Source of the DNA: Gammaproteobacteria bacterium
Lineage (GTDB): Bacteria > Pseudomonadota > Gammaproteobacteria > UWMA-0217
DNA: 34,462 nt
Reading direction: 5' to 3'
Assembly (NCBI GenBank): GCA_026981985.1
Contig: JALSHZ010000005.1
Span: forward strand, 1-34,462
Both the position numbers and the translations under genes were made by a program. Shown one piece after another: positions 1-34,462 of this stretch (the stretch's first letter is position 1; every line of letters starts with the position of its first letter). The notes below the pieces were generated by a model. That model did no database searches and was not told where the DNA came from. It saw only the letters and a list, made by a program, of their open reading frames with translations.

Positions 1-230
1 TGTTTTGTCGTATTCGGGGCTATTTATCCACTTGTCGAAAACAAGGGCTGAGTGCATCCGATGCGTTGGCGTTGGTTTTTGCGGGAAAATTACCCCATTT
101 TGATTTAATGGGCTGAGTAGTTACGCCCGGATAAACCTCAGCCAGTGGCTTTGTGCGTTGAGACAAGACCTGCCCCTCAGCTCGTGTTTATCACAGCGCA
201 GTCGATCGCGGTGTCTAGGCTGCGTCCGAG

Positions 231-815
231 TCAGCACCGAGGCCGTGACTGACTGGTACGCCGGCGAGTGGCCTTGACTAGATAGCGATTGACCTTTTTG
301 AGCGCGCGATATTTTTTCTCGACCTTGCGCAGTCGCGCCAGCTCTTTGAGCAGGATTTCCTGTGCCGCTGAGTTCGGTGCCGGCTTTGCTTGTGCCGTGG
401 GGTGGCGAGTCTCGGAGATGATGGTCTGACTGGCAGCCTGCGGTTTCGTCGCTTGCTGCTTGCCATCATGGGCTACACCGTTCTTCCGCTTGGCTGCTAG
501 AGGGGTCTTCTGGGCGGGTGGTGTCTCGTCGCTCTCGATTGCGTGGCTGGATGTTCGGTTCTTGCGGTGGCTGTTGGCAGGCTTTGGGGTATCCGATGCG
601 CTAATGGTCGCGGAGGTGGTAAATTTCAGCCCGCATGCGTCACACCAGTAGCGTTTCTTGCTGGGCGAAAAAATGGCCTGCCATGTGGTTTTTGGAATGC
701 GATCGGCTCGGGTCAGCAGGGTGTGGCAGCGAGGACAGATCGCACTTCGTGGTGTGCTGGTTTCGGGTTTCTTCTTTTCGCCACCACTCGCCTTGGATGA
801 AGCGCTTTTAGCCAA
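231..815 (-). CDS. Small zinc-ribbon protein with basic C-terminal helix, function unknown
   Basis: I do not recognise this 194-residue protein as a named family. Near the N-terminus it has a CPRC pair (about residues 27-30) and a CDAC pair (about 58-61) separated by a basic stretch, the pattern of a treble-clef or zinc-ribbon fold. The middle is low-complexity and rich in Ala, Pro, Lys and Thr. The last 45 residues are strongly basic and heptad-like (KELARLRKVEKKYRALKKV), suggesting a coiled coil or nucleic-acid contact. The start is probably TTG at 813-815, since AGGAG lies 6 nt upstream and no ATG fits as well. It is alone on its strand, 142 bp beyond the end of the formate dehydrogenase operon. 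A nucleic-acid-binding role is only inference. Confidence 0.6.
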   Translation of the reverse strand: MAKSASSKASGGEKKKPETSTPRSAICPRCHTLLTRADRIPKTTWQAIFSPSKKRYWCDACGLKFTTSATISASDTPKPANSHRKNRTSSHAIESDETPPAQKTPLAAKRKNGVAHDGKQQATKPQAASQTIISETRHPTAQAKPAPNSAAQEILLKELARLRKVEKKYRALKKVNRYLVKATRRRTSQSRPRC

Positions 816-957
816 TTCTCTCTCCTAACATTGGCGACTGATTTGCCGACTTTATCATGGGAATAATAAGGGCTGAGTCACTTGGTTCAAGGTAAAGCCT
901 AACTGTCAGGCTTGCGTCACCGCGCTTCGGTCTGATCCAAACGCAGCACATCCAGCC

Positions 958-3669
958 TTATCTTCCCACCTGCACGGCACAATATTTATATTCCGGTATT
1001 TTCCCAAACGGGTCGAGCGCTTCGTTGGTGAGCAGGTTGGCGGCGGCTTCGTGGTAGCAGAAGGGCAGGAAGATTTGGCCGGGGAGGAGGCGTTCGTCGG
1101 GGGTGGCGGTGAGTTCTACGCTGCCGCGCCGGGTGGTGAGGCGGATGTGTTTTTTATCATCGCCGGGCAGTGATTGCAGAATTTCCGGGTGGACGTAGGC
1201 GATGGCTTCGGGCTCGATCTGGTCGAGTACGCTGGCGCGTCTTGTCATCGCGCCGGTGTGCCAGTGTTCCAGCACGCGGCCGGTGATCAGGATATAGGGG
1301 TAATCGTCGTCGGGCAGTTCGTCGGCGTGTTGAAGGGCGACGCGTTTGAGCAGGCCTTTGCCGCTGGTGGTGGGGAAGTGTTCGGTGAAGATGACTGGCT
1401 GACCAGGGTCGTCGGCGCTGCTGCAGGGGTAGGTGATGGCGCCTTCGCGTTGCAGCCGTTGCCAGCTGATGCCGGCGATGCTGGGCATTGCCTGGCGCAT
1501 TTCGGCGAACACGGTGTCCGGGCCGCTGTAGTCCCAGTCCAGCCCGAGGCGGCGGGCAATGTCGATGATCAGTTCCAGATCCTGTCGTGCCTCGCCGGGT
1601 GGGTCGATGGCCTGCTGAGCCAGTTGCACACGGCGGTCGGTGTTGGTGAAGCTGCCGGTTTTTTCCGCCAGTGCGCTGGCGGGCAGGATGACATCGGCGA
1701 AGGCGGCAGTTTCGGTGAGAAAAATATCCTGCACCACCAAATGTTCGAGTCGTGCCAGCGCCCGCCGGGTGTGGTTCAGGTTGGGGTCGGACATGGCCGG
1801 ATTCTCACCCATGATGTACATGCCGCGAATCTCGCCGGCGTCAGCGGCGCGCATGATTTCCACCACGGTCAGCCCTGGTTCGTGATCGAGCTGGCAGCCC
1901 CACAGCCGTTCGAATTTTTCCGCAGCGGCAGGGTCGTCCACGCGCTGATAGTCGGGGAAGACCATTGGAATCAGGCCAACATCGGAAGCGCCCTGGACGT
2001 TGTTCTGACCGCGCAACGGGTGCAGCCCGGTGCCGCGGCGGCCGATCTGTCCAGTGATCAGCGCCAGGTTGATGAGGCTGCGGGCGTTGTCTGTGCCATG
2101 CACATGTTGGGAGATGCCCATGCCCCAGAAGATCATCGCCCGCTCGGCGGTCGCATACTGCCGCGCCACCTCGCGCAACGTGTCGGCGGGAATACCGCAG
2201 ATCGGCGCCATCTTCTCCGGCGAATAGTCAGCCAGGTGTGTGGCCAGTTCTCCGTAGCCTTCGGTGCGCTGCGCAATGAAGTCTTGATCGACGAGGTCTT
2301 CGCTGACGATGACGTGCAGCAGCGCATTGAGCAGGGCGACATCGGTATCCGGTCGGAATTGCAGAAAGATGTCGGCATGGCGGGCCAGCGCGTGGCGGCG
2401 CGGGTCCATGACGATCAGCGTCGTGCCGGCGCGGGCGGCATTTTTCATGAAGGTGGCGGCGACCGGATGGTTTTCCGTGGTGTTCGAGCCGATGACGATG
2501 ACCACATCGGCCAGCGCCACATCGGCCACCGGGTTGGAGACGGCGCCCGAGCCGATCATTTCCAGCAGCGCCGCTACCGAGGAGGCGTGGCACAGCCGCG
2601 TACAGTGATCGACGTTATTGCTGCCAAAACCGCAGCGCACCAGCTTCTGGAACAGGTAGGCCTCTTCGTTGCTGCCCTTGGCGGAGCCGAAGCCGGCCAG
2701 TGCGCGGGGGCCGTAGTCATCGCGGATGCGGCGCAGGCCGCTGGCGGCGACTTCCAGTGCTTCTTCCCAGCTTGCCTCGCGGAACCAGCGTTGTGGATCG
2801 ACCGGGATTTTGTCCAGCGCCAACGATTTCGGTGCATCGTCGCGGCGGATCAGCGGGCGTGTCAGACGCTGGCGGTTGTGCACATAGTCGAAGCCGTAGC
2901 GGCCTTTGACGCAGAGCCGAAAATGGTTGGCTGGGCCGTCGCGTCCCTCGACGCTGATGATGCGGCCATCACGCACGCGGTAGCTGACTTGGCAGCCGAC
3001 CCCGCAGTAGGGGCACAGCGAATCCACCTCGCGCTCGGCTGCTTGCTGCGCATCGGCATGGGCTGGCAGCAGCGCGGTGGTGGGGCAGGCGGCAACGCAT
3101 TCGCCGCAGCCAACGCAGGACGATTCGCCCATCGGGTCGGCAAGATCGAAGACGATGCGGGCTGCGTCGCCGCGAAAGGCGAGGCCGATGACATCGTTGC
3201 CCTGAATATCGTGGCAGGCGCGCAGGCAACGTGTGCAGCGAATGCAGGCTGCGGCATCGAAATGGATGGCGGCGTGACTGTTGTCGGGGGCGTGCTGTGT
3301 CTGAGCGGGGAAGCGGCTGTGTTCGATGCCCAGTTTGTCGCACCAGGTCGCCAGTTCGTTGCCGCCGATTTTGTCGCCAGTGCTGCCAACGTCGCCCAGC
3401 AGCAATTCCAATACCAGCTTTTGTGACTGTCGCGCCCGTTCGCTGCGGCTGTGTACCTGCATGCCTTCGCTGGGTTGACGGGCACAGGACGCCGCCAGCA
3501 CCCGCTCGCCCTCGATCTCCACCATGCAGGCGCGGCAGTTGCCCGCGATCGGCAGGCCATCTTTATAACAGAGGTGGGGAATCTCAATGCCATGACGCTG
3601 CGCCGCTTGCAGAATGGTCTCGCTGTCCTCTGCGTCGATGCGCTGGCCGTCCAGTGTGAAGTGGATCAT
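958..3669 (-). CDS. fdsA: NAD-linked formate dehydrogenase, catalytic (alpha) subunit, FdsA-like
   Basis: This 903-residue cytoplasmic molybdo- or tungsto-enzyme subunit oxidises formate to CO2 and passes electrons to the diaphorase subunit encoded just upstream. Visible domains in order: an N-terminal [2Fe-2S] ferredoxin domain (C34, C45, C48, C62); two [4Fe-4S] motifs (C142-C145-C148-C152 and C185-C188-C191-C195); then the bis-MGD domain with its own [4Fe-4S] site (C219, C222, C226, C253). Cys360-His361 in NVDHCTRLCHASSV aligns with the Sec/Cys-His pair that binds the metal in formate dehydrogenases. The molybdopterin-binding C-terminal domain is complete. There is no Tat signal, so it is cytosolic. 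The start codon overlaps the upstream stop by 4 bp (ATGA). Oddly, the His-Cys3 cluster motif usual between the ferredoxin domain and the first [4Fe-4S] pair is missing (about residues 85-125). No fdsC or fdsD lies next to it. Confidence 0.88.
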   Translation of the reverse strand: MIHFTLDGQRIDAEDSETILQAAQRHGIEIPHLCYKDGLPIAGNCRACMVEIEGERVLAASCARQPSEGMQVHSRSERARQSQKLVLELLLGDVGSTGDKIGGNELATWCDKLGIEHSRFPAQTQHAPDNSHAAIHFDAAACIRCTRCLRACHDIQGNDVIGLAFRGDAARIVFDLADPMGESSCVGCGECVAACPTTALLPAHADAQQAAEREVDSLCPYCGVGCQVSYRVRDGRIISVEGRDGPANHFRLCVKGRYGFDYVHNRQRLTRPLIRRDDAPKSLALDKIPVDPQRWFREASWEEALEVAASGLRRIRDDYGPRALAGFGSAKGSNEEAYLFQKLVRCGFGSNNVDHCTRLCHASSVAALLEMIGSGAVSNPVADVALADVVIVIGSNTTENHPVAATFMKNAARAGTTLIVMDPRRHALARHADIFLQFRPDTDVALLNALLHVIVSEDLVDQDFIAQRTEGYGELATHLADYSPEKMAPICGIPADTLREVARQYATAERAMIFWGMGISQHVHGTDNARSLINLALITGQIGRRGTGLHPLRGQNNVQGASDVGLIPMVFPDYQRVDDPAAAEKFERLWGCQLDHEPGLTVVEIMRAADAGEIRGMYIMGENPAMSDPNLNHTRRALARLEHLVVQDIFLTETAAFADVILPASALAEKTGSFTNTDRRVQLAQQAIDPPGEARQDLELIIDIARRLGLDWDYSGPDTVFAEMRQAMPSIAGISWQRLQREGAITYPCSSADDPGQPVIFTEHFPTTSGKGLLKRVALQHADELPDDDYPYILITGRVLEHWHTGAMTRRASVLDQIEPEAIAYVHPEILQSLPGDDKKHIRLTTRRGSVELTATPDERLLPGQIFLPFCYHEAAANLLTNEALDPFGKIPEYKYCAVQVGR

Positions 3670-5279
3670 GACGCCACCTCCTCGGGAAAATAGCGCAGCA
3701 GACAGAGAAACGGGTTGGGTGCGGCCTGCCCGAGTCCGCAGATCGACGCATCCTGCATCACTTGCGCCAGCGCCTCGAGCAGCGCACCGTCAGGCTGAGG
3801 CTGGGACAGCAATTCCACTGTGCGCACCGTGCCACTGCGGCAGGGCGTGCACTGGCCGCAGGATTCATCGGCAAAAAAGCGCAGCGCATTGAGTACCGCC
3901 TGTTTCACGCTGTCTTGATCGGACAGCACCATCACCGCTGCCGAGCCAATGAAGCAGCCGTGGGGTTGCAAGGTATCGAAATCCAGCGGCACATCGGCGA
4001 GGCTGGCGGGCAAAATGCCACCCGCTGCGCCACCGGGAAAATAAGCCTTGAGCTGGTGGCCATCGGCCATGCCGCCGCCGTATTCGTCGATCAGCTCGCG
4101 CAGGGAAATACCCGCTGGCGCGAGATAGACGCCGGGATTTTTCACTCGCCCGCTCAATGAAAAATGGCGTAGCCCGTGGCGGCCATTGCGCCCAGCTTGG
4201 CGAAAAAAATCGGCACCGCGCTCGGTGGTTTCAGCCACCCAGTAGAGGGTTTCGAGGTTATGGGCCAGCGTCGGGCGACCGAACATCCCCTGCTCGGCAA
4301 TATACGGCGGGCGCAGCCGTGGCATGCCGCGTTTGCCCTCGATGGATTCGATCAGCGCCGATTCTTCGCCGCAGACATAAGCGCCCGCGCCCCGGTGTAA
4401 ATGGAGTTGCGGCAGCGGGCAAGGCGGATCGGCCTGCAAATTCGCCAGTGCTTTCTCCAGTGCGCGGCGGCAGTCCGCATATTCATCGCGCAGGTAGAAA
4501 TGCACCGCCTCGGCTTCCACCGCCCAAGCTGCGATCAGCGCGCCTTCGATGCAGCGATGCAAAGCTGTTTCCAGCAAAAAGCGATCCTTGAACGTGCCTG
4601 GCTCACCCTCGTCGATATTCACCACCATCAGCCGCGGGCCGTCGTGCTGACGCACCAGCTGCCATTTGCGCCCGGTAGGAAAGCCCGCCCCGCCCATGCC
4701 GCGCAGCCCGGATTGGGTGATGGTCTCGGTTAGCGTGTCGCGGTCGCCACGCTCAACCAGCTGGGAGATTTGTCGATAGTCAGCCGGTGTCGTGGTGGCT
4801 ATCTCAGCTTGCTCTGCGCGCAAGGCTGAATCGATTTTTTCCGGCGTGGCATTTTCGATCGGCTGCTGCTCCAACGTGGCCACCGGCGGATGGGCGCAGC
4901 GCCCCATGCAGGGTGCGCGTTCGATTCGTAGCGTGTCGCCAAACTTCGTCTGAAGCGTACTCAACAATGCCTCGGCACCATGCATTTCACAGACAATGGA
5001 ATCGCAGACCCGCAGTATCGGCCGACCGTCTGCCGCCTCAGTGATTGAAAAATGGTGGTAGAAACTAGCCACCTCGAACACCTCGGCCACCGACAACCCC
5101 AACCGCTCGGCCAACGCCACCAGCGCACCCTCCAGCAGGCAGCCATGGCAGTCGTTGACGCGGTGCAACGCCGCCAGCAACCCTTCGCGCCCAAGCGGCA
5201 ACCCCTCCAGAAGCGAAGCGACAGCCTCCCGGTCGGCGGCATTGGCATGGCGGCCACGAATGTGTTTGCGACGTTTCAT
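3666..5279 (-). CDS. fdsB: NAD-linked formate dehydrogenase diaphorase subunit, NuoE-NuoF fusion
   Basis: This 537-residue protein carries FMN and passes electrons from the formate dehydrogenase alpha subunit to NAD+. Residues 1-160 are a NuoE-like thioredoxin-fold domain with all four [2Fe-2S] ligands (C92, C97, C124, C128). Residues 170-537 are NuoF-like, with the glycine-rich segment SGLRGMGGAGFPTGRKW (190-206), the NIDEGEPGTFKDR segment (221-233) and [4Fe-4S] ligands C474, C477, C480 and C514. The classical Fds enzyme has a separate gamma subunit (FdsG, NuoE-like); here that function appears to be fused, which explains the two-gene operon. It is the first gene of the operon, and its stop overlaps the start of the alpha subunit gene. 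I see no clear promoter in the 139 bp upstream. A NADP+ or ferredoxin partner cannot be excluded. Confidence 0.85.
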   Translation of the reverse strand: MKRRKHIRGRHANAADREAVASLLEGLPLGREGLLAALHRVNDCHGCLLEGALVALAERLGLSVAEVFEVASFYHHFSITEAADGRPILRVCDSIVCEMHGAEALLSTLQTKFGDTLRIERAPCMGRCAHPPVATLEQQPIENATPEKIDSALRAEQAEIATTTPADYRQISQLVERGDRDTLTETITQSGLRGMGGAGFPTGRKWQLVRQHDGPRLMVVNIDEGEPGTFKDRFLLETALHRCIEGALIAAWAVEAEAVHFYLRDEYADCRRALEKALANLQADPPCPLPQLHLHRGAGAYVCGEESALIESIEGKRGMPRLRPPYIAEQGMFGRPTLAHNLETLYWVAETTERGADFFRQAGRNGRHGLRHFSLSGRVKNPGVYLAPAGISLRELIDEYGGGMADGHQLKAYFPGGAAGGILPASLADVPLDFDTLQPHGCFIGSAAVMVLSDQDSVKQAVLNALRFFADESCGQCTPCRSGTVRTVELLSQPQPDGALLEALAQVMQDASICGLGQAAPNPFLCLLRYFPEEVAS

Positions 5280-5418
5280 CGTCTGTAAGTATAAACCGGT
5301 GTAATCAAACAGGGCTCCAGCTCACGTTGGAGTTAGCCTTATGAAGGCCAGTCGCGCTGTTTCGAGCTTGCACGCATAGCCACCCAAAAAGCAAACAAAG
5401 GGGCGCGTTTCCAAGTAG

Positions 5419-5716
5419 TTACGTTCTTTTTTGCCAACGGCGTGGGTCACGACTACCGTGCATCACGGAAACGACAACTATTGCATCGGCTTCTATTTCG
5501 ATAGTAAATCCCAAAAGGAAATTTGTGGAGTAGTGCGCGTCGAGTGTTTCTGTGAACGGCAGGAAACATAATGGGGTTCTTCGCGATCATCGCAAATGTT
5601 GCAAGCGCTTGGTCAAGAAAGTCATTACCAAGGCCTCGGCGCTGCGCCTCGTACCAGGTTGCAGCATCAGCCAAGTCTTCCTCAGCTTCCTGCCGGAGTC
5701 TTACCTCCAAGCTCAT
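5419..5716 (-). pseudogene. ParE/RelE-family toxin gene with a one-base frameshift
   Basis: The start at 5716 encodes a ParE/RelE-type toxin (MSLEVRLRQEAEEDL, then WYEAQRRGLGNDFL and FPFGIYYR). In the current reading the frame continues into an unrelated tail and stops at 5453. Removing one base from the run at 5496-5498 restores the expected family ending, IEADAIVVVSVMHGSRDPRR followed by WQKRT, with a stop at 5419. So the gene is complete apart from a single inserted base. The start ATG overlaps the stop of the restored antitoxin (ATGA at 5713-5716), the usual operon coupling. The frameshift may be genuine inactivation or a sequencing error. A second single-base shift in the adjacent antitoxin makes a local error or real decay equally plausible. 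Confidence 0.75.
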
Positions 5717-5920
5717 AGATGTTTTCTTATGTGGGCCACCTTCCTGCGCCAGGCGCCCGCGCTTTCCATCCGCCTCATAGGCGTCCAAGCGTTGGTCAAG
5801 TACAGCTTTTTGCTCTTCGGTGAGTAACAAAACATGCTGCTCGGCAGCGATACTATCCCATAGATCTTCAACCAATCGTATCCTCTGTTCGATGGGTAAA
5901 TCACGCAAGTTTGTGTTCAT
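5713..5920 (-). pseudogene. Addiction-module antitoxin gene with a one-base frameshift
   Basis: The N-terminal 60 residues (RDLPIEQRIRLVEDLWDSIA, then LTEEQKAVLDQRLDAYEADG) match the short antitoxin family annotated as putative addiction module component. As read, the frame runs past the normal end and fuses into the toxin gene, giving an artificial 155-residue product. Removing one G from the GG of GGAAGG at about 5741-5745 gives the ending AQEVAHIRKHL and a stop at 5713. The product is then 68 residues, normal for the family. The restored stop overlaps the toxin start. Both genes of the pair therefore carry one extra base each. Confidence 0.72.
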
Positions 5921-6170
5921 TTCTTTTACCTACTCTATAGTGTCGGTGAAGCTCGACAGCAGACTCAGTTTAGAACATAGCAGTTAGCATGGTTCTTGTA
6001 ACCCTTGCTTGACCTAACCAGCATTTCTCACCGGATCGACGAGTCCGCGGTTTTCTAGGGTCAGGTCTTGAAAGAACGCTTGATTCCGATCTGCCGGAAG
6101 AGCGGATAGGGCGTCAGGCTGGCTCATAAAACCGAGCCGTGGTCATGCTGTACACCCTCTTTTTTCATCC

Positions 6171-6217
6171 TGGGTCATTTTGTCTTACGGCCAATTCGTT
6201 ATGGGTCATTTCGTCTG
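6171..6217 (+). promoter_or_regulatory. Tandem candidate enhancer sites for the NtrC-type regulator
   Basis: Two near-identical motifs, TGGGTCATTTTGTCT at 6171 and TGGGTCATTTCGTCT at 6202, lie 31 bp apart, about three helical turns. Their first half matches the perfect palindrome TGGGTCA-AAA-TGACCCA found upstream of tupA. They lie about 90-125 bp upstream of the sigma-54 promoter, a normal place for enhancer-binding protein sites. Confidence 0.6.
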
Positions 6218-6293
6218 TGTTGGCAGTTGCGTTGTTGGTCTGCTTGCATTGGTTCCGGGCGGTTGGCGGGGATTACGTGCCTGCAAGCAATAC

Positions 6294-6311
6294 CGGGCAT
6301 GGAAATTGCAG
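6294..6311 (+). promoter_or_regulatory. Candidate sigma-54 promoter of the fdh accessory operon
   Basis: CGGGCATGGAAATTGCAG contains GG at 6296-6297 and GC at 6308-6309 with exactly 10 bp between them. The -12 element (TTGCA) is perfect; the -24 element (GGGCAT) differs from TGGCAC at two positions. Transcription would start near 6320, about 22 nt before the first gene. Confidence 0.6.
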
Positions 6312-6342
6312 CCATAGCAAAAAGTGATTGTGGAGGATGGCA

Positions 6343-6870
6343 ATGCAGCCAGTCGAGTTGAGCGATCAGCAGGTGCCAGAGGTTACAGATATGCCGGTGA
6401 CGGTGGTGCTGGAGCGGCGGCCTGCGCAGTTGCAGCAGTGGGTGGATCATTTGTGGGAGGCGGTCGGTGTGGTGGCAGGTTCTTTCGCGTTGTCTGCTGA
6501 ACGTGAGGCTTTGCCGGTGGTGGATGATGACGGCGGCACGCAGCGTTTTCTCGTTGGTGGTTTGCGTTTGCATCTCAACGCTGATGAGTGTGAAAGCTAT
6601 TACCACAACATGATGGCGCCACATCCTCGTTGTTACGTGGTGGCGCATGTGGAAAACGATGGTGATCGTCCTGAGCCTTTTCTGGTGAGCATGAGTTTCG
6701 ATGAGGCCCACGCCTATCTTGAAGGCGAAGATGAAATCTATGCGGTCGATGTGCCGCCTGAGGTTTACCGCTGGACGGAAGCCTATGTGTTGACGCATTA
6801 CGTTGCGGAGAAACGCCGCAAGCGCAAACGCACGGATTGGAAGACGAATGCAATGGAGCGGCCACAATGA
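6343..6870 (+). CDS. DUF3305 family protein, formate dehydrogenase accessory
   Basis: This 175-residue protein matches DUF3305, a family of unknown biochemical function that I know from proteobacterial formate dehydrogenase gene clusters. Recognisable stretches are the opening MPVTVVLERRPAQLQQWVDH, then FLVGGLRLHLNADECESYYHN, and a C-terminal WTEAYVLTHYVAEKRRKRKR. The start is set at ATG 6343 because GGAGG at 6332-6336 lies 6 nt before it; ATG 6337 is too close. There is no signal peptide or membrane segment. It opens a four-gene operon behind a likely sigma-54 promoter, and its stop overlaps the next start (ATGA). The context argues for a role in maturing or inserting cofactors into the periplasmic formate dehydrogenase; this is inference. 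Confidence 0.78.
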   Translation: MQPVELSDQQVPEVTDMPVTVVLERRPAQLQQWVDHLWEAVGVVAGSFALSAEREALPVVDDDGGTQRFLVGGLRLHLNADECESYYHNMMAPHPRCYVVAHVENDGDRPEPFLVSMSFDEAHAYLEGEDEIYAVDVPPEVYRWTEAYVLTHYVAEKRRKRKRTDWKTNAMERPQ

Positions 6871-7439
6871 AACACCCGGTTGATACTGCCGAGGCGCAAG
6901 AAGGTTTCTTGCAGCGTTTCCATCGTCGCAAGGTGGTGGCCCGGCGCGGTGAACTGACGTCGGCTGAGCCTGACCGCGCCGAGATAGAGGAAAAGCCACG
7001 CGCCGACGACAGCAATGAAAAACCGCTGCTCACCGACGATGACATGCCACCGATCGAGTCACTAACGGCAGAATCCGATTTCAGCGGTTTTCTCTCGGAT
7101 GGCGTGAGCGAAACCCTGCGCCGCGAGGCATTACGCAGACTATGGCGCGTCGCCGATTTCGAATTCGTTGACGACCTCGATATCTATGCCAGTGACTACA
7201 CGAAATTTGAGCCGCTGGGCGGCATCGTCACTGCTGAGATGCAGCATCGCATGGAGCTTGAGGCGAAGCGTCAGATGGAAAAACTGGCGGAGGTGGATGA
7301 ACCTGATGTGCTAGAGGGTGAACCAGCCAGTGAGGATGAAGTCCTCCTCGCCCAAGCGCCGCAGCAGGATGGTGAAGCATCGGCGTCGATCGAAAGCGGT
7401 CTGGCGCGGGAAGAAGAACAGTCGGAGCGTGAAACATGA
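6867..7439 (+). CDS. DUF3306 family protein, formate dehydrogenase accessory
   Basis: This 190-residue protein fits the DUF3306 family, which typically follows DUF3305 in formate dehydrogenase loci. The family signature GFLQRFHRRK lies near the N-terminus. The central acidic region (DDDMPPIESLTAESDFSGFL) and the following LRREALRRLWR helix and DLDIYASDYT segment are typical. The C-terminal third is low-complexity and rich in Glu and Ala, probably disordered. The start is ATG 6867, overlapping the previous stop by 4 bp, rather than any earlier in-frame codon. The gene overlaps the following polyferredoxin by 4 bp, so all four genes are probably translationally coupled. The molecular role is unknown. 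Confidence 0.75.
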   Translation: MKHPVDTAEAQEGFLQRFHRRKVVARRGELTSAEPDRAEIEEKPRADDSNEKPLLTDDDMPPIESLTAESDFSGFLSDGVSETLRREALRRLWRVADFEFVDDLDIYASDYTKFEPLGGIVTAEMQHRMELEAKRQMEKLAEVDEPDVLEGEPASEDEVLLAQAPQQDGEASASIESGLAREEEQSERET

Positions 7440-9070
7440 GTGAGCTACTTTCCATTGCGGCGCAGCGAAACCTGCGCGCGCGTGAACGTGCCCAGATTGC
7501 GGTCGAGGGCGTCGTCTCGGCTCCGGCGAATACCGTGCAATATCAATCCCGTGGGCGGGTGCTGGTAATCGGCGGCGAGCAGGCATTGCTGTTTGCGCCG
7601 CGCTTGCTACCCACCTTGAAGCCGGAGGTGCTGGTCACCGATGGCAGCGACGAATCCAGCGTGCCGGCCATTCACCTTGGTCTGCGCAAGCTCGATATCG
7701 CGGGTCATTTGGGAAATTTCGAGGTTACATTGGGCGAAGCAGGTGAGCGTGATCATGAAATCATCCGCTGCGACCTGGTTGTCGATCTGTCGCCTCAGGC
7801 GCAACTCGACATCCCGTTGCCACCGCTGGGCTATTTTCATGCCGACCCCGACGCCCCCCTGGCGTTGGATGCACTAGCCATCGAGCTGGTGGAGATGGTT
7901 GGCCGTTTTGAAAAGCCACGTTTTTTTTCCTTTGACGAAAATCGCTGCGCGCACGGACGAAACGGCATTGAAGGCTGTACGCGCTGTATCGATGCCTGTC
8001 CGGCGTTGGCGATTCGCTCGCTGGGCGAGCAGATCGAAGTCGATCCTTTTCTGTGTCAGGGTGGCGGCGCATGCGCCACTGCCTGCCCATCCGGTGCCAT
8101 CGAATATGCTCTGCCGTCGCCGATCGACTTGCAGGAGCGTGTGCGCCGGTTGCTGCAAATCTACCAGCAGGAGGAGGGCGAGCAGCCCATGCTGGCGTTC
8201 CTGGCAGGAGATGCGAGCGGCGTCCCCTCGGGTGATGCGCCGCATGTGCTCTGGGTGTCGGTCGAGGAGGTCGCGTCGGTAGGGCTGGAGGTGTGGCTCG
8301 CTGCCTTGGCGCAGGGCGCTGCGGCGGTACGTCTGGTGCATCAGGAACCGTTGCCCTTGCCGTCGGCACAGCTATTGCAGGAACAACTCGCCATTGCCGC
8401 GACATTGTTGGATTCCTGGGGCTACCCGACCGATGCCATCGCCTGTGTCGATGCGGCACAATTCGATGCTGAAGCAATGCCCGACTGGAACCAGCCATTG
8501 CCGCCAGCGCGATTCGCCGCACTGGGGACGAAGCGTCAACGCTTGTTCATGGCGATTGATCACCTGCATCAGCAGGCCGTTACCCAGCCGGATGTTATTG
8601 CTTTCGATCGCGGCGCACCGTTTGGCCAGGTCGAGGTGGATGATACGCGCTGCACTCTCTGCATGGCCTGCACCAGTGGTTGTCCAAGTGGTGCGCTGAT
8701 TGCCGGTGGTGAAATTCCGCGGTTGCGCTTTATCGAAGCCAATTGTGTGCAGTGCGATATCTGTGAAAAGACCTGTCCTGAACAGGCCATTTCAATCACG
8801 CCCCGCCTGCTGCTCGATGTGGTGGCACGCAAGCAGCCGCGCACCCTTTACGAGGAACAGCCCTTCTGCTGCGTACAGTGCGGCAAGCCATTTGCTACAC
8901 GCCGTGTTATCGAAACGGTGCTTGGGCGACTGGGCGGCAACCCGATGTTTCAGAGCGAACGAGCGCGACGGCGTTTACAGATGTGCGAGGACTGCCGCGT
9001 GATCGATATCGCGCAAGATGATGAAGCCATGCAGGGTAACTTGTTCAAGGGAGGCAGCCATGCCGGATGA
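7436..9070 (+). CDS. Polyferredoxin with four [4Fe-4S] sites, formate dehydrogenase-associated
   Basis: This 544-residue soluble iron-sulfur protein has no signal peptide. Two cysteine-rich modules are visible. The first has C171, C181, C184 and C188 plus C207, C213 and C217. The second has C406-C409-C412-C416 and C437-C440-C443-C447. The intervening segment (about 230-400) has no cysteine pairs of this kind. The C-terminus adds a zinc-ribbon-like set (C478/C479, C482, C517, C520). Proteins of this architecture occur beside DUF3305, DUF3306 and a TorD chaperone in many proteobacterial fdh clusters. It may shuttle electrons in the cytoplasm or assist cluster assembly; no enzymatic domain is evident. 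It starts with ATG inside the preceding stop (ATGA) and overlaps the chaperone gene by 11 bp. Confidence 0.78.
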   Translation: MSELLSIAAQRNLRARERAQIAVEGVVSAPANTVQYQSRGRVLVIGGEQALLFAPRLLPTLKPEVLVTDGSDESSVPAIHLGLRKLDIAGHLGNFEVTLGEAGERDHEIIRCDLVVDLSPQAQLDIPLPPLGYFHADPDAPLALDALAIELVEMVGRFEKPRFFSFDENRCAHGRNGIEGCTRCIDACPALAIRSLGEQIEVDPFLCQGGGACATACPSGAIEYALPSPIDLQERVRRLLQIYQQEEGEQPMLAFLAGDASGVPSGDAPHVLWVSVEEVASVGLEVWLAALAQGAAAVRLVHQEPLPLPSAQLLQEQLAIAATLLDSWGYPTDAIACVDAAQFDAEAMPDWNQPLPPARFAALGTKRQRLFMAIDHLHQQAVTQPDVIAFDRGAPFGQVEVDDTRCTLCMACTSGCPSGALIAGGEIPRLRFIEANCVQCDICEKTCPEQAISITPRLLLDVVARKQPRTLYEEQPFCCVQCGKPFATRRVIETVLGRLGGNPMFQSERARRRLQMCEDCRVIDIAQDDEAMQGNLFKGGSHAG

Positions 9071-9656
9071 AGCCAGAAATCTGAATGCCAGCGCGGATGA
9101 AGAGCGCTTGGCGCGAATTCATAGTTACCGTTTTATTGCCAACCTGCTGCGGCACCCCCCCGATGTCACCCAGCTGGAACAGATGGCCATGCTCGAACGC
9201 CAGGCTCAGACGGTGGATGATTATGGTTTCGCCTTGCAAATGCTCGGGCTCGCCGCCGCGCAATGTGGCGCAGCAGAGATCGATGATGAATTTCACGCCT
9301 TGTTCATTGGCCTAGGGCGGGGCGAGTTGGTGCCCTACGGCTCATGGTATCTCACCGGCTACCTGATGGAGCAGCCATTGGCGGCATTGCGTAGTGACTT
9401 GGCTCGCCTGGGTATGGTGCGCAATGAAGACAGCCACGAACCGGAAGACCACGTGGCCGCGCTGCTGGAAGTGATGGCATTTTTGATCGAAAGCGAAGAC
9501 AGTCGTGCGGTGCAACAGCAATTTTTTCACAGCCACATCGCCCCCTGGATGGCGCGCTTCTTCAATGACCTGACCGTAGCCAACAATGCCGTGTTTTATC
9601 GGGCAGTTGGTCGGCTGGGTATGGCGTTCTTGCGCTTGGAATCCAGCTATTTATGA
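9060..9656 (+). CDS. TorD/DmsD-family molybdoenzyme chaperone
   Basis: This 198-residue all-helical protein belongs to the TorD/DmsD/NarJ-like redox-enzyme maturation proteins. These bind the Tat signal or apo-form of a molybdoenzyme until its cofactor is inserted. The family motif EPEDH is at residues 127-131, and YGSWYLTGYLMEQPL precedes it. The start ATG 9060 has GGGAGG 5-6 nt upstream; the in-frame ATGs from 9018 lie inside the polyferredoxin coding sequence and lack a ribosome site. The likely client is the Tat-exported formate dehydrogenase catalytic subunit at 18126, and the shared sigma-54-type promoters support this. Pairing with that client is inferred from context. Confidence 0.8.
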   Translation: MPDEARNLNASADEERLARIHSYRFIANLLRHPPDVTQLEQMAMLERQAQTVDDYGFALQMLGLAAAQCGAAEIDDEFHALFIGLGRGELVPYGSWYLTGYLMEQPLAALRSDLARLGMVRNEDSHEPEDHVAALLEVMAFLIESEDSRAVQQQFFHSHIAPWMARFFNDLTVANNAVFYRAVGRLGMAFLRLESSYL

Positions 9657-9657
9657 C

Positions 9658-9893
9658 CTCAAAGTTCGGAGTCATATTTGCCCATCAGCCACTTCTTCGG
9701 GAAAGGTAGAAGCCGAAATGTAGCTCCGTCGCGGAGGAGCCACCAAAAGCCTCCCTTTCGCAAAGGGAGGCTTGGAGGGATTGGTGCTGCGGAGTTTTGG
9801 TGAGGTGGTATAAATCCCCCTCAATCCCCCTTTAGTAAAGGGGGAAAGTTGTCAGAGGTGGCAGCCCTGTTTCCAGGGGCGGTGCCGGTGTTG
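9658..9893. repeat. Decayed copy of the CTCAAG-terminus MITE family
   Basis: Just after the chaperone stop, CTCAAAGTTCGGAGTCA (9658-9674) is a degenerate form of the 18-bp terminal repeat of the intact elements. Inside are the family palindromes CCTCCCTTTCGCAAAGGGAGG and the AATCCCCCTCAATCCCCC core followed by CTTTAGTAAAGGGGG. No clear right end or target duplication remains; GTTGAG near 9890 may be a relic. The rest of the 9657-9957 gap shows no gene. Confidence 0.65.
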
Positions 9894-9957
9894 AGCGCGT
9901 GACCACTGATTCAGCGCGCTGCGCGGGCGCTGGGGTACCAAGATGTGAGCGTTTTAC

Positions 9958-10965
9958 TTACTCGCTATCCTGGTGGTAGGAAACGACATGCTCCACTTCA
10001 TTTTTCGAACCAAGAATGACGGGAACCCGTTGGTGAATGTCTTCCGGTTTGACATCGAGAATCCGTTCGCGGCCCGTTGATGCTGCCCCGCCTGCTTGTT
10101 CGACGATGAAACCCATGGGGTTTGCTTCATACATCAGGCGTAGCTTTCCGGGTTTGGAAGGGTCGCGGGTGTCGAAGGGGTACATGAAAATACCGCCGCG
10201 GGTGAGAATGCGATAGACCTCGGCGACCATGGAGGCAACCCAGCGCATATTGAAGTTTTCTCCACGTGGGCCGTCTTCTCCTTCCATGAGTTCGTCCACA
10301 TAGCGGCGCACGGGTTCTTCCCAGAAGCGACGATTCGACATGTTGATGGCAAATTCATTGGTTTTTTCCGGAATCCGCATATCAGGGTGGGTGAGAATAA
10401 ATTCACCAACGTCTTGATCCAGGGTGAATCCATTGACGCCATGTCCCGTGGTCAAAATCATCATTGTGGATGGGCCGTAAAGTACGAAGCCAGCGCATAC
10501 CTGGTCGGTGCCTTTTTGCAGAAAATCCTCGACCGATGCGGCAATGCCTTCGCGGGCGCGCAGGATCGAGAAGATGGTGCCTACCGTCAGGTTGACGTCG
10601 ATATTGGATGAGCCGTCGAGCGGGTCGAACAGCGCCAGATATTTCCCCTTGGGATATTGTGCGGGAATATCGATGGGATCATCGATCTCCTCGGAAGCCA
10701 TGCCCGCGAGGTGGCCGGTCCATTCCAATGCTTCGACCATGATGTCATTGGTGATGATGTCCAGTTTCTTCTGGGTTTCGCCTTGCACATTTTCTGTTTC
10801 AGCGCTGCCCAGTACGCCGATCAGCGCACCGCGGTTAACCATGTGAGAAATCCGCTTGCATGCTGTGACGATGTCATTCAGCAGTGATGTGAAGTCTCCG
10901 GAGGCACCTGGCATGCTGCGCTGTTGCTCGATGATGAACTGGGTCAGTGTTACTTGAGTGGTCAT
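9958..10965 (-). CDS. fbp: Fructose-1,6-bisphosphatase, class I
   Basis: This 335-residue cytoplasmic enzyme hydrolyses fructose 1,6-bisphosphate to fructose 6-phosphate, in gluconeogenesis and in regeneration of the Calvin cycle acceptor. The class I metal-binding motif DPLDGSS is at residues 114-120, with SEEIDDPI (91-98) supplying further acidic ligands. Other conserved class I stretches are ITNDIM and the glycine-rich [20 protein letters not shown]. The length is normal. It lies 83 bp downstream of hoxI on the same strand, so it may be co-transcribed with the hydrogenase genes. A stem-loop sits in the gap. Its position directly behind a hydrogenase operon suggests coupling to H2-driven CO2 fixation, as inference. 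Confidence 0.93.
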
Positions 10966-10999
10966 GTATTTCCTTGGTTGATGCGGATAAATGTTGCCT

Positions 11000-11030
11000 G
11001 GCTTGCGACAACGTAACTGTGCCGCAAGCC
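11000..11030. terminator. Stem-loop between hoxI and fbp
   Basis: GGCTTGCG (11000-11007) pairs with CGCAAGCC (11023-11030) around a 15-nt loop. There is no T-run, so it is not a typical intrinsic terminator. It could act as a processing site or partial attenuator between the hydrogenase genes and fbp. Confidence 0.4.
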
Positions 11031-11048
11031 TGAGTGTCTAATAGCGGC

Positions 11049-11552
11049 TCAGAAGCGGCCTTTGCCGCCGCTGGCGATGTATTCCGACAACGCCATCTGC
11101 TGTTTGCCGATATTCGCCAGGGTAAGATGCACGCGTTTGATAATGGCGCGCATAAAGTCGAACATCAGTTGCGGTTCGTCATTGATCAGGGGGCGGATGT
11201 CATCAGCCTTGAAGCGCAATACGGTCGCGTCGCCCAGCGCCATGACAGATCTGGTATGTGGCGTGTCATCGATAAAGCTGAGCTCACCCACCAGATCGCC
11301 TTTTTCCAGTACATGCAGGATCCGTGGCTTTTTGCCTTTTTTACGCTCCTTGACGATTGCCAAGCGGCCATCTGCAAGCAGATAAAAGCTATCGGCTTTA
11401 TCGCCCTCATGAAACAGGAATTCATCATTTTTCAATGGTTCTTCGCAGCAGGCGCGTTCAGCGAGGATCTGTGCGCCGGTTGCGCCGATGTATTTCCCAA
11501 TTGGCGCCTCTTCGATCAATTGCTTGACGCGCTCGATGTCTGGCTTGTTCAT
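11049..11552 (-). CDS. hoxI: HoxI, cyclic-nucleotide-binding-fold subunit of NAD-reducing hydrogenase
   Basis: This 167-residue protein has one cNMP-binding (CAP-type) jelly-roll domain at about residues 25-135. Visible parts include LFHEGDKADSFYLLADGRLA and the phosphate-binding-cassette region GDLVGELSFIDDTPHTRSV. It has no DNA-binding helix-turn-helix. In Cupriavidus necator the HoxI homodimer attaches to the soluble hydrogenase HoxFUYH and is linked to NADPH-dependent activation. The same gene position (last of hoxFUYHWI) and length point to HoxI rather than a free Crp-like regulator. The start ATG overlaps the hoxW stop (ATGA). Confidence is high because of gene order. Confidence 0.85.
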   Translation of the reverse strand: MNKPDIERVKQLIEEAPIGKYIGATGAQILAERACCEEPLKNDEFLFHEGDKADSFYLLADGRLAIVKERKKGKKPRILHVLEKGDLVGELSFIDDTPHTRSVMALGDATVLRFKADDIRPLINDEPQLMFDFMRAIIKRVHLTLANIGKQQMALSEYIASGGKGRF

Positions 11553-12073
11553 TGGTATCTCCGGATTGGTTCGGTTAATGAGGAAATCGAAATAAGATGA
11601 TTTCGCGTGGCATCAAGGTTGTTCTTTGCTGCGGGGGTCAGTCCTTCCTGCAATTCCCATTCGTAGCCGCGGATCGTCAGCAGCATGACATCGGGAGTAC
11701 GCGCAAAACACTGCTCGCAGGTGGCAAGAATCGATGCAACGGAAATGGCATGTGAGGTGAAACTGAAATCCATGCGCGGTGTAACGCGTTCGATCCGGAA
11801 GGTATCGACCTGGCTGTCTTTGGTGGCATCGACGAACAATACCCGCTGCTTGTGGCTGATGAGGTCGGCGTCTTCCAGATGGAGCTGGTAGTGGCGCAGC
11901 AGCTCGGCTTGCGGGCACAGCGCAGCGTGTTCCAGCCAGTCGATAAAAGCCCAGCCCAGACCATCGTCCTGTCGGCCGACGTTCCCAATGCCGTAGACCA
12001 GTGCACTGGGGTGGTCGTAATCGGCCAGATTCAAAACACCATGTTCAGCGGCGACGTCAGCGCACTTGTTCAT
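11549..12073 (-). CDS. hoxW: Hydrogenase maturation protease HoxW
   Basis: This 174-residue nickel-dependent endopeptidase removes the C-terminal tail of the large subunit HoxH after NiFe-cofactor insertion. The protease N-terminal motif is visible as YGIGNVGRQDDGLGWAF (residues 27-43), with acidic residues at 36-37. It begins inside the 3' end of hoxH (17-bp overlap) and ends overlapping hoxI by 4 bp, indicating tight coupling. Its substrate is almost certainly the neighbouring HoxH, whose tail after DPCLSCATH is 24 residues long. Confidence 0.88.
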   Translation of the reverse strand: MNKCADVAAEHGVLNLADYDHPSALVYGIGNVGRQDDGLGWAFIDWLEHAALCPQAELLRHYQLHLEDADLISHKQRVLFVDATKDSQVDTFRIERVTPRMDFSFTSHAISVASILATCEQCFARTPDVMLLTIRGYEWELQEGLTPAAKNNLDATRNHLISISSLTEPIRRYQ

Positions 12074-13529
12074 CGACCAGTGCTCCGTTGCTGTCGAATA
12101 CAGAGACCACCAGTGGCATTTGCCCCATGGCGTGCGTGGCGCAACTCAGGCAGGGGTCGTAAGCGCGGATGCCGACCTCGATGGCATTCATCATGCCTTC
12201 AGTGATTTCGGCCTTGCCGTCGAGATACTCTTCGGCCACTGCACGCACGGTGCGGTTCATCACGGTATTGTTTTGCGTCGTGGCGACCACGAGGTTGGCA
12301 AACGTAATAGCGCCATCGCGGTTGGCGCGGTAGTGATGCAGCAGCGTGCCTCGCGGTGCTTCGACAACGCCGACACCTTCTCCGGTCCAGGCGCTGTCGG
12401 CCGGCGTGATCACCAGTTGCTCACCCTGCAAGTCGGGATCGTTCAGCAGGTTCTTGATCAATTCGGCCGAGTGCAGAATTTCGATGGCGCGCGCCCAGTT
12501 GGTATGCAAGGTCATGTCGTTGGCTTTGCCATCGGTGTAGTCATGGAATTTTTCCAGGGCAGCCTTGGCAAGGGGGGTGTCGTCACTATAACTTTTGGTT
12601 ACGTTGACCCGGCCTAGCGGCCCGACCCGTACTGAGCCCTCTTCGCGCCCCAGCTCCTTGAGGTAGGGGAATTTCATATAGCTCCACTCCTCGGTGGCTT
12701 CGGCGAAGTAGTCCAGGTAGTCGTGATAGTCGAATTCGGCGACGGTGTCTTTGTTCACATCGACGATGCGTATCTTGCCGTGGTAGTAGTCCACATTGCC
12801 TTCGTCATCTACCAGCGACATGTTGAGCGCAGGCACCTTGGCAAAGCGGTCCACCTCATCGCGGTGTTTCTTGTGAAAATCGTGGAACAGTTCTACGCCT
12901 TCGACGGCGTAGTCAATGACTTGATCAATGGAGAGCAGGCCGTCTTCGCCGTTGAGCAGGCGGTCGCGTGCAGCTTTGCTCAGGTTCTGATTGACGCCGC
13001 CGGGGATCGATTCGATACCGTGCATGCGTTTGCCTAAAACGGCTTTGATGACCTCTTGTCCCCATTTGCGCAGCGCCACCACGCGCTTGACCAGCTCGGG
13101 GTTGGCCTCCACCAGCCCCAGTACGTTGCGTTTCTCCGGTGGTGCATCCATGCCGAACAGCATTTCTGGCACGATGAGATAAAAGTAAGCGGTGGTGTGT
13201 GATTGCAGTTGTTGGCCGTAATGCCCCAGGCGACGGATTTTCTCCGGCGTGGGCAGCATCTGTACGCCGCTACTGTATCCGGCGCCAATCATGTCATCCA
13301 ATGCCTTGGCACCACATAGATGATGGCTGACGAAACAGATGCCGCAGATGCGCTGCAAGAACATCGGGGCTTCCCAGTAAGGATGCCCCTGGACGAATTT
13401 TTCGAAGCCACGAAACTCGACCACATGGAGTTTTGCGTCGGTTACCCGGTTCTGGTCGTCCAGGTGGACGGTGACTTTGCCGTGACCTTCGATGCGGGTT
13501 ACAGGATCGATAACAAGTTTTCTACTCAT
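12057..13529 (-). CDS. hoxH: NAD-reducing hydrogenase large subunit HoxH
   Basis: This 490-residue precursor of the [NiFe] catalytic subunit activates H2 in the cytoplasm. The N-terminal nickel-ligand motif RICGICFVSHH places C62 and C65. The C-terminal motif DPCLSCATH places C460 and C463, with His466 as the expected cleavage point. The remaining tail of 24 residues would be removed by HoxW. The sequence follows group 3d bidirectional/soluble hydrogenases throughout (VTRIEGHGKVTVHLDD, YDPCLSCATHAMGQMPLVV). It lies 13 bp after hoxY in an operon where most genes overlap. No key residue is missing, so it should be functional. Confidence 0.95.
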   Translation of the reverse strand: MSRKLVIDPVTRIEGHGKVTVHLDDQNRVTDAKLHVVEFRGFEKFVQGHPYWEAPMFLQRICGICFVSHHLCGAKALDDMIGAGYSSGVQMLPTPEKIRRLGHYGQQLQSHTTAYFYLIVPEMLFGMDAPPEKRNVLGLVEANPELVKRVVALRKWGQEVIKAVLGKRMHGIESIPGGVNQNLSKAARDRLLNGEDGLLSIDQVIDYAVEGVELFHDFHKKHRDEVDRFAKVPALNMSLVDDEGNVDYYHGKIRIVDVNKDTVAEFDYHDYLDYFAEATEEWSYMKFPYLKELGREEGSVRVGPLGRVNVTKSYSDDTPLAKAALEKFHDYTDGKANDMTLHTNWARAIEILHSAELIKNLLNDPDLQGEQLVITPADSAWTGEGVGVVEAPRGTLLHHYRANRDGAITFANLVVATTQNNTVMNRTVRAVAEEYLDGKAEITEGMMNAIEVGIRAYDPCLSCATHAMGQMPLVVSVFDSNGALVDEQVR

Positions 13530-13542
13530 GGTTTATGCCTCC

Positions 13543-14172
13543 TCAATCGTAGCGATTGATGGATGTGGGCAGCTCAACTTCCCGCCCGTTGACCAGGTCG
13601 TCCAGCACTTTGAAAATGGCCTCGCCATCAGGTGGGCAACCTGGAATGAAATAATCCATCTTTACCACTTCGTGGCAGGGATAGACTTTGGTGGTGATCT
13701 TCGGCAGATCGGGGTGATAGGGGATGCGTGGTTCGCTGTCTGGCTCGGTGGTGGGAACGTCGAGATAGGCTTCCTCGAAGCATTCCTCCAGCGGCACCAC
13801 ATTGCGCATTGCCGGCACACCGCCCCAGACGGCACAGGCGCCGACGGAAATGAGGATGTCGCAGTTTTCGCGGAAATGTTCCAGTGTTTCGATATTCTCA
13901 TCATTGGCAACACCGCCTTCGACAAAGCCGATGGCGCAGCGATGTGGAATGCGTTTGACGTCCGTCAGTGATGATCGCGTAATGGTCACCTTTTCCAGCA
14001 GCCTCAGCAGATTTTCGTCCATATCAAGAAACGACAGGGTGCAGCCCCAGCAGCCGCACAGGCCGATCATGGCGACCTGGATTTTTTCATCCCTGGCAGC
14101 CTGCGTTTCAGGGTCCAATGGTGTTGCCGGTAGTTCGTGCGAGGCGATTTCATGTTTTTCAGTGCTGCTCAT
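13543..14172 (-). CDS. hoxY: NAD-reducing hydrogenase small subunit HoxY
   Basis: This 209-residue [NiFe] hydrogenase small subunit carries the proximal [4Fe-4S] cluster that takes electrons from HoxH. Ligand motifs are GLCGCWGCTLSF near residue 40, SVGACAVWGG near 110, and FIPGCPPDGE near 180. There is no Tat signal or medial/distal cluster domain, as expected for a cytosolic group 3d enzyme. An N-terminal extension of about 30 residues precedes the first motif. The start ATG overlaps the hoxU stop by 4 bp. Confidence 0.94.
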   Translation of the reverse strand: MSSTEKHEIASHELPATPLDPETQAARDEKIQVAMIGLCGCWGCTLSFLDMDENLLRLLEKVTITRSSLTDVKRIPHRCAIGFVEGGVANDENIETLEHFRENCDILISVGACAVWGGVPAMRNVVPLEECFEEAYLDVPTTEPDSEPRIPYHPDLPKITTKVYPCHEVVKMDYFIPGCPPDGEAIFKVLDDLVNGREVELPTSINRYD

Positions 14173-14873
14173 TTGTGTTTCCTCTTCAGTGCCCGTTCCC
14201 GGATCGATTTGATTTCGAATTTGCGGCGCCCGATGGGGTCGTTATACCCCAGGCCCTTTTCGATGATGCAGCCTACCGGGCAGAGTTCGGCGGCTTCGCG
14301 CACTTGCTCATCGGGCATTTTATTGGCGAGCGCCACGTCCACTTCGATACTGGCGTGGGTGCCGCGATGATCGATGCTGAAAATCTTGCGCCCGGTTTCC
14401 TTGTCGCGCACAAACTCCACGCAGCGTTGGCAGAAAATGCAACGATCCCGCTCCAGCCAGAGTTTTTCTGGTGCTGTTTCGCGCTCGCGTACCGGGAAAC
14501 GATAGGGGAAGCGTGACACCATCATGCCCACCTCATAACCGACAGCTTGCAATTCGCAGCGGCCACTTTTTTCGCAGCTTGGGCAGTTGTGATTGCCTTC
14601 GGCGAACAGTAGCTCGACCAACGCCTTGCGCATGTCGGCCACTTCCGGCTCGTTGACTTCGACTTCCATGCCATCGCTGACCGGCACCGTGCAGGCCGCC
14701 ATCACATTGCCATTGACGCGCACCGAACACGCCCGGCAGGTACCGAGACAGGGTTTGCCGCGCTGGTAGCAGAGTGTCGGGATATAGACGCCATTGTCAG
14801 CGGCCACATCGACCAGCCTGTCACCGTGTTGGGCGATGACCTCGTGGCCGTCGATGGTGATTCGAATGCTCAT
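14169..14873 (-). CDS. hoxU: NAD-reducing hydrogenase diaphorase small subunit HoxU
   Basis: This 234-residue Fe-S protein conducts electrons between the hydrogenase module (HoxHY) and HoxF. It has a [2Fe-2S] ferredoxin domain (C35, C46, C49, C61), a NuoG-type His-Cys3 [4Fe-4S] site (H95, C97, C100, C106), and a further cluster region with C145, C148, C151, C198 and C202. Its length agrees with Cupriavidus HoxU. It overlaps both neighbours by 4 bp. The intact His-Cys3 motif here contrasts with its absence in the formate dehydrogenase alpha subunit of the same window. Confidence 0.93.
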   Translation of the reverse strand: MSIRITIDGHEVIAQHGDRLVDVAADNGVYIPTLCYQRGKPCLGTCRACSVRVNGNVMAACTVPVSDGMEVEVNEPEVADMRKALVELLFAEGNHNCPSCEKSGRCELQAVGYEVGMMVSRFPYRFPVRERETAPEKLWLERDRCIFCQRCVEFVRDKETGRKIFSIDHRGTHASIEVDVALANKMPDEQVREAAELCPVGCIIEKGLGYNDPIGRRKFEIKSIRERALKRKHK

Positions 14874-16678
14874 GATTGTTTCTCCTGCACAAGGTCTTGA
14901 TAGGCCTGCTCATGTGCCTGCAATGCGGCTTTCAGGTCGAAGGAGGGCAGCAATGGGCCTTCTGGTGTTACCAATAGCTTCTCGTAAAGTTCAGGAAATT
15001 TATCCAGCGTGGTGAGCAGTGGTTTGGCCGCGGTGGTGCCCAGCCCGCAACGGCTGGTGGCGTGCATCAGGGTTCCCCAGCTGCGGATGTCAGCGAGGTC
15101 TTTCTCGCTGCCTCTGCCGGCGCGAATCAGGCGGATCTTCTGGTAGAGATCGACGCCACCGGCACGGCAGGGGACGCAGATGCCGCAGGACTCATCGACG
15201 AAGAAGCGCATGAAGTTCTCGACGATGTCCAGCAGGTCGCGATGCCGGTTGAAGATCATCAGTGAGCCATTGCAGGACAGATCGCTGTAGCAGAACAGGC
15301 GTTCGCCATCCTGGATGGCCGAGACGCATTCGCCGGATGGGCCGCTGATTTGGACGGCCATTGGATCGACCGCACCCACCATTCTTAGCACCTTGTTGAG
15401 TGACACACCCCATTCGATCTCGTAGATGCCGGGGCGCTCGCAATCGCCAGATACGCTGAGCAAGCGTGTTCCGGTGGATTCATCGGTGCCGAGTGCGTTG
15501 AACCAGTCGGCGCTTTTGGCGATGATCCGACTGACGGCAGCAAAGGTTTCCACATTGTTGACGCTGGTGGGCATGCCCAGATAACCCTGCTGGATGGGGT
15601 AGGGTGGTTTGACGCGCGGCGTGCCCCGCTTGCCTTCACAGGACTCGATCAGGGCGGTCTCGTCACCGCAGATGTAGGCGCCAGCCCCCATCTGGATGCG
15701 AATGTCGAAATCGAAGTTCTTGCCCAGAATATTATTACCGAGCAGGCCGTGTTTGCGGAAATCCTCGATTTGTTGTTCGAGATAGGCTTTCAGATACCAG
15801 TATTCCGCGCGCAGATAGATGATGCCTTGGCGCGAACCGATGCCCCAGGCGGCGATGATCATGCCCAGCAGCACATCGCCCGGAGAGCGTGTCAACAGCA
15901 CCCGGTCTTTGAAGGTGCCCGGTTCGCCCTCGTCGGCATTGCATATGATGTATTTCTCTTCGCCTTCGGCGTCACGTCCAAGACGCCACTTCAGCCCGGT
16001 TGGAAAGCCCGCGCCGCCGCGCCCGCGCAGCCCGGAGTTGGTCACCTCTTCGATGATCTCGTCGGGCAGCATTTCCAGCGCATTCTCCAGCAGTGTCGGG
16101 TAGTCCCGATCCGCTCGGAAAAAGACAGGGCCTTCATTCTGGATATTGTCTTCGACCAGGGCCTCGACATACTCAATCTTGGCGGGATCAAGGCGATCGA
16201 CGCCGGCGATGGTCTCTGCGCTCTTGCCAGCCTTGAGTCCCGCAATAATTCGCTCGACTTTTTCCGGGGTGAGGTTGGTGAACACAATGTCGTCCACCAT
16301 CATGGCGGGTTCCTGGTCGCTCAAACCGATGCAATTGGTGTCGTACAGGCCGAAGGTGCCCGAATCATCGACGTTGCCAAAGGCACAGCCGCAAACGCGT
16401 TCGAGGGTTTCACGCAGTTGCTCATACCCTTTGGCGCGGGCGATGACGGTATCGGCGAGGAAAATCTTGTGCTTGCCCGGTGGCTGGGTGAAATAGAAAT
16501 GGTAGAAGCTCGCTGTTTCATGAATATCGCAGGCGGACATGTTGAGCCCTTCGGCCAGCGCCTCGGTCGCCTCCTCGGAGATAAAACCGTCGCTGCGCTG
16601 TACGTCCCACAGGATATCCATCAAGCGGGTTTTGTCTGCACCGTAGCGGTCCAGAATAGTTTGGATCTTCAACTGCAT
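14870..16678 (-). CDS. hoxF: NAD-reducing hydrogenase diaphorase large subunit HoxF
   Basis: This 602-residue flavoprotein exchanges electrons between the hydrogenase and NAD(H). The start is taken at ATG 16676-16678 because AGGGG lies about 8 nt upstream and the resulting length equals that of Cupriavidus HoxF; the earlier in-frame codon adds 16 unlikely residues. Residues 1-160 are a NuoE-like domain. The rest is NuoF-like, with SGLRGRGGAGFPTGLKW (215-231), NADEGEPGTFKDR (247-259) and [4Fe-4S] ligands C498, C501, C504 and C544. In the NuoE-like part the first two cluster cysteines are replaced (LADTVIA, about 74-80) and the fourth is Ser (NCIGLSD), leaving only C116. That domain therefore probably lacks its [2Fe-2S] cluster. 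Confidence 0.94.
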   Translation of the reverse strand: MQLKIQTILDRYGADKTRLMDILWDVQRSDGFISEEATEALAEGLNMSACDIHETASFYHFYFTQPPGKHKIFLADTVIARAKGYEQLRETLERVCGCAFGNVDDSGTFGLYDTNCIGLSDQEPAMMVDDIVFTNLTPEKVERIIAGLKAGKSAETIAGVDRLDPAKIEYVEALVEDNIQNEGPVFFRADRDYPTLLENALEMLPDEIIEEVTNSGLRGRGGAGFPTGLKWRLGRDAEGEEKYIICNADEGEPGTFKDRVLLTRSPGDVLLGMIIAAWGIGSRQGIIYLRAEYWYLKAYLEQQIEDFRKHGLLGNNILGKNFDFDIRIQMGAGAYICGDETALIESCEGKRGTPRVKPPYPIQQGYLGMPTSVNNVETFAAVSRIIAKSADWFNALGTDESTGTRLLSVSGDCERPGIYEIEWGVSLNKVLRMVGAVDPMAVQISGPSGECVSAIQDGERLFCYSDLSCNGSLMIFNRHRDLLDIVENFMRFFVDESCGICVPCRAGGVDLYQKIRLIRAGRGSEKDLADIRSWGTLMHATSRCGLGTTAAKPLLTTLDKFPELYEKLLVTPEGPLLPSFDLKAALQAHEQAYQDLVQEKQS

Positions 16679-16796
16679 ATGTTGTACCCCTGTCTCACTG
16701 GATGAGGTGGTAAGTCGCCTGCGCAAAGCAAGGCGGCTGCGTGAATGGGCGCCCTGGGTGCGGCCTGCCCGGCTGAGATGATCAATCGTCTTCGCG

Positions 16797-17237
16797 TCAT
16801 TTGTTTACTGCCTGATCTTGTTCATACGTGTCGGGTCGATGCTTGTGCTGGGCGTTCGGTGTTGCTTCAGCGTCGATGCTGGACTCGTCTTGGCGCGCCG
16901 GATAGGCCGTGTCGCAATCTTGCCCGCCGAACAGGGTGTTCAGTATGAACAAGGCCGCCTTGACCGCCGAATCCTGATCGGGAAACGCACCGATGGGCGT
17001 GTCGATGGTACTTGTTTGATAGCGTCCGATGCTGTTGGCTTGGGCGATGGTGAATGTTCGTGAGCCTGCCGGGAAGTGGTGTTGTATCTTTTTACCGATT
17101 TGCAGGCTTTGCCACTGGTCACCTTCCTGCGGCAGGAGCAACAAAAGCAGCGATGAAGGGGTGATGAGCGCCCCCAGGCAGCAGCCATTCCACCAGCGAA
17201 AGCCGACTGCTTGCACCTTCAGGCGGGTATTCGACAT
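16797..17237 (-). CDS. Hypothetical protein upstream of hoxF
   Basis: I do not recognise this protein. Starting at ATG 17237 it would have 146 residues, with one hydrophobic segment (CCLGALITPSSLLLLLLP, about 20-37) that could be a signal anchor. A polar region and a Gln/Asp/Glu-rich tail follow. An earlier start at 17318 would add 27 residues. Neither start has a strong ribosome-binding site. It lies 118 bp upstream of hoxF on the same strand and is the longest frame in the gap. A chance open frame is possible, because no family motif or clear start supports it. Confidence 0.4.
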   Translation of the reverse strand: MSNTRLKVQAVGFRWWNGCCLGALITPSSLLLLLLPQEGDQWQSLQIGKKIQHHFPAGSRTFTIAQANSIGRYQTSTIDTPIGAFPDQDSAVKAALFILNTLFGGQDCDTAYPARQDESSIDAEATPNAQHKHRPDTYEQDQAVNK

Positions 17238-17716
17238 CGCTGGCTGAGATCCTTGGCGGTTGCCAATGTCACGAAATGCTCTTTCGAGTCCAGCTTCGAG
17301 ATACTTGGGGCAGATCATTTCCAGGTACCGGTCCAGGTTGCAGTCGTATTTGTTGTCGGGTTATTCCGGCTTGGCATGTGAACCATTTAGCAATTTAGAT
17401 GCCAATCGAGGTGCCGGGGGGGGTGTCTGTTGGATGTGAGTCTATAGCTGGCCCAACGAAAGCGCGCATTTCGGCATGATCGCAACACGTTTATGCTCGA
17501 TCGGCGAACTTGCATGCTAAGAGAGGTGCCTTAGGGCTTTGGTGGGGCGCTTGGTAGCTTGCTGCAAGGGGATGTGGTGGAGCTGAAATGTATTATTCCG
17601 GCTGAGTTCGTAACTGGAAAGGTTCTTTCCATCTCTGCTGTTGTGTCAACCGTGCCTCCCAATATCCCCCTGCTTGGACGTTAGATTGTCACGCTGGTCG
17701 CTGAGTGCGACGAATT

Positions 17717-17731
17717 GACCCGAGCCGGGTC
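17717..17731. promoter_or_regulatory. Palindrome with TGACCC half-sites, possible enhancer
   Basis: GACCCGAGCCGGGTC is a 15-bp inverted repeat about 80-95 bp upstream of the -24 element. Its half-sites resemble those in the tupA enhancer palindrome (TGACCC / GGGTCA) but in the opposite arrangement. It may be a variant activator site; the match is weak. Confidence 0.3.
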
Positions 17732-17810
17732 GTGCCAGGCTTTCTGGGCGTGTTTTAAGCGCCGCAAATACCCGTTTTCTACCGTTATTGTCATTCTTTT
17801 CCCGAAAATA

Positions 17811-17828
17811 CTGGCAGGTCGCTTGCAT
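17811..17828 (+). promoter_or_regulatory. Sigma-54 promoter of the periplasmic fdh operon
   Basis: CTGGCAGGTCGCTTGCAT has GG at 17813-17814 and GC at 17825-17826, with 10 bp between. It is a near-perfect -24 (TGGCA) and -12 (TTGCA) pair. Transcription would begin near 17838, about 65 nt before the first start codon. Confidence 0.75.
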
Positions 17829-17902
17829 CACTCCATGGTACAGCCGGCAAGCGTGCTGGCGCGGTATTTCATTGAACCAGTCACAGCCGAGAGGAGTTGA
17901 TG

Positions 17903-18109
17903 ATGAAGCGAAAGACGGGTGATCAGCCGAACAGTCGAAGGACATTTCTAAAAGGTGTGATGGCGACAGGAGGTGGCGCTGCCATCGCTGCCGTTTCATC
18001 CGCACCGGTATTGGCGCAGACGCAGGAAGACGATGTGGTAGCACCGCAACCCGTTGGATACCAGCTGAGTGAGCATGTCCTTGAATATTACAAAACCCTG
18101 AAGAGCTGA
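17903..18109 (+). CDS. Small twin-arginine protein of the formate dehydrogenase operon
   Basis: This 68-residue protein begins with a Tat signal (SRRTFLKGVMATGGGAAIA, about residues 12-30) and an Ala-x-Ala type cleavage region (PVLAQ). It ends in a short conserved tail, GYQLSEHVLEYYKTLKS. It matches the small Tat-region proteins that precede fdh catalytic genes in many proteobacteria. The start is ATG 17903, since GAGGAG at 17891-17896 is 6 nt away; ATG 17900 is possible. It lies 16 bp before the catalytic subunit gene. Its role is unknown, perhaps a small accessory subunit or export partner. Confidence 0.78.
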   Translation: MKRKTGDQPNSRRTFLKGVMATGGGAAIAAVSSAPVLAQTQEDDVVAPQPVGYQLSEHVLEYYKTLKS

Positions 18110-18125
18110 GGCTAAGAGGCGAGTC

Positions 18126-21014
18126 ATGAAACTGAAAAAGATTTCCAGCCGGGTCGAAATGCCTGACAGCCCGGAAAATGAAAATGGCGCGGTCGCGGTC
18201 TGCTCGCGGCGCGCATTTCTGCGTAATTCAAGTCTACTGGCGGGGACGGTCGCGCTGGCATCTGGTGTCACACCCGGGATGATGCGGCGGGCGACAGCGT
18301 CGGCAGCACCCGCAGCGGGGGGCGATGTCAAAAAGGTCAAAAGCATCTGCACACACTGCTCGGTCGGCTGCGGCATTATCGCCGAGGTGAGAAACGGCGT
18401 GTGGGAAGGTCAGGAACCCGCGTTCGATCATCCCTTCAATCTGGGCGCACATTGTGCAAAAGGCGCTTCGGTGCGTGAGCATGGGCACGGTGAGCGCCGC
18501 TTGAAATACCCCACCAAACTGGTCAATGGGAAATGGAAGCGCATTTCCTGGGATCAGGCGATCAATGAAATTGGCGACAAGCTGCTGGATATTCGCAAGA
18601 CCTCATCGCCCGATTCAGTCTATTGGCTGGGCTCGGCGAAACACAACAACGAGCAAGCCTATCTGTTTCGCAAGCTGGCGGCGATGTGGGGCACCAACAA
18701 CGTCGATCATCAGGCCCGGATCTGCCATTCGACCACGGTTGCAGGGGTGGCGAATACCTGGGGCTATGGTGCGATGACCAATTCGTACAACGATATTCAC
18801 AATAGTAAATCCATTTTACTGATCGGTTCCAATCCGGCCGAGGCGCACCCTGTGTCGTTGCAGCATATCTTCAAGGCGAAAGAAGAAAATAATGCACCGA
18901 TGATCGTGATCGATCCGAGGTTTACCCGCACGGCAGCGCACGCGGATCACTTCTTGCAGATTCGCCCCGGTACTGATGTGCCGCTGATCTGGGGCATGTT
19001 ATGGCATGTGTTCAAGAACAACTGGCAGGACGATGAATACATCCGCCAGCGTGTCTATGGCATGGATGAGATCAGGGCCGAGGTCGAAAAGTGGACGCCT
19101 CAGGAAGTCGAAAATGTCACTGGTGTTCCCGAGCACAAGGTTTACGCCGCGACAAAAGCCATGGCGCAAAACCGTCCAGGCACGTTTATCTGGTGCATGG
19201 GCGGCACGCAGCACACCATCGGCAACAACAACACCCGCGCCTACTGCGTATTTCAGCTCGCGCTGGGAAATGTCGGTGTATCTGGTGGCGGCACGAATAT
19301 TTTTCGCGGCCACGACAATGTGCAAGGCGCAACCGATCTTGGTGTGCTGGCCAACACGCTGCCTGGCTACTACGGGCTCAAGCCCGGCTCATGGGCGCAT
19401 TGGGCGCGGGTCTGGGATCTCGATCTCGACTGGATCAAGGGCCGTTTCGACAATGCGAGCTACGCCAAAAAGGGTGACAAGGATATTCCGGTGATGAACA
19501 CCAAGGGTATCCCGGTATCGCGCTGGATCGATGGTGTTCTCGAAGACAAGGACAAGGTCGCCCAGAAGGATAATATTCGCGCCATGATTTTCTGGGGGCA
19601 TGCGCCCAACTCGCAGACCCGTGGCCCGGAAATGAAGACGGCGATGGAAAAGCTCGACATGCTGGTGGTGGTCGATCCCTATCCAACCGTCTCGGCAGTC
19701 ATGCATGACCGCAAGGATGGTGTCTATTTGCTGCCCGCTGCTACCCAGTTTGAAACCTATGGTTCGGTGACGGCTTCCAATCGCAGCCTTCAGTGGCGTG
19801 ACAAAATTATTGACCCGCTGTTCGAATCGTTGCCCGACCATATCATCATGTACAAGCTGGCGAAAAAACTGGGCATCGCCGAGCAGTTGTGCAAACACAT
19901 CAAGGTTGAAAATGATGAGCCGGTTATCGAGGACATTACTCGCGAATTCAACCGCGGCATGTGGACCATCGGCTACACTGGGCAGAGTCCCGAACGGTTG
20001 AAGCTGCAACAGAAAAACTGGGGCAATTTCGACTACACCTCCCTGAAAGCAGAGGGCGGGCCATGCGATGGTGAGTTCTACGGTATGCCCTGGCCTTGTT
20101 GGGGTACACCGGAAATGAAACACCCAGGCACGCCGAATCTCTACGACGGTAGCACGCCGGTTGCCGAGGGTGGCCTGACCTTCCGGGCCCGCTTCGGTGT
20201 CGAACGCAATGGCGTCAACTTGCTTGCGGAAGGTTTTCATTCCAAAGGTTCTGGCATCAAGGATGGTTATCCTGAATTCACCGACAAGATGTTGAAAAAG
20301 CTCGGTTGGTGGAACGATCTAACGCCAGAGGAGAAAAAGGCCGCCGAAGGGAAAAACTGGAAGACCGACCTGTCCGGTGGTATTCAGCGGGTTGCCATCA
20401 AGCACGGTTGTGCGCCGTTTGGTAATGCAAAGGCACGCGCGGTCGTGTGGACTTTCCCCGACCCGGTGCCGATTCACCGGGAGCCGCTGTACACCTCACG
20501 ATACGATCTCGTGAAGAAATATCCTACTTACGAAGATCGAAAATCATTTTGGCGGCTGCCAACGCGCTACCAGTCTGTTCAGGCCAAAGACTACTCGGGC
20601 GACTTCCCAATCATTCTGACCTCCGGGCGTTTGGTCGAGTATGAAGGTGGTGGAGATGAAACTCGCTCCAACCCCTGGCTTGCTGAATTGCAACAGGACA
20701 TGTTCGCCGAGATTCATCCGCGCGATGCCAATAACGCCGGTATTCGCGAAGGTGATGATATCTGGGTGGAAACGCCAGAGGGCAAGGTTCGCGTCAAGGC
20801 GCTGATCACGCGCCGGGTAGCGCCGGGCGTTGCCTTTATGCCTTTCCATTTCGGTGGCGTTTTTCAGGGCAAGGATCTACGCGATAAATACCCGGAAGGT
20901 GCTGCGCCCTATGTGTTGGGTGAAGCCTGTAACACCGCTTTCACCTATGGCTATGACTCGGTTACCCAAATGCAGGAAACCAAGTGCAGCCTGTGCCGTA
21001 TCCAAAAGGCCTGA
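18126..21014 (+). CDS. fdhA: Periplasmic formate dehydrogenase catalytic subunit (Cys form)
   Basis: This 962-residue bis-MGD (Mo or W) enzyme oxidises formate in the periplasm. A Tat signal is visible as SRRAFLRNSSLLAG at 27-40, inside an unusually long 26-residue N-region. The [4Fe-4S] ligands are C75, C78, C82 and C110. The active-site ligand is Cys200 followed by His201 (VDHQARICHSTTVAG), where E. coli FdnG has selenocysteine. No in-frame TGA is present, so selenocysteine machinery is not needed. The molybdopterin-binding domain at the C-terminus is complete (LTSGRLVEYEGGGDETRSNP, then AEIHPRDANNAGIREGDDIW). It is followed after 14 bp by the Fe-S subunit. A tungsten cofactor is plausible given the nearby tup genes. 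Confidence 0.94.
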   Translation: MKLKKISSRVEMPDSPENENGAVAVCSRRAFLRNSSLLAGTVALASGVTPGMMRRATASAAPAAGGDVKKVKSICTHCSVGCGIIAEVRNGVWEGQEPAFDHPFNLGAHCAKGASVREHGHGERRLKYPTKLVNGKWKRISWDQAINEIGDKLLDIRKTSSPDSVYWLGSAKHNNEQAYLFRKLAAMWGTNNVDHQARICHSTTVAGVANTWGYGAMTNSYNDIHNSKSILLIGSNPAEAHPVSLQHIFKAKEENNAPMIVIDPRFTRTAAHADHFLQIRPGTDVPLIWGMLWHVFKNNWQDDEYIRQRVYGMDEIRAEVEKWTPQEVENVTGVPEHKVYAATKAMAQNRPGTFIWCMGGTQHTIGNNNTRAYCVFQLALGNVGVSGGGTNIFRGHDNVQGATDLGVLANTLPGYYGLKPGSWAHWARVWDLDLDWIKGRFDNASYAKKGDKDIPVMNTKGIPVSRWIDGVLEDKDKVAQKDNIRAMIFWGHAPNSQTRGPEMKTAMEKLDMLVVVDPYPTVSAVMHDRKDGVYLLPAATQFETYGSVTASNRSLQWRDKIIDPLFESLPDHIIMYKLAKKLGIAEQLCKHIKVENDEPVIEDITREFNRGMWTIGYTGQSPERLKLQQKNWGNFDYTSLKAEGGPCDGEFYGMPWPCWGTPEMKHPGTPNLYDGSTPVAEGGLTFRARFGVERNGVNLLAEGFHSKGSGIKDGYPEFTDKMLKKLGWWNDLTPEEKKAAEGKNWKTDLSGGIQRVAIKHGCAPFGNAKARAVVWTFPDPVPIHREPLYTSRYDLVKKYPTYEDRKSFWRLPTRYQSVQAKDYSGDFPIILTSGRLVEYEGGGDETRSNPWLAELQQDMFAEIHPRDANNAGIREGDDIWVETPEGKVRVKALITRRVAPGVAFMPFHFGGVFQGKDLRDKYPEGAAPYVLGEACNTAFTYGYDSVTQMQETKCSLCRIQKA

Positions 21015-21028
21015 GGAGGTAATGAATC

Positions 21029-21658
21029 ATGGCAAGAATGAAATTCTATTGCGACGTTGAGCGCTGTATTGAATGCAACGCCTGTGTCACCGCCTGTAAA
21101 AACGAAAACGATGTGCCCTGGGGGGTCAACCGCCGCCGGGTCGTGACCATCAAGGATGGCGAGCCCGGTGAGCGGTCGCTGTCGGTCGCCTGTATGCACT
21201 GCTCCGATGCGCCCTGTGCTGCGGTTTGTCCGGTCGATTGTTTTTACACTACGGATGATGGTGTCGTATTGCACAACAAGGATATCTGTATCGGCTGTGG
21301 CTATTGTTTCTATGCCTGCCCGTTTGGTGCGCCCCAGTTTCCCGATGATGGCGCCTTTGCCAGCCGCGGGAAAATGGATAAATGCACTTTCTGCGCCGGT
21401 GGCCCAGAAGAGCCAAGCAGCGCAGAGGAACACAAGAAATACGGCCGCAACCGGCTGGCCGAAGGGAAATTGCCGCTATGCGCGGAGATGTGTTCCACCA
21501 AGGCGCTACTGGCTGGGGATGCAAACGTGATTGCCGATATTTATCGGGATCGTGTGGTGAATCGTGCTGCGGCGGGGATTTCGCTGGGCGCAGGTTATCA
21601 GCGTGCCACCTTGGGGCCGGCACCCGATATGGAAGGCAAGGCCAGTGCAACGGAGTAG
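21029..21658 (+). CDS. fdhB: Formate dehydrogenase iron-sulfur (beta) subunit
   Basis: This 209-residue four-cluster ferredoxin transfers electrons from the catalytic subunit to cytochrome b. Cysteine groups are C13-C16-C19-C23, C55-C58-C63-C67, C87-C90-C93-C97, and a last set beginning C119-C122 and completed by LCAEMC near residue 155. There is no C-terminal membrane helix of the kind found in E. coli FdnH. Anchoring must therefore depend on the cytochrome subunit, or the enzyme may be partly soluble. It has no signal peptide and is probably exported with the Tat-targeted alpha subunit. AGGAGG lies before its start. A MITE insertion follows 10 bp after the stop. Confidence 0.92.
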   Translation: MARMKFYCDVERCIECNACVTACKNENDVPWGVNRRRVVTIKDGEPGERSLSVACMHCSDAPCAAVCPVDCFYTTDDGVVLHNKDICIGCGYCFYACPFGAPQFPDDGAFASRGKMDKCTFCAGGPEEPSSAEEHKKYGRNRLAEGKLPLCAEMCSTKALLAGDANVIADIYRDRVVNRAAAGISLGAGYQRATLGPAPDMEGKASATE

Positions 21659-21668
21659 GGCAAACTAA

Positions 21669-21797
21669 CTCAAGTTTCGGAGTTCATCAGGGTTGAGGTC
21701 AGTGCTATCCGTAGCAACACGACTGTCGTGTCTGACAGCTTCCCCCTTTGTCAAAGGGGGATTCGCTGGCTTGCAAATTTGAACTCCGAAATTTGAG
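21669..21797. mobile_element. Complete 129-bp MITE with 7-bp target duplication
   Basis: Left end CTCAAGTTTCGGAGTTCA (21669-21686) and right end TGAACTCCGAAATTTGAG (21780-21797) are inverted repeats with one mismatch. The exact duplication AAACTAA flanks the element at 21662-21668 and 21798-21804. Inside is the palindrome CCCCCTTTGTCAAAGGGGG. It has no coding capacity. It separates fdhB from the yceI-like and cytochrome genes within the operon. Confidence 0.88.
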
Positions 21798-21879
21798 AAA
21801 CTAAATATATGATGACAAAACCGCGCTGTCTATGCGGGGACTTCCCCGCATGACTAACGTTCGTCAATGGAGGTATCAC

Positions 21880-22500
21880 ATGTTATCGATCGTTAGAAAA
21901 ATATACTGCTTCAACATCGCATTGGTATTGTTTGCTGTGCCAATTCCCTCGTTTGCAGACTGGGCGCTGGACAAGGGGCAATCTCAGCTTAATTTCGTGT
22001 CTATCAAGAAATCGGCTGTCGCCGAGATTCATGGCTTCAAGCAGATCGACGGCATGTTGTCGTCAGATGGGCGTTTTGAGCTGGAGCTCAAGCTCGCCAG
22101 TGTGGCGACCAATATTCCGATCCGCGATGAGCGGATGCGGGACATGCTTTTCGAGGTGGGCCAGTTCCCGCTTGCAAAAATCACTGGCGATGCTGATTTG
22201 ACGCCGATCAAGGGGCTGCCGGTGGGTGGCATGGCCGACCTCGATGTCGAGGTCAATTTGACACTGCATGGAAAAAGCGCATCGATGAATAGTCGGCTAC
22301 GCGTGGTCAGGCTCGATGGCAATAAGCTCTTGGTGAGTACGTTGCAGCCGATGATCGTCAATGCAGCTAAATTTGATCTGGCAGCTGGTATCGAAAAGCT
22401 AAGGGAAGTGGCAAAGTTGCCTGCGATCGCCAGCGCTGTACCGGTGACGTTCAGTATGGTGTTTTCGCCGTCTGCGGCAGACGCGCCGAAGGGGAAGTGA
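21880..22500 (+). CDS. YceI-family periplasmic protein
   Basis: This 206-residue protein has an N-terminal signal peptide (hydrophobic core FNIALVLFAVPIPSFA, cleavage likely before DWALD) and a YceI-like lipocalin-type beta-barrel. Typical features are WALDKGQSQLNFVSIKK at the start of the mature part, LASVATNIPIRDERMRDMLF, and VNLTLHGKS. YceI proteins bind long isoprenoid lipids and are often next to cytochrome b561 genes. The start is ATG 21880, with GGAGG 8 nt upstream; the frame extends further 5' but lacks a signal there. It sits between the Fe-S and cytochrome subunits of formate dehydrogenase, 3 bp before the latter. It may assist quinone handling; this is inference. Confidence 0.82.
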   Translation: MLSIVRKIYCFNIALVLFAVPIPSFADWALDKGQSQLNFVSIKKSAVAEIHGFKQIDGMLSSDGRFELELKLASVATNIPIRDERMRDMLFEVGQFPLAKITGDADLTPIKGLPVGGMADLDVEVNLTLHGKSASMNSRLRVVRLDGNKLLVSTLQPMIVNAAKFDLAAGIEKLREVAKLPAIASAVPVTFSMVFSPSAADAPKGK

Positions 22501-22503
22501 TCT

Positions 22504-23502
22504 ATGGGGTTACGACTTCTCATGCTATTGCTGCTATTGCTACCCGCGCAGCAGCTTGTCGCAGCGTCTGAGGCCGCTGCCAACGTGCCGATCTATTTTT
22601 CCAATCCGGGGGCTGAAGTATGGAATGCCGTGCGCCAGCGTGATGATCTGGTGTTGCCGGCACGAACCCAGGCGCCCCGCCCGGACGATGCTGTCCTGAT
22701 CGATATTGAAGGCGAGAATTTCCGCCATTTTCGCGATGAAAAACTCACCCGCTACGGTGGTTGGGCGATGGCGGGGATTCTCATTCTGCTGGCGTTGTAT
22801 CATCTGGTACATGGACCGGTGCGGATTGTTGATGGCGAAAGTGGCAGCCGTATCGAGCGGTTCAAACGATATGACCTGATTCTGCATTGGGTGTTGGCCG
22901 GTACATTTCTGATCCTCGCTGTCACTGGCCTGCTTTTTCTGTTTGGCAGGTTGGTCATTATTCCATGGTTGGGCATCGAGGCCTTCGGCCCGATTGCGTT
23001 GGCCGGCAAGTGGATACACAATCTGCTGGGCCCGCCATTCGCTGTTGTTCTGGTGCTCTTTTTTATTCGTTTTGTTGGCAAGAACCTGCCTCGCGCTGCC
23101 GATATTGTCTGGCTCGCTAAGTTGGGTGGCTTTCTTGGCAACTCACACCCTCCCGCCGGATTTTTCAATGCGGGCGAAAAAATTCTCTTCTGGTTGCTGA
23201 TTGTAATTGGCGCGGGCATCAGTGTGTCAGGATTGGTGCTCGACTTTCCATTCGTCGTCGATTCGGCGCGCGAACCGCTGCGCCTTGCACAGGTCATACA
23301 TGGGCTGACAACCGTTGCGTTGATGGCCGTGATTATTGGCCACATCTACCTTGGCAGCGTCGGCACCGAAGGTACGCTACAGAGCATGACGCGAGGAAAT
23401 GTGGATACCAACTGGGCGAAAACTCACCATTCGTTATGGTATGAGGAGGTAAGCAGTCAGCAGGGTAAACCGGAAAAATCGGCTGATCCGGAAAAAAGCT
23501 GA
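22504..23502 (+). CDS. fdhC: Formate dehydrogenase cytochrome b556 (gamma) subunit
   Basis: This 332-residue membrane cytochrome passes electrons from the Fe-S subunit to quinone. An N-terminal signal peptide (LLMLLLLLLPAQQLVA) and a periplasmic segment of about 60 residues precede four core membrane helices (about 87-103, 124-148, 175-191, 226-245, with a further one at 264-284). Candidate heme ligands are H128, H172, H266 and H280. FdnI-type signatures include NAGEKILFW (222-230), GHIYLGSVGTEGTLQSMTRG (279-298) and the C-terminal WAKTHHSLWYEEV. The N-terminal extension makes it longer than E. coli FdnI. It ends the operon and is followed by a strong stem-loop. Confidence 0.92.
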   Translation: MGLRLLMLLLLLLPAQQLVAASEAAANVPIYFSNPGAEVWNAVRQRDDLVLPARTQAPRPDDAVLIDIEGENFRHFRDEKLTRYGGWAMAGILILLALYHLVHGPVRIVDGESGSRIERFKRYDLILHWVLAGTFLILAVTGLLFLFGRLVIIPWLGIEAFGPIALAGKWIHNLLGPPFAVVLVLFFIRFVGKNLPRAADIVWLAKLGGFLGNSHPPAGFFNAGEKILFWLLIVIGAGISVSGLVLDFPFVVDSAREPLRLAQVIHGLTTVALMAVIIGHIYLGSVGTEGTLQSMTRGNVDTNWAKTHHSLWYEEVSSQQGKPEKSADPEKS

Positions 23503-23516
23503 CCAGAGTTTCTTAC

Positions 23517-23549
23517 CGGGTTGATAAGCGGGGAGCGCTTATCAACCCG
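23517..23549 (+). terminator. Strong stem-loop after fdhC
   Basis: CGGGTTGATAAGCG (23517-23530) pairs perfectly with CGCTTATCAACCCG (23536-23549) around a 5-nt loop. It begins 14 bp after the operon's last stop codon. No T-run follows, so termination may be Rho-dependent or the hairpin may stabilise the transcript. Confidence 0.5.
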
Positions 23550-23560
23550 CTTCCAAGTAA

Positions 23561-23800
23561 CTCAAGTTTCGGGGTTCAGATATGCGGGTCAGGCACTTCT
23601 CCCCCTTTCGCAAAGCGGGTCAGGCACTTCCCCCCTTTCGCAAAGGGGGGTTAGGGGGGATTGGAACGGCCATGGGTTCGCAGAAAGCCCGTGGAAATCC
23701 CCCTCAATCCCCCTTTGACAAAGGGGGACGCTGTCAAACGAGGTAGCTATGTTTCTGCCAGTGGTGCCAATATCCACCCGGATGAACTCCGGAACTTGAG
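23561..23800. mobile_element. Complete 240-bp MITE with 7-bp target duplication
   Basis: Left end CTCAAGTTTCGGGGTTCA (23561-23578) and right end TGAACTCCGGAACTTGAG (23783-23800) form the terminal inverted repeat. CAAGTAA is duplicated at 23554-23560 and 23801-23807. The inside contains a tandem duplication of the GGGTCAGGCACTTC block and the CCCCCTTT palindromes seen in the other copies. Confidence 0.88.
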
Positions 23801-24005
23801 CAAGTAACTTCCCACCAAACCGTTCGCGTGGCGGCCTCGATTTCCCCCTTTGCCTGCCCGAGCATTGCGGGCCCAGTCGGGATCAGTCAGCAGGGGTGCT
23901 TCCAAGTAACTTCGCACCAAACCGGTAACTTGGCAACCACTGATACCCCCTTTGCCCGCCCGAGCATCGCAGGCGCAGCCGGGATCAGCCCGCAGGGGGC
24001 AGGCC
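23801..24005. repeat. Degenerate direct repeat, two units of about 102 bp
   Basis: Unit one (23801-23902) and unit two (from 23903) both begin CAAGTAACTTC.CACCAAACCG. Both later contain the CCCCCTTTGCC.GCCCGAGCAT block, followed by GC.GG(C).CAG.CGGGATCAG. The duplicated CAAGTAA of the adjacent MITE falls at the start of unit one. No gene is apparent. Confidence 0.6.
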
Positions 24006-24762
24006 ATGGATGGCCTGCGTCGGCCGTCACGAAGGGACGTGTCGGCCGACCCCCGGCTGGGCCGAGAAGCGCAGGAAGCGGCTTTGGCATCCTGCGTCGC
24101 TCTAGCTCCTCCATCCCTGGAGTCGACAGCGGGAATCGGGGCGGCATTGATGTACAGGGATGTACTGAATGCTGCGATTGCAGGATGCAAGAGAGCAGCG
24201 CTTTGGTACCTTTTTGTTGCTGTTGACAAAAAGGTACTCGGGGCCGTGGCAAAAGGCCGAGGCGGAAGCACCACTGCTTGATTGGCCACGAAACAATGCC
24301 ACCACGCTTTCCAAGTGCTGAGGCCAACAAACCTGATCTTCCACTTGTTGTCCTCACTATTTATATCAAGCAAGGTGGTATCGGTTTCGCGCTCATCAAT
24401 ACTACGATTCTTCCAACCTATCCTCGCATAGCGCGAGTTCCATTTTTTGCTCGTCCAAAAACCGGAACCCAAAAAAGGACGCCCCAACACACGCTTGATT
24501 TCGCTGCCGGGCACGCCTTCCGGGGTCAGCTTGAGCGGCTTCCTGCCGCGCAAGCTTCAACCGGCCATCCATGGCCGGTTGCCCCCTCCAGTCGCACCCG
24601 GCAGCGGCGCGTGTGAAGGGGAAAGAAAACCAAGTAGCCGGGTGGCTATTGAATGGCTGGCTCAGGTATCATTTCGTTACTTTTCGGTGTGTGCCCGCTA
24701 CGCGGGCTGGGGCGCTAAGTAGTCAGGTGTTATGTCCCTTGAATAGCTCGTTTCAGACAAAG
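24000..24762. other. Repeat-rich non-coding stretch left of the IS element
   Basis: No credible gene is visible. Structures include the palindrome CAGGCCATGGATGGCCTG (24000-24017) and a 12-bp stem GTACCTTTTTGT / ACAAAAAGGTAC (24206-24217 and 24226-24237). A 268-residue minus-strand frame covers much of it. Its internal DARAGKGG / NARAGKGG repetition and its extension into the MITE show that it derives from repeats. Confidence 0.55.
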
Positions 24763-24833
24763 TGAAGTGGCTAGACTATCCCGGACACACAACCTCAAGT
24801 AACCTTGAGGCATAAACTGGAGAGTGTGTAGCG

Positions 24834-25130
24834 ATGAGTAAGCAAAGCAAACCGCCGGAATATACTGCCGAGTTCAAGGAGTCCGCAGTCAAGCTGGCGA
24901 CACAGAGCGACCAGCCAGTGGCCCGGACGGCAGAAGAGCTCGGCATCAACAAAAACACCCTATACAACTGGGTCGGGAAGTATCAGCAGTCGAAGCCCAA
25001 AGGCAGTGGCCGCGATGACGAGCATGTCTATGATGAACTCAAACGTTTGCGTCGTGAAAACAAGCGCTTGATGGAGGAGCGCGATATTCTAAAAAAGGCG
25101 GCGGCGTACTTCGCGAAGGAAAGCCTGTGA
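24834..25130 (+). CDS. IS3-family OrfA, DNA-binding protein
   Basis: This 98-residue protein has an N-terminal helix-turn-helix of the IS3 OrfA type ([13 protein letters not shown], then [16 protein letters not shown]). It is followed by a leucine-zipper-like coiled coil ([20 protein letters not shown]). It recognises the IS ends and, after a -1 ribosomal frameshift, forms the N-terminal part of the OrfAB transposase. The slippery heptamer A AAA AAG lies in frame at 25091-25097. The gene is intact. Confidence 0.92.
25091..25097 (+). promoter_or_regulatory. Programmed -1 frameshift site (A AAA AAG)
   Basis: The heptamer is in the orfA frame as CTA AAA AAG near its 3' end, and orfB lies in the -1 frame. 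This is the standard arrangement that yields the OrfAB transposase in the IS3 family. Confidence 0.75.
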
Positions 25131-26015
25131 AGTACGCCTTTATCAAAGCCCATCAGGAACTGTTCACCGTGAGGCGGATGTGCGCACTTCTGGAAGTCTC
25201 TACCAGCGCCTACTACGACTGGATTAGGCGACCTGAGAGTGCACGCAAGGCCGAAGACCGATGTCTGTCTGAGAAGATAGTCAGCATCCACCGGGATAGC
25301 CGTGAAACCTATGGTGCGCGGCGTATTGTTCATGAGCTACGCGAAGATGGAGATGAAGTCAGCCGAGCCAGGGTAGGACGCCTGATGAAGGAGAAAGCAT
25401 TGAAGGTCAAGAGTCGGCGCAAGTTCAAGGCGACCACCCGTTCAGATCATGGACGGCCGGTGGCGCCTAACCTGTTGGAACGACAGTTCGATGTTGCGAC
25501 CCCCAATACTGTTTATGCGGGCGACATCACCTATATTCCAACCGCTGAAGGTTGGCTTTACCTGGCGGTGATGATCGACTTACATTCAAGAGCCGTCGTT
25601 GGCTGGGCCATGTCAGAGCGCATGACAGCAGACTTGGTTAATGACGCATTGATGATGGCGATCTCAAAGCGTCAACCTGCGTCCGGGTTGCTGGTTCATT
25701 CTGATCGAGGAAGCCAGTACGTATCCGACCTATATCAGAAATCACTGGCCGATCATGGCTTTGTCTGCAGCATGAGCCGGAAGGGAAACTGTTGGGAGTG
25801 CGAAGCCTACCCTTGGGTGCAATGCGCCGTCTGAGAGCTTCTTCCATACGCTCAAGACAGAACTAACCTTCCACCGCCGCTATGCGACGAGAGAGCAGGC
25901 CAAACAGGACATCTTTGAATACATCGAGGTGTTCTACAATCGAAAACGACGTCATTCAACAATCGGGTATCAGGCTCCTTTGGAGTACGAGCAGCAAGCC
26001 CAATCTGTTGCGTGA
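25127..26015 (+). pseudogene. IS3-family OrfB transposase, broken by a 22-bp insertion
   Basis: The DDE integrase-type transposase reads correctly through the HTH_21 domain and the first two catalytic aspartates (AGDITYIP and VHSDRGSQY). After GNCW it runs into 25798-25819, a 22-bp block that shifts the frame to a stop at 25832-25834. Removing these 22 bases gives [18 protein letters not shown] with the catalytic glutamate, then a normal C-terminus to a TGA at 26013-26015 (288 residues). The downstream frame is otherwise uncorrupted, so the insertion is probably recent. The start is GTG at 25127, overlapping orfA by 4 bp. Confidence 0.88.
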
Positions 26016-26052
26016 TTTTTTGTCCGGAAAAGTCTTGCCATATCAAAGCGCC

Positions 26053-26592
26053 TCAAGACACATGCCGGCAAAACTGCTGGCGTTGAAAATCGACAATAAA
26101 CTGCGCTATTTCTTCAGTATCGTTCAGGTTCAATAAAGGCAATTGACGTGGCAGCGTCAGGCTGGCATCTGCTGCAACGGCAATGATGTGCTGCATGCGT
26201 CCGCAGAGTAGCGGGCGGTTCAGTGAGGGGCGGTGGAGTTCTATTTTGGGGAATATTTCGCGCTTGAAGCCTTCGACCAGTATCAGGTCGAGGCGGGAAG
26301 GGTCGAGCATCGAGAGAAGGTCGGCCAGTGCGGGCGGTTCGTCCTGGTCGAATTCGGTCATCAGGGCGGCACGTTTGCTTGAGGCGACCAGCATCTGGTC
26401 AGCACCGGCATGGCGCAGTTCCCAGGAATCCTTGCCGGGCTGATCGACTTCAAAGCTGTGATGGGCGTGTTTGATGACGCCCACACGGATCTCTCGCGCC
26501 CGCAGCAGCGGCAGCAGTTGTTTCAGCAGGGTGGTTTTGCCGGTGCCTGACCAGGCGCATAACCCCAAGATCGGCAGTGGGCTTTGTATCAT
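26053..26592 (-). CDS. mobB: Molybdopterin-guanine dinucleotide biosynthesis adaptor MobB
   Basis: This 179-residue P-loop GTP-binding protein assists MobA in converting molybdopterin to the guanine dinucleotide form needed by both formate dehydrogenases here. The Walker A motif is GLCAWSGTGKTTLL (residues 10-23), and LDLILVEGFKREIFPKIEL is the typical family segment. It starts with a 4-bp overlap with the ABC transporter ATPase gene, so it is the last gene of tupABC-mobB. The IS3 element ends only 8 bp past its stop codon and removes whatever terminator or downstream gene was there. The protein itself appears complete. Confidence 0.9.
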   Translation of the reverse strand: MIQSPLPILGLCAWSGTGKTTLLKQLLPLLRAREIRVGVIKHAHHSFEVDQPGKDSWELRHAGADQMLVASSKRAALMTEFDQDEPPALADLLSMLDPSRLDLILVEGFKREIFPKIELHRPSLNRPLLCGRMQHIIAVAADASLTLPRQLPLLNLNDTEEIAQFIVDFQRQQFCRHVS

Positions 26593-27308
26593 GGTGATTC
26601 GTTGTGTTGTGCTGGAATGGGCCGGGCTGGGGTGGATTGCTGCCCGGTTGCGGGTACCACGCTAGGATCGATGCCGAGCCTGCCGTTGTGCAGGCGCAGC
26701 CTGTCATGCATGAAGGTGGGAAAATGTTGCGGGTCGTGGGTTGCGATCAGCAGGCTGCGCTTTTCGTCGAGCAGGGCATCGAGCAGGTCGAGAGTTCTGG
26801 CGCGTGATCTGCTGTCGAGGTTGGCCGTGGGTTCGTCGAGTAACAGAAAGGGAACGCCGCGCAACCAGGCACGCGCTAGCGCCAGGCGTTGGCGCTCGCC
26901 GCCGGACAGACGAATGGCCTCACGCCGCGCCAAGTGCTCGATACCGGCCAGCGCCAGCGCCTTGTCCAGTTGCCACTCGCGCTGTTTGCGGCCCAGGCTG
27001 CGGGGCAGGGCCAGTTTGAGATTGCTCAGTACCGTGCCACGGAACAGATACGGGTGTTGATGCAAATAGGTGGTGCAACTGCGTAGCAGAGCTGCTGCCT
27101 TGCGTGGTGAGGTCGTTGGCGGTGTCAGCAGCTGGATGCTGTCGGCGGGCTGGAGCCCGGCAAGAATGCGCAGCAAGCTCGACTTTCCGGCGCCGTTGTC
27201 GCCACACAGCAAACGGCAACCGCCGGGATAGAGGTCCAGCGCCAGATGATCGAACAGCTGCTTGCGCTCGTATTGCAGCCGCAGATCACGTACTTGCAGG
27301 GTCTTCAT
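26589..27308 (-). CDS. tupC: Tungstate-type ABC transporter ATP-binding protein
   Basis: This 239-residue ABC ATPase drives oxyanion import. It has Walker A GDNGAGKSS (about 36-44), the Q-loop region YLHQHPYLF, the signature LSGGERQRLALARAW, Walker B FLLLDEPTANLD, and the switch histidine in LLIATHD. A tail of about 30 Pro/Gln-rich residues follows. It overlaps the permease gene by 4 bp. The substrate assignment rests on the neighbouring binding protein and permease, which resemble TupA and TupB. Confidence 0.86.
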   Translation of the reverse strand: MKTLQVRDLRLQYERKQLFDHLALDLYPGGCRLLCGDNGAGKSSLLRILAGLQPADSIQLLTPPTTSPRKAAALLRSCTTYLHQHPYLFRGTVLSNLKLALPRSLGRKQREWQLDKALALAGIEHLARREAIRLSGGERQRLALARAWLRGVPFLLLDEPTANLDSRSRARTLDLLDALLDEKRSLLIATHDPQHFPTFMHDRLRLHNGRLGIDPSVVPATGQQSTPARPIPAQHNESP

Positions 27309-28018
27309 GTCAGTAACTCCGGTTGCAGGCGGCTGCGGCCTTGCATCCAGTGCAAAGTGGTGTTGAGCGCAAAGGCCAGTATCAGCAGCACCAGACCCAG
27401 CGCAATGCCCTGTGCATAGGCGCCCTTGCTGGTTTCCAGCGCGATGGCGGTGGTGATATTGCGGGTATAGCCGAGAATATTGCCGCCCAGCATCATGGCA
27501 GCGCCAACCTCGGCGATGATCCGACCGAACGCCGCGATGACCGCTGCCAGCAAGACGTAGCGTACCTCGCCCATCAACACCCAGGCGGTGTGCTGCGGGC
27601 CATGTCCCAGGGTTCTGGCGGTCTCCCAGGCGCGGGGGTCGATTTCCTGCAGTGCGCTATAGGCCATGGAGACGATGATCGGCAGTGCCAACATGGTCTG
27701 GCCGGCGATCATGGCGCTTTGGGTGAACAGCAAACGCCACTCGCCGAGCGGTCCTGCCCGCGACAGCAGCAGGTAGAGCGTCAGCCCGACGACCACGGCG
27801 GGCACCGCCAGCAAGGTGTGAAACAGCGACAGCAAGAGGCGCCGCCCCGGAAAGCGCGCAAATGCCAGCAGCGCGGCAAGCAGCAGGCCGGGCGGTATGG
27901 CGATCAGCAGCGCGGTCAGTGAAACACGGAAGGATAGCCCGACGATTTCCCACAGCGCAGGGTCGCCGGACAGCAGGAGTTCGATGGCGTGCAGGCTGGC
28001 CTGGTTGAGTGATTCCAT
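27305..28018 (-). CDS. tupB: Tungstate-type ABC transporter permease
   Basis: This 237-residue inner-membrane permease has about five hydrophobic segments. The binding-protein-dependent EAA-type loop is near EIDPRAWETARTLGHGPQHT. Other family-typical stretches are FRVSLTALLIAIPPGLLLA and FGRIIAEVGAAMMLGGNI, the latter characteristic of TupB/WtpB-like permeases. It lies 3 bp after the binding protein gene and overlaps the ATPase gene. Confidence 0.87.
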   Translation of the reverse strand: MESLNQASLHAIELLLSGDPALWEIVGLSFRVSLTALLIAIPPGLLLAALLAFARFPGRRLLLSLFHTLLAVPAVVVGLTLYLLLSRAGPLGEWRLLFTQSAMIAGQTMLALPIIVSMAYSALQEIDPRAWETARTLGHGPQHTAWVLMGEVRYVLLAAVIAAFGRIIAEVGAAMMLGGNILGYTRNITTAIALETSKGAYAQGIALGLVLLILAFALNTTLHWMQGRSRLQPELLT

Positions 28019-28021
28019 GAT

Positions 28022-28843
28022 TCAAGGTCGGGCCAGCTGCATGGCGTCGGGGTGGAACAGTTGCTCGCCGCCCAGGCGGAAATTGGCAATTTGCTGTTGG
28101 CCGTCCTGCCCGGTCAGCCAGTCGATCAATGCCACTGCGCCACGGTGGTTGATGTCGGGGTAGCGTTTCGGGTTGACCGCGATCAGGCTGTAGGGGTTGT
28201 GCAACGTCTCGTCGCCACTGACGAGCGGCTGTAAAACCGATTGGCTGCGATAGGCCAGCCAGGTGCCGCGGTCGGTCAGGGTATAGGCATCGAGTTCGTT
28301 GGCCATTTGCAGCACTTTACCCATGCCCTGGCCCGCTTCACGATACCAGGCACCGGATGGCTGGATGCCGGCTGCTTGCCACAGCGCTCGCTCTTTCTTG
28401 TGGGTGCCCGAATCATCACCACGGGAAATGAATGTCGCGCCACGATTGGCAATCTGGCGCAGCGCCGTAGCGGCATCAGGCAGCTGTTTGATACCCGCGG
28501 GGTCGTCAGCGGGTCCGACAAGCAGAAAATCGTTGTGCATCACAGGCTGCCGGCGCAGGCCTGCCCCTTCGGCGATAAAGGCGCGCTCGGCGTTGGGCGC
28601 ATGTACCAGCAACACATCGACATCGCCGTCACGCCCCATCCGTAACGCTTTGCCGGTGCCAACCGCAATCACATGAACGCGATAGCCTGTTTGGGCTTCA
28701 AATGCTGGCAGCAATGCTTGCAACAGGCCAGAATTTTCCGTGCTGGTTGTGGTGGCCAGGCGGACGATGGGCGCATCGTCGGCTGTGACAGGTGGCAGGA
28801 CGAGTCCAAGGCAAAGCAGCAGCGTGACAACATATCGGTGCAT
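28022..28843 (-). CDS. tupA: Tungstate-binding periplasmic protein
   Basis: This 273-residue extracytoplasmic solute-binding protein has a signal peptide (MHRYVVTLLLCLGLVLPPVT, cleavage near ADDAP). The start is ATG 28841-28843; the frame continues 132 bp upstream but that part has no signal-peptide character and crosses the sigma-54 promoter. The TupA-type anion-binding opening RLATTTSTENSGLLQALLP follows the signal, and later ISRGDDSGTHKKE supplies a second ligand loop. TupA proteins bind tungstate with very high affinity. The window has a tungstate-type rather than ModA-type binding protein, so tungsten may be the metal in one or both formate dehydrogenases. Molybdate cannot be excluded. 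Confidence 0.88.
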   Translation of the reverse strand: MHRYVVTLLLCLGLVLPPVTADDAPIVRLATTTSTENSGLLQALLPAFEAQTGYRVHVIAVGTGKALRMGRDGDVDVLLVHAPNAERAFIAEGAGLRRQPVMHNDFLLVGPADDPAGIKQLPDAATALRQIANRGATFISRGDDSGTHKKERALWQAAGIQPSGAWYREAGQGMGKVLQMANELDAYTLTDRGTWLAYRSQSVLQPLVSGDETLHNPYSLIAVNPKRYPDINHRGAVALIDWLTGQDGQQQIANFRLGGEQLFHPDAMQLARP

Positions 28844-28880
28844 GGCAACAAGCTCGAAATAACGATGGTGCAGAAAAGAA

Positions 28881-28897
28881 TGCAAGGACGGTGCCAA
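28881..28897 (-). promoter_or_regulatory. Sigma-54 promoter of tupABC-mobB
   Basis: On the minus strand the sequence reads TTGGCACCGTCCTTGCA: TGGCAC, 5 bp, TTGCA. This is essentially the consensus, with GG and GC 10 bp apart. Transcription would start near 28870, about 27 nt before the tupA start codon. Confidence 0.85.
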
Positions 28898-28947
28898 CCA
28901 TTGCTGATCTGGTGCGGTTCTTGCATCAGCAGGGTAAAGCCAGTGTG

Positions 28948-28965
28948 GCGTGGCCTTTTCCACGC
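28948..28965. repeat. Short inverted repeat upstream of tupA
   Basis: GCGTGG and CCACGC are separated by 6 nt. It lies between the sigma-54 promoter and the enhancer palindrome and could be a binding site for a bending protein or repressor. The evidence is only the symmetry. Confidence 0.25.
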
Positions 28966-29003
28966 GCGGAATCACTTGAAATGCGCATGTCGAGAGGGTG
29001 GTG

Positions 29004-29022
29004 GTGGGTCAAAATGACCCAC
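29004..29022. promoter_or_regulatory. Perfect enhancer palindrome of the NtrC-type regulator
   Basis: GTGGGTCA-AAA-TGACCCAC is an exact 8-bp inverted repeat centred 120 bp upstream of the tup -24/-12 promoter. The same half-site occurs twice upstream of the fdh accessory operon at 6171 and 6202. The adjacent gene at 29421 encodes the only sigma-54 activator in the window, so it is the natural candidate to bind here. Confidence 0.7.
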
Positions 29023-29074
29023 TTGTTGCTACGTTGGACTAGACTCAGAGGTGTTGTTGTCGGGTTTTTCTTTT

Positions 29075-29311
29075 CTCAAGTTTCGGAGTTCAGATTTGCA
29101 CGTCAGCCAATTCCCCTTTCGCAAGGGGGGGCAGCCAATTCCCCCCTTTCGCAAAGGGGGGTTAGGGGGGATTGGAACGGCCATGTATTTGCAGCAAGCC
29201 TCTGAAAATCCCCCTCAATCCCCCTTTGACAAAGGGGGAGGCTGTCAGAAACGATAATAGTGTTGCTTCGGATAGCACCAGCAGCAACCGTAATGAATAC
29301 TGAAGTTTGAG
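29075..29311. mobile_element. Complete 237-bp MITE with 7-bp target duplication
   Basis: Left end CTCAAGTTTCGGAGTTCA (29075-29092) matches the family exactly. The right end TGAATACTGAAGTTTGAG (29294-29311) is more diverged. TTCTTTT is duplicated at 29068-29074 and 29312-29318. The interior is closely similar to the 23561 copy, including the ATTGGAACGGCCATG block. The insertion separates the enhancer palindrome from the response regulator gene. Confidence 0.88.
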
Positions 29312-29420
29312 TTCTTTTTCTCGCGGCGCAACGCTTGAACCAGGCGTCAGCCCTGTGTGAACGCAGGAATTCAACACAAAATAAATCACCAATATTGAAT
29401 ATCTCAGGAACGGTTACACC

Positions 29421-30842
29421 ATGAATACAAGCTCGGTAGCCCCTACTGCCCCCGACGCACTGTCTGCCAGTGACAATCCGGATGTGCCCATGAAACTGGA
29501 ACCTGAATTGGCCTCGGTGCTCATTGTTGATGATGAGCCGGGTATGCGGCATTTTCTTAGCAAGGCGCTATGCAAGCGTTTCGGCATGGTGGAGGTAGCG
29601 GAAGACGCTGAAACCGCCGAGGCCTTGCGTCAGCGTTACCGTTTTGACGTGATCATCGCCGACATTCGCCTGCCGGGCTGTTCCGGGGTTGAATGGGTGC
29701 AGAAGGTTCGTGCCCAGGGCGCTGATACTGCGGTGATCTTCATTACCGCCAATGCCGATTTGAAAACCGCGATCGCCGCGTTGCGTGTCGGTGCCTTCGA
29801 TTTTCTGCTCAAACCCTTTCGCACCGAGCAGCTGCTGGCAGCGGTGGAGCGGTGTCTGGCACACCAGCGTGTCGAGCGCGAAAACTATTTGTTACGGCGC
29901 GAGGTAGGCCAGATCGACGAGGCCGGCATGGTCGGGGTGAGCGAGGCAAGAAAAAACCTCTGCGAAATGCTCAAGCGCGTCGCGCCGATGAAATCCACCG
30001 TGCTGGTAGAAGGCGAGACCGGCACGGGCAAGGAGTTGGTGGCGCGGGCGATTCATCGCTGGAGTGGCCGCGAAGGCAGCTTCGTACCAATCAATTGTGG
30101 CGCGTTCACTGCCGACTTGCTGGAGTCGGAGTTGTTCGGGCATGTCAAAGGCGCTTTTACTGGTGCGCAGCAGGCGCGTGACGGTCTGTTCAGCTACGCC
30201 AATGGCGGCACGCTGTTTCTCGATGAAATCGGTGAGATGCCCCTGTCCATGCAGGCGCATTTGCTGCGTGTGATCGAGGAGCGCACCGTGCGCCCCGTTG
30301 GCTCCAATCGGGAAGTCCCGGTGGACGTGCGGATCGTCGCCGCGACCAATCGAGATCTGGCGAAAGAAGTGGCTGCCGGACGTTTCCGCGAGGATCTCTA
30401 CTACCGCTTGAATGTGCTCACGTTACACCTGCCTGCACTGCGCGACTGCCAGGAAGATATTCCACCGCTGGTATCGCATTTCGTCGAGATGCTGTCGCGG
30501 GAAATGGGGATCACACCCCCCGAGGTGCGCGAAGCGGATCTGTTGCGGCTGATGAATTACGACTGGCCCGGCAATGTGCGCGAGCTGCGTAACGTCATCG
30601 AGCGCTGCCTGTTGCTGAACACCGGGCCGGGACAGTGTATTTCTGGCGTCGCTGCCCATCGCGCCAGCGCAGAAGACGACGACATGACGCTGGCAGCAGT
30701 CGAGCGCCGCCACATATTGCATGTGCTCACGCTGGAAAAGGGCAACAAGTCGGCGGCGGCGCGACGCCTGGGGATTGCGCGCAAAACCCTGGAGCGCAAG
30801 TTGAAGGAGTGGGGCGAAATGCAGGCAGCCGCCAAGCAGTGA
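29421..30842 (+). CDS. NtrC-family sigma-54-dependent response regulator
   Basis: This 473-residue transcription activator has a receiver domain (about 31-145; phosphorylation site D81 in IADIRLPG, conserved lysine K131 in LLKPF). The AAA+ sigma-54 interaction domain has Walker A GETGTGKE (198-205) and the sigma-54 contact loop GAFTGA (244-249). The C-terminal Fis-type helix-turn-helix is [20 protein letters not shown]. All functional motifs are intact. It is followed after 31 bp by its histidine kinase. Three sigma-54 promoters lie in the window, two of them with matching enhancer sites, so its likely targets are tupABC-mobB and the formate dehydrogenase accessory and structural operons. The inducing signal is unknown; formate or an oxyanion is possible. 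Confidence 0.92.
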
Positions 30843-30873
30843 TGCAGCGGCGATTTTTGTGGGAGGCAACGGC

Positions 30874-32964
30874 GTGGGATTGATTCAGCCAGCCATCGAC
30901 GCCATTCGTTCGCGCCTGCGGCGCAAGCTGCTGGCGCTGGTGCTGTTTCCCATTTTGCTGATCGTCCCGGTCGCCTTGCTGTTGTCGCTGTGGTGGGGGA
31001 CGCGCTTTACCTACGATCAACTGTTTTTCAAGGTCACGACGGACCTTTCCGTGGCGCATGATGTGTTCCAGCGGGTGCGCCACGATTACCTCTCGCGGCT
31101 GGCGTTGCTGGGTGAGAGCTATGCTTTCCGCTCGGCGCTGGGGGAGGGAGACCCTCAGGCCGTGCGCCAACAGCTGGCACGCCTTGAGCAAAATGCGGGC
31201 TTTTCCTGGCTGTGGCTGACGGATTCCTCGGGGCAACGCTGGGGGGACGGTAACGATCGCGTCAGCCGGCCATCGCCGCTGCGCTCGGCGGCAGCGCAGG
31301 GTGAGGCGGTGAGTGGTGTGGAGATCTTCAGTGCCGAGGATTTACGCGCGATTTCCGAACAACTGGCCAGCACGGTCCGTCTGCCGTTGCTGGAAACTCC
31401 GCGCGCCAGGCCGACCACGCGGCAGGTGGAAGATCGGGGCATGATGATTCGTGTCATCTACCCCTTGCGGGACGAGGATGGCAAGGTGCTGGCGTTGCTC
31501 GATGGTGGTGTGTTGCTGAATCGCAATTTCGACTTTGTCGATGGCATTCGCGATCTGGTCTATGGCGAAGGGAGCCTGCTCGAAGGCAGTCTCGGCACGG
31601 TCACGGTTTTTCTCGATGATGTGCGGATCTCCACCAATGTGCCACTGCGTGCGGGGGAGCGGGCGCTTGGTACCCGGGTATCCGACCAGGTGCGCACCCA
31701 GGTGCTCGATGAAGGGCGTCACTGGATCGACCGCGCATTCGTCGTCAACGACTGGTATATCTCCGGTTACGAGCCCATCGTCGATTCGCGCGGAAAGCGG
31801 GTGGGCATCCTGTACGCCGGTTATCTCGAAGCGCCCTATCGGCGTGCGCTGTTTGGCGGCTTGGCACTGTTGATCGGCTTGTTTATCGTGTTGATGCTGC
31901 TGGCTTCTTCGCTGGCGGTCTGGGGTGCGCGCAGCATATTCCGGCCGGTGGAAGCGATCAGCCAGGTGGTGGCCGCCACCCGCCGGGGCGAACAGCGGCG
32001 TATCGGTGCGATTGCCTCGCAAGATGAGCTGGGTGAACTGGCGCGGCAGTTCGATGCCATGCTCGATCTGTTGCAGCAGCAGCACCAGCGGATCGAACAG
32101 GCTGCCAATGAACTGGAGCACAAGGTCGAAGAGCGAACGGCCGAGTTACGACGCAGCAATGAAGAGCTGCGTCAGACCATTCAGGTGTTGCGGCGCACCC
32201 GTCAGCAACTGGTGGTGGCCGAAAAGCTCGCCGCGCTGGGCGAACTCACTGCTGGGGTGGCGCATGAAATCAACAACCCCACCGCGGTGATGCTGGGCAA
32301 TCTGGAAAACATCATCGAAGAACTGGGTGATGCCGCAGCGCCGGTGCGTGAAGATCTCGACCTGGTGATCGAGCAGGTCTATCGCATTCAGGATATCGTC
32401 AACCGCCTGCTGCAATATGCCCGCCCGGATGCTTACGCCGGCTACCTCAGTTACGTCGATGTCAATGAGCAGGTGCAAGCCTGTCTGCGCCTGGTCGAAC
32501 ATCTGCACAAGCAGCAGCAATTCGATATTCAGCTCAATCTGCAAGCCTCGGCCGGCATTGAAATCAACGTGCAGGAATTGCAACAGGTACTGGTCAACCT
32601 GCTCGTCAATGCGATTCATGCCCTGCCGGAAACCAATGGCGTGGTGCGCGTCTGCACCCGTGACTGGGAGCAGCGGGGGGTTGTTGTGGAAGTGCAAGAC
32701 AATGGTCACGGCATCCCGCCGGAAAAACTCGATCAGGTATTCAACCCGTTTTTCACCACCAAAGCCCAAGGCGAGGGCACCGGCCTGGGGCTGTCCGTCA
32801 GCTATGGGCTGGTGCGCCGTTATGGTGGCTTGATCACCGTCGATTCCGCAGAAGGCGCAGGCACCACCTTTGCCGTGTATCTGCTAGCCGTACCAGAATT
32901 TCACGAGGATGAAGAGATGCTGGTGGAACAGTTGGCAGCGGTGGTGGAAGAGGGCGATGCCTGA
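30874..32964 (+). CDS. Membrane sensor histidine kinase with Cache-type periplasmic domain
   Basis: This 696-residue kinase is the partner of the preceding response regulator. The start is GTG 30874, preceded by GGGAGG at 30861-30866; the in-frame GTG at 30859 lies before the ribosome site. Architecture: a first membrane helix (LLALVLFPILLIVPVALLLS, about 20-40); a periplasmic region of about 280 residues resembling a Cache sensor, ending in YEPIVDSRGKRVGILYAGYL; a second helix near 330-350; HAMP; a coiled coil rich in Glu and Gln; HisKA with phospho-acceptor H464 in AHEINNPTAVML; and HATPase with DNGHGIPP and GTGLGLSVSYGL. All catalytic boxes are intact. It probably senses a small extracellular molecule. 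Confidence 0.9.
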   Translation: MGLIQPAIDAIRSRLRRKLLALVLFPILLIVPVALLLSLWWGTRFTYDQLFFKVTTDLSVAHDVFQRVRHDYLSRLALLGESYAFRSALGEGDPQAVRQQLARLEQNAGFSWLWLTDSSGQRWGDGNDRVSRPSPLRSAAAQGEAVSGVEIFSAEDLRAISEQLASTVRLPLLETPRARPTTRQVEDRGMMIRVIYPLRDEDGKVLALLDGGVLLNRNFDFVDGIRDLVYGEGSLLEGSLGTVTVFLDDVRISTNVPLRAGERALGTRVSDQVRTQVLDEGRHWIDRAFVVNDWYISGYEPIVDSRGKRVGILYAGYLEAPYRRALFGGLALLIGLFIVLMLLASSLAVWGARSIFRPVEAISQVVAATRRGEQRRIGAIASQDELGELARQFDAMLDLLQQQHQRIEQAANELEHKVEERTAELRRSNEELRQTIQVLRRTRQQLVVAEKLAALGELTAGVAHEINNPTAVMLGNLENIIEELGDAAAPVREDLDLVIEQVYRIQDIVNRLLQYARPDAYAGYLSYVDVNEQVQACLRLVEHLHKQQQFDIQLNLQASAGIEINVQELQQVLVNLLVNAIHALPETNGVVRVCTRDWEQRGVVVEVQDNGHGIPPEKLDQVFNPFFTTKAQGEGTGLGLSVSYGLVRRYGGLITVDSAEGAGTTFAVYLLAVPEFHEDEEMLVEQLAAVVEEGDA

Positions 32965-32975
32965 AAAGGCACTAG

Positions 32976-33117
32976 TTCATCACGGTTGAGGTCAGCGCTA
33001 TGCGTAGCAACACGAAGATCACGTCTGACGGCTTCCCCCTTTGTGAAAGGGGGTTTGAGGGGGATTTTAAGGGGCTTGCTGCGAACCCATGGTTGTTCCA
33101 ATCCCCCCCCCTAACCC
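32976..33117. repeat. Truncated, inverted copy of the MITE family
   Basis: The block AGTTCATCACGGTTGAGGTC is nearly the same as that just inside the left end of the 21669 element. It runs on through CCCCCTTTGTGAAAGGGGG to CCATGGTTGTTCCAATCCCC, the reverse complement of the right-hand part of the 23561 copy. The outer CTCAAGTTTCGG and the opposite end are missing. Confidence 0.7.
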
Positions 33118-33607
33118 GAATGGCACTTACCTAAGCGAACAAAGCATTAAAATCAATCAGTTAGCAATGGCTTGGCGATTGTAAAGTTATTGGGTTAGTC
33201 GCAAAGTGCAGCCGCAGAATAGGCAAGACGAGCTAGTGATGCTTCCTTGAGCAGGGCATAGGCACCGAAACACCAACGGAATTCTCAAAATCCGCCAATT
33301 ACCACCGTCAAAAAGTGTGAATTGGTATGAGAAAACCGTCACATGGCTTGGTAAGCTGACCCAGCCCGTCTGTAAGCGACAGCGCATCCCAGTTCAAGCG
33401 TGGATATGCGTCACTATGACATCTATCTACGGCTGATGACGTATATCAACGGCCAGGCGAGATATTGTGATCTGTCGAAATCCGCTGTGGATGTGGGATG
33501 AGGCAGGGTGCGGGCGAAGATGCGGATGTAGGGTTATACGTCCCATTGACGTGTTTAAACACGTCAATGGGACGTCTGCTAACTGTTATATTTAAAAGCG
33601 AGGTGAC
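33118..33607. other. Non-coding stretch before the AT-rich gene
   Basis: I see no credible gene. The only longer frame (33187-33387, minus, 66 residues) lacks any recognisable motif. The 38-bp palindrome listed next is the sole clear structure. Base composition falls toward the AT-rich gene at the right. Confidence 0.5.
33538..33575. repeat. Perfect 38-bp palindrome, 32 bp before the AT-rich gene
   Basis: The left arm ACGTCCCATTGACGTGTTT is followed with no spacer by its exact reverse complement. It ends 32 bp before the start codon at 33608. It could be an operator, a strong hairpin terminator without T-run, or a protein-recognition site. A perfect spacer-free palindrome of this length is very unlikely by chance. 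Confidence 0.85.
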
Positions 33608-34387
33608 ATGGATCAAAATCAAATAAATCAGGTTAAGGCCGTCATTGAAACATATTATTCGTTAGATATCGAAAAACTGATAGCGGATGCATATAAAGAC
33701 CAAAAGGATTTGGCAGCTGTAAAAATTGGAGAGTTCTCTGCAATTGAATTGGTAGAATCTTTAAATAAAGTTTTTGTTCAATTTAAAGAAGAATTAAATA
33801 CTACTTACGCAAAATCACTGCCATTTCAATATAATTTTCAAAATGAATTTGGCAGTGGTAATTTACATTCTGACCTAAATCAAATAATTGAATATATTCA
33901 AGGCAATCAGTTTTCGAATATCCCGCCTTATTTAAACAGAATAATTCATTATCAAGCGATTAACGGATTCTGGGAAAAATCCAAACGAAAATATTTCAGC
34001 CCGAAAGATAGAAGCTTCGCAAAAGAAGCTGAAAGAATAGACATAGTATCAAAGCATTTGGAGTCTTTGCTTGGTGAATCCAGCAATTTCTTTGCGTCAC
34101 TAACGCAAAAAGAAGAAGAGCTGGATAATTTTATAAAGCAAAAGAAATCTCATCTTTCAGAAATTGAATCCCTACTTGTAGCTGCTAGACAACATGCAAG
34201 CGAAATAAATGAGCTTAATTCTAAATCGGCAACATTAACTGAGAAAATATCAGTGCTGTCTGAAACAAGCGCCGAGAAAGAGGAATCTATTAGTGAGTTA
34301 CTAGCGACAATAAATAAGCAGCAATCTGAAAGTAAAAACTCAAGTTTCGGAGTTCACTTTCAGCGCATCCCCCCTATAAGGCATTGA
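33608..34387 (+). pseudogene. AT-rich coiled-coil protein gene, 3' end interrupted by a transposon end
   Basis: The frame encodes 259 residues. The native part runs to about residue 243; the last 15 or so residues (SFGVHFQRIPPIRH) are read from the inserted terminal repeat. I do not recognise the family. The N-terminal half is helical and polar (IETYYSLDIEKLIADAYKDQ); the part from about 150 is a long coiled coil (LTQKEEELDNFIKQKKSHLS onward). No signal peptide or membrane segment is seen. GAGGTG precedes the ATG. Its low GC content contrasts sharply with the rest of the window and points to horizontal acquisition. It may be the first gene of a larger foreign module beyond the window. Confidence 0.7.
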
Positions 34388-34462
34388 AATAGCAACAAAA
34401 AAGGCCTTGCGCGTGATAAAATGTTGATTCTCAAATCCCAACATCAAAATCACGGAAGGCCC
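34339..34462. mobile_element. Left end of an element sharing the MITE terminal repeat, cut by the window edge
   Basis: CTCAAGTTTCGGAGTTCA at 34339-34356 is identical to the left ends of the 21669 and 29075 MITEs, but the sequence inside differs (CAGCGCATCCCCCC and onward). The preceding 7 bp, GTAAAAA, would be the target duplication; the other side is outside the window. Near the edge, AAGGCC with GCGTGAT and ATCACGGAAGGCC form a loose inverted repeat that may precede a transposase gene. It might be the autonomous relative that mobilises the MITEs. Confidence 0.55.

Follow-up and report, generated by a model that had tools for sequence, protein, structure and literature searches.

Features of the Palindrome Locus

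The window, i.e., the whole stretch of 34,462 nucleotides of DNA that was analyzed, has a long palindrome near its end, followed by an AT-rich gene and an end of an insertion sequence. The following features were annotated:

33402..33427, + strand: upstream dyad GGATATGCGTCA-CTA-TGACATCTATC, about 110 bp 5' of the palindrome (from the sequence and the alignment with L009)
33437..33447, + strand: further half-site TGACGTATATC (from the sequence; the alignment has a gap at this place in the C126 copy)
33538..33575, no strand: perfect 38-bp palindrome (from the sequence, an inverted-repeat search, covariation and the count of internal dyads)
33573..33591, + strand: putative attI core CGTCTGCTAACTG^TTATAT, a degenerate inverted L box and then the R box; similarity ends at GTTA
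33586..34337, + strand: putative first gene cassette, broken by an insertion element; AT-rich DNA begins here, and a homologue in G157 is placed alike
33608..34387, + strand: cassette ORF encoding a coiled-coil-like protein; its final codons are supplied by the inserted element
34338..34462, no strand: end of a multi-copy insertion sequence that begins with ACTCAAGTTTCGGAGTTCA, interrupts the cassette and closes the contig

The two arms of the palindrome (33538-33556 and 33557-33575) have a length of 19 nt each, are 100% complementary and have 0 nt between them. Among the perfect inverted repeats within 60 bp, none in the whole window is longer. At 4^-19 per position, a perfect spacer-free 19-bp dyad would arise by chance in 34 kb with a probability of about 1e-7, and the 38-bp palindrome without a spacer that was reported in the first-pass annotation was thus borne out, far above chance. 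The distance of 32 bp to the start codon was also correct, as the ATG is at position 33608. Both arms are dyads in their own right, ACGTC-CCATT-GACGT (33538-33552) and ACGTC-AATGG-GACGT (33561-33575), and the center of the palindrome is GTGTTTAAACAC (33551-33562).

Downstream of the palindrome, the elements of an attI core were found. The cassette boundary carries the G^TT of a GTTRRRY crossover (G33585^TTA, with the RRRY part only partly matched by ATAT), and a degenerate inverted L box is located 9-11 bp 5' of it (CTGCTAACTG^TTA; the family consensus is CTA-N6-8-GTT). The crossover would therefore lie between G33585 and T33586, 10 bp after the palindrome. The product of the cassette ORF had no Pfam family above the cut-off, and the homologous gene in G157 likewise starts about 20 bp past a GTTA core. 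At least 8 further near-identical copies of the insertion sequence are present in the genome. Because it cuts the first cassette, the attC of this cassette lies outside the window. No integrase gene was found upstream of the palindrome among the ORFs of the window, and, thus, the locus was filed as an integrase-free attI-like site and not as a complete integron.

Two side observations concern repeats. A CCCCCTTTGTGAAAGGGGGTTTGAGGGGGATTTT repeat is present at 33032-33066, and similar sequences occur in L009 near 890-1000. In addition, the region 707-1095 of L009 resembles a short non-autonomous element, with terminal repeats as in the insertion sequence of the window (AACTCAAGTTTCGGAGTTCA).

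Copies in the Same Genome and in Other Genomes

A search elsewhere in the genome, which the first-pass annotation had proposed, revealed a second copy of the palindrome at C126:238-273, with one central mismatch and the same surroundings. The upstream dyad GGATATGCGTCACTATGAC is common to both copies, as is, with small differences, CTAACTGTTA on the 3' side, and upstream they are similar over about 260 bp. The alignment showed that the similarity ends soon after GTTA. The upstream dyad at 33402..33427 is thus kept in the C126 copy, and varied counterparts are present in other copies (L022, L109-L112). Like the window copy, the C126 copy has no integrase nearby. The intact intI of this genome is located on contig C36, where only about 43 bp precede the gene before the contig breaks off, so that the attI of the genome's own intI is out of sight. 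As an aside, the contig end coincides with attI or is close to it in L024, L264 and G000:C36, as though the sequenced population carried differing cassettes there.

In a search of relatives, the same palindrome was detected in G002 (same family) and repeatedly in G036 (same class). One of the G036 copies is about 270 bp away from a divergent integron-integrase gene, and downstream of another one are a cassette gene and a sequence that resembles a classical attC. The exact palindrome had no match in viral and genome collections. A degenerate pattern that was run on 84,980 genomes retrieved 26 loci, and about half of them were gammaproteobacterial with the same layout, i.e., palindrome, CTA-type box and G^TTA. 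The pattern was absent from viral contigs and had no match in plasmids. Matches in cyanobacteria, a Clostridia MAG, Mesonia, Cutibacterium and others were discarded as other repeats or chance, the core being absent. Altogether, more than a dozen further gammaproteobacterial genomes carry sites of the same format, often several each. A covariance model added further copies, with several per genome in G036, G213, G018 and G055; G197 (L273) carries a 44-bp palindrome. The outcome that the first-pass annotation had held against the palindrome, orthologous genes without it and no other genomic copies, was thus not found: a second genomic copy exists, and the family recurs before unrelated genes across genomes.

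An intact intI is about 200-270 bp from the palindrome in three genomes (G036:C187, G064:C145, G065:C117), and intI remnants lie beside it in three more (L114-L116), while the remaining copies are without a nearby intI. Between genomes, the homology extends from about -17 to about +43 relative to the palindrome core and ends at GTTA. For the detection of attC sites, a strict home-made finder yielded nothing useful, and a looser version gave TAACAA...CGTTA sites downstream. Its raw call rates for the two sides were similar, with 0.42 versus 0.36 per kb, and therefore only sites of classical form were counted, by eye. Several copies have attC-like sites on their 3' side, and gene cassettes that end in attC were seen after L110, L111, L266, L268 and L273.

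Some copies had further peculiarities. L262 (G055:C82) carries two attI-like units at 1840 and 3263 on one strand, 1.4 kb apart and with nearly the same letters, and a third unit lies at a contig end (L264). Two integrase-free copies of G213, L266 and L267 (C49, C9), have a 5' stub of intI, comprising the first ~39 codons, and a nearly identical intergenic region. They break at nearly one point inside intI (GATCCAGTC) despite unrelated left flanks. The repeated unit of G036 (L023, L024, L025) starts with GTTAGGTTTC, which is G^TTRRRY-like, and ends with G^TTA, and thus has cassette-like ends.

One flank is constant and the other flank is a different cassette in each copy, as in an integron attI. 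As judged from these comparisons, the palindrome therefore forms the upstream half of an attI-like integron site, with the AT-rich gene as the putative first cassette. The alignments place the joining point of the cassettes at G33585^T33586, immediately after the palindrome and the degenerate L box on their 3' side. The palindrome is not a lone operator, although it may be a protein-binding dyad. The first-pass annotation was borne out in part. A mobile-element site that borders acquired DNA was right in kind, as a cassette crossover adjoins the palindrome and the next gene is an acquired cassette, but a replication site, a resolution site or a segment end gained no support.

Survey of Regions Upstream of Integrase Genes

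An integron integrase was present in 137 of 369 gammaproteobacterial genomes. The survey sample comprised 105 regions upstream of intI, 26 of which contained a recognizable attI core, compared to 3.0 expected by chance; the cores were defined without reference to palindromes. A palindrome with a score of at least 9 was found within 52 bp upstream in 10 of the 26 core regions versus 0.08 in dinucleotide shuffles, an enrichment test that is not fully blind because the core motif had been drawn up after some of the surveyed regions had been viewed. For L138, which is among the ten, the score comes from a LexA-like box and not from its attI palindrome. The segment after GTT contained 0 palindromes of score at least 9 in the 26 core regions. 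The surroundings of the palindromes are asymmetric: GTTRR was present on the 3' side of 13 of 24 palindromes with this score, compared to 3 in the mirror control. Long palindromes with unrelated letters sit just before the attI core, e.g., in L143, L181, L222, L172, L123 and L156. Many intI-upstream regions are without a palindrome, and therefore the feature is common, but not universal.

Conservation of Symmetry and Letters

The arms of the TGACG type covary, with 20 changes on both sides versus 9.8 after shuffling and at most 7 when the arms were slid. The first-pass annotation had left open whether the palindrome is new or maintained. As the arms covary and the symmetry survives changes of the letters, the palindrome is maintained. 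Within the arms of 20 palindromes, 80 nested dyads were counted versus a null mean of 45 and a maximum of 57 (200 shuffles), whereby 4 of the 20 share the TGACG letters and thus not all are independent. A third dyad is present about 110-190 bp upstream of the palindrome. In one large gammaproteobacterial integron clade, the sequences show a common site format: upstream dyad, dyad-GTGTTTAAACAC-dyad, CTA, G^TTA.

The letters differ between the sister integrases L024/L143 and L106/L117 of one well-supported integrase clade. A single clade of TGACG letters was ruled out, because the letters are scattered within one integrase clade. Also the two integrons of one host, G055 (L265, L263), differ in their palindrome letters. 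In G036, comparison of the intI-linked copy with the integrase-free ones gave 92-96% identity for the upstream block and for the palindrome with the core, versus ~60% for the DNA between these blocks. The integrase-free copies of G058 have letters unlike those of the resident intI-linked site.

Possible Functions of the Palindrome

The position, symmetry and covariation of the palindrome, the cassette boundary and the copies without intI were established at the level of sequence, and the function has to be deduced from them. Its most probable role is that of an accessory recognition element within attI, which the cognate integrase would bind. The full proposal, to which we assign a probability of roughly 0.55, is that it is the upstream arm of an attI-like site distant from intI, with accessory sites read in trans by the cognate IntI, and that the integrase-free copies are extra landing sites. 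On double-stranded attI, the palindrome would offer a group of accessory sites for binding. Its repeated half-sites would concentrate the integrase at attI and help it to tell its own attI from others. The integrase-free copies, apparently additional landing sites that are still in use, would be served by an intI elsewhere, in the genome of the window by that on C36. Reading of the letters in trans is suggested because the G036 blocks have been kept while the intervening DNA diverged. The letter differences between sister integrases fit co-evolution, but they fit equally well if symmetry mattered without a reader of the letters. The mismatch of letters in G058, the many regions without a palindrome and the cut-off attI of the genome's own intI were counted against the accessory sites.

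IntI already recognizes folded attC hairpins by their structure, and the symmetry itself might be what matters, so that a cruciform or a folded single strand beside the L box would be a structural landmark for IntI. This is a serious rival, because the symmetry outlasts the letters: these turn over fast with changes on both sides. Moreover, the AT-rich center (TTTAAA, TTATAA) would aid melting. However, the letters were kept among the copies of one genome (G036) though the neighboring DNA had diverged, and attI is treated in published work as double-stranded and read by sequence (PMC4792948), so that we regard recognition by structure as unlikely. The repeated half-sites in the palindrome and the upstream dyad, the excess of nested dyads and the location between divergent promoters would also be expected of an operator, at which a separate dimeric regulator acts on the integrase or the cassette promoter. 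Such a regulator is rather unlikely; one that acts host-wide is disfavored because the two G055 integrases have different letters. In addition, no sigma-70-like promoter was found near the palindrome within the window. LexA boxes are separate and near intI, which also ruled out that the palindrome is a LexA box.

The nearly coincident breakpoints of the two G213 copies inside intI and the identical start of three G036 copies at GTTAGGTTTC could mean that the attI unit itself moves like a cassette, as a segment whose ends are defined, and that the palindrome is part of its mobility. This is quite improbable, as the left ends vary from genome to genome and the fourth G036 copy also has a different one, and most cases are explained by ordinary duplication and decay outside the functional blocks. 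A perfect stem ahead of cassette genes could also form an RNA hairpin in the cassette transcript, i.e., a terminator, an insulator or an mRNA stabilizer. This explanation is hardly credible and was rejected: there is no U-tract, no terminator call and no Rfam match, and the mismatches have no clear excess of sense G.U pairs (28 sense versus 21 antisense).

Taken together, accessory sites for the cognate IntI are the preferred explanation. A generalization can be offered only tentatively, and we consider it doubtful as a whole: a conserved palindromic module, with letters that turn over and fixed symmetry and place, would be the mark of the own attI in many chromosomal integrons, several integrase-free copies would be kept as cassette landing sites served in trans, and an integron would be a network of dispersed sites instead of one locus.

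Comparison with Known Systems

The literature presents attI as double-stranded and recognized by sequence; DR sites are described mainly for attI1, whereas other attI sites are poorly described (PMC8191803, PMC8946536, PMC9024848, PMC4792948). Beyond class 1, attI sites are said to be poorly described and to escape standard software (PMC9024848), and it is stated to be open how an integrase tells its own attI from others (PMC4792948). The title of Hansson 1997, as cited in PMC12901181, terms attI sites "non-palindromic". No relevant description of palindromic or multiple attI sites was found in the openly accessible literature, and a recurring palindrome as a regular attI feature provisionally appears to be new. 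Together with the core it makes attI findable by sequence, it is a concrete candidate for cognate recognition, and it brings to light attI-like sites without an integrase at the head of cassette arrays.

Similar to attC, the palindrome occurs in integrons and has a G^TT crossover at its 3' end. However, only attC has a 5' AAC that pairs with GTT, extrahelical bases and imperfect arms, and here the crossover is outside of the stem. An attC identity was rejected, as the palindrome does not have the RYYYAAC/GTTRRRY form and no AAC box is present 5' of it in the aligned copies. The locus resembles a CALIN in that cassettes occur without an adjoining integrase gene, but here a conserved attI-like site heads the array, which is outside the CALIN definition. 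The count of attC sites for a CALIN (at least 2 attC without intI) is cut off, because the contig ends within the first cassette.

In a cyanobacterial attI upstream of intI (L283, Kovacikia minuta plasmid pB), two direct repeats TTTGGGATCTTAGGCTGAA were seen instead of a palindrome. The closest parallel is attI1 of class 1 integrons, which has accessory IntI-binding repeats (PMC8191803; PMC8946536) and shares the G^TTA crossover, the CTAA-type L box ~10 bp before it and the divergent intI. The accessory sites of attI1 are described as the direct repeats DR1/DR2, and attI1 has no long perfect palindrome and lies beside intI, in contrast to the site described here. Nevertheless, GGGC-AGTC-GCCC adjoins the CTAAAACAAAG^TTA core of attI1 (seen in L284), and accessory binding of the palindrome by IntI would parallel the accessory sites of attI1.
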